Below are positions 1 to 64,000 of a stretch of DNA of 64,000 nt, in pieces; position 1 is the first letter of the stretch, and every line of letters begins with the position of its first letter. Source of the stretch: Colwellia psychrerythraea 34H. Its GTDB lineage: Bacteria; Pseudomonadota; Gammaproteobacteria; Enterobacterales; Alteromonadaceae. A program made the position numbers and the translations under genes. Location: positions 4,650,001 to 4,714,000 of the forward strand of contig NC_003910.7 of NCBI RefSeq assembly GCF_000012325.1. Direction: 5' to 3'. The notes under the pieces were generated by a model. The model saw only the letters and a program-made list of their open reading frames with translations. It made no database searches and was not told the DNA's origin.

Positions 1-28
1 TAATAAATAATTATTAAGAATTGCTTAC

Positions 29-331
29 TTATTGCTGAGCGTCAGCTTTAGCCGACTTACTAATTTCTTTAACTTTATGTTTATTACCACAAATAGCTGC
101 TTGTTTTTCATCTCGATAATAACGAATATCAATACAATCTTGCTGATAGCGACGTTCTAATTCGGTACGAATAATTACATCCCCTTTAGTATTAATAATG
201 CGTTTATGTAAAGCTTGGCACGCTTGAATTTGTTCAGAGGCTAAAGTGACATCTTCGCAAACATTATCAACACTTGAACAACTTGCTAACAAAGTGATAA
301 AAGGTACCACTAATAAAACTATTTTATTCAT
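29..331 (-). CDS. Small putative lipoprotein
   Basis: This 100-residue protein has a short hydrophobic N-terminal signal (about residues 4-17) ending in a lipobox-like LLASC, so Cys18 is the likely lipidated residue after signal peptidase II cleavage. The mature part is short, polar and charged, with several further cysteines. I recognise no family. It is followed on its own strand by the window edge, and 150 bases separate it from rsuA. The role is unknown. The lipoprotein call rests only on the signal and lipobox. Confidence 0.6.
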   Translation of the reverse strand: MNKIVLLVVPFITLLASCSSVDNVCEDVTLASEQIQACQALHKRIINTKGDVIIRTELERRYQQDCIDIRYYRDEKQAAICGNKHKVKEISKSAKADAQQ

Positions 332-481
332 TTAACTATTCCATTACATTAAGAAACAACTTGTTACTGCAAACTATTATACCCAAGCAAGACCAAATTG
401 CGAGAGCCTATATAGTTATTAACAATATCAATTAATTAGTATAAATATTCACTTTTATTGTTTTATTTTTCACCACTTACA

Positions 482-1204
482 TCAGCTACTTATGCTAGTC
501 ACCTCTGATACATTTAAAACTCTACTTTCTCCGTCCTTGAGTGATTCATCTAAGCGTAAGCTTCCTATTGAGTAACGGTGCAATGCAATAACAGGGTTAC
601 GAAAACGGCCAAACATACGCTTTATTTGATGATAACGCCCCTCAGTTAAGCTAACTTGTGCTTCAAAGAGAGAAACAATATGCAAAATTGCTGGTTTTGT
701 CGTTATGTTCTCATAAGGAAAATACATCCCTTTTGCAAAAGCATCTATATAGTCTGTCGTTAACGCATTTTCTAGTGTCACTTGATAACCTTTAGAGACT
801 TTATGTTCCGGTGACGTTAGCCGCTCAGACCAACGACTGTCATTGGTTAATAACACCAGGCCTGACGTATTTAGATCGAGTCGCCCGACGATATGTAAAC
901 TATCCAAAACATCTTGATCAAATTGTTCAGCAAGTAAATCAATCACAGTCTTATGTTTTTTATCCTTGGTCGCACAAACCACACCAATTGGTTTATTCAG
1001 CATAATATAGTGTGTTTGATTAGCCTGTAGTACTTCATTATCCATAACGACATGTGAAAACTGGTCAACTAATTGAGCAATATCAGTCGCTAACACACCA
1101 TCAACATAAACCCTTTTTTGCGCTAAAATCAACCTTACTTTTTTACGATTGATTTGGCGTGAATCACTAATCAAGCGATCTAAACGTGCCGTGTTAATAG
1201 CCAT
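482..1204 (-). CDS. rsuA: 16S rRNA pseudouridine synthase RsuA
   Basis: It isomerises a uridine of 16S rRNA (U516 in E. coli) to pseudouridine during small-subunit assembly in the cytoplasm. The N-terminal 60 or so residues form an S4-like RNA-binding domain. The catalytic motif GRLDLNTSG contains the presumed nucleophile Asp110, and GRYHQIKRMF is the conserved C-terminal family motif. At 240 residues it matches the RsuA length (about 231), and its motif wording is closer to RsuA than to RluB, RluE or RluF. It lies 21 bases after the unknown gene at 1226-1654 and is probably co-transcribed with it. Confidence 0.92.
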   Translation of the reverse strand: MAINTARLDRLISDSRQINRKKVRLILAQKRVYVDGVLATDIAQLVDQFSHVVMDNEVLQANQTHYIMLNKPIGVVCATKDKKHKTVIDLLAEQFDQDVLDSLHIVGRLDLNTSGLVLLTNDSRWSERLTSPEHKVSKGYQVTLENALTTDYIDAFAKGMYFPYENITTKPAILHIVSLFEAQVSLTEGRYHQIKRMFGRFRNPVIALHRYSIGSLRLDESLKDGESRVLNVSEVTSISS

Positions 1205-1225
1205 ATTTTAAAAAAAGCCCATCAA

Positions 1226-1654
1226 TTAGATACTAGTCAAAGATTGCTGCTGTGCAATTAAATTAAGTACTTTACGCAATTTAGCCTGAATATAACCCGC
1301 TAATAACGTTGGCTGCAATACCAATAAATCCGATTCTGAAGCCGTTATCGCAATAGTGCAAAGCAATTGCTGTTCGTCTTCGTTAAAACAACAAATAACA
1401 TCATCAGAGAAATGACTGATGTTAACGCTACGGGTCGATAAGCTATCTAACCCTTTTTTAAATTGTTCGAAACTTGTCGGTGTTACTAAGGATAATTGAA
1501 TCGTTAAAATTTCCTCTTCATCACCATACCAATTGGCAGTTAAGGTTTGAAAATTAAACTGCGCCTCTAGTTTGTTGATCACTGATTTTATATTGGTAAA
1601 CTTATCGAGTAAGTCTTTATTTACGTTAATTGTTATCGGTAGCGTTTCGGTCAT
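1226..1654 (-). CDS. Conserved hypothetical protein upstream of rsuA
   Basis: This is a 142-residue soluble protein with no signal peptide, no membrane segment and no motif I recognise. It alternates beta-strand-like stretches (LTIQLSLV, LLCTIAITA) with helices, as a small alpha/beta protein would. It sits 21 bases upstream of rsuA on the same strand, which suggests one transcript but does not show a function. The ATG start at 1654 gives the full ORF, and codon use resembles its neighbours. Confidence 0.6.
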   Translation of the reverse strand: MTETLPITINVNKDLLDKFTNIKSVINKLEAQFNFQTLTANWYGDEEEILTIQLSLVTPTSFEQFKKGLDSLSTRSVNISHFSDDVICCFNEDEQQLLCTIAITASESDLLVLQPTLLAGYIQAKLRKVLNLIAQQQSLTSI

Positions 1655-1925
1655 CTTCTATATTCTTTCTCTTATAACCAATAAAGTATTTAGCCAAAGC
1701 ACAATTTTAATAGCACTTTGTTATGCCGCATATCATAACCGCGTTGCATCCAAACTTCAGCTTGTTTGCTCAATATCATTAAAGTTATTCTACTAACCTA
1801 CTTCAGATATTAAATGGTTAACATTACACCGCATTACAAAAAAAACTAATGATCAGAATAAAGCGAGAAAGATTGTTATCGGAAATGGTTGCCTATTTCT
1901 CTTTATTTAAAATAGAGTTTACTTT
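1655..1925. other. Divergent intergenic region, left part
   Basis: This stretch lies between the minus-strand unknown gene and the plus-strand efflux operon. It is AT-rich and has no convincing ORF or hairpin. It should carry the promoter of the 1226-1654/rsuA unit. The recognisable signals are further right, at 1926-2030, and belong to the efflux operon. Confidence 0.5.
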
Positions 1926-1964
1926 CGAACATCTTCCCTTTAAAAGCGAACAGTCTTAGTTCTG
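1926..1964 (+). promoter_or_regulatory. Putative activator-binding repeats of the efflux operon
   Basis: CGAACATC at 1926-1933 is repeated 21 bases later as CGAACAGT at 1947-1954, and an inverted half GTTCTG follows at 1959-1964. The motif TTTAAAAGCGAACAGT (1939-1954) recurs with one extra A at 17072-17088, upstream of the PEP-CTERM gene. The position, about 60-90 bases upstream of the -24/-12 site at 2015-2030, is normal for a bacterial enhancer-binding protein. The NtrC-type regulator encoded downstream is the obvious candidate, but this is inferred. Confidence 0.5.
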
Positions 1965-2014
1965 AAAAAAAACACAAAAACAGCAAGCAACTGATTATAT
2001 TGAACTTTAAATTA

Positions 2015-2030
2015 TGGCATGGTTATTTCA
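2015..2030 (+). promoter_or_regulatory. Putative sigma-54 (-24/-12) promoter of the efflux operon
   Basis: TGGCATG, then four bases, then TTTCA resembles the sigma-54 consensus TGGCACG-N4-TTGCA. The -24 GG is intact. At -12, the expected GC reads TC, so the match is imperfect. The predicted transcript would start near 2041, 28 bases before the adaptor gene. An NtrC-type activator gene in the same locus supports the call. Confidence 0.5.
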
Positions 2031-2068
2031 TTACTTATAACATCAAGTAAAAATAACAGTGAATATTT

Positions 2069-3307
2069 ATGAAGATTGCATTAACTAAAAAACAACCTTG
2101 GAAAAAATGGGTCGCTATCGCCAGCTTTACCCTAGTGCTAAGTTACGCCGGTTATAGCGTCAGTGGGAAGGCAACAAAATCTGTCCAATTAAAAGATTTA
2201 AGCTTTCAAACAGTAGTTCAAGGTGATTTAGATATTTATGCTAATGCCTATGGTGAATTTGCTTCAGCAAAAGAACGTTTATTAACGGCGCCTGCATTAG
2301 GTAAGGTCTCTGAAATTTTAGTTCGTCCTGGCACTAAAGTAACACCTGACACTATAATTTTGCATTTATCAAACCCTAAATTAGTACAAGAAGTAAATGC
2401 TGCTAATGGCCAACTTGCTCAACAGTTAGCCCAAAGAGAAGCATTCAAATATGAACAACAAAGTGAACGTTTAAACTATCAAGGTCGCATTGCTGACATA
2501 GAAGCCGAGATTGAAAAAGCTGAGCTTGAGCTCTCGGTGAACATGAATCTGATGGACTTAGGTGTTTCTTCCAAAATAGAATTACAACGCGCTAAATTGG
2601 CCGTGAAACAGGAAAATAAAAGGCTTGGTTTCGAAAAGAAGAAATATAAGCAATTTATTGAAATGCAAAGCCACCAACTCACACAGCGTGATATCACTAT
2701 AAAGCAGCAGCATGCACAAGTTAACTTACTTGAACAACAGCTTGATGATATGAAGGTGAAAGCAGGTATTAATGGTTCACTACAAACCTTAGAAGTTGAA
2801 CTAGGTCAGAGCGTTCAATTAGGTCAATCACTAGCTAAAGTAGGTAGTGATGAAGTATTGATTGCTCGTTTACGCTTACCACAAAACCAAGCAGACCAAA
2901 TAGATATCAATGCTCTAGTCTTAATCGATACCCAAAAGGGCATTATCAAAGGTCACATCACCCGCATCGAAAGTGTTGTTAACAATGGGTCAGTGCTTGC
3001 TGAGGCTGTCATTGATGAAGACTTAACTTCTAATGCACGTCCTGCGTTATCAATATCAGCACAAGTATTTGTCAGGCATCAACAAGAAATCAGCTACATA
3101 GAACAAGTACCAGGGTTTCGCCCACGCAGTAAACAAAGCCTTTTTGTTCGCGACACTAACGACTCATTAGTGCAGAGAGATGTCACCTTTGGCGAGTTAT
3201 CAAAAAATAAATTAGTGATCACTTCAGGATTGAAACCTGGTGAGCAATTAGTGAGTAGCGATACGCAAAAATACACTAAATATCCGCAACTTTTAATTAT
3301 TGAATAA
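2069..3307 (+). CDS. Periplasmic adaptor subunit of an ABC efflux system (HlyD/MacA-like)
   Basis: This 412-residue membrane fusion protein has one N-terminal membrane segment (about residues 13-30). A short lipoyl/barrel half follows, then a coiled-coil hairpin rich in Gln, Glu and Leu (about residues 95-230), and then the second barrel half. It would link the inner-membrane ABC permease to an outer-membrane channel. The ATPase and permease genes follow on the same strand, so the three form one transporter of the MacA/MacB type. No TolC-like gene is nearby, so a shared channel is likely. The substrate cannot be told from sequence. Confidence 0.85.
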   Translation: MKIALTKKQPWKKWVAIASFTLVLSYAGYSVSGKATKSVQLKDLSFQTVVQGDLDIYANAYGEFASAKERLLTAPALGKVSEILVRPGTKVTPDTIILHLSNPKLVQEVNAANGQLAQQLAQREAFKYEQQSERLNYQGRIADIEAEIEKAELELSVNMNLMDLGVSSKIELQRAKLAVKQENKRLGFEKKKYKQFIEMQSHQLTQRDITIKQQHAQVNLLEQQLDDMKVKAGINGSLQTLEVELGQSVQLGQSLAKVGSDEVLIARLRLPQNQADQIDINALVLIDTQKGIIKGHITRIESVVNNGSVLAEAVIDEDLTSNARPALSISAQVFVRHQQEISYIEQVPGFRPRSKQSLFVRDTNDSLVQRDVTFGELSKNKLVITSGLKPGEQLVSSDTQKYTKYPQLLIIE

Positions 3308-3427
3308 AAACGAATAAAGGCGATTACGCAAATAGTCGCCATACAATAAAACAATTCATCTTAAGATGAATGTATAAAAATAAGCAGTAAATACATTGCA
3401 ACAGTTAAACAAATTAAGGAAAACTTC

Positions 3428-4162
3428 ATGAAAAATATAGTTACCATGTCAAACATCCACAAACGTTACGATGGTCAGCAAATAGAAACCCATGCTTTAC
3501 AAGGCGTTAGTTTAGAAATAAATCAAGGGGAGTTTGTTGCAATTACCGGTCCTTCTGGTTGCGGTAAATCGACATTGCTTTCTATTATGGGTTTAATGGA
3601 CTCAGCTACAGAGGGGACATATCAACTCGCCAATATTTCGACTGCAGGCTTAAAAGTGGACCAACGCACGCAAATTCGCAATGAGCATATTGGTTATGTT
3701 TTTCAATCATTTAACTTAATAGATAACTTGACTGTATTTGAAAATGTCGCCTTGCCACTTGAACACAGAGGTTGTTCTAAAAGTGAGATAAAAACCCGCG
3801 TTGAGAAAGTATTGACGCAAGTTGATATGTTACATCGCCAACATTATCGTCCAAACCAATTATCTGGCGGTCAACAACAACGTATTGCTATTGCACGTGC
3901 CCTTGTTGGTAAACCTGACCTGATTTTAGTTGATGAGCCAACGGGTAACTTAGACAGTAAGAATGGTGACCAAGTGATGTCACTATTAGAACAACTTAAT
4001 AAAGATGGATCCACCATAGTCATGGTAACCCATGACAGTCGCTATTCACGTTGTGCTAGTCGCCAAATTCAACTGCTCGATGGTCAGATTGTTTCAGAGA
4101 TTAATGCAGGACTAAGTCCACACGTTGAAAACAATGAAAAGTCATTACAGGGGGTTGCATGA
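3428..4162 (+). CDS. ABC transporter ATP-binding protein (MacB/LolD type)
   Basis: This 244-residue ATPase powers the partner permease. Walker A is GPSGCGKST at residues 41-49, the Q-loop lies near YVFQSFN (91-97), the signature LSGGQQQ at 146-152, and Walker B LILVDEP at 166-172. The H-loop is in VTHDSRY. It belongs to the MacB/LolD/FtsE class that works with FtsX-like permeases. Its stop codon overlaps the permease start by four bases (ATGA), so translation is probably coupled. Confidence 0.93.
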   Translation: MKNIVTMSNIHKRYDGQQIETHALQGVSLEINQGEFVAITGPSGCGKSTLLSIMGLMDSATEGTYQLANISTAGLKVDQRTQIRNEHIGYVFQSFNLIDNLTVFENVALPLEHRGCSKSEIKTRVEKVLTQVDMLHRQHYRPNQLSGGQQQRIAIARALVGKPDLILVDEPTGNLDSKNGDQVMSLLEQLNKDGSTIVMVTHDSRYSRCASRQIQLLDGQIVSEINAGLSPHVENNEKSLQGVA

Positions 4163-6651
4163 GTTTATTCAAAAAGTCCTTATATCAAGGAATAACACGG
4201 GTCTTTTCACTGCCCCGCCTAAGCGTGCCACTAATTTTAACACTTGGCTTAACATTAGGCGCAGTATTAAGTGTTATTTCAATTTCATCGACCTTGTTGT
4301 ATCAACCGCTGCAAGGCATAGAAAATGAGGATTCGTTGCAAACCTTTGATTATCGTTTTAAAATGTCAGATACCTTAAGTGTTTCCTATTGGAACATGAA
4401 TCGTTTAGTCGACTTTAGTGAGCAATTTACTGATTTAGGTGAATGGGCTGGTGTTGCACCTTCAGAGCAAGATGTGGTGGTAAATAACACTACGTTTGCA
4501 ACGACGCGTTATGATGCGTCAAGTAACATTCTTTCAGTGTTAGGTAGTCAGCTGTTACTAGGCGATGATGTCACTATTGAGTCAACAGAAAAGTATGTTT
4601 GGATTTCTCAAAGCCTTTGGGAGAATGCTTTTGCCAGCGTTAAATCTGTCATTGGTAAACAAGTAACAATTACCAATAAAAATTATATCATTGCTGGTGT
4701 TATTGAAGACGTAATGGCGATAAAGAGTACCCGTGCAGTTTTACCACAGCAAGTCTGGTTTATCGCCAATTTAGCCAAAGTTAAGACGCAAACTGACTCA
4801 GTTGGTAATATTAGCAACGATATTGATACCCTGATTCTTAAATCGGCTAATGGCCAAGCAAAACTACCATCACTAGCCCAAGTAGATGCTTGGTTAGAAG
4901 ATTATGTCACTCGAAATGTCGATGGCGAGCAAGTGCAAATGTTTTTGGACTTCATGAATAGTACAAAAAAAGAAGCTAAAGGCAGTAATTATCGTAGCAA
5001 CATGTTAGGTGAAACTGAAAGTCTACTCATCGCATTATTTACCGCCGTTATAGGGCTGTTATTAATGGCTACGCTAAACCTACTAAATTTATTCATCGCG
5101 CATTATCAAGGAAGAACTAAAGAATTCGCAATTCAAATAAGCTTAGGTGCAAGCTTAACAAAAGTGAGATTATTGGTATTACTTGAGAACCTACCGAGTT
5201 TTGTTTTAGCGGCCGTAACGGGTTTATTAGTGACTGGTTGGGCGATAAAAAGCTTACCGCTAATCGCGGGTGATAGTTTACCTATGATAGATGCCATTGC
5301 TATAGATAGCACCACCATACTTGCCTCAGTAGCCATTATATTAGCGCTAAGCGTACTATTTAGTTCCCTCGCATTGGTTGATATTGATAAACATGCACTA
5401 GGCAATAACTTAAATAGTAGTGGTAAAGGAATACAGGCACAAAGTAATCAATGGCTGAGCCGAGTATTAATGGTTTTACAACTTTCAATTGCCTCGATAT
5501 TACTAACCGCTTCAGTAATGATAGCGATGCAAAGCTATCAAGCAGTATACCAAGATACCGGTTATGACATAGGCAATAGTTATGAAATTGGCATGACGGT
5601 TAGCGATGAAGAATATATTACTCAATTAAATACCTTTGACTCCTATGGCAAAAGCGAAGCTAAACAATTACTTGATGGTGTGTCAAACTTGATAGAACAA
5701 CAGGTAAGCAATAGCCGAGTTATTATCCCTAACTATGGCCCTTTGTCTGATTCTTTACGTGTAAATGCCTTTCGTGATGAAGAATCAGGAGAGCGCGTTA
5801 TTCACCAAATAAAGACCTTAGGGGCAAAGTATTTTTCAACCTTTAATATCCCTATGTTAGCTGGAGCGAATGTCAGCCAAGCCCAAATTGATAACGATGA
5901 AGATAGAATTGTTATCGATGAAAATATGGCAAAATCCTTATTTTCAAACTTAAGCTACCAAGAGGTTATCGGTAAAACTATTCAAATGAGTCCCGATGGT
6001 TCAACACCACCATCAATTGTTACCGGGGTGGTAGCTAATACTTTAAGCCAAACCGGTATTGCAGAGACCTTAGGTTTACCTTCGGTATATTCTCATCGAG
6101 TAAACCCAGGTTCTACCTTACAATTTACTGTGATGTTACCCGCAGGAAAAACCATTACACCAGCGATGTTAGAAAGCGAAATTAAACGTCAATTCCCACG
6201 TTTAACGAACTTAACCGTACAATCATTAATAGATATTGGGCAGAGACAAACATTAAATCAACGTCTTAGTTTATGGATAGTGCTTGCCATGACGGGTTTA
6301 ACGTTATTTCTTGCTGCTATTGGTGTAGCTGGTCTAACACAAATGACCACAAACCATCGAAAATATGAACTTGCTGTGCGTATGGCAACGGGCGCCAAAC
6401 AAGCTAAATTGGTCAACTTTATTTTAAAAGATGCTTTGTCTATGTTAGTGGTTGGATTAGGTTTAGGTTTTATTATTTCTGTTTTTGGTTATCAACAAGT
6501 CTCACAAAGCTTAGAAATGTTACCTGACTTTAACTGGTTTGCAATGGCCTCATTAGATGCCGCGTTAGTGATTATTGTTATCTTGTCGGTAATTATGCCC
6601 GCATGGCGAGTGATAAGCAGTGACCCAATGCAGGCCTTGCGAGAAGAGTAA
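4159..6651 (+). CDS. ABC transporter permease with two FtsX-like domains
   Basis: The 830-residue permease has an N-terminal membrane segment (about residues 20-45) and a periplasmic MacB-like core domain. Three membrane segments (about 290-410) form the first FtsX domain. A further segment near 435-455, a second periplasmic region, and three C-terminal segments (about 710-820) complete the duplicated layout. Such permeases (the MacB_PCD/FtsX superfamily) handle peptides, lipoproteins or antibiotics by mechanotransmission. It lacks its own ATPase domain and uses the preceding gene product. A strong terminator follows at 6747. Confidence 0.88.
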   Translation: MSLFKKSLYQGITRVFSLPRLSVPLILTLGLTLGAVLSVISISSTLLYQPLQGIENEDSLQTFDYRFKMSDTLSVSYWNMNRLVDFSEQFTDLGEWAGVAPSEQDVVVNNTTFATTRYDASSNILSVLGSQLLLGDDVTIESTEKYVWISQSLWENAFASVKSVIGKQVTITNKNYIIAGVIEDVMAIKSTRAVLPQQVWFIANLAKVKTQTDSVGNISNDIDTLILKSANGQAKLPSLAQVDAWLEDYVTRNVDGEQVQMFLDFMNSTKKEAKGSNYRSNMLGETESLLIALFTAVIGLLLMATLNLLNLFIAHYQGRTKEFAIQISLGASLTKVRLLVLLENLPSFVLAAVTGLLVTGWAIKSLPLIAGDSLPMIDAIAIDSTTILASVAIILALSVLFSSLALVDIDKHALGNNLNSSGKGIQAQSNQWLSRVLMVLQLSIASILLTASVMIAMQSYQAVYQDTGYDIGNSYEIGMTVSDEEYITQLNTFDSYGKSEAKQLLDGVSNLIEQQVSNSRVIIPNYGPLSDSLRVNAFRDEESGERVIHQIKTLGAKYFSTFNIPMLAGANVSQAQIDNDEDRIVIDENMAKSLFSNLSYQEVIGKTIQMSPDGSTPPSIVTGVVANTLSQTGIAETLGLPSVYSHRVNPGSTLQFTVMLPAGKTITPAMLESEIKRQFPRLTNLTVQSLIDIGQRQTLNQRLSLWIVLAMTGLTLFLAAIGVAGLTQMTTNHRKYELAVRMATGAKQAKLVNFILKDALSMLVVGLGLGFIISVFGYQQVSQSLEMLPDFNWFAMASLDAALVIIVILSVIMPAWRVISSDPMQALREE

Positions 6652-6746
6652 ATTTATTAGTATGATTTTTAATACTAGCCAAGTTACTAAAGTAATTGGC
6701 ATACTAATATCAACTGCAGTTATTCCTAAGGGTTAATATCTACTGT

Positions 6747-6793
6747 AAAAGTGAAGTAAACGACTTACCTCGTTTCTTTCACTTTTATTTTTC
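6747..6793 (+). terminator. Intrinsic terminator after the efflux operon
   Basis: The arms AAAAGTGAAgtAAACG (6747-6762) and CGTTTctTTCACTTTT (6771-6786) pair around an 8-base loop, with a 2-base internal bulge, and are followed by ATTTTTC. This separates the transporter genes from the two-component genes, which therefore need their own promoter. Confidence 0.8.
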
Positions 6794-6850
6794 ATTGTTA
6801 TTATTTACCTTTGTATTAGCTAAAAACCGCTTAATTTTATGGAAAACCCA

Positions 6851-8203
6851 ATGACAAACGCCACCATTTTAATTGCTGATGATGATGAAGACATTCGCTT
6901 AGCATTAAACTTATTACTTAGTGCACAGGGCTATCAGATTATTGAAGCGGCTAACGCTAAAGAAATTATCATAGAAAGTAACCGACAACAGCCAGATTTA
7001 GTATTGTTGGATATGAACTTTTCTAGAGATACCACTAGCGGTCAAGAAGGTTTAGCCATTTTAGAACAGTTACAGCCATTAAATATCCCAGTGATTTTAA
7101 TGACAGCGTGGGGTTCAATTGAATTAGCGGTAGAAGGCTTACAAAAGGGCGCCAATGATTTTATAGAAAAACCATGGAACAAGCTTAAGCTACTAAACAG
7201 TATTAAACAGCAATTAAGCTTTTCTCGGGCAAAAGAACAAAACCAAGGTTATCGACAATTACTTGCCGGCGATAATAAAAAGGCTTGGGTTTGTCTATCA
7301 GAAAGTATGCAGGCTATTGAAACGCTAGTCGCGCAAATAGCTCCAACAGATGCCAACATCTTAATTTTAGGTGAAAATGGCACAGGTAAATCATTGCTTG
7401 CTGAGCGAATTCATCAGTTATCATCACGCCAGCAAGCTCCACTTATCGCGGTTAATATGGCGGCAATTCCTGATAATTTATTTGAAAGTGAACTCTTTGG
7501 TCATCAAAAAGGCGCCTTTACTGACGCTAAACAAAATCGTGTTGGCCGATTTCAACTCGCTGATAAAGGGACTTTATTTTTTGATGAGATAGGATCTTTA
7601 CCCCTAACACTTCAGCCTAAATTATTACGAGTGTTAGAAACGGGTCACTATGAGATTTTAGGTTCGAGCCAAACACAAGTTGCTGATGTGCGTTTAATTA
7701 GTGCAACCAATGCCAACCTCAATCAACTGATAAGTGAACAGGCGTTTCGCCAAGATTTATTATACCGTTTAAATACAATTGTGATTACTATTCCACCCTT
7801 GCGTGAACGACTCGAAGATATTCCAGGCTTGGCTAATTGCTTTATCACTAAATTCAGTGAGAAGTACCGGAAACAAGCATTAAACATCAGTCCATGTGCG
7901 CTCAGTAAATTAAAACAACACAATTGGCCGGGCAACATACGTGAATTTAGTCATGTGATTGAACGTGCAGTTTTACTCACCAGCGGCGGAGAAATAACAG
8001 CACAGCAATTATTACTAGAGAACGCCGATAGCACTAATGATACGGTACTGTTACAACCACTTGAACAAGCAGAGAAACAGTTGATTGAAAAAGCGATGAC
8101 AGTCACCGGTGGGCAAGTGATAGAAGCAGCAAAATTACTCGATATATCTCGTAATGCACTTTATCGACGTTTAGAAAAGTTTGCCATTCATCATGTCGAA
8201 TAA
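6851..8203 (+). CDS. NtrC-family sigma-54-dependent response regulator
   Basis: The receiver domain carries the acidic cluster ADDDED and phosphoacceptor LLDMNF. A central AAA+ domain follows, with Walker A GENGTGKS, the sigma-54 contact loop GAFTDA (a common variant of GAFTGA) and Walker B LFFDE. The C-terminus is a Fis-type helix-turn-helix (AAKLLDISRNALYRRL). It should activate sigma-54 promoters, most simply the one before the adaptor gene. I chose ATG 6851 because GGA lies 7 bases upstream and the receiver fold starts at once; an ATG at 6839 adds four residues. It overlaps or abuts the kinase gene. Confidence 0.92.
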   Translation: MTNATILIADDDEDIRLALNLLLSAQGYQIIEAANAKEIIIESNRQQPDLVLLDMNFSRDTTSGQEGLAILEQLQPLNIPVILMTAWGSIELAVEGLQKGANDFIEKPWNKLKLLNSIKQQLSFSRAKEQNQGYRQLLAGDNKKAWVCLSESMQAIETLVAQIAPTDANILILGENGTGKSLLAERIHQLSSRQQAPLIAVNMAAIPDNLFESELFGHQKGAFTDAKQNRVGRFQLADKGTLFFDEIGSLPLTLQPKLLRVLETGHYEILGSSQTQVADVRLISATNANLNQLISEQAFRQDLLYRLNTIVITIPPLRERLEDIPGLANCFITKFSEKYRKQALNISPCALSKLKQHNWPGNIREFSHVIERAVLLTSGGEITAQQLLLENADSTNDTVLLQPLEQAEKQLIEKAMTVTGGQVIEAAKLLDISRNALYRRLEKFAIHHVE

Positions 8204-9527
8204 TACCAATAAATCTAATAAACAGTTAAGCTTGAAATTCAGTCATGAACAGTGGCTGATCTTTGGCTTAGCAACTACATTAATTGTTATATTGGCCTTG
8301 ACCATTGCACTCACTTATACCCTTGCCTGGAGTAAATTGGCGACAGTCACGTTAGTGTTTTTTTTATCTTACCCGCTCATTTGGCTTGCTTGGCGTAGTT
8401 ATAATTTTTGGAAACAAGCCATCATGCAACTTACTACCTATACACAAGTTGTTCGGGAGGGTGAAACAAATTTACGCTTCAAAGTGCAACATCAAGACAA
8501 TTTATTAGCTGAGTTACAGCAAGAAATATCAGCCCTAGCCTTAGGTAACGCACATAAGTTGCAACAAAACCAAACACTGGAAAATGTCCTGAGCCATATA
8601 CTTGATTCCTGGCCTATACCTGTGTGTTTATTTGATGAGAATAATCAATTAAGCTACCGCAATATCGCTATGAAAGAAAAAATCCAACAACCTATGCTTA
8701 TTGGCACAACTGCTGAAGACTTAGGTTTTGTTATTGAAAATGGTAATTTAACCCACAGCCAGTTCAATCAGCAATGGCAATGTCAGAGTATCAGTTACCT
8801 CTTTCAACAAAAAAAATGTCATATTTTTTCTGCTTTAGATATCTCTCAACCACTACATCAACAACAAAGTATTACTCAGCAAAATCTTATTCGGGTATTA
8901 GCTCATGAGCTTCGTAATTCTTTAACACCCATGGCATCGATGGCTGACACGCTGTTATGCAATGACAGCTTTAACGAAGATCAAGTACGCTTAGTCTTAA
9001 GTCGGATCAGACAGCGAAGTAATCGTTTACTTAGTTTTATTGAACAGTACAGTCAGTTGAGTCAATTACCTGCTCCGCAATCGAGTTGGTTTGAATTTAA
9101 TGATTTACTTGAAGAAGCTAAGTCCATGATTACCGAGCCTTGTACAATAAACTATCAAGGCAGTAATCAATGTTTTGCTGATGAGCAACAAATGGCACAA
9201 ATATTAATTAATATTTTCAAGAATGCTCAAGAAGCTTGTGATGAAGAACACTGTGAAATTGACGTTAGCTTATACTACCGACAAGAAAACTCACAAGGTT
9301 ACCAACAGACCAAGCAAGTAATTGATATTAGAGATAATGGCCCTGGTTTTGCTAACCTTGATAATGCTTTGACACCTTTTTACACTACTAAGAGTCATGG
9401 CTCAGGTATTGGCTTATCACTGTGCGCTGAAATCACTCGTAACCATGGTGGTGAATTCACCTTAGAAAATACTGAACATGGCGCAAGAATTAGGATGGCA
9501 TGGCCGGTAGACAATAAAGCTCACTAA
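8193..9527 (+). CDS. Membrane sensor histidine kinase
   Basis: Two membrane segments (about residues 22-44 and 50-66) are separated by only a few residues, so there is almost no periplasmic sensor; the signal is probably sensed in or near the membrane. A PAS-like region follows, then the dimerisation helix with the phospho-acceptor His in LAHELRNSLTP, the N box NIFKNAQEA, and the ATP-lid motifs DNGPGF and GSGIGLSL. The gene overlaps the end of the regulator gene by 11 bases, so the two form one signalling pair. A TTG at 8181 would extend it by four residues, but the ATG is preferred. Confidence 0.9.
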   Translation: MSNNTNKSNKQLSLKFSHEQWLIFGLATTLIVILALTIALTYTLAWSKLATVTLVFFLSYPLIWLAWRSYNFWKQAIMQLTTYTQVVREGETNLRFKVQHQDNLLAELQQEISALALGNAHKLQQNQTLENVLSHILDSWPIPVCLFDENNQLSYRNIAMKEKIQQPMLIGTTAEDLGFVIENGNLTHSQFNQQWQCQSISYLFQQKKCHIFSALDISQPLHQQQSITQQNLIRVLAHELRNSLTPMASMADTLLCNDSFNEDQVRLVLSRIRQRSNRLLSFIEQYSQLSQLPAPQSSWFEFNDLLEEAKSMITEPCTINYQGSNQCFADEQQMAQILINIFKNAQEACDEEHCEIDVSLYYRQENSQGYQQTKQVIDIRDNGPGFANLDNALTPFYTTKSHGSGIGLSLCAEITRNHGGEFTLENTEHGARIRMAWPVDNKAH

Positions 9528-9614
9528 TATTTTGATAGTTTAATTTCATCATTCATCGAATAATCCTATTCCCTCCCAAAATACACGCCTCATCAGATAA
9601 GTCATTTAGGTAAG

Positions 9615-9692
9615 CTGTCACAATTCATTCGTTAAACGGTCATGATTAAGTCATTATTTAGTCGATAATCCGTCATAAACAGTGAGCATACT
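9615..9692 (+). promoter_or_regulatory. Three tandem Pho boxes and -10 element (PhoB-dependent promoter)
   Basis: Six 7-base half-sites occur at exactly 11-base spacing: CTGTCAC 9615, CATTCGT 9626, CGGTCAT 9637, AAGTCAT 9648, TAGTCGA 9659 and CCGTCAT 9670, each followed by a 4-base AT-rich spacer. This is the PhoB direct-repeat pattern (consensus CTGTCAT-N4). CATACT at 9687-9692 lies 10 bases after the last half-site, where the -10 box of a Pho promoter belongs. No -35 is needed at such promoters. It drives the receptor gene, and possibly the phosphatases, under phosphate starvation. Confidence 0.85.
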
Positions 9693-9732
9693 TCCCCGCA
9701 ATTAAAACAATAAACATTTATCTAGGGGATAT

Positions 9733-12021
9733 ATGACTATTCAATGTTCAAAAAATCTTATCGCTATAGCCATTGCTTCAGCATTGTCGTTACCTGTTTC
9801 AGCAGCTGACAAACAAGAAAGCGAAAGCACTATGGAAGAAGTCACTGTTGTGGCTAAAAAATTATCTCATGCCAATCATGTGATTGAGTCATCAATGATA
9901 AAACAGCAATCACCTGCGAGTAGCATACTCGCGATTATGGACAACCTACCCGGTATTAGCATCAATGAAGGCGATGCTTTTGGTGGTGATGATTGGTCAA
10001 CATCGATTACGATGCGCGGCTTTACTATTGATGGTAATCAGCAGCAACTTGGAATGACAATTGACGGTATCCCAAATGGTGGTTCTAACTATGGCGGTGG
10101 CGCAAAAGCAAATCGTTATTTAGACAGTGAAAATATGCGTACCATTGAAGTATCACAAGGAACTTCTGACATTTCATCTGCCTCATTAGAAGCATTGGGA
10201 GGTACTTTCAATTTTGTCAGTGCAGATCCTGCTTTTGAAGAAACAACAACATTGGCCTATACCGATGGCGATCATGATGCATCTCGTTATTTCATTCGTC
10301 ATGACACCGGACGCATTTTTGATAATACCTACGCTTACGCGAGCTATTCATCCACTTCCACTAGCCGCTGGGTTGGCGAAGGTTCAAACGGAGGTATGCA
10401 AAGAGAGCACGCTGAGGTTAAGTTCATTACTGAGCTAGGTAACTTAAGTATTACCGGCCGTTTATCTTATGACGATGCCGATGAAGATAATTACAATTCG
10501 GTTAGTTTAGAGCAGTTCAATCAAACACCTGACTGGGATCAGTTAACATGGAACTGGACCGGTACTCCCCATCTTGATCAAATGTTTGCCGAGGGTTGGT
10601 CGACCTTACGTGAAAATACTTTAGGTTATGTGAAATTTGATTATCAACTGTCAGACAACTTCTCTTTTCAAATTACCCCCTACTTTCATAAAAATAAAGG
10701 TCGAGGTGATTGGATCCCTCCTTATTTAGTGTCTGCGGTTGATGATGAAGGTAATCCCGTCAATCAAGGTGGTTCAATAGGCTCTACTTATGGCTTTACC
10801 GATCAAAATGGTACGCCATTAGCCCCTGCTGCGGGTTGTGAGCAAAGTTTTACTTGGCCATGGGATTCTGGCCCAGGTTTACACCCTGCCTGTTATAGTG
10901 ATAGCGCTGTGCCAGTCATGTCATATCGTCATACTCATTATGAAAAAGATCGTGTAGGTTTAACTGCAAACGCACAATGGTCTATTGCCATGAACGATAT
11001 TAAATTTGGTTTATGGGCAGAATCAAATGAGCGTAATGAATCGAGAGATTGGCATAAAGTGATTGATGCACGTGTTTATCATCACTTTGATGCAACACCT
11101 TATTGGACACAATATAGTAATGAATTTCAAACCGACACTTTAAAGTTCTATCTACAGGACACACTAGATTTTGGCGATCTCTCATTGAATATCGGCGCCC
11201 AAAAATACTTAGTAGATATTGAAAAAACGGATGGCTTTACCAACCAACAAACGGGCAAAGTTAATAGTGACTCAGATGTACTCTTTAGTACTGGAGCCAT
11301 TTACCAAATAAACAGTAATATAGAATTATTTGCCGGTTACAGTGAGAACTTTTCAGCCATTAAAGATGGTGTGTTAGAAAGGGAAGCTTCGACTCTTGAA
11401 AACATCGAACCAGAAACAGCTGAGAATATTGATTTAGGCCTGCGCTACAACACTGAAGATATTAGCTTTTCGGCCACTTACTACACCATTGATTTTGAGA
11501 ATAGAATTACCTTCATAGCCCCTGGAAGTGATTCTGATGGTATTGATTACACCATTGGTACTAATGGCTCTTACCTCAATGTTGGTGGTATTGAGTCCGA
11601 TGGTTTTGAACTCAGTGTAAACTACCGCTTAAATGATCAGTGGAGTTTATATTCATCTTATACCAATAATGATTCACGTTATGTCGGTGATGCCCCAGGT
11701 TTTACCGCCGGTGATAAAGTCATCGATTCCGTGGATGATATGTTTGTCTTATCAAGTGATTACACTAAAGGTGATTTCCGCCTTGGTGCATCGGGTAAAT
11801 ATACTGGAGAACGTGGTGATGCGCCTTCTTACACTACATTTGATTTCAATGCCGGTTACTTTGTTCCTTTTGACGGTCAAGCAATTAGCTCAATTGATAT
11901 AGCTTTCGTTGTTACCAACATTACCGATGAAAGTTATTTATCAACGGGAACAGGCAATGGCACTACCTTCTTTATTGGTGCACCTCGAACGGCCTCAATG
12001 ACCTTTACTGCCAGCTTTTAA
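9733..12021 (+). CDS. TonB-dependent outer-membrane receptor, Pho-regulated
   Basis: The 762-residue receptor has a signal peptide (cleavage near VSAAD, about residues 24-25), a TonB-box-like EEVTVVAK (about 36-43), a plug domain with TIDGIPNG, and a 22-strand-type barrel ending in Phe (MTFTASF), as outer-membrane barrels do. It moves a ligand into the periplasm using TonB energy. The Pho boxes upstream and the two phosphatase genes downstream suggest a phosphorus-containing ligand rather than an iron chelate; this is inference. GGGG at 9725-9728 provides the ribosome binding site. Confidence 0.9.
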   Translation: MTIQCSKNLIAIAIASALSLPVSAADKQESESTMEEVTVVAKKLSHANHVIESSMIKQQSPASSILAIMDNLPGISINEGDAFGGDDWSTSITMRGFTIDGNQQQLGMTIDGIPNGGSNYGGGAKANRYLDSENMRTIEVSQGTSDISSASLEALGGTFNFVSADPAFEETTTLAYTDGDHDASRYFIRHDTGRIFDNTYAYASYSSTSTSRWVGEGSNGGMQREHAEVKFITELGNLSITGRLSYDDADEDNYNSVSLEQFNQTPDWDQLTWNWTGTPHLDQMFAEGWSTLRENTLGYVKFDYQLSDNFSFQITPYFHKNKGRGDWIPPYLVSAVDDEGNPVNQGGSIGSTYGFTDQNGTPLAPAAGCEQSFTWPWDSGPGLHPACYSDSAVPVMSYRHTHYEKDRVGLTANAQWSIAMNDIKFGLWAESNERNESRDWHKVIDARVYHHFDATPYWTQYSNEFQTDTLKFYLQDTLDFGDLSLNIGAQKYLVDIEKTDGFTNQQTGKVNSDSDVLFSTGAIYQINSNIELFAGYSENFSAIKDGVLEREASTLENIEPETAENIDLGLRYNTEDISFSATYYTIDFENRITFIAPGSDSDGIDYTIGTNGSYLNVGGIESDGFELSVNYRLNDQWSLYSSYTNNDSRYVGDAPGFTAGDKVIDSVDDMFVLSSDYTKGDFRLGASGKYTGERGDAPSYTTFDFNAGYFVPFDGQAISSIDIAFVVTNITDESYLSTGTGNGTTFFIGAPRTASMTFTASF

Positions 12022-12046
12022 AGCTTAATAGACAACATTGAAAACA

Positions 12047-12071
12047 AAGCCAAGTAGTTATTACTTGGCTT
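12047..12071 (+). terminator. Hairpin between receptor and phosphatase genes
   Basis: AAGCCAAGTA (12047-12056) pairs perfectly with TACTTGGCTT (12062-12071) around a 5-base loop. The following CTTTCATTT is only a weak T tract, so the hairpin may end part of the transcripts or protect the receptor mRNA rather than stop all read-through to the phosphatase genes. Confidence 0.6.
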
Positions 12072-12105
12072 CTTTCATTTAAACTAATTGATAACGGGTC
12101 TACAT

Positions 12106-13266
12106 ATGTTAAAAAATCTCTATTTAATCATGCTACTGCTAACCTGCTTTAGTATTAACGTTAATGCAGCAACCGATACTTCTGCCATTGATAATTCAGC
12201 AACTGGGAAGAATTTAGTGTTAGTCACCATTGATGGTCTTCGTTGGCAGGAGTTATTTTCTGGCGCAGATGCTGCTTTACTCAATAATAAAAAATTTGTT
12301 CGAAAAGGTCATCACCTCCAGGAGAAATTTTGGCATGACAATGAAGAAAATCGTCGCCAATTATTAATGCCATTTTTTTGGAATACTGTGGTAAAAGAAG
12401 GTATGGTCATTGGCAATCGTAAGATAGGTTCAAACATGTCGATTGCTAACCAATGGCACTTCTCCTACCCAGGTTACAGTGAGATTTTTACTGGTGTGGT
12501 TGATCACTCCATCAATAGCAATAAAAAAAAATTAAACCCACAAATTTCTTTTTTAGAATGGCTTAATACTAAAAATGAATACCAACACAAACTTGCAGCA
12601 TTTGGCAGTTGGGATGTATTTCCGTATATTTTAAATAAAGATCGTAGCCAGCTTTATATTAATGCAGGATTTGATTCAGCCGAAGGTTATGCTTTGTCAG
12701 AGCAGGCCAAGTTACTCAATAATTTACAAACAGAAATTCCCAGCCCTTGGCACAATGTTCGCTTAGATAGTTTCACTTATCGTTACGCTAAAGATTATTT
12801 ATTAACGGTTAAACCTAAAGTCATGATAATCGCTTTAGGTGAAACAGATGACTTTGCACACGACGGCCATTACGACAGTTACTTAAACTCTGCTCATCAA
12901 ACGGATAAGTTTATCGCTGACTTATGGCACACCCTACAAACAACGCCAGGCTATCAAGATAATACCGTATTAATGATCACCACTGATCATGGCCGAGGTA
13001 GTAATGCCGATGATTGGCAACACCATGCTTCAAAACTAGCGGTACAAGGTTATATGAAAAACCTCGAAGCGTTTCCAAATGGCATAGTGGGCTCAGAAAA
13101 TATTTGGTTTGCTGCCATGGGCCCTGGTGTGATTGCACGTGGTGAAATAAAAACCACACAAGAAGTTAAGCAAAAACAAATTGCTGCTACCGCATTGACC
13201 TTGTTAGGTGAGGACCCCAAGGTATTCAATCCAAATGCAGGCTCTGTTATTAAGGAGGTTTTTTAA
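12106..13266 (+). CDS. Secreted alkaline-phosphatase-superfamily hydrolase
   Basis: The signal peptide is MLKNLYLIMLLLTCF and a following small-residue region, so the enzyme acts in the periplasm. The alkaline-phosphatase-superfamily metal sites are visible: TIDGLRW near the mature N-terminus, GETDDFAHDGHYD, and TTDHGRG. The nucleophile is probably in the FSYPGYSE region. Substrate specificity (phosphomonoester, diester or sulfate) cannot be read from the sequence. Pho boxes upstream favour a phosphate ester. ATG 12106 is chosen over a TTG at 12088 because the signal peptide starts there. It overlaps the next gene by one base (TAATG). Confidence 0.8.
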   Translation: MLKNLYLIMLLLTCFSINVNAATDTSAIDNSATGKNLVLVTIDGLRWQELFSGADAALLNNKKFVRKGHHLQEKFWHDNEENRRQLLMPFFWNTVVKEGMVIGNRKIGSNMSIANQWHFSYPGYSEIFTGVVDHSINSNKKKLNPQISFLEWLNTKNEYQHKLAAFGSWDVFPYILNKDRSQLYINAGFDSAEGYALSEQAKLLNNLQTEIPSPWHNVRLDSFTYRYAKDYLLTVKPKVMIIALGETDDFAHDGHYDSYLNSAHQTDKFIADLWHTLQTTPGYQDNTVLMITTDHGRGSNADDWQHHASKLAVQGYMKNLEAFPNGIVGSENIWFAAMGPGVIARGEIKTTQEVKQKQIAATALTLLGEDPKVFNPNAGSVIKEVF

Positions 13267-14375
13267 TGAAATCATCATCATTTGTTCTACTATGTATGAC
13301 CAGCTTTAGCCTATTCATAACCGCACAAGCTACGCAATTAAATCAGTTACTTCACTTAGATAGGTCAGATAAGTTAAAGAACTCACCACAAAAAATTCTT
13401 TTTGGCTCCTGTTCACATCAAGACAAAGCTATGCCTATTTTAAAGTCTATTAATAATGAGGCTGCAGATTTATTCATTTTTCTGGGTGATAATATTTATG
13501 GTGATACAAAAAACATGCAAGACATGGCCGACAAATATCAACGTCTAGGTAATAATCCAGACATACAAGCACTGCGCTCAGCCACACCAACCATCGCCAT
13601 TTGGGATGACCATGACTTTGGTGAAAATGATGCAGGTGCTGAATATCCTCAAAAAGAACAATCAAGAAAGTTAATGTTAGACTTCTGGCAAGAACCACAG
13701 AATTCAGCCAGATATACTCAAAAAAATGGTATTTACACTGCTTATATGTATGGAGAAGAACACAATAAAGTGCATGTTATTTTACCTGATTTACGCTGGA
13801 ACAGAGATAAATTGAGCAGTGTCGATAGACTAAATTACCAAACAAAACGTAAGCCGAAGAATATGGGACCTTATAGTCCTAGCTCACTAAAAAACGCCTC
13901 AATGATTGGTGAAACTCAATGGCAATGGTTAGAAAAAGAATTACAAAAACCATCAAAAATTAAAGTGATTGCCTCTAGTTTACAGCTATTACCTGAATTT
14001 ACTGGTTGGGAGTCTTGGGCCAATTTTCCTCATGACAGAGAACGCCTTTTTGCTTTAATTAAAAAGCACCAGGTTAATGGCATCATAATCATTAGTGGTG
14101 ATACCCATTGGGGAGAAATGTCTAAGGTATCAGACAAGCTAGATTATCCATTATGGGAAGTAACAAGTTCAGGCTTAACGGAGGAGTGGAAGGAAGTAAG
14201 CCCTAACAAACATCGCATAGGAAACTTTATTAACAAAGTAAATTACGGTGAGTTACTCATTGATTGGCAGCAAGTCGACCCGCAAATAACGCTGAACTTA
14301 AAAGACGTAGATGGCAAAGTATTTAGTCAGCAAAAAATGCCGTTATCTTCGATTAGTCCATACCATAAACAATAA
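13266..14375 (+). CDS. PhoD-like metallophosphatase
   Basis: The 369-residue protein has a signal peptide (about residues 1-22). PhoD-type metal-binding motifs occur in order: FGSCSHQ, FLGDNIYGD, WDDHDFGENDAG and ISGDTHWGE. PhoD enzymes cleave phosphomono- and diesters with calcium and iron, and are typically exported and induced by phosphate starvation. AGGAGGT lies 7 bases before the ATG, a strong ribosome binding site. It overlaps the preceding hydrolase gene by one base, so the two are co-translated. Together with the TonB receptor it forms a phosphorus-scavenging unit. Confidence 0.88.
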   Translation: MKSSSFVLLCMTSFSLFITAQATQLNQLLHLDRSDKLKNSPQKILFGSCSHQDKAMPILKSINNEAADLFIFLGDNIYGDTKNMQDMADKYQRLGNNPDIQALRSATPTIAIWDDHDFGENDAGAEYPQKEQSRKLMLDFWQEPQNSARYTQKNGIYTAYMYGEEHNKVHVILPDLRWNRDKLSSVDRLNYQTKRKPKNMGPYSPSSLKNASMIGETQWQWLEKELQKPSKIKVIASSLQLLPEFTGWESWANFPHDRERLFALIKKHQVNGIIIISGDTHWGEMSKVSDKLDYPLWEVTSSGLTEEWKEVSPNKHRIGNFINKVNYGELLIDWQQVDPQITLNLKDVDGKVFSQQKMPLSSISPYHKQ

Positions 14376-14521
14376 ACTGCAACTGCAATGAGTCTGAATC
14401 GAAATAGGGAGTTAACAATGTATACGGCGATGGCGTCACTAGCCATTGACTATTTATCGAACTTGTAGGCTTGAAGGGAAAGATTTGAGTTTAGCGTTAT
14501 TCTTTTGAAAGGTTTTAGAAA

Positions 14522-14553
14522 ACCGCTTGTTTTGTAATATAAAAACAAGCGGT
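14522..14553 (-). terminator. Hairpin terminator beside the left rnpB-tail copy
   Basis: ACCGCTTGTTTT (14522-14533) pairs perfectly with AAAACAAGCGGT (14542-14553). Read on the minus strand it is followed by TTTCT. It lies 11 bases beyond the copy of the rnpB 3' end at 14565-14583, the same arrangement as the functional rnpB tail and its terminator. It could also serve convergent transcripts from the PhoD-like gene and the GNAT gene. Confidence 0.75.
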
Positions 14554-14564
14554 CTTACCAAAAT

Positions 14565-14583
14565 TAGTTGAGTTGACCACATA
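14565..14583 (-). repeat. Direct repeat of the rnpB 3' end (left copy)
   Basis: TAGTTGAGTTGACCACATA is identical to 19999-20017, the P1 strand at the 3' end of RNase P RNA. The copies have the same orientation and lie 5.4 kb apart, and both have a terminator hairpin just to the left. The left copy diverges from rnpB immediately after CACATA, so it is a tail fragment and not a gene. It may be an att-like repeat or a remnant of a duplication. Confidence 0.75.
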
Positions 14584-14585
14584 CG

Positions 14586-15056
14586 TTAACTCTTCACTAA
14601 TTGCTTTTGCATGGCAGTGTGAGTTTCATTTTGAGAAGTTACTTTATAGCCTAGGTAATCATACAGCTTCTTTGCTCTATTATTCGTTGCAACAGAAAGT
14701 GTTAGTTTAGTACATCCTATATCTAATGCCCTTTGTTCAACTAACGTCAATAATTTTCGACCAAAGCCTTTATTCCTGTACTTTTCACCAATGACGACAT
14801 CAATGATGTGCAAACCTGATTGATACTTGCTTAATATGATTTTACCGATTTCAAGATGCTCTGCTTGAACCAGATAAGTTATAGCGTCTGGCCACTGGTT
14901 GTTGTAATAGCTTAATTGAGCCAAATACTGCATTTCAACAATTTTATCCAGTTGTTCGTGGGGGAGAAATGGCAGGTTTTGTTGTGCATGTTCTGAATAG
15001 AGTTTTAGAAAAAATTGCTCATCACTTGATGTGAAACGCGTAATCACTATGTTCAT
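14586..15056 (-). CDS. GNAT-family N-acetyltransferase
   Basis: The acetyl-CoA pyrophosphate-binding motif RNKGFGRKLL follows the beta-4 strand IIDVVIGEKY, and a typical C-terminal LGYKV segment follows, giving a compact single GNAT domain of 156 residues. The substrate is unknown. I start it at ATG 15056 (MNIVITRF), where the fold begins; the open frame extends to 15113 but adds a non-GNAT tail. It is the last gene of a probable operon with the collar-domain gene 65 bases upstream. Similar pairings of GNAT and MdpB-type collar genes are known in other bacteria. Confidence 0.8.
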   Translation of the reverse strand: MNIVITRFTSSDEQFFLKLYSEHAQQNLPFLPHEQLDKIVEMQYLAQLSYYNNQWPDAITYLVQAEHLEIGKIILSKYQSGLHIIDVVIGEKYRNKGFGRKLLTLVEQRALDIGCTKLTLSVATNNRAKKLYDYLGYKVTSQNETHTAMQKQLVKS

Positions 15057-15121
15057 TATTTTGTGGTGCTTAATATAGAAGGGAAGCCATGAACAGGATT
15101 CCCTTGATTTCATAAGTAGTA

Positions 15122-15667
15122 TTAATTTCGAGAAGGGAATACCCCTTGTAGTGCAATAATATAATTAACCACCTGAAAAGGCTGAACATTATTTACTGGC
15201 TGACTATTTCCAATATCTGCCTCTTGTACATTAATTGCAGCAGCTGCCATATCAGCATCAGCATCAGCATTAGAATAGGTAGCAGAAGAAACTCCTGCAT
15301 CATTTGACCAAACATTACCAACAGCTGTATTAGCATTGCCAGCACCACCTTTACATTTTGCCAAGGCAGCAACTGAATGATTGTGTGCAGGTAAATTCCC
15401 TTGGGCTAAAGTATTTGATTCTGTACCACTTTTTTCACCTAATCTCCTACTAGATAACCCTGGCCCATTCCCATTATGCATAGCAACTCGCCCACGTAAA
15501 TCAGGCAAACCAAAAGATGTTCGACCATCACCACCATACGTTGTACCTAAAATTGAAAAAAGTGCAGTATTAGAGCTTATTGATAGTAATTGACCATCAC
15601 ACAGCGCCCAACCACGCGGGGCAAAGTTACCACCAAACATTAAAATTTGACCGATAAATGGTTCCAT
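15122..15667 (-). CDS. Tail-collar domain protein (microcystin-dependent/MdpB type)
   Basis: The protein (181 residues) has the whole MdpB-type layout: an N-terminal MEPFIGQILMFGGNFAPRGW, the collar motif CDGQLL, YGGDGRTSFGLPDLRGR, and a C-terminal NYIIALQGVFPSRN. This domain is named from phage short tail fibres, but it is common as a stand-alone bacterial family near DUF6916 and GNAT genes. No other phage structural gene is present here. The middle (about residues 100-155) is rich in Ala, Asn and Asp, as a variable surface region would be. Its biological role in free-standing form is not established. Confidence 0.85.
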   Translation of the reverse strand: MEPFIGQILMFGGNFAPRGWALCDGQLLSISSNTALFSILGTTYGGDGRTSFGLPDLRGRVAMHNGNGPGLSSRRLGEKSGTESNTLAQGNLPAHNHSVAALAKCKGGAGNANTAVGNVWSNDAGVSSATYSNADADADMAAAAINVQEADIGNSQPVNNVQPFQVVNYIIALQGVFPSRN

Positions 15668-15756
15668 AATAATTCCTTATTCATTGTTGATCTTTGTACA
15701 ACCCCTTTAAACAACAAGGTACTACTGAAGTACAAACTAAATTAATAACATTACCA

Positions 15757-16152
15757 TTAAGTTAATAAACAAAATGTTGAAACATAGTGTTGTTTCATTG
15801 ATTGACTCGCTTCAATATTCATCTTCTGTGTTTGTAGTGTCGAAAGATGAGTCACTGAATAAATATCATCTGTGAAATTTGGACTATCACTGGTAAAGAC
15901 TAATTGAAATTGTTCCATACCATCATGTTCAGGCCCAACCTCAACCTTTTTCAGGGTTAACCAATGACTGCCATTTTTATTGCGTAATAAAAACGTATCA
16001 TTAATTATATTTTGAAATTTTTGTTGAGTAGATTGCTGACTTGATTGTCCATAACTAAGGTCAATGCCACTTGGTTGTGCGATAGCATTAGGCAATGCAG
16101 TCGCAACTATTGCGCCGGAGATTGATAATAAAAAATGTCGTCGATTTATCAT
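15757..16152 (-). CDS. Tat-exported DUF6916-like protein
   Basis: The 131-residue protein starts MINRRHFLLSIS with twin arginines before a hydrophobic stretch and an Ala-rich AIAQ cleavage region, so export by the Tat pathway is likely. The mature part (FLLRN, LTLKKVEVGPE, FQLVFTS, YSVTHLSTLQTQKMNIE) resembles the small DUF6916 beta-domain that often accompanies MdpB-type collar genes; I place it there from memory of the family and the neighbourhood. The collar gene follows 89 bases downstream on the same strand. Function is unknown. Confidence 0.6.
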   Translation of the reverse strand: MINRRHFLLSISGAIVATALPNAIAQPSGIDLSYGQSSQQSTQQKFQNIINDTFLLRNKNGSHWLTLKKVEVGPEHDGMEQFQLVFTSDSPNFTDDIYSVTHLSTLQTQKMNIEASQSMKQHYVSTFCLLT

Positions 16153-16172
16153 GCGTGTATTTCCTCTTGATG

Positions 16173-16206
16173 ACGCATCACAATGACCAATGCCAATGTG
16201 ATGCGT
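16173..16206 (-). promoter_or_regulatory. Inverted repeat upstream of the DUF6916-like gene
   Basis: ACGCATCAC (16173-16181) and GTGATGCGT (16198-16206) are perfect 9-base inverted arms with a 16-base gap. It lies 20-54 bases upstream of the start codon of the DUF6916-like gene, where an operator would be placed, and could also form a leader hairpin. No protein can be named. Confidence 0.4.
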
Positions 16207-16265
16207 GGGCTAATAACACAACTGCTAAGGCTTCTAAACCTTTATATGTATATCATTACAACTTA

Positions 16266-16961
16266 TTATTTAATACGAGCTTTTAATCCTGCTAGAGAAA
16301 GAACAAACAATAGCAGGGTACTTGGTTCAGGCACTGGTATTGGTCCTGGTCCGCTATCTTCAGTCACGATATTTAACGATGAATAAATTAGGTGATAGCC
16401 ATTAGTTGCAGTTTCACTTACTTGCCCACCCATTAGAGCGGTTTGTAACCCCGCACCGCCGATATCCAAATCAACAGAAAAGTTACCATCAGCAAGGTCA
16501 GCAAAAAATGTAGCCCCTAAGTTAAAGGTGTAAACACTATACTGAGCATCTGTTGCCCCGCCGCCACTTTCAAACATTGCATCCAATGCTACGGTAGTAT
16601 CAATACTACCTAATGAAAATGCATCTAACTGGCTGCCAGATGCAGCAGAATCATGATCCCAAATACCAAATGAAAAGCTCGCACTTAAAATGGTGTCTGT
16701 AATTGCGCCATAATTAAATAGCCAATTAACATTAGCTGGGTCGCCAAAGAGTTCGCTACCGATACCAGCATCAAATGGGGCGGGCTGCCCTGCTTGGGCA
16801 GTTAGAATATCAGGAATAAGGGCATAGCTATTCCCATCGACAAGCCCAGAAGTAGCATTACCTAAGTCTGAAGTAATTAAGCCAGCATTTGCTGTTGGCG
16901 ATAAAAACATAAGTGAGATTAGTAAAGGTGAAAATAAATTTAACAAGTTTGACGGCTTCAT
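16266..16961 (-). CDS. PEP-CTERM sorting-domain protein
   Basis: The 231-residue protein has a signal peptide (about residues 1-26, ending TANA) and a C-terminal PEP-CTERM signal: VPEPSTLLLF, a hydrophobic stretch and a basic end (LKARIK). Proteins of this kind are sorted by exosortase (EpsH/XrtA) and released to the surface or matrix. The middle is rich in Gly, Ala, Ser and Asp, as expected for a secreted beta-rich protein, but has no known catalytic domain. No exosortase is in the window, so it must be elsewhere. A -24/-12 promoter (17019-17034) precedes it, as is typical of PEP-CTERM genes under PrsK/PrsR-type control. Confidence 0.88.
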   Translation of the reverse strand: MKPSNLLNLFSPLLISLMFLSPTANAGLITSDLGNATSGLVDGNSYALIPDILTAQAGQPAPFDAGIGSELFGDPANVNWLFNYGAITDTILSASFSFGIWDHDSAASGSQLDAFSLGSIDTTVALDAMFESGGGATDAQYSVYTFNLGATFFADLADGNFSVDLDIGGAGLQTALMGGQVSETATNGYHLIYSSLNIVTEDSGPGPIPVPEPSTLLLFVLSLAGLKARIK

Positions 16962-17018
16962 ATAATAATCCTTTTACTGAAATTTATAGTGTTCTTATTA
17001 GTTCATCTCTAGATTCAA

Positions 17019-17034
17019 TGCATAAAACATACCG
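17019..17034 (-). promoter_or_regulatory. Putative sigma-54 (-24/-12) promoter of the PEP-CTERM gene
   Basis: On the minus strand the sequence reads CGGTATG-TTTT-ATGCA, with GG at -24 and GC at -12 exactly 10 bases apart, as in the consensus TGGCACG-N4-TTGCA. The predicted transcript starts near 17008, about 47 bases before the PEP-CTERM start codon. Activator-like repeats lie 28-55 bases further upstream. Sigma-54 control of PEP-CTERM genes is established in other bacteria. Confidence 0.65.
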
Positions 17035-17061
17035 GGCTATAGTTATCAGTAGCTTATAAAA

Positions 17062-17088
17062 CGAACAGTTATTTAAAAAGCGAACAGT
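17062..17088. promoter_or_regulatory. Putative activator-binding repeats of the PEP-CTERM gene
   Basis: CGAACAGT occurs at 17062-17069 and again at 17081-17088, two helical turns apart (19 bases). TTTAAAAAGCGAACAGT at 17072-17088 matches 1939-1954 upstream of the efflux operon except for one extra A. The site lies between the PEP-CTERM gene and the divergent gene at 17268, and could serve either. Confidence 0.55.
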
Positions 17089-17267
17089 GTAAAAAAACCT
17101 GACAGTTAGTTTCAACAGGTAAAAGCGTCATTATTAATCTATGCCTAACAATTGACTACAATGAGTAGTAAATGGCTTGACTCAAGGTTCACACAAAAAA
17201 TAATGGCGATGAAATATCAGGTCAATATCTAGATTTACTCTAAAATGTGAAAAAGAAAGGAACACTT

Positions 17268-17927
17268 ATGTACGTTATTTTTACTCATAAATATTTCCTG
17301 CCAATATTGGTGTTTTTCTGCGGTTTGTTGATTGGGAAATATTTACTTACGCCAGAACAAACTGTCCATGCTAATGATGAAGCATCGAGTAAATATGAAA
17401 TAGAGCAAAAGCAGCGAGTAAAACTTAATAATCATAAACCAATAAACATATCAGAAAATCATAGTAACGCTCTCTCTGAAATCAAATCTCAAGTTAATCA
17501 GAAAGAATATCCTGTAAGTGATGATACAAAGCCAACCAATATGTTTAAAGCTTCTGCCGTTCGTCTTGCTCTTTTATCAGAGGATAGGCTTTTCGAGCAA
17601 CCAAAATTATACTGGCACAATCAGCTTTATTTATCTGAGTCAATAGAAGATAAACTTACCGCTATTGCAGAGCTGGTTAACTTGCAAGAAACTCATCTTT
17701 TAGCATCTGGGCTAGGTGATGATAATATTGAAGTACGCATTGCGACCATTGAGGGATTAAAACAAATAGCGAATAATGAAGCGGTTCAAGTATTAGGACA
17801 GGCCTTTTTTTCTGAGCAAAATACGGGGGTAAAAAACGAAATCATCAACGCACTAGAAACGTTAGACTATTTAGATAATGCGTTAATATTTTTAGATTAC
17901 ACCAAAAGACACTCTACAGAAAAATAA
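17268..17927 (+). CDS. Membrane-anchored protein with HEAT-like repeats
   Basis: The N-terminus carries one membrane segment (about residues 8-26) and the rest is predicted to face the periplasm. The C-terminal half has helical pairs of HEAT-like character (AIAELVNLQE, VRIATIEGLKQIANN, VKNEIINALETL), a fold for protein contacts. The middle is low-complexity and polar. AAAGGA lies 8 bases before ATG 17268, which decides the start; a GTG at 17247 would add seven residues. It is divergent from the PEP-CTERM gene and shares its upstream region, so a link to surface sorting is possible but unproven. Confidence 0.65.
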   Translation: MYVIFTHKYFLPILVFFCGLLIGKYLLTPEQTVHANDEASSKYEIEQKQRVKLNNHKPINISENHSNALSEIKSQVNQKEYPVSDDTKPTNMFKASAVRLALLSEDRLFEQPKLYWHNQLYLSESIEDKLTAIAELVNLQETHLLASGLGDDNIEVRIATIEGLKQIANNEAVQVLGQAFFSEQNTGVKNEIINALETLDYLDNALIFLDYTKRHSTEK

Positions 17928-17966
17928 TAAAGTAAATGTAATTTACTTTATTAAAACAACAGTAAA

Positions 17967-18962
17967 CTAACTAATAACGTGCACCTTTAATTCTGGCTGA
18001 TTGGTTATTTGGTAGTTAAACTCTAAGGTGTCACCCAATGAAAATTGCTGCTTACAATTTACTGTTCTTGGACAGGTTAAGCTAGAGTCATAATCTTTTA
18101 GTACATGATGTTTATAGGTAGTTATTACCGTAAAAAGTTTAGCATCTAAATGCTCTGGTATTGTTTTAGGAATTTGTATTGCTATCGCGGGGAGTGCTAG
18201 TTTTCCTTTATTAACTCGCCCTAATAACTGTTCTTTATTAATAGTTAACGCGCTCCCCAATCTAATACGCGTTTTGGTTTTGTCCTCGCCAATAAATTCA
18301 AATTCATTTTTACTATCAACCATGATTAATTCAATTTTTATCTCTTGAGGGATTAATATCGCCTTTGGCGCTTGTTTAATAAGATGGTGGCTTACGGCGA
18401 CTTGAGGCTCTTTAGCTAAACAGGCTTGCATGATTTCCAGAATGATAATATCGGGAGGGTTGGTGTTATCAATTTTATAATTGAATGCGTCTATTTTTTC
18501 AATAGCTTTTACTGATTTGTTTAATTTCAATGTATTTACTATATGTTCTACTGAGTCTATTGATATTTGGTGTAAATCTAATAAGGTAAATTTAGCTTGA
18601 TGCTCTGTTAATATAAACATCAACGGGATTGCTAATATTGCCAAAGGTCCTGTACCTGCATATAACACTTGAGCTGGTGTCTCTGGTTTAAGCTGATTTA
18701 CATCTAAAATTGCACTGTGTAGTGCTCGAATAAATTGAACCGTACGGACGTAATCGTCTGCACACATAATTGCCATTGTCGGTGATACGGCTAAGCCCGT
18801 GTTCGTTGCTGTTTCTCCTTCATCTATCTTATCGCTGATCAATTTATCGATATTGACTATTTTGTTTAACCTTTGCGCCAGTTCATTCATCTGCGGTTTT
18901 AATGTACAGACAGGATTTTTTTCATCTATTATTTCACTAATTAGTGTTTGGATTGATGACAT
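17967..18962 (-). CDS. Putative SAM-dependent methyltransferase, PRMT-like
   Basis: The 331-residue protein has a Rossmann-type SAM motif VLYAGTGPLAIL (about residues 103-114), a second-strand acidic motif FTLLDLHQ (about 135-142), and IILEIMQACLAKEP, where two Glu bracket the loop as in the double-E loop of protein arginine methyltransferases. A beta-rich C-terminal half follows, as in PRMTs. The target is unknown. The gene lies 27 bases after the beta-hydroxylase gene on the same strand, so the two probably act on the same substrate or pathway. The methyltransferase call is fairly secure; the PRMT comparison is tentative. Confidence 0.6.
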   Translation of the reverse strand: MSSIQTLISEIIDEKNPVCTLKPQMNELAQRLNKIVNIDKLISDKIDEGETATNTGLAVSPTMAIMCADDYVRTVQFIRALHSAILDVNQLKPETPAQVLYAGTGPLAILAIPLMFILTEHQAKFTLLDLHQISIDSVEHIVNTLKLNKSVKAIEKIDAFNYKIDNTNPPDIIILEIMQACLAKEPQVAVSHHLIKQAPKAILIPQEIKIELIMVDSKNEFEFIGEDKTKTRIRLGSALTINKEQLLGRVNKGKLALPAIAIQIPKTIPEHLDAKLFTVITTYKHHVLKDYDSSLTCPRTVNCKQQFSLGDTLEFNYQITNQPELKVHVIS

Positions 18963-18989
18963 ATTTCGTCCTTAAAACATTTACCTTAC

Positions 18990-19562
18990 TTAGAACGGGT
19001 GGCGTAATTGCTGCTCAAGCCAAGCATTAACTACCACATCAAGCACTAAATGAATTCTGTCACTTTGACTATTATTAACGACATTATGAGGGTCTGATAA
19101 GCGTAAATACCAACACTCTCCTTGATTCATGAAAACTTCACTATCGTTTAAAAAAAAGTGCACATCTGTATTTGTCTCTATTGGCACATGCAGCCTAGCT
19201 TCTCCATATTCAGCAGCTAAATCTAGATCGGTATGTTTTTTAATAATAGAGCCTGCAGCTAACCTCATTAAGCGAACAGATTTTACTGGACATTGAAACC
19301 AGCTGACAACCTTTGGCAGATAACTAGTTTGCTTTAAAAAATGAGTATCGACAAATTCATTTTGCGAGGGATCAGAGTAACTCATTCTAATAGGGTGAGT
19401 TTCGCCTTTAGGGCTTCGCAGTGGAATTATTGACCAGTCGCCCTCAAAATTATCTTTTACAAAGTGTTCTACCCATTCATTATTTTTCAGTTTTTCGAGG
19501 TCTTGGCGCATTTGCGAATGGTCAAATAAAATAGGTAGTTTTATACGATCTGGAAACGACAT
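18990..19562 (-). CDS. Aspartyl/asparaginyl beta-hydroxylase-like oxygenase
   Basis: This 190-residue protein has the Asp_Arg_Hydrox fold of Fe(II)/2-oxoglutarate oxygenases: KKHTDLD (first iron ligand His), RLHVPIETN, and PHNVVNNSQSDRIHLVLDV (second His, with Arg for 2-oxoglutarate). There is no signal peptide and no membrane anchor, so it is a bacterial cytosolic version, shorter than the animal enzyme. It would hydroxylate a side chain of a protein, peptide or small molecule. It heads a two-gene unit with the methyltransferase. Confidence 0.8.
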   Translation of the reverse strand: MSFPDRIKLPILFDHSQMRQDLEKLKNNEWVEHFVKDNFEGDWSIIPLRSPKGETHPIRMSYSDPSQNEFVDTHFLKQTSYLPKVVSWFQCPVKSVRLMRLAAGSIIKKHTDLDLAAEYGEARLHVPIETNTDVHFFLNDSEVFMNQGECWYLRLSDPHNVVNNSQSDRIHLVLDVVVNAWLEQQLRHPF

Positions 19563-19956
19563 TATGCTTATAATTTATAAAGTTTTTATATTAGTTTAGT
19601 TAAACACACCTATTTTTGCGAGTTAGAGTTATAAACACTTATAGCGGCTCTTTGAGCTCAATGATATTACTTGAGTAAGCAATTCAAATCTTCGCACGAC
19701 ATATCAATCAACTATAAGCTACTGATAATCCCATTAATCGACTTGCTTACAAATAGTACTATCAGTAGGCCTTTAATGCATGGCTGCTAATAGGTTATCG
19801 ATAAACCTTACTGAGCAGACGTTCATTGATAATGGTTAAGTGATTACAGATTAAGAAATCGCATATCTCACTTTTTAACTGTGGAGTTTCATTTATTATT
19901 TTAAGCTGTTGAAGGTCCATGCCGGCTTTCAGACTATATAAGTATCCAGTTTACAA
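19563..19956. other. Intergenic region with a 41-codon open frame
   Basis: This stretch between the hydroxylase gene and the rnpB terminator has no strong family match. On the minus strand ATG 19920 opens a 41-codon frame (MDLQQLKIINETPQ..., stop 19795-19797) with mostly coding-like codons. It may be a small gene, a decayed 5' end of a larger gene, or chance. The remainder, 19563-19794, is AT-rich and should hold the promoter of the hydroxylase unit. Confidence 0.35.
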
Positions 19957-19986
19957 ACAAAAAAGCCCCTACATCACTGTAGAGGC
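19957..19986 (-). terminator. rnpB intrinsic terminator
   Basis: On the minus strand GCCTCTACA and TGTAGGGGC (hairpin 19965-19986) pair around GTGA and are followed by TTTTTTG. It lies directly downstream of the rnpB 3' end and is the expected terminator. Confidence 0.85.
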
Positions 19987-19998
19987 TTTCTTTTAAAA

Positions 19999-20017
19999 TA
20001 GTTGAGTTGACCACATA
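19999..20017 (-). repeat. Direct repeat at the functional rnpB 3' end (right copy)
   Basis: The 19 bases are identical to 14565-14583 and form the closing P1 strand of RNase P RNA plus a few bases beyond. If a genetic element entered at the rnpB 3' end, these two copies would be its attachment sites and the 5.4 kb between them the inserted block. Confidence 0.75.
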
Positions 20018-20433
20018 AGCCGGGTTTTGTAGCTCCTTTACTAAAAGCAAAAGAGATGACAATCATTCGTCTAGGCTATAAATCGCTCTATAGCTCAAGC
20101 AACCTACCCGGTTTCCACGCGAGCCACGCTTATATTATCAAAACTTGCGTTTTAATAATCATGAAACCCTATTTGGTCTTGCTCCAGGTGGAGTTTACCC
20201 TGCAATTACTGTTACCAGCAATCCGGTGCGCTCTTACCGCACCCTTTCAGCCTTACCTGTTCCGCAAGCGGCCATCGGCGGTCTTCTCTCTGCTGCACTT
20301 GTCGTCGGCTCACGCCGCCCAGGCGTTACCTGGCACCCTGCTCATTGGAGCCCGGACTTTCCTCCCCTCTATCTGTTTAGTTCAAATCGAAATTTAAACT
20401 ACAACGATAAAGCAGCGATTGTCTGGTCAACTC
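20001..20433 (-). ncRNA. rnpB: RNase P RNA (M1 RNA), bacterial class A
   Basis: This is the catalytic RNA that trims the 5' leader from tRNA precursors. On the minus strand it begins GAGTTGACCAGACAATCGC and ends in CCCGGCTTATGTGGTCAACTC, whose ends pair as helix P1. Conserved class A segments are visible: GAGGAAAGTCCGGGCTCC, CAGGGTGCCAGGTAACGCC, AAACTCCACCTGGAGCAAG and the universal AACCCGGCTTA. It is about 433 bases long. Open frames on both strands across this region are artefacts. Confidence 0.96.
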
Positions 20434-20440
20434 GGCGCGC

Positions 20441-20468
20441 ATTCTACCTTATTCAGTGGGAATGTCTA
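20441..20468 (-). promoter_or_regulatory. rnpB promoter
   Basis: On the minus strand TAGACA (20463-20468) and TAGAAT (20441-20446) are separated by 16 bases, a good sigma-70 pair. Transcription would start near 20433-20435, matching the predicted 5' end of RNase P RNA. Confidence 0.8.
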
Positions 20469-20487
20469 TAATCTTTACTGAATGACC

Positions 20488-21336
20488 TTACTTAAGTCCT
20501 AAAGCAACTTCATATAATGCATTTTTCTTCACACCATAAATTTCAGCCGCAATAGCACACGCCTTTTTAGGCTTCATCTCTGCAAGTAGTAATTTCAGCG
20601 TATTAATCACCTCTGCAGAAATTTCATTTTCAGTCGCTTTATAACCTTCAATGATCAACACCATTTCACCCTTTAACTGATTAGCATCTTGTTCCAGCCA
20701 AGCAAGTAGGTTTTCAGCGGTGTCGCTGTGAATAGTTTCAAATGTTTTTGTTAATTCTCGAGCGATAACAATATAACGATCACCGCCCAAAGTCGTAACA
20801 ATATCTTGAACCGTGTCGATAGCCCTGCGTGGTGCATCATAAAAAACCATAGTGCGAGATTCATCGGCCAACGCAGTTAACGTTGCTTGTCTGGCACCGG
20901 ACTTAGAAGGTAAAAAACCCTCAAAGCTAAATCTATCCGTTGGTAAACCCGCAACCGATAAAGCAGCTATAGCAGCACAGGCACCGGGGATAGGTGAAAC
21001 TTGTAAGCCAAGGCTTCGACAATGGCGAACTAGGTGAAAACCAGGGTCACTGATTAATGGTGTTCCTGCATCGGATACAAGCGCAATAGTTTTGCCCTCT
21101 TGTAACATACTAGCCACTTGGTCCTGCCGTTGACGTTCATTATGGTCATGTAATGACATGGTTTTATTTTTAATAGAAAATGCAGACAGCAATTTCCCCG
21201 TGTGTCGAGTATCTTCACACGCAATAACATCAACTTGCGTTAATATATCAATTGCCCTTTGGCTGATATCGCTTAAATTACCAATTGGGGTGGCGACAAT
21301 ATATAGAGTCGCAGGGGTTAGGGTTGTTTCACTCAT
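20488..21336 (-). CDS. rsmI: 16S rRNA cytidine-1402 2'-O-methyltransferase RsmI
   Basis: RsmI uses SAM to 2'-O-methylate C1402 in the decoding centre of 16S rRNA. The 282-residue tetrapyrrole-methylase fold is clear: LYIVATPIGNLSDIS at the N-terminus, CEDTRHTGKLL, VSDAGTPLISDPG, PGACAAIAAL, FEGFLPSK, and ARELTKTFE. It is divergent from lpoA, as in many gammaproteobacteria. The rnpB promoter lies only about 20 bases beyond its stop. Confidence 0.96.
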   Translation of the reverse strand: MSETTLTPATLYIVATPIGNLSDISQRAIDILTQVDVIACEDTRHTGKLLSAFSIKNKTMSLHDHNERQRQDQVASMLQEGKTIALVSDAGTPLISDPGFHLVRHCRSLGLQVSPIPGACAAIAALSVAGLPTDRFSFEGFLPSKSGARQATLTALADESRTMVFYDAPRRAIDTVQDIVTTLGGDRYIVIARELTKTFETIHSDTAENLLAWLEQDANQLKGEMVLIIEGYKATENEISAEVINTLKLLLAEMKPKKACAIAAEIYGVKKNALYEVALGLK

Positions 21337-21497
21337 GTAAACTTACTTCACTTGATTAGGCGGATTTAGTTGTGACTAACTTCGTAGGCGTTTATTATAA
21401 CCCCATACTGATAGCAATATGCACGGATTTATTTATTGTGTTAAAAACAGCGTGCTTACTTGTAAGATTAAAGCCAACAAAGGTAGATAACTTTTCA

Positions 21498-23537
21498 ATG
21501 CATTTTCACCATTTTAAATCTCGAGTATTACCTGCCCTGTTGCTTATTTTTCTTACAAGTTGCAGTACTAAGCAAGCTCCTGATGCTACAACAAAAACTC
21601 AAGCACTCACTAAAATTGAAGAAATTGATGTCGATGCAGGAGCCTTGTCTGCTGAGCAACACGTTGAACTTGCTAAAACATTAAACACCAACGGCGCAGT
21701 TAATGAATTATTGACTGCAACCAAACTATTTTATCAGCAAGAAAATTATGTAAAGGCACTTTGGCTTGCAGATAAAACCATGCCATTGGTCGATGACAAT
21801 GTAATCAATTTTAGTCATGAGAAAGTTCAGTTAGCTCTGATTAAAGCAAGTAGTTTGCAACAACTCAGTTATTACCCTGAGAGTCATATAGAGCTTAATC
21901 AACTTGAGCAATACGCTACTGAAAATAGCATTCTACTTACTGCGACCTATTACCGATTATTAAGTGCTGCGTTTCATGAGGAGGGGCAACCTATATCTGC
22001 TTTAAATGCCCAGTTGTTTGAATTTTCAGCAACTCCGGCTAGCACACAAAGCCAACAGCAAATATCGGATATTTGGCATAACTTTCAGACCCTATCCCAA
22101 TGGCAGCTCAACATGCTTGCGTTGGATAAAGCGCCTGAGCGTAAAGGTTGGTTAATGTTAACTAACTTAGCGAATAAGTTTGGTGGCAATCAAGCACAAA
22201 TGAAATACCATTTGAGCACATGGCAGAAAAAATTCAAACTCCATCCAGCGAATGTCATCGCAAAACAGCTTTCTTCTCAAGCGATCTCAACGAAAGATAT
22301 AAAAAATATAGCAGTGATTTTGCCCTTAAGTGGTAAACAACAATCTTCTGGACGTGCAATACAACAAGGTATTTTGGCCAGCTTTGCCAACGACAACACT
22401 AAAAACCTGCACTTTGTCGATAGTAATACAGTCAACTGGTACGGGTTAACTAATGATTTTACAACATTAAAAGTCGATTATGTGATCGGTCCATTACTTA
22501 AATCTAATGTTGATAAATACATCAGCCATACCAGCGCACAAACACAATCGAAAAATAATGACTTGCTTAATGCCAGTTCGGGTTTATTTGATATCAATAA
22601 AGCCGAGGGTGCCTTAGACACATCATCAATTAGCCAAAATAAAACAGCTGATTATATCACTGCTATCGACAGCGATTCTGCGATAAAGAGCTATTTAGAG
22701 CCAACACAAGACAGTAAAGCGATAGATACTTTACTGTTAAATATCCCGGCAAAATCTTCTTTAACACGTCATCATACTGTGCTTTCTATGCGCCCAGAAG
22801 ACGAAGCCAAACAAGCCGCAGCAACGCTGAGTCGTCAAAAATTTCAGCATCCCGTGGTATTAAGCCAAGAAAATATTGTCAGTAAGCGAATTGCTCAAGC
22901 TTTTGTCAAACAGTGGCAGCGGATTACAGGTAACACTATTGAGGTTGTCTATTATGATACTGGCGCTCAAATGCAAGAGAATATTAAAGCCAGTTTATCG
23001 GTAGATAAAAGTAAGACTCGTATTACTAAACTCAAAAGCCGTTTGAACCAGAGTATTAAAACTAAAACCCGTAATCGACGTGATATAGATATGATTTATC
23101 TCGTTGGCACCCCTGAGCAAACGCGCCTAGTAAAGCCGTATATCGAAGTCAACATAAGTGAATTTGCTGAAATAATTCCTGTTTTTGCTAGCTCACGAAG
23201 CCACAGTACTCAAACTGATTACAGCAGTAATAGCGACTTACAAGGATTAACGTTTACCGAAATCCCTTGGTTGCTAGCCAGCGAGCAAAACGTAGAATTG
23301 GCGGTTCTTAGTCAAGAACTTTGGCCAAAGCGTAGTGATGGCTTATCTCGACTTTTTGCGATGGGATATGACAGCTACCAACTCATTAATAAGATTCCAT
23401 TAATGCAACAAGCGCCTTATCTCCATCACTGGGGACAAACCGGAGTACTCAAGCTCAATAAAAATAGCATTTTGACACGCAGCTTACTTTGGGGTGTTTA
23501 CAAGAAAAACAGGGTGGTTTCTATTGTTATGGAATAA
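21498..23537 (+). CDS. lpoA: Outer-membrane lipoprotein LpoA, activator of PBP1A
   Basis: LpoA is anchored in the outer membrane and reaches through the periplasm to activate the peptidoglycan synthase PBP1A. ATG 21498 gives a lipoprotein signal with lipobox LTSC, followed by a helical TPR-like N-terminal half (about residues 30-250) and a periplasmic-binding-protein-like C-terminal half (starting near IAVILPLSGKQ). The frame opens from GTG 21372, but that extension would bury the signal peptide and is rejected. It is followed by yraN with a 44-base overlap, then diaA and dolP. Confidence 0.93.
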   Translation: MHFHHFKSRVLPALLLIFLTSCSTKQAPDATTKTQALTKIEEIDVDAGALSAEQHVELAKTLNTNGAVNELLTATKLFYQQENYVKALWLADKTMPLVDDNVINFSHEKVQLALIKASSLQQLSYYPESHIELNQLEQYATENSILLTATYYRLLSAAFHEEGQPISALNAQLFEFSATPASTQSQQQISDIWHNFQTLSQWQLNMLALDKAPERKGWLMLTNLANKFGGNQAQMKYHLSTWQKKFKLHPANVIAKQLSSQAISTKDIKNIAVILPLSGKQQSSGRAIQQGILASFANDNTKNLHFVDSNTVNWYGLTNDFTTLKVDYVIGPLLKSNVDKYISHTSAQTQSKNNDLLNASSGLFDINKAEGALDTSSISQNKTADYITAIDSDSAIKSYLEPTQDSKAIDTLLLNIPAKSSLTRHHTVLSMRPEDEAKQAAATLSRQKFQHPVVLSQENIVSKRIAQAFVKQWQRITGNTIEVVYYDTGAQMQENIKASLSVDKSKTRITKLKSRLNQSIKTKTRNRRDIDMIYLVGTPEQTRLVKPYIEVNISEFAEIIPVFASSRSHSTQTDYSSNSDLQGLTFTEIPWLLASEQNVELAVLSQELWPKRSDGLSRLFAMGYDSYQLINKIPLMQQAPYLHHWGQTGVLKLNKNSILTRSLLWGVYKKNRVVSIVME

Positions 23538-23913
23538 TAAAACCTCAGCCAAAAATACAAGCAGTACCGATAAAGGACAAGTTACGGAAAGCTATGCACA
23601 GCAGTATTTGTCTAAACAAGGCCTAAGGTTTATTGAAAGAAATTTCCACTCTCGCCAAGGTGAAATTGATCTTATTATGCTTGATGGTGATACTTATGTT
23701 TTTGTTGAAGTAAAATATCGTAAAAGCAAAGGCTTTGGTGGTGCAATTGCCGCTATTTCAGCGAGTAAACAAAATAAGGTTAAACATTGCATAACATTTT
23801 ATCTACATCAAAACGGATTAAATGAATATAATACTCCCTGCCGCGTAGATGTGGTAGCGCTTGAAGGTGATATTACTCAGCCACAAGTTACTTGGTTAAA
23901 AAATGCCTTTTAG
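23494..23913 (+). CDS. yraN: YraN (UPF0102) nuclease-like protein
   Basis: YraN has a restriction-endonuclease-like fold. The acidic and Lys residues of a PD-(D/E)xK site are seen in GEIDLIMLDGDTYVFVEVKYR. Its physiological role is not well defined. The 139-residue frame starts at GTG 23494 inside the lpoA end; TTG 23524 would shorten it by ten residues and is also possible. The lpoA-yraN-diaA-dolP order is that of E. coli yraM-yraP. Confidence 0.88.
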   Translation: MFTRKTGWFLLLWNNKTSAKNTSSTDKGQVTESYAQQYLSKQGLRFIERNFHSRQGEIDLIMLDGDTYVFVEVKYRKSKGFGGAIAAISASKQNKVKHCITFYLHQNGLNEYNTPCRVDVVALEGDITQPQVTWLKNAF

Positions 23914-23948
23914 CTTTTTACAATTAACTCATTACTCATTTTAAATAG

Positions 23949-24557
<609 letters not shown>

Positions 24558-25166
24558 ATGCTTATTCTAAAAAATGGCTTATCTGCATTGGCTAACAAAA
24601 AAACTGCACGAATTGCAGGACTTCTCATGCTCGCTTCAGCGCTGCAAGGGTGTGCCGTTGCAACGGTAGTTGCCGTTACCGCTGGTGCCACTATGGTGGC
24701 AGATAGGAGAACTTTTAGTAAACAAATTGATGATCAAAGTATTGAGTTTATCGCTCATAATGAATTAAATAAACAAAAGGCATTGTCTAATAACACGAAC
24801 TTACATGTGATTAGTATGAACGGCACTGTTTTAGTTATTGGCCAGGCTCCTAATAGCTACCTGAGAGACCTCGCGATAAAAACCATCCAAGATGTTCCAG
24901 ATATTGTAACGATACATAATCAGGTCCGTATTGGCTCTACAACAGCGCTCTCGACACAGAGTAATGATATTTGGCTAACCTCTAAAGTCAAATCAGCTTT
25001 GCTTACCAATGGCGAAGTTAATGCCAAAGATATTAAGGTTGTCACCGAAAATTCTGAAGTATTTCTTTTAGGTTTGGTCACTAAGAAAGAAGCGAATATT
25101 GTTGTAGAAATCACGCGTAACATCAACGGTGTCAGCCGTGTATTTAAGGCTTTTGAGTATATTTAA
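24558..25166 (+). CDS. dolP: Dual-BON-domain outer-membrane lipoprotein DolP
   Basis: DolP (YraP) supports outer-membrane integrity and BAM function at division sites. The signal peptide ends in the lipobox LQGC (Cys32), followed by two BON domains (about residues 55-115 and 130-200), the second containing the VKSALLTNGEVNAKDIKV pattern. The 202-residue length is normal. The start codon directly follows the diaA stop, so translation is coupled. Confidence 0.92.
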   Translation: MLILKNGLSALANKKTARIAGLLMLASALQGCAVATVVAVTAGATMVADRRTFSKQIDDQSIEFIAHNELNKQKALSNNTNLHVISMNGTVLVIGQAPNSYLRDLAIKTIQDVPDIVTIHNQVRIGSTTALSTQSNDIWLTSKVKSALLTNGEVNAKDIKVVTENSEVFLLGLVTKKEANIVVEITRNINGVSRVFKAFEYI

Positions 25167-25171
25167 TACTC

Positions 25172-25494
25172 ATACCAAGTCCATTAAGTTATTTACCACT
25201 CAGCGAGAATTAAAAGGCTTAAAGGCAAGGCATTGATTGAAGAGAATGGTTATTCAGGAGAATATGCTCCTGCATTCTCTAATAAGCTGCATCCATGCAG
25301 CGTCCTTGTCAAAATCAATAACATAGCATATAAGCCTTTACTTTTTATTAGGTACTCGCCCTTGGGAGCTTGTCAGAAAAGCAATAACTGCACAAATTTG
25401 TGAGATATAGAATGACTATAATAGCAAAAATTTTGTTTGCTATGACTCTTCTGACATAGCTCTGAGGTGGGAATAAATTTAATGGAATTGGTAT
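25172..25494. repeat. MITE-like interspersed element, copy 1
   Basis: The element has imperfect inverted ends of about 32 bases: ATACCAAGTCCATTAAG on the left and, reversed, ATACCAATTCCATTAAA on the right. Its interior (CAAGGCATTGATTGAAGAG, TTGTCAAAATCAATAAC, GGCTTATATGC-like) recurs in the elements at 37935-38199 (opposite orientation) and 40477-40743. It has no ORF of its own. This is a non-coding repeat family of the genome, probably mobilised by a transposase elsewhere. Confidence 0.75.
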
Positions 25495-25520
25495 TATTTA
25501 GTTTATTGAAATTAAAACAA

Positions 25521-25555
25521 AAAACCCGTAAACATCATTGATATTTACGGGTTTT
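25521..25555 (-). terminator. Terminator after sspB
   Basis: AAAACCCGTAAA (25521-25532) pairs perfectly with TTTACGGGTTTT (25544-25555). On the minus strand it is followed by TTGTTTTAATTT. It ends the sspA-sspB transcript. Confidence 0.88.
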
Positions 25556-25584
25556 AAAATTTAATAACACTAACAATATTTAAA

Positions 25585-26064
25585 TTATTTAATAATTTTT
25601 AGGCTAGCTTTACTTTTTCCTTTGGGCTTGCTCGACTTTTCTGTCTCACTACCCGTTGAAGCAACACTACTTAAAGTAGACTTTGGTTTTTCAGGAATCA
25701 CATCAACCACGTCATCTTCATCCTCAACAGGATGTTCGATTGGTAATGAAGTTCCTGCGCCATTTTCTTTGGCGTATATAGCACCTACAGCACCATAAGG
25801 TACCGTGATGTGCTCTAACTTACCGCCAAAACGGGCACTAAACTCAATAGCTTTATCACCCAATGCGATAGTACCAACAGCTGAACTGGCAACATTTAAA
25901 ACAATCTGCCCATCAGCAACGTAACTCATCGGCACTAATACACCATAAACATTGACGTCAACCATGATGTATGGCGTTAGGTCATTGTCTGAAATCCACT
26001 CATAGAAAGCCTTAACTAAATAAGGCTTATTTGAGCTCATTGAGTTAGGTGTTGCGTCATCCAT
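25585..26064 (-). CDS. sspB: ClpXP specificity-enhancing factor SspB
   Basis: SspB is an adaptor that binds the ssrA tag on rescued peptides and delivers them to ClpXP. Residues about 10-120 form the substrate-binding domain (PYIMVDVNVYGVLVP, IVLNVASSAVG, FGGKLEHITVPYGAV). A flexible acidic/Ser-rich linker follows, and the tail LKIIK resembles the ClpX-binding tail LRVVK of E. coli SspB. It overlaps the end of sspA by one base, forming the usual sspAB operon. Confidence 0.94.
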   Translation of the reverse strand: MDDATPNSMSSNKPYLVKAFYEWISDNDLTPYIMVDVNVYGVLVPMSYVADGQIVLNVASSAVGTIALGDKAIEFSARFGGKLEHITVPYGAVGAIYAKENGAGTSLPIEHPVEDEDDVVDVIPEKPKSTLSSVASTGSETEKSSKPKGKSKASLKIIK

Positions 26065-26705
26065 TAGGCTGGATGACCAAAGCGTAATTCACGTTCTTCT
26101 TCAGTCAATGAAGCTTGGAATGATTCACGTTCAAATACACGTAACATATAGGTTTTAAGTTCTTTTGAACCTTGACCGGTCAATTCAATACCAAATACAG
26201 GTAAACGCCATAATAATGGTGCTAAATAACAATCAACCAAACTGTACTCTTCGCTCATAAAGTATGGTGCTTCGTTTAAAATTGGTGCAATACTTAGTAA
26301 ACTTTCTTTCAATTCTTGACGCGCTTTTGCTGCTTCTGTTGCAGTGCCAGACATAATCAATTTAGTAAGACTATACCAATCTTGTTCCATACGATGCATC
26401 AATAAACGGCTACGACCACGTGCTACAGGGTAAACTGGCATCAATGGTGGATGAGGAAAACGTTCATCTAAATATTCAACAATGATTTTAGCTTCATATA
26501 GTGCTAATTCACGATCAATTAAAGTCGGTACTGTACCATATGGATTCAAGTCCAATAGGTCTTCAGGCAAGTTAGCTAAATCAACTAAGTTGATGTCAAC
26601 ACCAACACCTTTTTCTGCTAGAACAATGCGTGTCTGATGACTGTACATATCATCGGCATGAGAGAACAACGTCATCACAGAGCGTTTATTTGCTGCTACG
26701 GCCAT
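26064..26705 (-). CDS. sspA: Stringent starvation protein A
   Basis: SspA binds RNA polymerase and is needed for acid and starvation responses. The 213-residue protein has a GST fold (N-terminal thioredoxin-like domain MTLFSHADDMYSHQTRIVLAEKG, C-terminal helical domain), without the catalytic residues of a glutathione transferase. The order sspA-sspB and the neighbouring petABC and rplM-rpsI genes match other gammaproteobacteria. GGAGG-like CTCC on the plus strand lies 7 bases before the ATG. Confidence 0.94.
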   Translation of the reverse strand: MAVAANKRSVMTLFSHADDMYSHQTRIVLAEKGVGVDINLVDLANLPEDLLDLNPYGTVPTLIDRELALYEAKIIVEYLDERFPHPPLMPVYPVARGRSRLLMHRMEQDWYSLTKLIMSGTATEAAKARQELKESLLSIAPILNEAPYFMSEEYSLVDCYLAPLLWRLPVFGIELTGQGSKELKTYMLRVFERESFQASLTEEERELRFGHPA

Positions 26706-26742
26706 AGAGCCTCCTAAAATCGTTTACTTTAAAAACTAACAA

Positions 26743-26776
26743 AGGGGAATTCGACATTTGACTATCGAATTCCCCT
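26743..26776 (-). terminator. Hairpin between petC and sspA
   Basis: AGGGGAATTCGA (26743-26754) pairs perfectly with TCGAATTCCCCT (26765-26776), with a 10-base loop. On the minus strand a short T-rich stretch (TTTGTTAGTTTTT) follows. It probably ends the pet operon, and it lies about 38 bases before the sspA start. Confidence 0.7.
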
Positions 26777-26797
26777 GAAACTTATTGCAATAATAAC

Positions 26798-27556
26798 TTA
26801 GTGTACGTCTTTCCAATATTCTTTCTTAAGGAAATAAGAAATAATAAAGAAGAAGAATAAGAAAGCCAATACCCAATAACCAAGGGCTTTACGCTCAAGT
26901 TTATTCGGCTCACCAACATATTCTAAGAAGTTTGTTAAGTCACGTACTACTACATCATACTCTTCAGCAGTTAAACTACCACCCATTGCTGGTGATAAGC
27001 TAGAGACTTCGTGCTCTTCGCCATGTTCGTCAAGCTCTTTATGTACAACTAACGTACTTACACCTTGCAAACTTTGTAAAACGTGCGGCATACCTACATC
27101 TTTAAATACTGTGTTATTTACGTCAAATGGACGTGATTCATCAATATAAAAAGAACGTAAGTAAGTATAGATCCAATCAGGACTACGTAAACGTGCTTCC
27201 AACGTTAAATCTGGTGGCGCGCTACCAAACCATTTTGCCGCTTCTTTTTCCGGCATGGTATTTAGAATGTGACCACCAACTTTGTCACCTGTAGGCATGA
27301 AGTTAGCCACACCATCAGCTTTATCAATACCTAAATCGTCAAAAGTACGATTATAACGTTGGTATTGTAACTGATGACAGCCTAAACAATAGTTCAAATA
27401 TGTTTTAAAACCTTTTTTCAAAGACTCTTTATCTGATAAATCATTATTAGCTTTATCTAGATGAATACTAGGCCCTGAAGCCACAGCAGTGAACGACAAC
27501 AGTGTCGTTACGCTGAAAAGTATGCCGAAAGTAGCGGCTATAATTAATTTTTTCAT
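26798..27556 (-). CDS. petC: Cytochrome c1 subunit of the bc1 complex
   Basis: Cytochrome c1 passes electrons from the Rieske cluster to soluble or membrane cytochrome c. A signal peptide (about residues 1-27) is followed by the haem-binding CLGCH (residues 57-61). A C-terminal membrane anchor (VLAFLFFFFIISYFL, about 231-245) holds it in the inner membrane. The start overlaps the petB stop by one base. Length (252) is normal. Confidence 0.95.
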   Translation of the reverse strand: MKKLIIAATFGILFSVTTLLSFTAVASGPSIHLDKANNDLSDKESLKKGFKTYLNYCLGCHQLQYQRYNRTFDDLGIDKADGVANFMPTGDKVGGHILNTMPEKEAAKWFGSAPPDLTLEARLRSPDWIYTYLRSFYIDESRPFDVNNTVFKDVGMPHVLQSLQGVSTLVVHKELDEHGEEHEVSSLSPAMGGSLTAEEYDVVVRDLTNFLEYVGEPNKLERKALGYWVLAFLFFFFIISYFLKKEYWKDVH

Positions 27557-28833
27557 TAGTCTGCAATCCTTTCTGGAACTGGTTTAGTATTTTCATTTTT
27601 GCTATAGAACCACAAAGCAATAAAGAAACCAAAATAACCAAAACTAGCAATCACACCAATTAAATTAGCCGTTGGTGTTGCTGGCATAGTACCTAAAGCA
27701 CCAAGAACAACAAAACAGATAGCGAATTGAATTAAGTTAACTAAATGTAACTTCGAACGATAGCGAACTGACTTAACAACACCACGATCGAACCATGGTA
27801 AAGCAAATAACATCACGATTGCGCCAAACATAGCAACCGCACCTAATAACTTATCAGGAACAACACGTAATATTGTGTAGAAAGGACCAAAATACCATAC
27901 AGGTGCAATATGCTCAGGTGTTTTCAAACCGTTCGCAGGGGTAAAGTTTGGTGCTTCCATAAAGTAACCACCGCCCTCTGGTGCAAAGAACATCACCCAA
28001 CAGAATAAGAATAAGAAACCAGCAACGCCCATAATATCTTTAACAGAGTAATAAGGGTGGAAAGGAACAGCATCAACAATATCGTATTTTTCACTATATT
28101 GTTTATGGAAAGTAAACTTACTTAGTTCTTCAGGTTTAACACTGCCTTTAGGCTTTTTAATGTCAACACCTTCAGGGTTATTTGAACCTACTTCATGCAA
28201 GGCAAGAATATGCAAGAACACTAGAACAACCAGTACCAATGGCATAGCAATAACGTGTAAAGCGAAGAAACGATTTAAGGTAGCTCCCGAGATTACGTAA
28301 TCACCACGTATCCAAAGCGTTAAATCATCACCAATAATTGGTACAGCGCCAAACAAGGAGATAATTACTTGCGCACCCCAATATGACATATTACCCCAAG
28401 GTAATAAGTAGCCCATAAAGGCTTCAGCCATTAATACTAAGAAGATCAACATACCGAAGATCCATAGTAATTCACGAGGCTTTTGGTATGAACCGTACAT
28501 AAGACCACGCATCATGTGCATGTATACGACGACGAAAAAGGCAGATGCACCCGTAGAATGCATGTAACGTAATAACCAACCGAAGTCGACATCACGCATA
28601 ATATACTCAACAGAGGCGAATGCTCCATCACCAGATGGTTCATAATTCATTGTTAACCAAATGCCGGTAACAATTTGATTTACTAGTACTAACATGGCTA
28701 GAGAGCCAAAAAAGTACCAAAAGTTGAAGTTTTTTGGTGCTGGATACTGCGCTAAATGCTTATTCCAAGCATCTGTTACAGGTAAACGTTTGTCTATCCA
28801 ACCCATGAAATCAGTAGCTAATTTCATTAACAT
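27556..28833 (-). CDS. petB: Cytochrome b subunit of the bc1 complex
   Basis: Cytochrome b houses the two haems b and the quinol-oxidising and quinone-reducing sites. The 425-residue protein has the expected eight membrane helices, with haem-ligand histidines in RYMHSTGASAFFVVVYMHMMRG and FALHVIAMPLVLVVLVFLHILALHEVG, and the Qo-site PEWY-like motif as PVWYFGPFYTILR. One unit with petA (one-base overlap) and petC. Confidence 0.96.
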   Translation of the reverse strand: MLMKLATDFMGWIDKRLPVTDAWNKHLAQYPAPKNFNFWYFFGSLAMLVLVNQIVTGIWLTMNYEPSGDGAFASVEYIMRDVDFGWLLRYMHSTGASAFFVVVYMHMMRGLMYGSYQKPRELLWIFGMLIFLVLMAEAFMGYLLPWGNMSYWGAQVIISLFGAVPIIGDDLTLWIRGDYVISGATLNRFFALHVIAMPLVLVVLVFLHILALHEVGSNNPEGVDIKKPKGSVKPEELSKFTFHKQYSEKYDIVDAVPFHPYYSVKDIMGVAGFLFLFCWVMFFAPEGGGYFMEAPNFTPANGLKTPEHIAPVWYFGPFYTILRVVPDKLLGAVAMFGAIVMLFALPWFDRGVVKSVRYRSKLHLVNLIQFAICFVVLGALGTMPATPTANLIGVIASFGYFGFFIALWFYSKNENTKPVPERIAD

Positions 28834-29423
28834 TACGCATCTCCTTGAGCAACACCAATAAGTAAAGTGTCATCATTGATATAAGAATGCTCTGGAACCA
28901 CTAAATTTAATGGTGCTGGAACGCCTTGAAATACACGACCAGCCATATCAAATTTACTACCATGACATGGACAGAAGAAGCCATTTGGAACGCCTTCAAC
29001 AAACTGATCGAAATCACCAGCATGGTGAGTAGGAGCACAACCTAAATGAGTACAAACACCTAAGGCAACTAAGAATTCAGGTTTAATTGAACGATAGGCA
29101 TTAGTTGCATAAACAGGTTGCTGGGCTTTTTCAGAATCAGGATCACGCAACTGGTCATCGTGTTTAGCTAAATTACTAACTGTTTTTTCCGTTCTACGTA
29201 CTATATAAACGGGTTTACCACGCCATTCAGCACGGATTAATTGACCAGGCTGTATTTTACCTATATTGACTTCAACTGGAGCACCCGCAGCTTTCGCGCG
29301 AGCACTTGGATTCCAGGAAGCAATAAAAGGCACAGCAGCCCCAGCCACACCAACACCACCAACAACTGCAGTAGCAGCGGTTAGGAAGCGTCTGCGGCCG
29401 TTATTTACAGGCACATTGCTCAT
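28833..29423 (-). CDS. petA: Rieske iron-sulfur subunit of the bc1 complex
   Basis: The Rieske protein carries a 2Fe-2S cluster that takes one electron from quinol. An N-terminal twin-arginine signal-anchor (GRRRFLTAATAV) is followed by one membrane segment. The cluster ligands are in CTHLGC (residues 124-129) and CPCHGS (151-156). The 196-residue length is typical. It is the first gene of petABC, with its promoter upstream in 29424-29600. Confidence 0.96.
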   Translation of the reverse strand: MSNVPVNNGRRRFLTAATAVVGGVGVAGAAVPFIASWNPSARAKAAGAPVEVNIGKIQPGQLIRAEWRGKPVYIVRRTEKTVSNLAKHDDQLRDPDSEKAQQPVYATNAYRSIKPEFLVALGVCTHLGCAPTHHAGDFDQFVEGVPNGFFCPCHGSKFDMAGRVFQGVPAPLNLVVPEHSYINDDTLLIGVAQGDA

Positions 29424-29721
29424 TCATACTCTCCAACTAAGACACTAACAAAACAATTATTTTTATGACTTACTAAGCGATAAATTTATAATAACCAGCA
29501 AGCACAGCGTTTGTTTTTGTTAGATCAAATTCATACCAAGTGGTATATCGACAAAAAATTTTTACGATCATAAAGAAATAGCGTGTTTTTTACAAGGTAA
29601 AAAGGGGCTTAGGCACTGTAAAAACAGAAATAATTTGAAATACTTTGAAATAGAATAAATAAAGTATATTTAGACAGAGTTAATAGGAATTATTAACAAA
29701 AAATTAGCTTTAATTTGAACA
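29424..29721. other. Intergenic region between petA and the rpsI terminator
   Basis: This AT-rich stretch must hold the pet operon promoter. ATACCAAGTGGTAT (29533-29546) is a perfect 14-base palindrome resembling the end motif ATACCAA of the MITE-like elements. No ORF or RNA gene is supported. An open frame at 29670-30005 overlaps rpsI and its terminator and is not real. Confidence 0.5.
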
Positions 29722-29746
29722 TAAAAAAACCGACACAAGGTCGGTT
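29722..29746 (-). terminator. Terminator of the rplM-rpsI operon
   Basis: AACCGAC (29728-29734) pairs with GTCGGTT (29740-29746) around ACAAG, and on the minus strand a TTTTTTT run follows. It lies about 135 bases past the rpsI stop, beyond the structured element at 29766-29872. Confidence 0.85.
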
Positions 29747-29765
29747 CTTTAAATGCATATATTCT

Positions 29766-29872
29766 AAATATTCTGGATTTAGACAAAGCGGTCAAGTTGT
29801 GAGCCCCTGAACTTAGGTTAACTAAGTGACTGGGGCGAACAGCGCAGACAATGCTGTATAAATCCTGAATAT
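29766..29872. repeat. Structured palindromic element downstream of rpsI
   Basis: The ends ATATTCTGGATTTA (29768-29781) and TAAATCCTGAATAT (29859-29872) are inverted copies with one mismatch. Inside, GCCCC...CTTAG (from 29802) and CTAAG...GGGGC (to 29835) form a second imperfect hairpin. The whole could fold as a branched stem in the rpsI 3' untranslated region. It may be a small repeat element; no other copy is seen in this window. Confidence 0.5.
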
Positions 29873-29880
29873 GACGAATA

Positions 29881-30273
29881 TTAACGTTTTGAGAATTGTG
29901 GCTTCTTACGTGCTTTATGAAGACCAACTTTCTTACGCTCAACTTTACGCGCATCACGAGTAACGAATCCAGCTTTACGTAGTTCACCACGTAAAGTTTC
30001 ATCAAAAACCATTAATGCACGAGTAATACCGTGACGAATCGCGCCAGCTTGACCTGAAATACCACCGCCTACTACAGAGATGTTAAAGTCAAATTTTTCT
30101 AACATTTCAACTAACTCTAATGGTTGACGAACAACCATACGAGCAGTTTCACGACCGAAGTACTCAGAAATGTCACGTTTGTTAATTGTGATTGCACCGT
30201 TACCAGCTTTCATGAACACACGAGCAGTTGAGCTCTTGCGACGACCAGTACCGTAATATTGATTATCAGCCAT
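29881..30273 (-). CDS. rpsI: 30S ribosomal protein S9
   Basis: S9 sits in the head of the small subunit, with its C-terminal tail reaching the P-site tRNA. The 130-residue protein starts [19 protein letters not shown], has the conserved [15 protein letters not shown] region, and ends in the basic tail [12 protein letters not shown]. It follows rplM after 3 bases. Confidence 0.98.
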
Positions 30274-30276
30274 TGC

Positions 30277-30705
30277 TTAAAGCTCCAAAAGTTGTGGTTG
30301 TTGTGCTGTATGTGCATGCTCTGGGCCTGCATATACTTTTAATTTGCGGAACATTTCACGACCTAAAGGACCTTTAGGTAACATGCCTTTCACTGCAAAT
30401 TCAAGAACGCGTGTTGGAGCTTTTTCAATTAACTTTTCAAAGCTAATTTGCTTAAGTCCACCAGGGAATTCAGTATGCGAGTAGTAAATTTTACCTTTCG
30501 CTTTGTTACCTGTTACACGTACTTTCTCAGCATTGATAACAACGATATAATCGCCAGTATCTACGTGAGGTGTATATTCTGCTTTATGCTTACCGCGTAA
30601 ACGGGTTGCAATTTCAGTAGCGATACGACCTAAAGTTTTATCTTCGGCGTCCACTAAGAACCATTCGCGTTGTACGCTTGCTGGTTTTGCTACAAAAGTT
30701 TTCAT
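30277..30705 (-). CDS. rplM: 50S ribosomal protein L13
   Basis: L13 is an early assembly protein of the large subunit. The 142-residue protein begins [16 protein letters not shown], the usual start, so ATG 30705 is chosen over an ATG at 30717 that adds four residues. Conserved parts are [35 protein letters not shown], and [10 protein letters not shown]. In E. coli L13 represses its own operon through the leader; the long leader here would allow that. Confidence 0.98.
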
Positions 30706-30894
30706 TAAAAAACCCAATCTTAAAAATGTTACTTAAATGATAATTTAAAAATTTAAACTACCGGTTAAATGGACTACGCCATTGCCCCTTCGAGCATCGA
30801 GCCCAGCGCCACTATTTATAGGGAACTATTCACATAAAAGTAAAAAGAAACCACCAAATAATAGGCTTTTGTAACGTAGGGAGCGCGGATTATA
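30706..30894 (-). promoter_or_regulatory. rplM-rpsI promoter and leader
   Basis: On the minus strand TATAAT occupies 30894-30889. A -35 match 17 bases upstream (GTGATT) is weak. This gives a leader of about 170-180 bases before rplM, with GC-rich stem-forming stretches near 30760-30815. Autogenous control by L13 at the leader is known in E. coli and is possible here, but no specific binding structure was verified. Confidence 0.55.
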
Positions 30895-31375
30895 CAGAAA
30901 GAACTATCTAAAATCACCTATATTTGTTGAATAAATAGTTAATTTTTAAATTCAGTGCCATTTTTACTATTTATTATCCATAATCTATTTATTTTTATCG
31001 TGATATCCGTAAGTGCTTAACTGATGTTAACCACACCCCGGTCTTATAAAAGGTGCAAGATATAATAAACTACAAAATAGCTATTTATTTAACTAGAAAT
31101 CAACACCTTTAATGGCCTTTAGTGCTCATTAAGAGTGATGCTATTGCTGATAAACGAGGAGCTGGCATTGATATTAGAAAATCTTAGCGTGATTTGTGGT
31201 AACAGAGGCCAATACTTCAAAAAAAGTTAATATTCAGTTAACAATAGGTTATAAAACAACCACCTAGTGGTTGACCAGAAATAAAAATAAAAAAAATTGC
31301 AACAAAGTTTTACATTTATTAAATTTTGTCGCAGTATGAAGCCAGCCCCCGTAAAAACTAAATGGAACTATAAAT
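30895..31375 (+). promoter_or_regulatory. pilA upstream region with candidate promoter
   Basis: TTGCAA (31297-31302) and TAAATT (31320-31325) are 17 bases apart and form a plausible sigma-70-type promoter about 45 bases before the pilin start. I found no good -24/-12 site, although pilA is sigma-54-dependent in Pseudomonas. GGAA precedes the ATG by about 9 bases. The rest, 30895-31290, shows no ORF or hairpin worth calling. Confidence 0.45.
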
Positions 31376-31858
31376 ATGAAAAACTTACAAAATATGAAAA
31401 AAAGTGTACAAAAAGGTTTTACGTTAATTGAATTAATGATCGTTGTCGCGATTATCGGTATTTTAGCAGCCGTGGCGTTACCTGCTTACAAAACTTATGC
31501 GGATAAAGCTAAGTTTACTGAAGTAGTATTATCTGCAACTGCAGCAAAAACAGCAGTTGATCTTTGTATTCAAACAGGTAAGGGCGGTTTAGTATCGAGT
31601 ACTACTCCTGCTACTATGCTTCTTGAGGCAGCTAAGTGTGAGACTATACCTGACGTTACTGGTTGGTCTCAATCTGGCATGGTAACATCAGTTAAAATTT
31701 CCGGTACCACTCTTGTCGGTCCTTACTTAGTTACTGTGATTCCAGCAGTACAAGGTAGCTTCGATGCTACCCACACGTATGTATTGACCGCAACAGTTGG
31801 CAATGGTACAGCTGTTTGGAATCATAGTGGTGGTTGTGTAGCTGCAGGATATTGTTAA
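31376..31858 (+). CDS. pilA: Type IVa major pilin PilA
   Basis: PilA is the subunit of type IV pili, used for attachment, twitching and DNA uptake. The prepilin signal KG^[24 protein letters not shown] shows cleavage by PilD after Gly14 and methylation of Phe. An internal Met7 would give an 8-residue leader, but ATG 31376 has the better ribosome binding site. The C-terminal pair CVAAGYC forms the disulfide loop. The product of about 146 mature residues is ordinary, and the accessory gene tfpZ follows. Confidence 0.95.
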
Positions 31859-31892
31859 TACTGTTTAATACTGTTTAATATAATATCAAACA

Positions 31893-31920
31893 TAAAAAAG
31901 CTCCTTCGGGAGCTTTTTTA
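31893..31920 (+). terminator. pilA terminator
   Basis: AAAAAAGCTCC-TTCG-GGAGCTTTTTT is an ideal terminator hairpin with a UUCG tetraloop. Just before it, TACTGTTTAA is repeated in tandem (31858-31880). It separates abundant pilin mRNA from tfpZ. Confidence 0.93.
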
Positions 31921-31985
31921 TGGCTTATTTACTTTCAACAAACTTTACCTATCACCTAGTTATCCCTTACATAAAGAGTTTTATT

Positions 31986-32684
31986 ATGGACCCGTTAAAA
32001 AAACGCTTTTTTAGATATCACCTTACGGCTAGCTTAATTATTATATTACTGGTTAGTGCTATATGTCAGTTTCTGTGGTTTCCACAACCGTTTTTACAAC
32101 TTGATGGTACTTGGATGGCGCTACTGATGTTAGCTGGCGTTGATATTATAATAGGCCCATTATTAACATTATTATTAGTTTCAAGTAAAAAATCAAAGCG
32201 AGAGTTGAGCCTAGATATGGCCGTTATTGTTATTATTCAAATATCGGCGTTAACTTATGGTTTAATGCAAATAGAAAAAGAGCGTTTAATTGCCTTAGTG
32301 CATTATGATGGTGTATTTCACTTAGTACCCCAAAAAATTCTAGCTGAACCGTTGAACAGCGCAAAAATCATACCCACACTAAACTTATATCAGGGTATTC
32401 CTTTAGTGATGATCAGCGAACAAGATGTCGATAAATACATCCAACAGACCCAAAATAAATTAGTCCCTTTTTTATACGCCTTAGAAAATTATCAAGCGAT
32501 TGATATTGAAGAACTAACTAAGTTTACTTTTGATTATAAAAATTTACCGGAAGCCATTGCTAAAAGATACGGCCAAGAATATATTTTCAAGAGAATAACC
32601 GGCAAACGACGAAGTGCTGTTATTGTTTTCAATCAGGATATGCTCATTGCTGACATCCAGCTCTTGCCTAAAGCTGATAAATAG
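31986..32684 (+). CDS. tfpZ: Type IV pilin accessory protein, TfpZ/FimB family
   Basis: TfpX/TfpZ-family proteins are small membrane proteins encoded next to pilins and help pilin assembly or stability. Three membrane segments are seen (SLIIILLVSAICQFLW, WMALLMLAGVDIIIGPLLTLLLV, MAVIVIIQISALTYGL) with the family motif VDIIIGPLLTLLL-SKKSKRELS, then a soluble C-terminal region. The start is ATG 31986 (232 residues); an ATG at 31920 lies inside the pilA terminator and is unlikely. Confidence 0.82.
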   Translation: MDPLKKRFFRYHLTASLIIILLVSAICQFLWFPQPFLQLDGTWMALLMLAGVDIIIGPLLTLLLVSSKKSKRELSLDMAVIVIIQISALTYGLMQIEKERLIALVHYDGVFHLVPQKILAEPLNSAKIIPTLNLYQGIPLVMISEQDVDKYIQQTQNKLVPFLYALENYQAIDIEELTKFTFDYKNLPEAIAKRYGQEYIFKRITGKRRSAVIVFNQDMLIADIQLLPKADK

Positions 32685-32744
32685 CCTTACCTTTATTAAA
32701 AAACGACGTTAAAAAAGCAAAGTTAAAATCAAAAAATCAAAAAA

Positions 32745-33572
32745 TCAAAGGGGTCAGAGTAAATTGATTATCTGCCTAACCTTTGCTTTGCTGATACTTA
32801 ATTGACTTTCTATCTCCACCTCTTGCTTTGGGCGAAACTGACACACCAAGTTGCCTCTCTATTTGCTGCTTAAATCTATCATCACCTAAAATCCAAGCTT
32901 TATTCACTGATGCTCTGATGAATGACGCTTCATCATCACTCAAGTATCGTTTACAAAATTTAAGATACGATTGCTGCCGTTTACTGGCAGAGTCACCAAG
33001 CTTTAAATAACAATCATGCTCCGTGAGTAAGCTTATTGTTTTTCCTAAAGCATGCTGATGATAACTTGACCAAGGATATAATTCAGGTCGAACAACCATT
33101 TCTGCACGTACCGGGTTGAATTCAATATACCGAGTAACTATTAAAAAATAACTATCGCTATCAACCAAGCTCGACTTATATCTACCTTCCCATAAAGTGC
33201 CTGTTCGGTGGTAAGTTTGATTTATATATCTTACATAATAACGCCCCAGTGACTGCATCATCAGGCTAACGCCATTTTCAATTCTTGGTGTGACCAATAA
33301 ATGCACATGGTTTGTCATTAAAATAAAAGCATGAATTTCAACTTGATGCTTTTGGCTATATTCAAGCAGTTTATCAAGATAAACTTGATAGTTTTGGTTT
33401 TCAAAAAAGCAAGATTGGCGATTATTACCACGTTGAATCACATGTTGCGGAATGTCTTTTAAATTTAAGCGAGGTGATCTAGCCATTTTCATCCTTAAAA
33501 ATATAGCCTGAACAATAAGATTAGTTCATAATAAATAAGTTTACAAAAATCAACTAACTCTGACCCCTTTGA
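32745..33572. mobile_element. RAYT (REP-associated tyrosine transposase) unit with inverted ends
   Basis: Perfect 16-base inverted repeats, TCAAAGGGGTCAGAGT at 32745-32760 and ACTCTGACCCCTTTGA at 33557-33572, bracket the transposase gene. A run of AAAAAATC tandem copies lies just outside the left end and a 10-base tandem array outside the right end. The same GGGGTCAGAGT end is, from memory, common near RAYT genes in marine gammaproteobacteria. The unit is inserted between tfpZ and pilB. Confidence 0.75.
32776..33492 (-). CDS. REP-associated tyrosine transposase (IS200-like, TnpA_REP)
   Basis: The 238-residue Y1 transposase has the HUH motif HAFILMTNHVHLLV, the catalytic Tyr region RYIEFNPVRAEMV, and NRTGTLWEGRYKSS-like elements (TYHRTGTLWEGRYK). 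RAYTs act on short palindromic REP sequences rather than on full insertion sequences. The C-terminal tail (about 170-238) is basic. The gene appears intact, so the unit may be recent or maintained. Confidence 0.9.
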   Translation of the reverse strand: MKMARSPRLNLKDIPQHVIQRGNNRQSCFFENQNYQVYLDKLLEYSQKHQVEIHAFILMTNHVHLLVTPRIENGVSLMMQSLGRYYVRYINQTYHRTGTLWEGRYKSSLVDSDSYFLIVTRYIEFNPVRAEMVVRPELYPWSSYHQHALGKTISLLTEHDCYLKLGDSASKRQQSYLKFCKRYLSDDEASFIRASVNKAWILGDDRFKQQIERQLGVSVSPKARGGDRKSIKYQQSKG

Positions 33573-33600
33573 TACACTAAGATACACTAAGATACACTAA
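33571..33600. repeat. Tandem repeat of three 10-base units
   Basis: GATACACTAA is repeated exactly three times. It touches the right end of the transposase unit and could be replication slippage or an insertion-associated duplication. Such arrays can vary in copy number between strains. Confidence 0.9.
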
Positions 33601-33602
33601 TA

Positions 33603-33713
33603 GTGATAGAAACATTAGAGGAAAACAATCACTATATTGATAGTCAATTAAAAAATAAAATTACTGGTGACGCGATAAGACTTTATCCAGATTTTTTTAA
33701 AAAAGTACAATGA
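33603..33713 (+). pseudogene. Possible gene remnant before pilB
   Basis: A 36-codon frame from GTG 33603 to TGA 33713 reads with coding-like residues (ETLEENNHYIDSQLKNKI, GDAIRLYPDFFKK). It begins right after the tandem array, as a gene cut by the transposase unit would. No family is recognised. It could also be a chance frame. The rest of 33714-33824 should hold the pilB promoter. Confidence 0.35.
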
Positions 33714-33824
33714 ATGCATCAAATTAGAGAGGCATAATGATAATCTCTTTGTTCTTTTATTGTGTAATCAGTTACACTCAAATTAGTTACTGTTTTAAAT
33801 CTACCTAAGGTTATCACTAAAGTT

Positions 33825-35525
33825 ATGAAAGGAAATCACCAACAAGCTAGTCTGCTATCGGCATTATCAAAGCAGAACCTTATTCCTTTAGAATCAATAG
33901 ATGATATTACGGCTGATTTCATCGGTAAAAAAATACCTTTCATTCGTTTTTTGATTGAAGACAAAAGTATTGATGGAAATAGTATTGCTAAAGTACTTTC
34001 TAAAAGCTTTGGCCACCCACTAATTCAACTTAGTAACTTCGATACCAGCTTGGTACCTGAAGGTGTTCGTAATGAAAAACTGATCACTAAACATAATGCA
34101 TTGCCACTATATTTACGTGGCAAAGTACTGTTTATTGCCATGTCAGACCCGACTAATTTAGATGCCTTAGAAGAAATACAGTTTAATACCGGTTACAGCA
34201 CTGAGCTAGTATTATGTGATGAGAAGAGCTTACAAACTTGTATTGAAAAAGTACTCGAAGATGAAAGTGCTGCATTAGATATAAGTGACATCGATGCAGA
34301 TGAGTTAGCGGGTATTGATGTTGAAGAGTCAAGAAAAGAAGACGCTAACGCTAACGGTGAAGATGATGCACCTATCGTTGTTTTCATCAATAAAATATTA
34401 CTCGATGCTATAAAGAAAGGGGCTTCAGATTTACATTTTGAACCTTATGAAAAGTCATTTCGTATTCGCTTTCGTATTGATGGTATTTTATCTGAAATAG
34501 CTAGACCACCAGTAAGCCTCTCTTCAAGAATGGCAGCCCGCTTGAAAGTGATGTCTAAATTGGATATTGCCGAACGTCGTGTTCCACAAGATGGTCGAAT
34601 TAAGTTGGCACTATCCAAGAAAAAGTCGATCGATTTTCGTGTCAGTACTTTACCCACCATGTGGGGTGAAAAAGTCGTAATGCGCATATTAGATTCATCA
34701 AGTGCTATGCTGGGTATAGATATGCTGGGTTATGAACCCGCTCAGAAAAAAATATACATGGAAGCATTAGAACAACCGCAAGGTATGATTTTAGTTACTG
34801 GACCAACAGGTTCAGGTAAAACGGTATCGCTTTATACCGGATTAAATATATTAAACACACAAGAACGTAATATATCTACAGCGGAAGACCCTGTCGAAAT
34901 TAACCTTGAAGGCATCAACCAAGTACAAATCAATAATCGTGCCGGTTTAACTTTCCCAAGTGCATTGCGCTCGTTTTTACGACAAGATCCAGATATTGTC
35001 ATGGTGGGGGAAATTCGGGATTTAGAAACCGCTGAAATTTCGATAAAAGCCGCACAAACTGGCCACTTAGTATTATCAACCCTGCATACTAACTCTGCTG
35101 CTGAAACGCTTACTCGTTTACTTAATATGGGGGTTCCTTCCTATAATGTTGCCAGCTCTGTCTCTATTATTATTGCTCAACGTTTGGCAAGACGATTATG
35201 CCCGCAGTGTAAGGAGGAAGAGCCTCTTTCTGAAATGCTATTAGCCGAACAAGGTTTTCCTGCTGATAAATTAGCTGACATAAAGTTATTTAAACCTATA
35301 GGCTGTACTCATTGCACTGGAGGCTATAAAGGCCGCGTGGGTATTTACGAAGTGATTAAAATTAGCCCGACTATTGCTTCTATTATCATGGAAGGTGGCA
35401 ACTCTCTTGATATAGCGAAGCAATGCCAAAAGGAGGGGTATAACAACTTGCGTCAATCAGGTTTATTAAAAGCAATGAGCGGTATGACAAGTTTAGAAGA
35501 AATTAACCGAGTAACTAGCGCTTAA
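33825..35525 (+). CDS. pilB: Type IV pilus assembly ATPase PilB
   Basis: PilB powers pilus extension at the inner membrane. An N-terminal regulatory (MshEN-like) domain is followed by the secretion ATPase core, with Walker A GPTGSGKT (residues 326-333), the Asp box near [15 protein letters not shown], and the His box [21 protein letters not shown] zinc-binding pair CPQC...CTHC (about 465-505) is typical of PilB. The full 566-residue length is normal. pilC and pilD follow on the same strand. Confidence 0.96.
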
Positions 35526-35643
35526 CGTAAGTTTCGTTTAACTTACTTATACTTAAAGAAATAATTCACCTATTTATTAGATAATACTTTACCAGCTCCA
35601 ATGTTAAGGCGAGAGTAAAGTGATTCATGGACCAGGGTTAACT

Positions 35644-36903
35644 ATGGCTATCACAACAAAAAAAAAATCAGCTAAAGATAGAACTAAAGTTAAAGAGCAA
35701 GATGTCTTTGTTTGGCATGGGGTTAACCGTAAAGGAAAAAAAATTAGTGGTGAACTTTCTGCTAAGAGTATTATTGAGCTAAAAAATCAGCTGCGTAAAC
35801 AAGGCATAGTACCAAGTCGTGTTAAGAAAAAAGCTAAACCATTATTTGGTTTAGGTAGCGGAGATAAAGCAATAACTCCTATGGACATTGCTGTTATTAC
35901 CAGACAAATAGCCACTATGTTAGGTGCTGGTGTTCCGCTAGTTCAGACTATTGAAATGATAGGCAAGGGGCATAATAACGGTAAGATGCGCATGCTTCTT
36001 GGAGATATCGCCACTAAACTTTCTTCTGGTATCCCTTTATCAGACTGTTTACGTGATCACCCACTCTATTTCGATGACCTTTATTGTGATTTAGTCGCCT
36101 CTGGGGAGCAATCAGGTGCACTAGAAACTATTTACGACCGTATTGCTACCTACAAAGAAAAAGGTGAAGCATTAAAAAGTAAAATTAAAAAAGCCATGAC
36201 TTACCCTATTGCGGTGTTAGTGGTTGCCTTTATCGTAACATCAATACTGCTTATCTTTGTGGTACCTGTTTTCCAGGAGATATTTGCCAGTTTTGGCGCT
36301 GAACTCCCTGCTTTTACCCTAATGGTGATTGCTATTTCTGAATTTATGCAGGCCTATTGGTACTTTGGTTTAGCTGGACTTTATTTAGCATTTTTCTTAT
36401 TTAAACGTGCCCACAGAAATAACCAAAAATTACGAGATAAGGTTGATAAAAACATACTAAAATTACCTGTTATTGGAGATTTATTAGAGAAAGCAGCCGT
36501 TGCTCGCTACGCGAGAACATTATCAACGACTTTTGCTGCAGGTGTTCCTTTAATTGATGCACTAGAGTCAGCCGCAGGTGCATCAGGCAATGCCGTATTC
36601 CGTGATGCAATATTAGAAGTACGCGCTGAGGTGTCTTCGGGAATGCAAATGAATTTAGCTATGCGTAACTGTAAAATATTCCCAGATATGGTTATACAAA
36701 TGGTGGCTATTGGTGAAGAGTCTGGTGCTGTAGATGATATGTTATCAAAAGTAGCTAATGTATACGAACAGCAAGTTGATGATGCTGTTGATGGTTTAAC
36801 CGCACTGTTGGAGCCGATGATTATGGCCGTATTAGGTGTCGTTATTGGTGGTTTAATTATTGCTATGTACTTACCAATATTTGAAATCGGTAAGATTGTA
36901 TAA
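35644..36903 (+). CDS. pilC: Type IV pilus inner-membrane platform protein PilC
   Basis: PilC is the inner-membrane platform that PilB acts on during pilus assembly. The protein has two GspF/T2SF domains (about residues 60-190 and 265-385), each with the ARQLATML-like motif (TRQIATMLGAGVPLVQ; ARTLSTTFAAGVPLIDA), and membrane segments near 165-190, 215-235 and 370-395. I start at ATG 35644 (MAITTKKK), which has the AGGG-like site upstream; GTG 35620 adds eight residues. Confidence 0.95.
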   Translation: MAITTKKKSAKDRTKVKEQDVFVWHGVNRKGKKISGELSAKSIIELKNQLRKQGIVPSRVKKKAKPLFGLGSGDKAITPMDIAVITRQIATMLGAGVPLVQTIEMIGKGHNNGKMRMLLGDIATKLSSGIPLSDCLRDHPLYFDDLYCDLVASGEQSGALETIYDRIATYKEKGEALKSKIKKAMTYPIAVLVVAFIVTSILLIFVVPVFQEIFASFGAELPAFTLMVIAISEFMQAYWYFGLAGLYLAFFLFKRAHRNNQKLRDKVDKNILKLPVIGDLLEKAAVARYARTLSTTFAAGVPLIDALESAAGASGNAVFRDAILEVRAEVSSGMQMNLAMRNCKIFPDMVIQMVAIGEESGAVDDMLSKVANVYEQQVDDAVDGLTALLEPMIMAVLGVVIGGLIIAMYLPIFEIGKIV

Positions 36904-36912
36904 ACTAAGACA

Positions 36913-36949
36913 TAACAGTGGTGTTGTACTTGATACAACACCACTGTTA
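36913..36949 (+). terminator. Perfect hairpin between pilC and pilD
   Basis: Sixteen bases (36913-36928) pair without mismatch with 36934-36949 around a CTTGA loop. No T tract follows, so this is not a classical terminator. It may protect the pilBC mRNA or mark a processing point, or act as a Rho-independent-like stop of low efficiency. Confidence 0.6.
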
Positions 36950-37049
36950 ACTGACCCGTTATTCCGTCATCTATACCCCCTCTAAAGTAAATTTAAAATA
37001 GGCTACCCCATTGTTAGATAAATTTTATTCTCTCTTTAATCACATAAAC

Positions 37050-37916
37050 ATGTTATTTCAAGAACTCCCTACCTTCTTCTATATTACGGTTGCCCTAATT
37101 TCATTGGCCATAGGTAGCTTTCTTAATGTTGTCATTTATCGTACCCCTAAAATGATGGAATATACTTGGTATCATGACTGCCGAGAGTTTCTAGCCGATG
37201 AGGTTGCTAATGTTAAGGCAAAAAGACTTACTAAAATCACCCTATCTAAACCTGACTCTACCTGCCCTAACTGTGATCATAAAATTCGATTTTATGAAAA
37301 CATCCCTGTATTAAGTTGGTTATTACTAAAGGGGAAGTGTAGCCAGTGCACTAATAATATTTCAGCTCGTTATCCTATAATCGAACTTTCTACCATGGTG
37401 CTAAGTCTTATTGTTGCTCAACATTTTGGTGCAACAATATCTACATTGTGGGTTTTGTTACTCACTTGGTGTTTGATTACACTTACCATGATAGATTTTG
37501 ATCACATGTTATTACCTGATCAAATTACACTGCCACTTTTATGGTTAGGTTTACTAATAAACATAAATGGAACTTTTATCCCATTACCCGATGCTGTCAT
37601 TGGAGCAGCCGTTGGTTACATGAGCCTATTCTCTGTCTTTTGGCTCTTTAAAGTAATAACAGGTAAAGAGGGCATGGGTTATGGCGACTTTAAATTGTTC
37701 GCTGTTTTTGGTGCTTGGATCGGTTGGCAATTACTTCCTATTCTAATTTTAATGGCATCAGTTGTTGGCGCAATTGTTGGTATTACTTTAATGTTATTCA
37801 AAAACCATCAAAGAGAGCAAGGCATCCCTTTTGGCCCATATTTAGCAGTAGCTGGTTGGATAACTTTATTATGGGGTGATGGTATTTGGTCATGGTATTT
37901 ACAAAAAATTCTTTAA
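37050..37916 (+). CDS. pilD: Prepilin peptidase/N-methyltransferase PilD
   Basis: PilD cleaves prepilin leaders and methylates the new N-terminus. The 288-residue protein has SFLNVVIYR, the zinc-binding CPNC...CSQC pairs of the methylation domain, and the aspartyl-protease Asp residues in DFDHMLLPD and GYGDFKLF. Eight membrane segments are expected. ATG 37050 gives the usual length; TTG 37011 would add 13 residues. It also serves other type II/IV-like pseudopilins. Confidence 0.95.
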   Translation: MLFQELPTFFYITVALISLAIGSFLNVVIYRTPKMMEYTWYHDCREFLADEVANVKAKRLTKITLSKPDSTCPNCDHKIRFYENIPVLSWLLLKGKCSQCTNNISARYPIIELSTMVLSLIVAQHFGATISTLWVLLLTWCLITLTMIDFDHMLLPDQITLPLLWLGLLININGTFIPLPDAVIGAAVGYMSLFSVFWLFKVITGKEGMGYGDFKLFAVFGAWIGWQLLPILILMASVVGAIVGITLMLFKNHQREQGIPFGPYLAVAGWITLLWGDGIWSWYLQKIL

Positions 37917-37934
37917 TTCACAAGTTAAGTTATA

Positions 37935-38199
37935 ATACCATTCCATATAAAGAAGTGAGCACTTAGAATAGCATGGGCGACATAAGAGCAAACAAAATGT
38001 GAGTAGATATAGTTATTCTACATCAAACAAATTTTGTGCAGTTATCATGGTGTCCATGCGTTCCCGAAGGGCGAGTTTTAAAGGCTTATATGCCGCGTTA
38101 TTGATTTTGACAAGGGAATTACCATTCTCTGCAATCAATGTCTTGCCTCTAAGCCTTTAAACTCTCGCTAAGCGATCCCTTTCTTATACGGATTGGTAT
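37935..38199. repeat. MITE-like interspersed element, copy 2
   Basis: The ends ATACCATTCCATATAA and, reversed, ATACCAATCCGTATAA are imperfect inverted repeats. The interior matches the reverse complement of copy 1 (25172-25494), for example ACAAATTTTGTGCAGTTAT, GGCTTATATGC, TTATTGATTTTGACAAGG and AATCAATGTCTTGCC. It lies between pilD and coaE and has no coding capacity. Confidence 0.75.
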
Positions 38200-38233
38200 A
38201 AGTTACACTCAATATGTCTGGATTATTTTAATT

Positions 38234-38842
38234 ATGTCTAAACTAGTTATTGGTCTTACTGGCGGAATAGGTAGTGGTAAAACCACAATTACTAATTACT
38301 TTCTAGCGTTGGGTGTTGAAATTATTGATGCTGATATTATCGCTAGAGAAGTTGTTGCAATTAACAGCCCTGCATTAAAAGCAATTGCCAAGCACTTCGG
38401 TGATGACTATATTCAAGCTGATGGTCAGCTCAACAGACCATTATTACGAAATAGAATTTTTAGCAATAAAGCCGATAAGCTTTGGTTGAATAAGTTATTG
38501 CACCCCTTAATTCGCGTTAATATTGTGACGCAGACTAAAGAAGCTAAAAGCCCGTATTGTATTTTAGTTGCCCCTTTACTCATTGAAAATAACCTACTTG
38601 AATTAGTTGATCGTGTATTAATCGTTGATGTGAATGAATCAACTCAGATAACACGCACCCTAGTACGAGATAGTAGTTCTGAACAAGAGATCAAAGCGAT
38701 AATAGCAAGTCAGACAAGTCGTGCTGCCAGAGTAAATGTTGCCGATGATATTATTAACAATGATGATTCGCCTTTGTCAGAAATCAAAGAGGCTGTTCTA
38801 TCGCTTGATAAAAAGTATTTAACCTTGACAAAAATGGTTTAA
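38234..38842 (+). CDS. coaE: Dephospho-CoA kinase
   Basis: CoaE phosphorylates the 3'-hydroxyl of dephospho-CoA, the last step of CoA synthesis. The P-loop is GLTGGIGSGKTT near the N-terminus. The substrate regions IIDADIIAREVV and LVAPLLIENNL are conserved, as is LHPLIR. The 202-residue length is typical. It follows pilD across the repeat element and precedes zapD, the usual order. Confidence 0.97.
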   Translation: MSKLVIGLTGGIGSGKTTITNYFLALGVEIIDADIIAREVVAINSPALKAIAKHFGDDYIQADGQLNRPLLRNRIFSNKADKLWLNKLLHPLIRVNIVTQTKEAKSPYCILVAPLLIENNLLELVDRVLIVDVNESTQITRTLVRDSSSEQEIKAIIASQTSRAARVNVADDIINNDDSPLSEIKEAVLSLDKKYLTLTKMV

Positions 38843-38902
38843 AAATCAACAATGAAATAGTTATTTATTTACATTTTTGGTTAACTGGTTACAAAACTTT
38901 GT

Positions 38903-39655
38903 ATGTCTACGGTCTTATATGAACATCCGCTCAATGAGCGAATACGAAACTACCTAAAACTTGAGCAACTCTTCGCTCAGGCCTACTCATGCCTTAGTGG
39001 TGATCTTAGTATACTGACTAGCCATCAAGTTTTTTTTAATGCCCTATTTTCCATCTTAGATACCTTAGAACGAAATGATACCCGTGGTGATTTAATTAAA
39101 GATTTAGAGAAGCTAGAGCAAAATCTTGTTGTTTGGTCAAAAGTTCCTGACGTAGATACCAGTGCTCTTCAAAAGAATTTGTCTGAAACGGTTAAATTAG
39201 TTAGTCACTTGAGAATTCCACGACCCACTTGGTGGTTGTTAAAAGAAGATAAATTACTTTCTTGCTTAAAACAACGTTTTGCCATTCAGGGTGGAAGCTC
39301 TAGTTTTGACTTGCCACAATTGCACTTCTGGCTTCACCAAAATGAAGTACAAACGAAACAAGAAGTTCAGCAATGGCTCAATCTATTAAGTGATATATCA
39401 TCTGCTCTTGCAATAGTGCTTAAATTTATCCGACTGCGCGCTGAGTTTGAGTTAATAGAAGTGGATAGTGGCTTTTATCAAGATAACGGTGAAGGGCTTT
39501 TATTATTGCGAATAAAGTTAGCTAAGGATGCCGCATACTATCCAACAGTTAGTGGTAACAAGTTCCGCTATTCCATCCGCTTTATGTTGCCTTGTCAACA
39601 TACTGGTCGCAGGTACGCTAACCAAGCAACTGTATTTCAATTAGCTCGCTGCTAA
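38903..39655 (+). CDS. zapD: Cell-division protein ZapD
   Basis: ZapD binds the FtsZ C-terminus and bundles filaments. The 250-residue protein matches the family (YEHPLNERIRNYLKLEQLF, DLIKDLEKLEQNLVVW, PQLHFWLHQ). A helical N-terminal domain and a beta C-terminal domain are expected. It stands between coaE and yacG as in other gammaproteobacteria. Confidence 0.94.
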   Translation: MSTVLYEHPLNERIRNYLKLEQLFAQAYSCLSGDLSILTSHQVFFNALFSILDTLERNDTRGDLIKDLEKLEQNLVVWSKVPDVDTSALQKNLSETVKLVSHLRIPRPTWWLLKEDKLLSCLKQRFAIQGGSSSFDLPQLHFWLHQNEVQTKQEVQQWLNLLSDISSALAIVLKFIRLRAEFELIEVDSGFYQDNGEGLLLLRIKLAKDAAYYPTVSGNKFRYSIRFMLPCQHTGRRYANQATVFQLARC

Positions 39656-39763
39656 CCGATTACCTTATACTGCTCTATATACACTACCAGCCTACAAATG
39701 ATTCCATGCAACTAGCTTTCGTGTATAATTAGTAACACTTTAAAATTTAAATAATATACGACC

Positions 39764-40000
39764 ATGACCTTAAAAGTTCCTTGTCCACAATGTCAAAAAA
39801 CTGTTGTATGGCAAGCAAGTAGCGAATTTAGACCTTTCTGTAGTAAACGCTGTCAGCTCATTGATCTTGGAGAATGGGCAGAAGAAAGTCATAAAATCAG
39901 CCAAAACATTCAAGTTGATACTGTTTTATCAGAAGAAATGTTGGATGCGATGGAAGATGAATTTTTACTTAACAACAAATTTTTTGTTGAGCCCGAATAA
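39764..40000 (+). CDS. yacG: DNA gyrase inhibitor YacG
   Basis: YacG is a small zinc protein that binds GyrB and inhibits gyrase. The four cysteines occur as CPQC and CSKRC in the N-terminal half ([30 protein letters not shown]). The 78-residue length is usual. The stop is followed by a hairpin shared with the convergent mutT gene. Confidence 0.95.
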
Positions 40001-40014
40001 ACCATAGCTGAACT

Positions 40015-40042
40015 AGAAAGGCCTCACTAGAGAGACCTTTCT
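40015..40042. terminator. Bidirectional hairpin between yacG and mutT
   Basis: AGAAAGG-C-CTC (40015-40025) and GAG-A-CCTTTCT (40032-40042) pair with one mismatch. It sits at the convergent ends of yacG and mutT and overlaps the mutT stop, so it can end both transcripts. No long T tract is present. Confidence 0.55.
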
Positions 40043-40461
40043 ACTAGCTTATCAATAATGGTTTTATTTGCTTCTGGAAAGTCTAGCTTCTCAAGCTCAT
40101 TTAAAGTATACCAGCCCTGGCCTTGCCCCTCTTGTGCACTTGGTTCACCCGTAAAGTTATCAACGATAAAAACATCCAAACAAACACTCTTATCTCCTTT
40201 TTCGTCTCCCTCTTTACTTCGGTATGTATGCTCAATTTTAATGAGTGGCTGACAAGATAACACGTCAATCGCTACTTCCTCTTTAAGCTCCCTAGCAAGT
40301 GCTTGAGCAACTGTTTCGTTGTTTTCCACTTTACCACCTGGAAACTCCCATTTTCCGCCTTGATGGGCCTTTTCTAGTCGCTTAGTTAAGAAATATTGAC
40401 AAGCTTCATCTTCACTTGCCCTTGTGATAACTCCTACCGCAACGTGCACAACTTTACTCAT
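40027..40461 (-). CDS. mutT: 8-oxo-dGTP diphosphatase MutT
   Basis: MutT hydrolyses 8-oxo-dGTP to stop mutagenic incorporation. The Nudix box is GGKVENNETVAQALARELKEEVAI (G-x5-E-x7-RE-x-x-EE), and the fold is otherwise that of MutT, 144 residues long. Proximity to secA and yacG is the usual neighbourhood. Other Nudix hydrolases cannot be fully excluded by sequence alone. Confidence 0.9.
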   Translation of the reverse strand: MSKVVHVAVGVITRASEDEACQYFLTKRLEKAHQGGKWEFPGGKVENNETVAQALARELKEEVAIDVLSCQPLIKIEHTYRSKEGDEKGDKSVCLDVFIVDNFTGEPSAQEGQGQGWYTLNELEKLDFPEANKTIIDKLVERSL

Positions 40462-40476
40462 AAATTCACTTCTTTA

Positions 40477-40743
40477 TATACCCGTTCTACTTGAATATGC
40501 ATGATTCAGCTGGAATTAGAAATGCCTTTATGCAAGGCATTGATTGAAGAGAATGGTTATTCCCTGCTCAAAATCAATAACGTAGCATAATGCATTTCTA
40601 AACCAGCCCCTTGGGGGAGGCTGAGCAAATCATACTCTGCGTTGCATTTCTTTTTAAGGGAGTAACCCTTAATAAAAAAATGCGCCTTTATTATGAATCG
40701 CTCAGACTCCCTGAAATGAGCATATTCAAGTGGAGCGGGTATA
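40477..40743. repeat. MITE-like interspersed element, copy 3
   Basis: The ends TATACCCGTTCTACTTGAAT and the reverse complement of 40720-40743 agree at 22 of 24 bases. The interior (CAAGGCATTGATTGAAGAG, AAAATCAATAACGTAGCAT) is shared with copy 1 (25172-25494). Two overlapping frames in it are not genes. It lies between mutT and secA. Confidence 0.8.
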
Positions 40744-40750
40744 CAATAAA

Positions 40751-40774
40751 AATGCCAGTCATAAGACTGGCATT
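40751..40774 (-). terminator. secA terminator
   Basis: AATGCCAGTC (40751-40760) pairs perfectly with GACTGGCATT (40765-40774) around ATAA, and on the minus strand a TTTTTATTG run follows. It lies 21 bases past the secA stop. Confidence 0.88.
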
Positions 40775-40795
40775 TATTAATAACATGGCTAGCAA

Positions 40796-43477
40796 CTAGG
40801 CAAGCTTGCCATGACATTGTTTATACTTTTTACCTGAGCCACATGGACAAGGTTCATTACGACCCACGCGAGGAGTTTGTGCTTGCTCACTAGGGCTTGA
40901 TGCTGATTGGTGCTGGAAATCCATTGGTACTTCTTCAGACTTTCTATGCTGCTCTTCTACCGCTTCAACATCAGACTCAGCACGAATTTGTACTTTAGAT
41001 AAAATACCTACAACGTCATACTTTAAGTTATCTAACATTTCAGTAAATAACTCAAATGATTCACGCTTGAATTCTTGTTTAGGATTCTTTTGTGCGTGAG
41101 CTCGTAACCCGATACCTTGACGCAGGTGATCCATGGCTGATAAATGCTCTTTCCAATGTGAATCTAAGCTTTGTAACATCACTGCTTTTTCAAACTGACG
41201 TAAAACATCTACGCCAACAGCTTCTTCTTTATCTTTATAAGCTTGTTCAAACTCAGTAATGATCTTTTCGCGCAAGCTTTCTTCATGAAGTTTACTATCA
41301 TCTTCAAGCCATTTAGCGATGGTCAGTTCAGTTGCATACTCACCCTTTAATTGTTCTTCAAGGCCTTCGATATCCCACATTTCGTCTAATGATTGACGCG
41401 GAATGTGCTGATCGATTACACCATTAATCACATCACTGCGAATTGCTTCAACAACTGAACCAATTTCTTCATTATCAAGTAACTCATTACGTTGCTCATA
41501 GATAACACCACGTTGATCATTAGCAACATCATCATATTCTAATAATTGCTTACGCATATCAAAGTTACGACCTTCAACTTTACGCTGTGCATTTTCAATA
41601 CTACGAGTAACCCAAGGGTGCTCAATAGCCTCACCCTTTTCCATGCCTAACTTACGCATCATATTTGAAATACGTTCTGAGGCAAATATACGCATCAATG
41701 AATCTTCCATTGATAGGTAAAAACGCGTTGAACCTTCATCACCTTGTCGACCTGAGCGTCCACGAAGTTGATTATCGATTCGTCTAGACTCATGACGTTC
41801 TGTAGCAACTATATGTAAACCACCCAACTCAAGTACACGTTCATGGTCAATTTTCCACTGCGCTTTAGCTTTAGCGATATCATCTTCGCTAGGGTTAGTT
41901 AATTTAGCGATAGTGGCATCTAAATTGCCACCTAAAACGATATCAGTACCACGGCCAGCCATATTAGTCGCTATTGTTACTGCATTTTCTTTACCTGCAT
42001 CAGCGACAATTTCAGCTTCTTGCTGATGAAATTTAGCATTAAGTACTTTGTGCTTAATTTTTGCTTTTTTCAAGAAATCAGATAAGAACTCAGAAGTTTC
42101 AATCGCAATAGTGCCGACAAGAACAGGCTGCCCTCGTTTCACGCAATCTTGTATATCAGCTAAAATAGCTTCAAATTTTTCTTCTGTAGTTAAGTAAATC
42201 AAATCAGACAAATCTTTACGAACCATTGGCTGGTTAGTAGGAATAATAACAGTCTCTAGACCATAGATATGATTGAATTCGAAAGCCTCTGTATCTGCTG
42301 TTCCGGTCATGCCAGATAATTTTTCATAAATTCTGAAATAATTTTGAAAGGTGATAGAAGCTAGCGTCTGATTTTCATTTTGAATATTAACGCCTTCTTT
42401 GGCTTCTACTGCCTGATGGAGACCTTCAGACCAACGTCGACCTTCCATTGTTCGACCCGTATGCTCATCGACAATAACTATCTCATCATCTTTTACGATA
42501 TAATCGACATCTTTTTGAAACAATTTATGAGCACGAAGTGCTGCCATAACATGGTGTAATAACGTTATATTGGCCGCTGAAAATAAAGTATCACCCGCAG
42601 TGAGTAACTCTTTTTCAACCATGATCTCTTCAATATGAATTTGACCACGCTCTGTTAAATAAACTTGCTTGGCTTTTTCATCAATAGTGAAATCACCCGT
42701 GCTTTCTTCACCTTCTTTATCTTCTTCTTCTTGCTGTTCAAGCGTCGGTACTAAAGTATTAATTATCTTATAAAGTGCAGAGCTATCTTCAGCTTGACCT
42801 GAAATAATCAGTGGCGTTCTAGCTTCATCAATTAGGATTGAATCTACTTCATCTATAATGGCAAAGTGTAGTGGTTTTTGAGAGCGCTCTTGCGGTGAGA
42901 ACACCATATTGTCACGTAAATAATCAAAACCAAATTCATTATTTGTGCCGTAGGTGATATCTGATTGATAGGCAGCTTGTTTATCTTGAGTTGTCATTCC
43001 GGCAACATTACAGCCAACAGTTAAGCCAAGAAATTCAAATAAAGGACGACTCCAATCTGCATCACGAGTAGCTAAGTAATCATTGACAGTAATAACGTGA
43101 ACACCTTTATCGGTTAACGCATTAAGGTATGACGGCAAAGTTGCCGTTAATGTTTTACCTTCACCAGTACGCATTTCGGCAATCTTGCCTTCATTTAGTA
43201 CCATGCCACCAATCATTTGCACATCGAAATGACGCATGCCAAACACTCGTTTACTGGCTTCTCTAACGACAGCAAAAGCTTCAACTAACAATTGTTCTAC
43301 TGTTTCGCCTTGAGTAAATCGTTCCTTAAACTCTGTGGTTTTGGCTTTTAATTCTTCATCACTTAACGCTTCTAATACCGGTTCAAGTGCATTTATTTTA
43401 GTTACTTCTTTGCTCATTTGTTTTAGTAATCTATCATTTCGACTACCAAACATTTTTGTTAACAAATTTCCAAACAT
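40796..43477 (-). CDS. secA: Preprotein translocase ATPase SecA
   Basis: SecA drives export of unfolded preproteins through SecYEG. The 893-residue protein starts [16 protein letters not shown], has Walker A in [14 protein letters not shown], the [18 protein letters not shown] box, [11 protein letters not shown], and a C-terminal zinc tail [14 protein letters not shown]. It follows the M23 peptidase gene. No secM-like arrest gene precedes it, so the E. coli-type translational control is absent here. Confidence 0.98.
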
Positions 43478-43567
43478 CTTATTTAAACCATTTAGTGAGA
43501 ATTATTAGTAGCTACGTTCGCCACCTTTCGTGAATGTATAATGATAACCGCTTAATGTCTTTGTCGG

Positions 43568-44464
43568 TTATTTCCCTTTGCGATAAACAAATTTAATTGG
43601 ATTAATTTGTTTATTATTTCTTAATATTTCATAGTGAACATGCGGGCCTGTTGAGCGGCCAGTACTGCCCATACGCGCAATATTTTGCCCTTTATTTACA
43701 ACATCACCAACATTTACCAGTAAATCTTTATTATGACCATAGCGAGTAGTTAATCCCCCACCGTGGTTTATTTCAATGAGTTGCCCATAGCCGTAGCGTT
43801 TACTTGCCCAAGTAACTACGCCTGAAGCAGTCGCAATAATAGCGGTATTTTCTTTCCCAGCAAAATCAACGCCTTTGTGCATTGTAGGTTTACCATTAAA
43901 TGGGTCTTTACGTACGCCATAATATGAAGATAACCAGCCTTTAGTTATCGGTCTACCTGATAAGTAGCCATTATTTTGTATATGGTGACCAAAAGTCAAA
44001 GATTCAAGCATTAGAAGCTGTTTTTCTTCATAATTTATCTCACTTTCAAAACGCTCAATTTCAATAAAGAGTTGTTCTAGTGTTTTATCATTCACTAAAA
44101 AAGTATTCGAAGCTGGCCCACCGCTAGCGGGGAGCTGGTTGAAGTTAAATTCTTTTTCAGGAATGCTAGCATCATCAGCCAAACGATCACCCAAAGCATT
44201 TAAACGTAATACTTGGCTTTGTAATTCAGCTAATTTAATTGTTAGTGCGGTAATTTGTTGATCTTTCACCTGAATCGGAGCTAGATGATTTTGAGATAAA
44301 ACTTGGTACTTATCGCCATTAGGTTGTGATTTATTACTGGCAATCAGATGAACAATTAACCCAGAAATTAGTGCAAAGGCACATACCGCTGACAACCAAT
44401 GCAATTTAGTAAGCCGCATTGAAAATCGGACGTTCTTTCCTCGGTATAGTAGTGTTAAACTCAT
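43568..44464 (-). CDS. M23-family metallopeptidase
   Basis: An N-terminal membrane segment (about residues 23-45) anchors the protein. A coiled-coil-like stretch (about 60-150) precedes the LytM/M23 domain with zinc ligands in HKGVDFAG (HxxxD) and GPHVHYEI (HxH). Such enzymes cut peptidoglycan peptide cross-links, or act as activators when degenerate; here the ligands look intact. It sits between dciA (divergent) and secA. The name is left open because family members are several. Confidence 0.88.
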   Translation of the reverse strand: MSLTLLYRGKNVRFSMRLTKLHWLSAVCAFALISGLIVHLIASNKSQPNGDKYQVLSQNHLAPIQVKDQQITALTIKLAELQSQVLRLNALGDRLADDASIPEKEFNFNQLPASGGPASNTFLVNDKTLEQLFIEIERFESEINYEEKQLLMLESLTFGHHIQNNGYLSGRPITKGWLSSYYGVRKDPFNGKPTMHKGVDFAGKENTAIIATASGVVTWASKRYGYGQLIEINHGGGLTTRYGHNKDLLVNVGDVVNKGQNIARMGSTGRSTGPHVHYEILRNNKQINPIKFVYRKGK

Positions 44465-44533
44465 AGGTATCTATTTCGGTTAATTTATTCAATAAGCATT
44501 ATTATTGAATTTTGCTAATTTTTGGTGACAACA

Positions 44534-45040
44534 ATGGCTAGAAAATCAAAAGTCCCTATTAATATGTCAGCGCTATTGCAAACAACGACTGGCACTTTGG
44601 CACATATTCAGACAAAAACCAACTCTTTGACCATCTTAGCGGACATTGTACGGCAAATTTGCCCTGATTTGCCAGCAGATGCTTGGCATATTGCAAATTG
44701 CCGAAAAGATACTCTAATTATAGAAGTGAAGTCTCCTGTTTGGGGACAAAGATTACAGTTTGAACGCAATACTATTTGTAATGCATTAACGAGTAGCACT
44801 GAAGGTAACTTTCATAAAATAGAAATTAAAGTCAATCCACAGGGCTTTCGCCAGCAACGCCACGAAGTTACCGAAAAAACACGCGCTGATCTTTTACAAT
44901 CAGTACCTGTAAGATCTCCCCAAAGTAATACTGTTGTTAACGAGAAAACCGCTAAGCAGTTTTTAGAGATCGCAAAAAATGCCCCTAAAGGCTTAAAAGA
45001 AAAATTAGAGAAATTAGCACGGGTTGCAGGAAGAAAGTAA
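44534..45040 (+). CDS. dciA: DUF721 protein, DciA-like helicase loader
   Basis: DciA loads the replicative helicase DnaB in bacteria that lack DnaC. The N-terminal DUF721 (KH-like) domain is seen in LLQTTTGTLAHIQTKTNSL...DAWHIANC...SPVWGQRLQFE, with the conserved W and L residues; a basic disordered C-terminus follows. The position beside lpxC and secA matches Vibrio and Shewanella dciA. ATG 44534 starts the usual MARKSK; TTG 44522 would add four residues. Convergent with lpxC. Confidence 0.85.
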   Translation: MARKSKVPINMSALLQTTTGTLAHIQTKTNSLTILADIVRQICPDLPADAWHIANCRKDTLIIEVKSPVWGQRLQFERNTICNALTSSTEGNFHKIEIKVNPQGFRQQRHEVTEKTRADLLQSVPVRSPQSNTVVNEKTAKQFLEIAKNAPKGLKEKLEKLARVAGRK

Positions 45041-45060
45041 GCTGGGCAACAAATTAAAAT

Positions 45061-45090
45061 ATGCGAACACTCTTAAAGCAATGTCCGCAT
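45061..45090. terminator. Hairpin between convergent dciA and lpxC
   Basis: ATGCGAACA (45061-45069) and TGTCCGCAT (45082-45090) form a nine-pair stem with one G-U pair. On the minus strand it is followed by ATTTTAATTT. It can end lpxC transcripts and perhaps dciA transcripts. Confidence 0.5.
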
Positions 45091-45109
45091 TTCGTGAAGC
45101 GTGGAAGAT

Positions 45110-46027
45110 TTAAAATGCAGTGGCGTTAACTTCTTGATATTCTATCGGTGAAGTTTTATCACCTTCATAGGTTACCCATTCCCAGGAATCAGTCCGTTTA
45201 AAGACTTCTCTAAGCAACAGGTTATTTAAACCATGGCCTGATTTAAAAGCGTTTAATTCACCCAAAATACTGGCACTGCCCATATAAAGATCACCAATAG
45301 CATCAAGTATTTTATGCTTTACAAATTCATCATCATAACGCAATTCATTTTTATTAAGCATTCTATAATTATCAAGTACTATGGCATTTTCTAAACTGCC
45401 ACCCAACGCCAAATTATGAGAGCGTAAGAACTCAATGTCTTTCATAAAACCAAAGGTTCTAGCACGACTAATTTCTTTAATAAAAGAACAACTAGAAAAG
45501 TCCATACTCATGGTTTGACAAGTTTTCTCAATAACGGGGTGTTCAAATTCAATAGAAAAATTGACCCTAAAACCTTCATAAGGCAATAACTCTGCCCATT
45601 TATCGCCTTCTTCAACACGAATAGGTTTCTTAATACGCAAAAAGCGTTTTGGCGCATTTAATGTCTCAATACCTACCGATTGAATTAAGTAAACAAAAGG
45701 TAAGGCACTACCATCCATAATAGGAATTTCAGCTGAATCCACATCAATAATTAAATTATCGATGCCTAAACCTGCAACAGCTGAAAGTAAATGCTCAACT
45801 GTTGAAACCTTAACTTGCTGTTCATTAACTAAACAGGTACATAACGTTGTTTCGCCCACAGCTTCTGGTGACGCTTTGATATCAACCACAGGGTCAAGAT
45901 CAACACGACGGAAAACAATACCGGTGTTTGCTGGCGCAGGACGGAGAGTAACCTGCACTTTTTCACCTTTATGTAAACCAACACCTACTGTTGAAACACT
46001 CGTTTTTAATGTACGTTGCTTAATCAT
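45110..46027 (-). CDS. lpxC: UDP-3-O-acyl-N-acetylglucosamine deacetylase LpxC
   Basis: LpxC catalyses the committed step of lipid A synthesis, a zinc-dependent deacetylation. Zinc ligands are in [16 protein letters not shown] and [15 protein letters not shown] carries the catalytic His. The 305-residue length is typical. It lies 274 bases downstream of ftsZ with its own promoter region in between. The C-terminal end may carry the FtsH degradation signal, which in E. coli is a short hydrophobic tail (here VNATAF). Confidence 0.97.
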
Positions 46028-46301
46028 ATCAGCCTCGCTTACTTTGCTTTTTATTGGTTAATAAATGCAATTGCTTTTATAAATATTTTACTTAGCGCGA
46101 GGCCAAATAAAGTCATTTACATGCAGCATTTTACCCCATTATTAAAATGAACTACCTACCTACTCCCTATTAAATCTAAGCATAGATTTAGGAATAAAAG
46201 TAGCTAAGCTCTTTTCAGGGCGCATAATATATCAAAAAAAAGCGCTAAAATCAAAAATACCAATAACAGTTAAACTTAATTCAGATCTAATACCTAGAGA
46301 A

Positions 46302-47462
46302 TTAATCCGCTTGCTTACGTAAAAAAGCAGGAATATCTAAATAAGTATCTAAGTCGGTTGCTGCTGCTTTCTGCGCATTGCTATCAGTCATAGCTATTGC
46401 TTCAGTCGCTAAATTTGCCTGTGGTGCAGCTGGTGTATAATCCCCACCGACAACTTTTGCTTCAGCCATTGGCATAGGATTTACTAACGTAATATCAGGC
46501 TTACTTTCAGCGCCAATACCCGTAGCAACAACAGTCACACGAAGCTCATCTGTCATATCCATATCAATAACAGCACCAACAACAACAGTCGCATTTTCAG
46601 AAGCGAAAGCTTTAACGGCATTACCAACAGTTTCAAACTCATCGATACTAATATCCATACCTGCGGTAATATTAACTAAGATCCCGCGTGCACCAGCTAA
46701 ATCCACATCCTCTAATAAAGGACTTGAAATAGCAGCATCAGCAGCTTCTTGTGCTCTATCATCGCCAGAAGCAGTACCAGAACCCATCATGGCAGTACCC
46801 ATCTCAGACATAACGGTACGTACATCAGCAAAATCGACATTTATCAAACCAGGACGAGTAATTAATTCTGCAATACCCTGAACGGCGCCAAGTAGCACGT
46901 TATTTGCTGCTTTAAAGGCATCTAATAAGCTTGTTCCAGGGCCAAGTACTTTCAGTAACTTTTCGTTAGGAATAGTAATCAGTGAATCAACACTTTTAGA
47001 TAAAAACTCAATACCTTGATCGGCATAGTTCATTCGTTTTTTACCTTCAAATGGGAACGGTTTGGTTACAACAGCAACCGTTAAAATCCCCATTTCTTTT
47101 GCAATTTCAGCAACTACAGGCGCCGCACCAGTACCGGTACCACCACCCATACCAGCTGCGATAAATATCATATCGGCACCTTGCAAGGCTTGCTTAATAG
47201 TTTCTCGATCTTCTTCAGCTGCACAACGGCCAATTTCAGGGTTTGCGCCAGCGCCTAACCCTTTAGTGACATCAGCGCCAAGCTGTAAAGTGACATCTGC
47301 AGAAGAATTACGTAACGCTTGCGAATCAGTGTTTGCTGTAACAAACTCTACACCTTCAATCGTTTGTGAAACCATGTGTTCAACGGCATTACCACCACCG
47401 CCACCAACGCCGATAACTTTAATTATCGCTTCTTCGCTATGGTCTTCCATTAATTCAAACAT
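46302..47462 (-). CDS. ftsZ: Cell-division GTPase FtsZ
   Basis: FtsZ polymerises with GTP into the Z ring. The tubulin signature GGGTGTGAAPV and NVDFADVRTVM T7-type loops are intact. The C-terminal peptide LDIPAFLRKQAD binds FtsA, ZipA and ZapD. The linker is short (residues about 320-370). The 386-residue length is normal, and the gene follows ftsA. Confidence 0.98.
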   Translation of the reverse strand: MFELMEDHSEEAIIKVIGVGGGGGNAVEHMVSQTIEGVEFVTANTDSQALRNSSADVTLQLGADVTKGLGAGANPEIGRCAAEEDRETIKQALQGADMIFIAAGMGGGTGTGAAPVVAEIAKEMGILTVAVVTKPFPFEGKKRMNYADQGIEFLSKSVDSLITIPNEKLLKVLGPGTSLLDAFKAANNVLLGAVQGIAELITRPGLINVDFADVRTVMSEMGTAMMGSGTASGDDRAQEAADAAISSPLLEDVDLAGARGILVNITAGMDISIDEFETVGNAVKAFASENATVVVGAVIDMDMTDELRVTVVATGIGAESKPDITLVNPMPMAEAKVVGGDYTPAAPQANLATEAIAMTDSNAQKAAATDLDTYLDIPAFLRKQAD

Positions 47463-47587
47463 TTTTCTCTCTCCGTTTTACTTACAATAACTTAAAATAT
47501 TTAATAAACTGTTGTTATTTGTTACTTTAATTAACAACAATTCGAGATAACTGTTATTTCCATGTAACAGCTCACCACACAATTTTT

Positions 47588-48823
47588 TTAAAACTCGCCC
47601 TTAAACCAGGCATGTATTCTTGACCAAAAGTCACCAACACTTTCTCGTTTTTTCGCCGAACTATTCACTTCACTCGTCGCCTGCATACCATAATGTAGAA
47701 GGCCAACAACTGTGGAGTAAGTAGGATCGTTTACATACTCTTTTAATCCTTGTACTGATAACGGATTAGCTATACGAACTGGCATTTGGAAAATTTCTTC
47801 GGCAAATTCAAGTACGCCTTCCATTTTCGCCGTACCACCTGTTAGTACATAACCGGCAGCAATTTGATCTTCTAGACCAGACTCTCTAATTTCGTCTTGA
47901 ATTAACTCGAATAACTCTTGATATCTAGGTTCAACCACTTCAGATAATGTATGACGCGACATTGAACGAGCAGGACGACCACCAACACTTGGCACATCAA
48001 TACTTTCTTCCATGCTAACTAATTGTTTTAAAGCACAGGCGTACTGCACCTTAATATCTTCAGCATGACTGAGTGGTGTTCTAAATATTTTAGAAATATC
48101 ACTAGTTACCTGATTGCCTGCTACAGGTATTACCGCGGTATGTCGTAAAGTGCCACCAGTAAAGACTGAGATATCCATTGTGCCTGCGCCCATATCAACA
48201 ACACACACACCTAATTCTTTTTCATCGTCGGTTAACACTGCATAACTTGAAGCTAATGCCGAGAAAATCAGTTGATCAGCGGTCAAATCACAGCGTTCGA
48301 CACATTTAACTAAGTTCTTAGCCATGTCATTGGCACAAGTAACGATATGAACTTTAGCTTCCATACGTACACCAGACATACCTATCGGACTTTTAATACC
48401 GTCTTGACAATCAATGCTGTATTCCTGCGGAAGGACATGCAGCATACGGCGTTCGGCAGAAATAGGTACTGAACGCGCGGTATGAATTACATTATCGACA
48501 TCTTCTTGAATAACTTCTTTGTCATTAATTGGCACCATGCCATTTTCATTTTGGCAACTAATATGCTTTCCTGAAATGCCTAAATAGATTGAGCTTATTT
48601 GGCAATCAGCCATCAATTCAGCTTCATTAATGGCGCGTTGTATTGCTTGAATAACTAAATTCAAGTCGTTAACACCGCCTTTATCCATACCACGAGCAGG
48701 TTGATTACCAACACCAATAATACTCAATTGGTTGTCTGGCGTAATCTCTCCTACTGCGACAGATATTTTGGAGGTGCCTATATCAAGGCCAACCACTAAT
48801 TTTCGTTCTGCTGCTTTAGACAT
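47588..48823 (-). CDS. ftsA: Cell-division actin-like protein FtsA
   Basis: FtsA tethers FtsZ to the membrane. The actin-like ATPase motifs are visible: VGLDIGTSKISVAVGEI, CVVDMGAGTMDISVF, and GYVLTGGTAKMEG. The C-terminal amphipathic helix (SVGDFWSRIHAWFKGEF) is the membrane-targeting sequence. The 411-residue length is typical. It lies 21 bases after ftsQ. Confidence 0.98.
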   Translation of the reverse strand: MSKAAERKLVVGLDIGTSKISVAVGEITPDNQLSIIGVGNQPARGMDKGGVNDLNLVIQAIQRAINEAELMADCQISSIYLGISGKHISCQNENGMVPINDKEVIQEDVDNVIHTARSVPISAERRMLHVLPQEYSIDCQDGIKSPIGMSGVRMEAKVHIVTCANDMAKNLVKCVERCDLTADQLIFSALASSYAVLTDDEKELGVCVVDMGAGTMDISVFTGGTLRHTAVIPVAGNQVTSDISKIFRTPLSHAEDIKVQYACALKQLVSMEESIDVPSVGGRPARSMSRHTLSEVVEPRYQELFELIQDEIRESGLEDQIAAGYVLTGGTAKMEGVLEFAEEIFQMPVRIANPLSVQGLKEYVNDPTYSTVVGLLHYGMQATSEVNSSAKKRESVGDFWSRIHAWFKGEF

Positions 48824-48844
48824 TTAACTTAAACTCTTAACTAA

Positions 48845-49705
48845 TTATGTTAATTTAGGGTGATTTTTATTGTTATTTTTTTGCAATTTACTTTGTGTCT
48901 TATGTTGGGTAATACTATCTACAGTTTTCCAACCAACAGCCAATCCCGTATCATACCGCAAATCGATGTAATCAACCGCCTGATTTTGCTGTTTTTCTGC
49001 AATTTTTTTTGCCTTTAGCTGTGCTTTAATTATTGGATAAACATCCATAAACCGTTGAATACGTTCAACTCGCTCTTCACGACCTAAATTTAAGGTCACG
49101 CCATCATCCAACGTTAGCTGCCAAGAAAAGCGTTCACTCAGTACTAACTCATCAATTTTTAGTGCTTTATAGTCAAGTAATGCATTGAGATCTCTATAGT
49201 TTTCTAACGCTAACAATTCGCTTCCTTCAGGACCAAAAAAGTTAGGAAGGTAATGATTAATACGTTCAATATCAGCCTGAAACACTTGACCAAGTTGATT
49301 GATCAAAAAGTCACCATTCCATAGTGCTATCGGATTTTGGTCAACCACATATATTTTCAATTCATTAGGCCACTGCTTTCTTACGGCGACTGAGTAAACC
49401 CAAGGTAAAGTCAGTACATAACTTTGTACTTCATTAACATCAACTTGAAAAAAATTCCCCATATCAACCTGATCTATCGCATTAATAATATCGCTACGCT
49501 TGCTGTAAGGCATTTCTCCAGAAACCACGATTGAAGTTACCGGTGCACTTTCTTGTCCAATAAAATGTTGAGTAAGCCAATAACTGACAGTTATTAGGCT
49601 AAACAGAACGACAATAAAAAACACCAAACCCAAACCAAAAGACAAAGTGCTGTCTTGGCCTAGTTGTGCTGTTTTATTACTATTGCCTTGCTGTTTTTTC
49701 GTCAT
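48845..49705 (-). CDS. ftsQ: Cell-division protein FtsQ
   Basis: FtsQ is a bitopic protein that links early and late divisome parts with FtsB and FtsL. One membrane segment (about residues 25-47) is followed by the POTRA domain (VTSIVVSGEMPYSKR...) and the beta domain (PWVYSVAVRKQWPNELKIYVVDQNPIALWN). The C-terminal tail is basic and Gln-rich and may be disordered. It is 286 residues long and stands between ddl and ftsA. Confidence 0.96.
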   Translation of the reverse strand: MTKKQQGNSNKTAQLGQDSTLSFGLGLVFFIVVLFSLITVSYWLTQHFIGQESAPVTSIVVSGEMPYSKRSDIINAIDQVDMGNFFQVDVNEVQSYVLTLPWVYSVAVRKQWPNELKIYVVDQNPIALWNGDFLINQLGQVFQADIERINHYLPNFFGPEGSELLALENYRDLNALLDYKALKIDELVLSERFSWQLTLDDGVTLNLGREERVERIQRFMDVYPIIKAQLKAKKIAEKQQNQAVDYIDLRYDTGLAVGWKTVDSITQHKTQSKLQKNNNKNHPKLT

Positions 49706-49714
49706 AGTCGTTTA

Positions 49715-50668
49715 TTACTCTTTGACACTAAGCTGTAAAATTTGAGTTACTAACTCACTAAAGTTCAAACCGAATACTTTTGCGGCTTTTGGCACGAGTG
49801 ACGTTTCTGTCATCCCTGGTACAGTATTGACTTCTAATATCTGCCATTCACCAGTTTTATTTCGCATGATATCAACCCGTCCCCAACCCTGAGCACCCGT
49901 TGCATTAAATGCTTTCATTGACAAAGATTTTATTTCATTCTCATCACGTTCATTTAAACCACAGGGGCAGTGATATTGTGTACTTGTAGATTGATACTTT
50001 GCCTCATAATCATAAAATTCACGTGGCGTTTCCATGTGAATAGCTGGTAAAGCCTTATCTCCTAAAATGGTAACGGTATATTCTGGACCATCAATCCATG
50101 CTTCAAGTAAGACTTGGGTGTCAAAACCAAACGCTTCAATTAACGCGTTACGCAATTGTGCGATGGTTTTTGCTTGTGCCATACCAATACTTGAACCTTC
50201 ATTAGCCGGTTTTACCATCACTCGACCGCCTAAATCAGCGAGAATATTTTCTAATGATAATGTTGAAAATTCAGCTTTATTAACGACGGTAAAAGGTGCT
50301 GTTGGTATGCCGCACGCTTTAAAAATTTGTTTGCTTCTTACTTTATCCATTGAGAGCGAGGAACCTAAAACATTCGAGCCCGTATAAGGAATATCTAAAT
50401 ACTCAAGTGCACCTTGCAAACAACCATCCTCTCCACCTCTACCATGTAAAGCGATGAAAACTCGGTCTATTTTGTTACTTACTAAATCAGTTAACGGCAC
50501 TACTTTAGTATCGATTAACACAACATTAAAACCAGCGTCTTCTAAACCTTTCGCAATAGCTTGTCCTGAATTGAGTGAAACTTCACGTTCTGCTGAATTT
50601 CCACCATAAAGCACAGCAATCTTCTCTTGCTTGAGCAATGCTAGTGATCTATCCAGTGCTTTAACCAT
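49715..50668 (-). CDS. ddl: D-alanine-D-alanine ligase
   Basis: Ddl makes the D-Ala-D-Ala dipeptide for peptidoglycan. The 317-residue ATP-grasp protein has [17 protein letters not shown], the glycine-rich [23 protein letters not shown], and [19 protein letters not shown]. The start overlaps the murC stop by one base. As a DdlB-type member of the dcw cluster it is ordinary. Confidence 0.97.
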
Positions 50669-52179
50669 TATTTGTCACCCTTAACTTCAGATTGAGCGTC
50701 AGGCTGAACTGAACAACGAGTATGCAACAAACTATGATCAGCTAAGTTGCGAGCAACTGCACCAATACTCCCGGCTCCTTGTGTAATAACCATATCGTTA
50801 TCTTGCAACTGAGTTGCTAATAATTGCGGCAGTTTATCTACATCACTGACATAAACAGGCTCTATTTGACCACGTAAACGAATTGAGCGTGCTAAGCTTT
50901 TGCTATCAGCAGACGAGATTGGTGTTTCTCCTGCAGCATAAACATCAAGCAAGAATAGACAGTCAACTTCTGACAATACCTCAACAAAATCTTCATATAA
51001 ATCGCGGGTTCGAGAATAACGATGTGGTTGAAAAACCATAACTAAACGTTTATCTGGCCAACCTTGACGCATAGCTAGGATTGTCGCTTTCACTTCACTC
51101 GGATGATGACCGTAATCATCAACCAAAACCATATCACCGGCAGCGGTACTAAAATCGGTTAGTTTTTCAAAGCGTCTACCTATACCTTCAAATTCGGTTA
51201 ATGCTTTACAAATTGCTTCATCATTAACACCCTCATCTTTGGCAACGGCTACACCAGCCAAAGCATTTAAAACATTATGCTGACCAGGTAAATTTACACT
51301 CATCTCTAGCGGCTCTTGTCCTTCAACCTCTACGGTGAAATGACTAACGGCACCATTTTGTTGGTAATTTACTGCTCTCACATCTGCATCTTTAGAAAAA
51401 CCATAGGTGATCACTTGGCGACTAATGCGTGGTAATAGTTCACGGACAACTGGGTTATCAATACAAACAACCGCTAAGCCATAAAAGGGCAAGTTATGTA
51501 AAAACTCTATGTAGGTATCTTTAAGTTTTTCAAAGTCACCTTGATATGTTTCCATATGGTCGGCATCGATATTGGTAATAACCGAAACCATAGGTTGTAA
51601 ATGTAAAAACGATGCATCACTTTCATCGGCCTCTGCAACCAAGTAGCGACTGCTACCTAATCTTGCATTAGTACCTGCACTATTAAGTAAGCCACCAATC
51701 ACAAACGTTGGATCTAATTTACCCTGTGCAAAAATACTGGCAATCAAACTGGTTGTAGTTGTTTTTCCATGCGTACCCGCAATAGCAATGCCGTGACGAA
51801 AACGCATTAATTCAGCTAGCATTTCTGCGCGTCTAACCACAGGAATACGTAATTCTTTTGCCTTAACTAGTTCAGGGTTCTCACTATTTATCGCAGTTGA
51901 TACTACTATTACGCTGGCTTGAACCACATTTTCTGCTTGGTGGCCAATGACAATGGTCGCCCCTAGAGCTCTCAAGCGTTTAACCACTTGATTTTCACCA
52001 ATATCTGAACCCGAAATTTGATAACCTTCATTAAGCAATACCTCAGCAATACCGCCCATACCAGCGCCACCTATGCCAACAAAATGGATACGTTTTACCC
52101 GGCGCATTTCAGGTACCTGAGCTGCAGTTGAGTTGGTACTATTATTTGAGCTATTACTTACGTGAGTTTGCTTAATCAT
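50668..52179 (-). CDS. murC: UDP-N-acetylmuramate-L-alanine ligase MurC
   Basis: MurC adds L-Ala to UDP-MurNAc. [22 protein letters not shown] is the nucleotide-binding start, [13 protein letters not shown] the ATP P-loop, and [14 protein letters not shown] the conserved region near the active site. Compared with E. coli (491) the 503-residue protein has a slightly longer Ser/Asn-rich N-terminus. It overlaps murG by four bases (ATGA). Confidence 0.98.
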
Positions 52180-53339
52180 ATTTTCTCTTCATTATTTCTA
52201 AGTTTTGCGCCATTCGATATTGAAAGCTGTTGGCACAATTTTGCTACTTTCTGACTTGCATCACTAGTTGCAGCACTCAAAGAAGCTTTAGCCATGTCAG
52301 CTAAAGTTTGAGGCTGATCAAACAGCTCGATTATTAACGACGTGATACTCTCATTATTTAGTTCTGCCTGTGGCAATAACTTTGCTGCATCTCGCTTTAC
52401 GAGGTACAACGCATTTTTTGTTTGATGATCATCTACTGCATGCGGTAGTGGTACAAAAATGGCTGGTGTTGCTGCCATGGCTAATTCTGAAACGGTTAGC
52501 GCTCCCGCACGACAAATCACTATATCAGCCCACTGATATGCAGCAGCAATATCAGTAATAAATTCGGTAACTCTCACTTTTCCAGTATCAATATATTCCT
52601 GTTTATAAGATGCGGTGACTAGTGCTTGGTTATTGTCGCCCGTTTGGTGCCATATACAATATTTCTCATCACTTTCTGATAAATCCTTAAAGCTATCCGG
52701 CATCACCTTATTTAAGACTTGAGCGCCTAAACTACCACCTACCACTAGAATATTTTTACTACCTTCGTGGCTTTGATCTATATTTTCTGAAACCAGTGCT
52801 TGCTGACCGATTGACGCGCGTAAAGGATTACCAACCACTTCAACATCAATTCCGCTAACAAATGCATTAGGAAAGGCGCAGCATACTTTATTGGCGATAC
52901 GCGCTAACAAGCGATTACTTAATCCGGCAGCAGCATTTTGTTCATGAACGATTAGCGGTATTTTACTTAGCCAAGCGGCCAAACCACCCGGAGCACTTGC
53001 ATAGCCACCCATGCCTATAACAACATCAGGTTTCACTGTTTTAATCACGCGTCTCGCTTGAAAAAGCGACCTTAACAATTTAAAAGGCATAACAAGCGTT
53101 GTTAATAGATTTTTACCACGCAGACCACTTATATTGATAAACGAAATATCATAACCATGCATAGGTACAATTTGAGCTTCCATACGATCGGCAGTTCCCA
53201 ACCAATGGATTTTCCATCCTTGCGCTTTCAGCTCATCGGCGACCGCAATACCAGGGAATATATGTCCACCGGTGCCACCAGCCATGACTAACAAAGTTTT
53301 TGCTAAATCTTTATTACCTTGGCCATGATTAACGCTCAT
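52176..53339 (-). CDS. murG: UDP-GlcNAc transferase MurG (lipid II synthase)
   Basis: MurG transfers GlcNAc to lipid I, giving lipid II at the inner face of the membrane. The GT-B fold shows [34 protein letters not shown], the donor site [12 protein letters not shown] and [12 protein letters not shown]. The 387-residue protein has a somewhat longer C-terminus than E. coli (355). Its start overlaps the ftsW stop by one base. Confidence 0.97.
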
Positions 53340-54652
53340 TATTTATCACCATTTTGCTTAGTTATACTCTTAAGCTCTTTCTTAGTCGCTCTTTTTGAGC
53401 TTGTAGCCTGAATACTCTGTAAACGAATTTCATGGTCAATACGTATTAAAAGAACCAGCGCTAAAGTCATGATTATCATCGAGCTACCACCATAACTAAT
53501 CAGTGGCATGGTCAATCCTTTCGTTGGCACAATACCTGCACTTGCGCCAATGTTTACTGCTGCTTGAAAACACATCCAAATACCGATGGAGTACGCTAAA
53601 AACCCTTCAAAGTATTTTTCTTTAGCCAGTGCATAACGCCCTAAAATAAGTGCTTTGTAAACCAAAGTCATACTCAGTAGTAGCACTACACTGATACCGA
53701 CAAAGCCGAATTCTTCAGCCAAAACAGCCATAACAAAATCGGTATGCGCTTCTGGTAAGTACTCTAATTTTTGTATGCTATTACCTAAGCCCTGACCTAA
53801 TACTTCACCACGACCATAAGCCATTAATGATTGGGTTAACTGATAACCACTGCCAAACGGGTCTTGCCATGGGTCTAAAAAACTAGTCACTCGTCGCCAG
53901 CGATAGGGTTCAAAATAAGCCAACATTCCCAATGATGTTGCGCCAACTAACGCCATAGCGATAAATTGCCATAACTTAGCACCCGCTAAAAATAACAAAC
54001 CGAACGTGGTGACAAACATTACGATAACTGTACCTAAATCAGGCTGTAATAATAACAATGCCGCCATAACACCAAATACAATTAACGGTTTAATAAAACC
54101 TTTTAGGTTCTCCATTACTTGTTCACGGCGACGTACTAAATAGGCAGATAAATAACAAAAGAAAAACAATTTAGCTGGCTCTGCTGCTTGCACTGTAATT
54201 GGGCCAAGCACAATCCACCGTGTTGAACCGTTTACTGAACGACCTATGAGCAACACAGTAACCAGCAAGACAATGGCAAAACCTAATAAGTAACTACTAT
54301 TTTTATGCCACCAAGACATGGGGATTTGTAAGGCAACCCCGGCAACAGCAAGGCTTAATCCAATATAGATACCGTGGCGAATAACAAAATGGAATGGATT
54401 ATTAAATAAGCGTTCCGCTACCGGTATAGACGAAGAGGCGACCATGACTAGTCCAACCATATACATGGTCAATCCCAACACGATAAAGCTTCGATCAAAG
54501 GCATTTGCACCATATTGATTTGAGCCTGCCATTAAGCGATTAATCCACTCTGGTAGTGGTGGTACAGGCACTTGTGATAGAGTTTTTGTTATTGCCTGAG
54601 TTGTCTCTAAAGACATTGTTCTGGCTAAGGTCATGGTTTTTTCTAACGACAT
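53339..54652 (-). CDS. ftsW: Septal peptidoglycan polymerase FtsW (SEDS)
   Basis: FtsW is the glycosyltransferase partner of FtsI at the septum. The SEDS protein has ten expected membrane helices, with the conserved LLQPDLGT, GYQLTQSLMAYGRGE, LPEAHTDFVMAVLAEEFGF and GLTMPLISYGGSS. N- and C-terminal extensions are polar. The 437-residue frame starts 10 bases inside the murD end. Confidence 0.96.
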   Translation of the reverse strand: MSLEKTMTLARTMSLETTQAITKTLSQVPVPPLPEWINRLMAGSNQYGANAFDRSFIVLGLTMYMVGLVMVASSSIPVAERLFNNPFHFVIRHGIYIGLSLAVAGVALQIPMSWWHKNSSYLLGFAIVLLVTVLLIGRSVNGSTRWIVLGPITVQAAEPAKLFFFCYLSAYLVRRREQVMENLKGFIKPLIVFGVMAALLLLQPDLGTVIVMFVTTFGLLFLAGAKLWQFIAMALVGATSLGMLAYFEPYRWRRVTSFLDPWQDPFGSGYQLTQSLMAYGRGEVLGQGLGNSIQKLEYLPEAHTDFVMAVLAEEFGFVGISVVLLLSMTLVYKALILGRYALAKEKYFEGFLAYSIGIWMCFQAAVNIGASAGIVPTKGLTMPLISYGGSSMIIMTLALVLLIRIDHEIRLQSIQATSSKRATKKELKSITKQNGDK

Positions 54653-56058
54653 GAGTCCTCCTTAGCTTGTACTGCTGCAATGAATTGCTCGCCGCGTACT
54701 TGATAATTTTTGAACATATCAATACTGGCGCACGCTGGTGAAAGTAAGACCATGTCACCTGGTTTGGCTATCTGCTTAGCTTGCTCTACTGCTTCCCTGA
54801 GGGTATCCACTTGAATAGCATCACTCACTAAACTAGCAATCTCAGCGCCGTCCTTACCTAAAGTAATCAGCTGATTTACATCACAATTTAATATTGTTGT
54901 TAGCGCTGAAAAATCAGCACCTTTGCCATCACCGCCAGCAATAAGAATTAACTTATTTTGGCCTGTAAGCGTCGGGACTAAACCAGTAATAGCGGCGAGT
55001 GTTGCACCAACATTTGTCGCCTTAGAATCATTAATCCATTGAATGTAATCTTCACTCGCTACGCGCTGGCAACGGTGAGCTAAACCCATAAATCCGGCAA
55101 GGTTTTCTGTCATAGCTGATAATGACCAACCAGCGCTATAACCAAGTGCTAAAGCTGCCATATAATTGAGCGCATTATGCATACCGGCAAGAGGTAATTC
55201 ATCAATTGAAATTAAAGCTTGTTCACCAAACATCATTACCATTTTATTATCAATAGCTTGCAGACCAAAACAGTCTTGCTCTGGTTTATTTAAACCAAAA
55301 GAAATTATTTCTTGAGCGGCAACTAAAGTATTTGATGCTTGATCTTCTCGACTCACCACGGCAATTTTTGCTTGTGGATAAATACTTTGTTTAATAGCCT
55401 GGTAATTCGCTAAGGTCTTATGCCGGTCAAGGTGATCATCACTTAAATTAAGCACACTCGCAGCAATAGCATGCATACTGGATAACGTTTCTAGTTGGAA
55501 ACTCGAAAGCTCGACAATGACAATGTCTGGTTGATTAGCAAGCTGAGAGTTATAGACATTTTCTCGATGAAGTAGATTAAGTATTGGCTCTCCGATGTTA
55601 CCTGCCAATGCAGCATTAACTCCGATAGCTTTTGCTAGAGAAGCTAACAGTGACACTACGGTAGACTTGCCATTTGAGCCAGTGACTGCCAACATTTTCA
55701 TCGGGGAGATGCGGCTATTGTTAACTAGGCAAAATAATTCAACGTCACCTATAACCAGACAGTTTTCTGGGATAAGTGCTGTAATTCCTTCACTGACTAA
55801 ATCAATACCTGGACTGGTAATAATTATATCAGCACTAGAAATTAAACTTTGTTGCCATTGACCGAAAACAAATTTTGCCTTTGGATAATCATTCTCGTAT
55901 TGAGTTTGTTCATCCCTATTTGCAAAAGGCATAGGTCGTGAATCATTAACAGCAAATGACAAATCTTGTGCGTGCAAAAAACGTAGGCATGACAAACCTG
56001 TCATTCCAGCTCCTAGCACGACAATATTTTTATCTTTAAACGCTGTTAACCAAGTCAT
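54643..56058 (-). CDS. murD: UDP-MurNAc-L-Ala-D-Glu ligase MurD
   Basis: MurD adds D-Glu to UDP-MurNAc-L-Ala. VVLGAGMTGLSCLRFL is the N-terminal Rossmann motif, VTGSNGKSTVVSLLA the ATP P-loop, NLSDDHLDRHKTLANYQAIK and INDSKATNVGATLAAI the substrate regions, and LIAGGDGKGADFSAL the C-terminal domain motif. The 471-residue length is slightly over the E. coli value (438). Confidence 0.97.
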   Translation of the reverse strand: MTWLTAFKDKNIVVLGAGMTGLSCLRFLHAQDLSFAVNDSRPMPFANRDEQTQYENDYPKAKFVFGQWQQSLISSADIIITSPGIDLVSEGITALIPENCLVIGDVELFCLVNNSRISPMKMLAVTGSNGKSTVVSLLASLAKAIGVNAALAGNIGEPILNLLHRENVYNSQLANQPDIVIVELSSFQLETLSSMHAIAASVLNLSDDHLDRHKTLANYQAIKQSIYPQAKIAVVSREDQASNTLVAAQEIISFGLNKPEQDCFGLQAIDNKMVMMFGEQALISIDELPLAGMHNALNYMAALALGYSAGWSLSAMTENLAGFMGLAHRCQRVASEDYIQWINDSKATNVGATLAAITGLVPTLTGQNKLILIAGGDGKGADFSALTTILNCDVNQLITLGKDGAEIASLVSDAIQVDTLREAVEQAKQIAKPGDMVLLSPACASIDMFKNYQVRGEQFIAAVQAKEDSCR

Positions 56059-56110
56059 AACTTATTTAAATTTACCTTATTTAGTTTATCGATCTTTTTT
56101 AAAATATTAT

Positions 56111-57193
56111 TTAGCGTAACTTCAATGTGGCTAAACCAATCAGCACTAATATCAATGAGATAATCCAGAAGCGAACAATAACTCGCGGCTCTGGCCAACC
56201 TTTTAATTCATAATGGTGATGAATTGGTGCCATACGGAAAATACGCTGACCACGCATTTTATAGGAACCAACCTGTAAAATGACCGAGACGGTTTCCATA
56301 ACAAAAACACCGCCCATAATAAATAAAACTAACTCTTGGCGAACAAGAATCGCAATTACGCCAAGTGCAGCACCCAAGGCCAGTGAGCCGACATCGCCCA
56401 TAAAAACTTGTGCTGGATAGGTGTTAAACCATAAGAACCCTAGTCCTGCACCGACAATGGCAGTACAGACAATAACTAATTCACTTGTTAAGGCGATATG
56501 TGGGATATTCAAATAAGCAGAAAAGTTCACATGACCTGTAACATAGGCAAATAAAGCAAACGCTCCTGCGACCATAATGGTAGGTACAATAGCTAAGCCA
56601 TCAAGACCATCGGTTAAGTTAACCGCATTTGAGGTGCCGACAATAACGAAATAGCTCATCACCACATAAAAAATGCCTAACTGCGGTAACAATTCTTTCA
56701 CAAAAGGAACTAATAGCGCCGTTTCATTTGGGCCTTGTGCAATAAAATATAAAAATAGCGCCGTGCTTAAACCGATGACGGTTTGCCAAAAGTATTTCCA
56801 ACGAGCTATTAGACCGTTCGCGTCTTTACGAATAACTTTACGGTAATCATCGACAAAACCAACAATGCCAAAGCTCACTATTACGAATAACACCACCCAA
56901 ACATAAATATTGCTTAAATCGGCCCAGAGTAAAACACTGATCACAATAGACGCGAGTATTAACAGACCGCCCATGGTGGGCGTACCTGATTTAGATAAAT
57001 GACTTTCAGGACCATCATCTCTTACCGTTTGACCTATTTGCATTTTTTGCAAATAACGAATAAGTTTGGGACCAAAATACAATGATATAAACAACGCGGT
57101 TAGCGTGCTGATAATGGCGCGAAATGTTAAATAAGAGAAAACATTAAACGCTGAATAAAATTGAGTTAAATACTCACCTAACCACAATAACAT
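56111..57193 (-). CDS. mraY: Phospho-MurNAc-pentapeptide transferase MraY
   Basis: MraY moves phospho-MurNAc-pentapeptide to undecaprenyl phosphate, giving lipid I. The 360-residue membrane protein has ten expected helices and the conserved [30 protein letters not shown] and [13 protein letters not shown]. It overlaps murF by one base. Confidence 0.98.
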
Positions 57194-58734
57194 TAAGCCA
57201 TACCTTCTTTACTTTGATTATCACTAGCTACATTTATTTGGCTAGTACTTTGTTCTTGATTCATAGCTTGCTCGGCATTCATTTGTTCAAACCAATCAAT
57301 AATTTCTGTCACTACATGCTCCATATGCGCACTTCGAGAGCCTTTAACTAAAATAGCAATATCTTGCTGACCAACAGACAATTGTTGACTCAACATGGTA
57401 AATAAATGGGTCATCAAATCAGCTCTTTGATTGAAATGCTGACTTTGATCATTTTTGTGATTGTCTTTGGCAAAAGCATCACTGGCACTTTGACTTAACA
57501 CACCTAACGACAAGAGAGTATTTAACTGTAAGTGCTTAGCAAACCCACCAACTTCTTGATGATAACTACGCGCTTCACTGCCTAGCTCGCCCATGTCACC
57601 TAGAATAAGTAATTGCTTACCTGGATAGCTTGATAATAATTGCGCTGCCGCTTTTGCTGATTCAAGATTTGCGTTATAGCTATCATCAATCAGTTTTACG
57701 TTGCAGCCCGTTTTTTTATTTTCTAATTGATGTAAATTTAGTCGACCTTTTACTGGCTGCATTTGGGCTAAACCTAACTGAATGTCCTCAAGACTGGCAC
57801 CAAATTCTAACGCAATAGCAGCCGCAGCAACCGCATTACAAACATTATGTTTACCAGGTACCGTTAAAGTCATAACACAAGAACCTTGCTCGCTTTGCAA
57901 GGTAAAGCTGGCACAGCCATTTTTGTCTAAGCTGACCTTTTCGCTATAACAATTGGCTTTATTAACACAAGAAAAGGTACGAACCGTTTTATCCGTTAAA
58001 CGCCATTGCCATTTGCTGGTGTACTTGGTGTCTTTGTTATAGAGAGCAACACCATTTTCACCAAGCCCTGAAAATATTTCACCTTTTGCCCGAGCTACGC
58101 CACATAAATCGCCAAAACCCTCTAGGTGCGCTGCAGCAATATTATTAATCACGGCAACATCTGGCTGAGTTAACGCTGTGGTATAAGCAATTTCACCCAT
58201 ATGATTAGCACCCATTTCAATAACAGCAAAATCATGGCTGTTATCTAAGCGAAGTAATGTTAATGGTACGCCAATATCATTATTGAAATTACCATTCGTT
58301 GCTAAGACCTTACCTAAACGAGATAATATGGCCGCAACCATTTCTTTAACCGTTGTTTTTCCACTACTACCGGTAATGCCCACCGTTTTTGGTGCGACTT
58401 CTTTTTTAACAAAAGCAGCAATTTTACCTAGCGCTATTCGCGTATCACTCACGATTAATTGCGCGGTATCCGTCACTGCGCTCAAATGATGATCAACGAT
58501 GAGTAATTGACAGCCTTGTTTGATAACTTGCTCTGCAAAGCGGTGGCCATCAAAATTAGGTCCTTTAAGAGCAAGGAAAGCAGAACACTTGTCAGAATGC
58601 TCTTTGATAGCACGACTATCAATAACTAAATCGTCGATAACTAATTCATCAAGGCTTAACGCTGTTTGTATTGCTGGAACAATGAGTTCGCCATCAGTAA
58701 CTTTAACTAAAGTAGTTAGTGAAATAGTAATCAT
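57193..58734 (-). CDS. murF: UDP-MurNAc-tripeptide-D-Ala-D-Ala ligase MurF
   Basis: MurF adds D-Ala-D-Ala to finish the pentapeptide. [19 protein letters not shown] is the P-loop, [19 protein letters not shown] the substrate loop, [15 protein letters not shown] and [14 protein letters not shown] the conserved catalytic regions. It is longer than E. coli MurF (452) because of a Gln/Asn-rich C-terminal tail and interdomain insertions. Four-base overlap with murE. Confidence 0.97.
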
Positions 58735-60323
58735 AAGTTTGCCTCATCAGACAATACGGCCAAACCAGCGTGCTTTTGATAAAAATTTTTCACGACTAAA
58801 CGTTCGTTGTAAGCTAATTTCTGGGTACCAACGATTCCGCCCTTTTCATCATGCTTAGCCACAATGACGTAATCTTCGTGGCCTTTACCTGCCAACAGTA
58901 CTATATCGCCAGGTTTTGCTTTATTCAGAGTTTTCAATACCGCTTGTTCTCTTTCTAAAATAATCGATATTTGCTCTGCATCTGGACAGGTAAAACCGGC
59001 AACAATATCATTTGCTATCAACTGGGCATCTTCACTACGCGGGTTATCATTAGTAACGACCAAATGGTCAGCATATTTTTCTGCCGCTTGTGCCATTAAG
59101 GGCCTTTTACCTTTATCTCTATCACCGCCACAGCCAAACACAACATAAAGCTCACCTGCACAATGTTGACGACAGGCTTGCAGCGCTTTTTCCAACGCAT
59201 CAGGCGTGTGAGCATAATCGACCACGGCAGTTGCTAAATTTTTAGCACTGGTTGCTTCCATTCGCCCAGCAATTGCGCTTACTTGAGTGACTAAATGAGG
59301 GATCTCGCTTAATGGTATGCCTTGGATAAGCAGCACACTGATAGCCGCCAATAAATTATCAATATTGAAGTCGCCCAATAATGGACTGGTAATATCGATA
59401 TCGCCTAAATGACTCATTAAAGTAAATGAGACACCATGTCTATGGTGATTAATACCTTTAGCGGTTACAAAGTTTTTATAATTACTATTATCGGTTTCAC
59501 GGCTATATAACCAAAGAGTTTGTTGCTTCGGCCAATTCTCTAGCCATTTTTTTGCTTGTTGATCATCAAAGTTCACTACTGCAACTTGGTTACTATCCGC
59601 ACTAAAAATTTGCTTTTTCGACTCACCATAACTTGCCATTGAACCATGGTAATCAAGATGATCTCTGCTTAAATTAGTAAAAATCGCTATATCGAATAAA
59701 TCTGCTTGCACGCGATTTTGTGATAGCGCATGAGAAGACACTTCCATCGCTACATAACTAAATTGTTCATCGCTAAAACGCTTAAATAATTGGTGTAACT
59801 CACAAGCACCGGGAGTAGTATTTTCTATAGGATGTAAATTATCGATACTACCTGCACCATTAGTACCAATAACAGCACACGTTTTTTGGTAAGCACTAAG
59901 CATTTGAGCTAATAACTGACTGGTGGTAGTTTTACCATTAGTGCCGGTAATGCCCACTAGCGTCATATTATCTTGCGGCGCTTGATAGTAATTTTTTGTT
60001 AGGGTAAATAAATGCTGGTTAAGTTGATAGAACTTAACAATCGCTACCGTGTTATCGCTTGACGCAAAAGTAACATCACCATGCTCGGTAATATTCTCGC
60101 ACTCAGCAACTACTAGCTTAGCCCCCTGTTTTATTGCTTGCTCAATATATTGGCGACCGTCTTGATCATGACCAATAATAGCGCAGAAAATGTCACCATC
60201 AACAATCGCTCGACTATCGTTGTGAAGATCACCGCAAAAGCCCATTAAATTAATCGAGCTAGGTAGTTCAATGGAAAACACACTCAGATATGTAAAAATA
60301 CTTTGGCTAGCAGGTTTAGGCAT
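58731..60323 (-). CDS. murE: UDP-MurNAc-L-Ala-D-Glu meso-diaminopimelate ligase MurE
   Basis: MurE adds the third residue of the stem peptide. GITGTNGKTTTSQLLAQ is the P-loop, FTNLSRDHLDYHGSMASYG the carbamylated-Lys region, and VVDYAHTPDALEKAL, GCGGDRDKGKRPLMA and the signature DNPRSED are present. DNPR specifies meso-diaminopimelate, so the wall is the usual Gram-negative type. 530 residues; overlaps ftsI by 8 bases. Confidence 0.98.
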   Translation of the reverse strand: MPKPASQSIFTYLSVFSIELPSSINLMGFCGDLHNDSRAIVDGDIFCAIIGHDQDGRQYIEQAIKQGAKLVVAECENITEHGDVTFASSDNTVAIVKFYQLNQHLFTLTKNYYQAPQDNMTLVGITGTNGKTTTSQLLAQMLSAYQKTCAVIGTNGAGSIDNLHPIENTTPGACELHQLFKRFSDEQFSYVAMEVSSHALSQNRVQADLFDIAIFTNLSRDHLDYHGSMASYGESKKQIFSADSNQVAVVNFDDQQAKKWLENWPKQQTLWLYSRETDNSNYKNFVTAKGINHHRHGVSFTLMSHLGDIDITSPLLGDFNIDNLLAAISVLLIQGIPLSEIPHLVTQVSAIAGRMEATSAKNLATAVVDYAHTPDALEKALQACRQHCAGELYVVFGCGGDRDKGKRPLMAQAAEKYADHLVVTNDNPRSEDAQLIANDIVAGFTCPDAEQISIILEREQAVLKTLNKAKPGDIVLLAGKGHEDYVIVAKHDEKGGIVGTQKLAYNERLVVKNFYQKHAGLAVLSDEANL

Positions 60324-62091
60324 GATGCTCTCCTGCTACTGGTTTTTGTGCTGGATGTGTGAGCTTGATATGCTTACTGGCTGTTCGTGACTTTTGTGCA
60401 TCCGGAGCAACATTAAGAACACGTAAAGCACCTTTCATCACCCGTGAAAATACCGGTGCGGCGACTTCGCCACCATGATAAAGGTCACCACTTGGTTCGT
60501 TAATGACCACAACGACAACTATTTCAGGATTAGAAATAGGTGCAATACCGGCAAATAAAGCAACGTAATCATTACCATAACCACCAGCAACTGCTTTAAT
60601 TGAAGTGCCAGTTTTACCACCGACACGATAACCATCAATTTTTGCTTTTGGTACATGTTCATCTACCACAGCTTCAAGCATATGAGTAATAGCGAGACTA
60701 TTCTTGGCAGAAAAAATTCTTTCTTGATCTTCTGGGTCAGTCGTTTTATCACTGCTTTTAACAATGGTTAATTTACGTTTTATTCCACCATTAGCCAGAG
60801 CCATGTAAAAACGTGTTAATTGCGCAGGAGTAATCGCAAGTCCCGCGCCCCAAGAGAGGGTTGCTAATTCGAACTTAGACCAACGGCTTCTATCATGCAT
60901 CATGCCAACGCTCTCACCAACTAGGTTAGTGCCTGTATCATCAGCAAAACCCGCATCAAAAAATTTAGTTAACAAATAATCCTTTGGCACAGAGAGCGCC
61001 AATTTAGTGGTACCCATATTTGATGAAGTGACCAAAATTTCTTCAATTGATAACTTACCACGGTTAATAGGATCGCTTACTCGACGTCCGCCTAAACGCA
61101 TCCAACCAGGGCTGGTATTTATAATAGAATTAGCTTTAGCTGAACCAAACTCTAACGCCGTTAACGCAGTGAGTGGTTTCATGGTAGATCCAGGCTCGTA
61201 GATATCAGTAATGGCGCGATTTCTAAAGCGATGAATTGCTGTGTTACGACGGTTATTTGGATTATACGATGGGCTATTCGTCATGGCCAATATCTCACCG
61301 GTATGGATATTTGCTACCACTACTGAGCCAGAAGTCGCTTTAAATGCCTGCACAGCACCTTTAAGTTCTTTATAAGCAATCGCTTGAATTCGTTGGTCGA
61401 TACTTAAGGTAATATCTTGCGCTTGTTCTGGTTCTTCAACAGAGATAATTTCAATTTTTCGCCCTTTAGCATCTTTTCTAAAGCGTTTAGCGCCACCTGT
61501 CCCCGTGAGTAAGTCATCATACATGCGCTCGATGCCTTCAATGCCTTTATCATCCACATTGGTGAAACCAATAAGGTGAGCACTAATTTCACCGGTAGGG
61601 TAAAAACGCTTTGATTCCTTACGTAAATGTATTCCTGGGATTTTTAATTCTTTGATGTAACTCGCCATAGCTGGCGAAATTTTACGTTCGAGATAAATAA
61701 AACGTTTACGTGGGTTTTTAACTACACGAGCGATCAATTTATTTATATCTTGATCGAGTACATCTGCGAGGGCTTGCCAATGTTTGGTCATAGCGATGGC
61801 ATTATTATCCATAATAATCTTAGGATCAGCCCAAACAGTTTCAACCGGTACACTAATAGCGAGTTCAGCACCATTTCGATCAACAATAGAGCCGCGTTGA
61901 ACCGTATTAGCGGCAACGCGTAAAGAGCGTAAGTCGCCTTGTTTTTTCAGCATTTCAGGTTCAATAATTTGGATATAAGCGGTTCGCGCCATCAAACTGA
62001 TATAAATAAGAGCAACAACAGCCAGCACTAAATAATAACGCCATGGGGCGGTATTTAGTGGGTTATTGTTTTTGGCTGCTTTTTTATTCAC
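60316..62091 (-). CDS. ftsI: Septal transpeptidase FtsI (PBP3)
   Basis: FtsI cross-links septal peptidoglycan. One membrane anchor (about residues 19-36) precedes the pedestal domain and the class B transpeptidase. The catalytic Ser is S302 in GSTMK, with SSN (about 357-359) and KTGTS (about 496-500). The 591-residue length is normal. ftsL lies 138 bases upstream, a gap with no feature I can name. Confidence 0.97.
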   Translation of the reverse strand: MNKKAAKNNNPLNTAPWRYYLVLAVVALIYISLMARTAYIQIIEPEMLKKQGDLRSLRVAANTVQRGSIVDRNGAELAISVPVETVWADPKIIMDNNAIAMTKHWQALADVLDQDINKLIARVVKNPRKRFIYLERKISPAMASYIKELKIPGIHLRKESKRFYPTGEISAHLIGFTNVDDKGIEGIERMYDDLLTGTGGAKRFRKDAKGRKIEIISVEEPEQAQDITLSIDQRIQAIAYKELKGAVQAFKATSGSVVVANIHTGEILAMTNSPSYNPNNRRNTAIHRFRNRAITDIYEPGSTMKPLTALTALEFGSAKANSIINTSPGWMRLGGRRVSDPINRGKLSIEEILVTSSNMGTTKLALSVPKDYLLTKFFDAGFADDTGTNLVGESVGMMHDRSRWSKFELATLSWGAGLAITPAQLTRFYMALANGGIKRKLTIVKSSDKTTDPEDQERIFSAKNSLAITHMLEAVVDEHVPKAKIDGYRVGGKTGTSIKAVAGGYGNDYVALFAGIAPISNPEIVVVVVINEPSGDLYHGGEVAAPVFSRVMKGALRVLNVAPDAQKSRTASKHIKLTHPAQKPVAGEHHA

Positions 62092-62229
62092 ACCGCTCCA
62101 TATATATTATTGTTTTGCTGTTGCCTAACTTATGCTTGGCTTATATCTAACTCAAATTCAGCTAAAGTTTTTCTATCTTTGTTAACTATTAACTTATACT
62201 TTTAAGAAACTTGAACCCACATTCTGTTT

Positions 62230-62538
62230 TTATTCCAAGGTGACAATCACTTCCGAATTTCCATTCGGACGTTTCATATCCAATAAGTTTTTTGCTTTAC
62301 TCTCAATTGCGCTGTGCTCAGCCAAACTACTTTGTTCTAATAATAAATTGCGCCATTCAATATTTAAGTCATCTTTTTGTGACAATAAGACTTCAAGTTC
62401 ACTGGTTGTCTGTCTATTGATATGACTGTAATAGATCACAGAAAACGAAGACATCACGACAAACAACAACAAAATATAAGTAACGCTATAACGGACAATA
62501 TCTTGCCAAATATCAAAAACTAAGGCACGCGCAGCCAT
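62230..62538 (-). CDS. ftsL: Cell-division protein FtsL
   Basis: FtsL is a short bitopic divisome protein that forms a complex with FtsB and FtsQ. The 102-residue protein has a short cytoplasmic N-terminus, one membrane segment (about residues 16-36) and a periplasmic coiled coil (SELEVLLSQKDDLNIEWRNLLLEQSSLAEHSAIES). It starts two bases after the rsmH stop. Confidence 0.94.
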   Translation of the reverse strand: MAARALVFDIWQDIVRYSVTYILLLFVVMSSFSVIYYSHINRQTTSELEVLLSQKDDLNIEWRNLLLEQSSLAEHSAIESKAKNLLDMKRPNGNSEVIVTLE

Positions 62539-62540
62539 AA

Positions 62541-63491
62541 CTAATCAGTGTTTCTTTCTAAACGCTCTGCAACACGTAATACTGAACTGCGAGAGCGAAC
62601 ATTTTCTTCAACTTCCGTTTGACTTGGTTTTAACCTACGACCAACTAAAGAAAGTTTTTTGCCCTTATTTAATTCAATTTCACTTATAGGTAAGCCACGT
62701 GGAACTTTTTTACCTTGGGAATGTTTTTTCATAAACTGTTTAACTAAACGATCTTCAAGTGAATGAAAACTAATAACAACAAGACGTCCGCCTTCTGCTA
62801 GCACGTCAAGAGAAGCAACAAGGGCTTTCTCTATTTGATCCAATTCACTATTAATATACATACGAATAGCTTGAAAGCTTCGTGTTGCTGGATGCTTTTT
62901 TATTTCTCTTTGAGGAGCAGTAGTTTTAATGAGTTTTGCTAATTGGCTTGTTCTAGTTAATGGTGTTTCTTCTCGGGTATCAACAATAGCATTGGCGATT
63001 CGCCATGCATGTTTTTCTTCACCAAAAGTACGTAATACCCAAGTGATGTCCTCAACATCGGCAACCGCTAGCCATTCTGCTGCTGTCTGGCCTTTACTGG
63101 TATCCATACGCATATCGAGTGGACCATCTTTCATGAAGCTGAAACCGCGTTCAGCTTCGTCAAGTTGAGGAGAAGATACGCCAAGATCAAGCAAAATACC
63201 GTCAACCTTACCAGTTAACTCGTGCTTTTCTGCAATTTCAGCCAAAGCAGCAAAGCCTTGGTGCTCAATCAAAAAACGCTTATCATCTTTGAACTTTTCA
63301 GCGGCGGTAATTGCTGTAGGATCACGATCAATGGCGATTAAACGTCCATTGTCTGATAACTTAGAAAGAATGACTGAAGAGTGACCGCCGCGACCGAAAG
63401 TACAATCGATATAACAACCGTCATCGGTTATAGCTAAGCCATCAACGGCTTCATTGAGCAACACTGAGATATGAGTGGTGTCTAGTTCCAT
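62541..63491 (-). CDS. rsmH: 16S rRNA (cytosine-1402 N4)-methyltransferase RsmH
   Basis: RsmH (MraW) methylates N4 of C1402 in 16S rRNA, the same base whose ribose RsmI modifies. [29 protein letters not shown] (SAM motif), [33 protein letters not shown] and [14 protein letters not shown] are all family hallmarks. The 316-residue length is typical. Confidence 0.98.
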
Positions 63492-63550
63492 GTTATATTT
63501 TTATAACCCTTGTTAACGCATTTATTTTTAAAAAGTGACTTTGGTAAAAA

Positions 63551-64000
63551 CTAAAGTGATAAATCTAGTAGGCGTTCAGTCAATTCAATTTCACCCGATT
63601 GTATTTTGCTAATGCCCTGAAGCATTTGCGATTGCCATGCTGTGTCATGCCAAATTTCAAATTTTTTCAATTGACCAACAAGCATGACATTTTTTTCTAA
63701 ACTTGCATGCTGTCTTAAAGGACCGTTTATTAATAGTCTGCCGTTTTTATCCATCTCGCAGTCACTAGCATTACCTAAAATAACTTGCTGCAATAAACGC
63801 TCTTGCGGGTTCATGCTTGATAGATTGCACAGCTTTAATTCAATTTCTTCCCATTCGGGTAGCGGGTAAAGTAATAAACACGGATGTTGAATATCAACCG
63901 TACAGACCATTTTTCCTTGGCAATCAGCAAATAGCTCTTCGCGATACTTAGTAGGTATCGTGATCCTATTTTTGCTGTCAAGCGTAATTGCGCTAGTGCC
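63551..64000 (-). CDS. mraZ: Transcriptional regulator MraZ (5' end cut by window edge)
   Basis: MraZ represses the dcw cluster by binding repeats before its own gene. The reading frame runs to the window edge: 30 codons (GTSAITLDSKNRITIPTKYR...) precede the internal Met at 63910, so the first annotated ATG is not the start. Two SpoVT/AbrB-like halves are seen, the second around NGRLLINGPLRQHASL. About three N-terminal codons (MFR-like) lie outside the window. Partial 5' end; C-terminus complete. Confidence 0.95.
   Translation of the reverse strand, partial: GTSAITLDSKNRITIPTKYREELFADCQGKMVCTVDIQHPCLLLYPLPEWEEIELKLCNLSSMNPQERLLQQVILGNASDCEMDKNGRLLINGPLRQHASLEKNVMLVGQLKKFEIWHDTAWQSQMLQGISKIQSGEIELTERLLDLSL

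Follow-up and report, generated by a model that had tools for sequence, protein, structure and literature searches.

Genes and features of the window

The window, a stretch of 64,000 nucleotides from Colwellia psychrerythraea 34H, corresponds to G000:C1:4650001-4714000 of a genome that consists of a single contig of 5,373,180 bases. It contains an efflux operon, which codes for a periplasmic adaptor, an ABC ATPase, a permease, a response regulator and a histidine kinase, and, on the opposite strand, a gene for a PEP-CTERM protein (Table 1). All five genes of the efflux operon were present as a group in 17 of the 19 operons that were fetched; contig ends cut the remaining two. The region downstream of the kinase (9733-14375) carries genes for a TonB-dependent receptor, a sulfatase/phosphodiesterase-like protein and a PhoD-like protein; a TonB receptor is also present near the efflux operon in G011 and G012. 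The PEP-CTERM gene is adjoined by genes for a phage tail collar-domain protein (15122-15667) and a DUF6916 protein (15757-16152).

Table 1. Features of the efflux and PEP-CTERM loci, with positions counted from the first base of the window
Feature	Position	Strand	Evidence and remarks
Upstream activator element, efflux operon	1924..1952	+	TTCGAACA-N11-AAANCGAACA; direct CGAACA boxes at 1926-1931 and 1947-1952, 21 bp apart
IHF-like site, efflux operon	1984..1996	+	YAANNNNYTGATW (CAAGCAACTGATT); between boxes and -24
-24/-12-like promoter, efflux operon	2015..2030	+	TGGCATGGTTATTTCA; -12 is TTTC, not TTGC; conserved in alignment; GG 63 bp after boxes
HlyD/RND-type periplasmic adaptor	2069..3307	+	PF13437 1.4e-11; TIGR01730 4.9e-22 (below model cut-off)
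MacB/LolD-type ABC ATPase	3428..4162	+	Best NCBIfam match DarD 4e-78, below cut-off
ADOP/MacB-type permease	4159..6651	+	TIGR03434 1.6e-96, below cut-off; MacB_PCD and FtsX above Pfam cut-off
NtrC-type response regulator, GAFTDA loop	6851..8203 (alternative start 6839)	+	Receiver, Sigma54_activat, HTH_8; putative CGAACA-box binder
Histidine kinase	8181..9527	+	HisKA, HATPase_c; putative partner of the regulator
PEP-CTERM protein gene, placed outside the regulon	16266..16961	-	PF07589 6.9e-06, TIGR02595 5.5e-04, both above cut-off
-24/-12-like promoter, PEP-CTERM gene	17019..17034	-	CGGTATGTTTTATGCA; normal GC at -12
IHF-like site, PEP-CTERM promoter	17044..17056	-	TAAGCTACTGATA, read by eye; TAAGCTATTGATA in ortholog
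CGAACA-N13-CGAACA look-alike, judged chance	17062..17086	+	Both boxes broken in the only ortholog
PEP-CTERM activator box, predicted PrsR site	17088..17104	-	TGTCAGGTTTTTTTACA; fits motif 1 of Haft et al. 2006 by its text description

The same genome encodes four more efflux systems (L116, L117, L118 and L119), each of which comprises an adaptor, an ATPase, a regulator and a kinase. Different repeats or palindromes (e.g., TGTCCG..CGGACA, TTTCCCATNNATGGGAAA) are located upstream of these systems.

Conservation of the efflux upstream element

The upstream regions of 21 adaptor genes from the genus, including that of the window, were aligned. They aligned on TTTCGAACA..TTAAAAGCGAACA, a CTGATT-like element and TTGGCACnnnnnTTTCATTA, and an exact CGAACA-N14/15-CGAACA pair was present in 20 of the 21 regions. 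An earlier note on this DNA had described an activator-like direct repeat upstream of the efflux operon, and the alignment bears this out: judged by its conservation, CGAACA-N15-CGAACA is a real element. The exception was G014, an operon remnant in which the first box and the -24 element are damaged; its adaptor match stops at residue 135, and residues 271-441 of the kinase come next. G019, which has no adaptor match, has lost the operon, and TTGGCA was not seen there; the boxes persist next to the same pair of neighbour genes. G014 (locus L134) and G019 (locus L136, 5377-5403) are fossil loci in which the operon has been reduced or deleted and the boxes remain or decay.

The box pair by itself is common. 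CGAACA-N9-20-CGAACA matched the genome nine times, compared with 33 matches of the reversed control, and the N15 pair occurred at 55 places in 31 of the 39 genus genomes, with most reversed controls being commoner. The full pattern, searched in the genome with up to two mismatches and with the spacing fixed at N15, so that sites with other spacing could escape, gave exactly two sites, both perfect, and seven for the reversed control. One was the efflux site and the other preceded a gene for a protein of the metallo-beta-lactamase (MBL) fold, the latter being the one of the nine genomic pairs found to have the full arrangement there.

Other pairs of the genome (L002-L007) were rejected; they had no TTGGCA..TTYC in the stretch inspected. 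L002, L003, L004 and L007 lie inside open reading frames (ORFs), and L006 ends 24 bp before an ORF. L005 (G000:C1:3441034-3441063, minus strand) is a triple direct repeat, CGAACATAGTAT, between ORFs. Besides the efflux and MBL sites, the remnant L136 and four others of the 55 genus pairs were inspected, and those four (L131 at 3177, L140, L148 and L149) showed no promoter of the TTGGCA..TTYC type in the stretch inspected. L148 has two overlapping CGAACA pairs (2964-3021) between a DeoR-like ORF and a 510-amino-acid ORF resembling glycerol-3-phosphate dehydrogenase (both named by eye); these pairs are probably the operator of another regulator.

An MBL-fold gene as the probable second target

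The second site of the full pattern is located at 1.32 Mb of the genome, compared with 4.65 Mb for the efflux locus, and precedes a gene for a protein of 330 amino acids. The protein matched PF00753 with 58.7 bits (cut-off, 22.7), and its N terminus is hydrophobic and, by eye, resembles a signal peptide. It is thus predicted to be a secreted enzyme of the MBL fold; a PDB sequence search matched no chain at 1e-3.

A search of the genus gave 15 matches; 2 short or weak ones were dropped, which left 10 orthologs and 3 distant homologues for the analysis. The orthologs (at least 60%) were distributed over 10 of the 39 genomes, all of them among the 20 genomes with the efflux regulator (hypergeometric, 2.9e-4). 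Every one of the 10 orthologs was preceded by the boxes with a spacing of N14 or N15, by TGGCAY..TTYC and by an element reading TTGA or CTGA, and the three distant homologues (45-51%) had no pair within 1.5 kb upstream. On the strength of this conserved arrangement, the true second target of the efflux regulator would be the MBL-fold gene and not the PEP-CTERM gene.

Spacing, IHF-like sites and the -12 element

The -24/-12-like promoter claimed in the earlier note for the efflux operon was conserved in the genus alignment. At the efflux and MBL promoters the -24 element was TGGCAY or TGGTAY, and the -12 element followed at a fixed position, GG+12. The -12 element had been called imperfect in the window, and this applies to every scored relative in the clade of the regulator: the G was missing in all 30 scored efflux promoters, which had TC or CC in place of GC, and TTYC was found in all 10 MBL promoters. 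The genome has one sigma-54 gene, rpoN.

The distance from the boxes to the GG was determined for 20 efflux and 10 MBL promoters of the genus. It was 62-65 bp for the efflux promoters and 72-74 or 82-84 bp for the MBL promoters, i.e., it changed in steps of about one helical turn. A pattern based on the IHF consensus, YAAN4YTGATW, was present between the boxes and the -24 element in 20 of these 30 promoters (0.23 expected from shuffles) and missing in 10; the stricter TTGATW form was present in 11 (0.19 expected from shuffles). Both scans were restricted to promoters with N14/15 and a pyrimidine at -13, a position that was left free when the clade promoters described below were scored.

Co-segregation with the regulator clade

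Orthologs of the regulator (at least 74%) and full-length adaptors (at least 71%) were found in the same 20 of the 39 genus genomes, the regulator of G029 being partial. For a broader comparison, promoters upstream of the adaptors of paralogous and orthologous operons were scored on their -24 element plus a single adjoining T or CT, with positions -13 and -12 free. A tree was calculated for 133 regulators from 142 loci, nine having been dropped because they were missing or shorter than 380 amino acids; 94 of the 133 had a scored promoter, and the 39 without one were left out. The 94 promoters comprised 49 with GC at -12, 30 with YC (22 TC, 8 CC), 14 with GT and 1 with TT.

All 30 YC promoters belonged to a single clade of 34 regulators (support, 0.915); for the other four members of this clade no promoter was scored. 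Outside the clade, YC was absent from all 64 scored promoters. The strict box pair showed a similar distribution, being found 27 times among the clade's 30 scored promoters (25 with N15, one with N14 and one, L249, with N12) and never among the 64 outside. The three remaining members, L248, L254 and L262, had single or inverted boxes. Records in the clade are named Colwellia, Cognaticolwellia, Litorilituus, Thalassotalea, Thalassomonas and Pseudoalteromonas. In a separate comparison the pair was present in 17 of 17 ortholog upstream regions and in 1 of 64 others; this one, L122, is an ortholog operon with its regulator on another contig, which leaves 0 of 63. Part of the co-segregation is due to inheritance of a syntenic operon from common ancestors. 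These counts are also not all independent, as some genomes contributed to both sets of loci.

Because the box element and the regulator clade co-segregate, the NtrC-type gene at the efflux locus is the likely activator of the efflux operon, as the earlier note had assumed. That the boxes, the -12 type and the regulator clade go together is also the main argument that the regulator probably binds the efflux boxes. All 34 members of the clade have GAFTDA in place of the GAFTGA loop. An explanation of the odd -12 element by this loop alone was rejected, since GAFTDA regulators also go with 46 of the 49 promoters scored as GC.

A proposed two-target regulon of the sigma-54 type

Taken together, the data very probably reflect a sigma-54 regulon with two targets, the efflux operon and the MBL-fold gene, which would be controlled by the NtrC-type regulator of the cluster from promoters with a clade-fixed, non-canonical -12 element, the PEP-CTERM gene remaining outside. 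The kinase would sense an envelope or toxic-compound signal and phosphorylate the regulator, which may then occupy one face of the DNA at the two CGAACA boxes. IHF would bend the DNA between boxes and promoter, and sigma-54 RNA polymerase would open a promoter whose -12 element, TTYC, lacks the usual G. Switching on the ABC efflux operon together with the distant MBL-fold gene could allow the cell to pump out and hydrolyse a toxic compound.

The -12 element without G departs from the sigma-54 consensus, and another type of promoter is therefore possible, in which TTGGCA..TTYC at both targets is read by a different sigma factor, with the NtrC-type protein working independently of sigma-54. Replacement of the G at -13 in 30 of 30 scored clade promoters would agree with this, as would the GAFTDA loop, since GAFTGA is called invariant in PMC12316311 and no RpoN was found in a pull-down with VfmH, another GAFTDA regulator (PMC10714721). 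However, GAFTDA, for which DVU2106 serves as an example, is also listed among the loop variants expected to keep activity (PMC4641369), and related GAFTDA regulators mostly have a normal GC in their scored promoters. Changes of one base in GC or GG are known from characterised sigma-54 promoters (PMC7910581); it is the fixation of such a change throughout a clade that seems unusual. The fixed spacing of 12 bp from the GG, the enhancer distance, the helical phasing and the IHF-like site are all features of sigma-54 promoters, and a different sigma factor is considered unlikely.

Control of the PEP-CTERM gene

The sigma-54 regulon proposed here differs in its second member from the one put forward in the earlier note, according to which a single enhancer-binding protein controls the efflux operon and the PEP-CTERM gene through CGAACA boxes. 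All letters and coordinates given for the two loci were correct. TTTAAAAGCGAACAGT at 1939-1954 recurs as TTTAAAAAGCGAACAGT at 17072-17088, with 16 letters in common and one extra A, and CGAACA starts at 1926 and 1947 and at 17062 and 17081. The recurrence holds for these letters; it does not hold for the element, which differs in period, orientation, score and conservation. The period is 21 at the efflux locus (N15) and 19 at the PEP-CTERM locus (N13), and the efflux pair is oriented towards its own promoter while the other is oriented away from the PEP-CTERM gene.

A two-box matrix was built from 24 training sites, with the sites of this genome left out, and 255,518 bases of the genome were scanned. 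The two real sites scored 38.1 and 36.2, compared with 18.4 for the PEP-CTERM pair (17.8 with 28 training sites) and 11.9 for the next best. In 64 Mb of simulated sequence 55 sites reached at least 18.4, i.e., 0.055 per 64 kb, a value that is slightly low as the cut was 18.4 and not 17.8, and that is given before allowing for the free choice of motif. An origin other than chance is well founded for the efflux pair with its exact N14/N15 repeat in 20 of 21 regions, and not convincing for the PEP-CTERM pair.

One clear ortholog of the PEP-CTERM gene was present among the 38 other genus genomes (G012, 83% identity), four weaker matches (E, 2.6e-4 to 5.7e-4) being left out of the count. In this ortholog the two boxes read CAAACA and TGAACA. 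The activator box and the -24/-12 promoter were kept except for the last promoter base, with CGGTATGTTTTATGC identical, and the same genome keeps the efflux regulator and the efflux boxes. Conservation in relatives, whose absence the earlier note had named as refuting its proposal, is lacking for the PEP-CTERM half of the proposed link. The genome has 16 PEP-CTERM genes by PF07589 (Haft et al. [2006; PMC1569441] list 19 for this species by TIGR02595), and the CGAACA pair was absent upstream of the 15 others; with 1 of 16 it was rejected as a general PEP-CTERM box.

A different box precedes these genes. A sequence near TGTCAGnnTTTTTTACA (up to four mismatches) was found upstream of 15 of the 16, perfect in the case of the window gene, and L017 was the only one without it within 1.5 kb upstream of the PEP-CTERM domain. 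With a matrix from 13 other PEP-CTERM genes, the box at 17104-17088 was the best of the window (24.4; next best, 13.4); it overlaps the end of the recurring motif by one base. Similar -24/-12-like sequences were seen by eye upstream of other PEP-CTERM genes. Haft et al. (PMC1569441) described a 17-nucleotide motif ending in TTTACA, followed by a spacer and a -24/-12 promoter, from pooled genes that included this species, and proposed PrsR as its binder; their table lists CPS_5030 as the PrsR of C. psychrerythraea 34H. A predicted site of this type precedes the window gene, a 17-nucleotide box ending in TTTACA with a downstream -24/-12 promoter that has GC, and the gene lacks a conserved N14/15 pair. 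The PrsR of this genome is L030 (TIGR02915, 784.7 bits; cut-off, 502.6). The window regulator was rejected as PrsR, as it reached only 382.1 bits and stands separately on the tree. By these sequence features the PEP-CTERM gene would lie outside the efflux regulon and fits the published PrsR/PrsK regulon, which accounts for it and involves neither the CGAACA boxes nor the efflux regulator. RpoN dependence of a PEP-CTERM gene has been shown in Aquincola (PMC9850573).

The CGAACA pair in front of the PEP-CTERM gene looks like a chance resemblance. It could instead be a weak, young and strain-specific second input on top of PrsR control: the site outscored everything in 255 kb except the two real sites, and with an activator box on one side and a sigma-54-type promoter on the other, its position is one at which new sites could be recruited. 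Its spacing and phase are wrong for this, however, and at 0.055 per 64 kb several look-alikes of equal score are expected per genome, so that such an input is very unlikely. Shared control of the efflux operon and the PEP-CTERM gene by one enhancer-binding protein is very unlikely, since the common letters and the next-best score are outweighed by the N13 spacing, in contrast to N14 or N15 at every one of the 30 efflux and MBL sites of the genus (L249, with N12, is outside this set), by the reversed orientation, by a distance of 28 bp from the GG against 62-84, by the mutation of both boxes in the only ortholog, by the absence of the pair from the 15 other genes and by the expected rate of chance sites.

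Among the publications listed in searches on the regulon and on Colwellia with PEP-CTERM, no title or abstract opening described an efflux/PEP-CTERM link, and efflux or an ABC transporter is not mentioned in the available part of PMC3162934.

Relation to known systems and variants of the -12 element

In place of the unsupported efflux/PEP-CTERM link, the comparison of many genomes points to one two-component system that would govern both an efflux pump and a hydrolase predicted to be secreted. This pairing suggests a two-step detoxification response in Colwellia and its relatives, the enzyme half having been searched for within the genus. The operon resembles tripartite efflux systems of the MacAB type in its adaptor, ATPase and MacB-type permease domains, but has a separate ATPase, an ADOP-type permease and a regulator and kinase within the cluster. 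First evidence tying sigma-54 to the family of MacB/FtsX-type ABC exporters was claimed in 2025 (PMC12316311). That study is a broad computational enrichment, and the boxes, the cognate regulator and the MBL-fold target are not mentioned in the available part of it.

Like NtrC-type systems with an upstream activator sequence, IHF and a sigma-54 promoter, the system described here has a regulator with Receiver, AAA+ and Fis-type HTH domains, a putative enhancer some 62-84 bp before the -24 element, an IHF-like site and TTGGCAY at -24. It differs from them in the GAFTDA loop of the regulator, the direct-repeat boxes and the TTYC fixed at -12 in the clade. The promoters thus form a natural set of the sigma-54 type in which the GC of the -12 element has been replaced clade-wide, and the requirement for GC can be tested on evolved, presumably working promoters. 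If they are rpoN dependent, the activator and not the -12 consensus would license opening, and the set would be a natural series on how sigma-54 reads the -12 element.

It is possible, and proposed here tentatively, that enhancer-binding proteins of one lineage evolved jointly with sigma-54 promoters from which the G of the -12 GC has been lost for good, with TTYC fixed in the efflux promoters of the clade and in the second target, and TTGT in a paralogous clade. The latter comprises 12 regulators (support, 1.0) with TTGT at -12 throughout, namely L117 of this genome and the genus loci L210-L212, L215-L219 and L222-L224. Two further cases of TTGT occur elsewhere on the tree (L170 and L299). 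Three relatives of the regulator, L266, L275 and L290, have GALSDS or GALTDS in place of GAFTDA.
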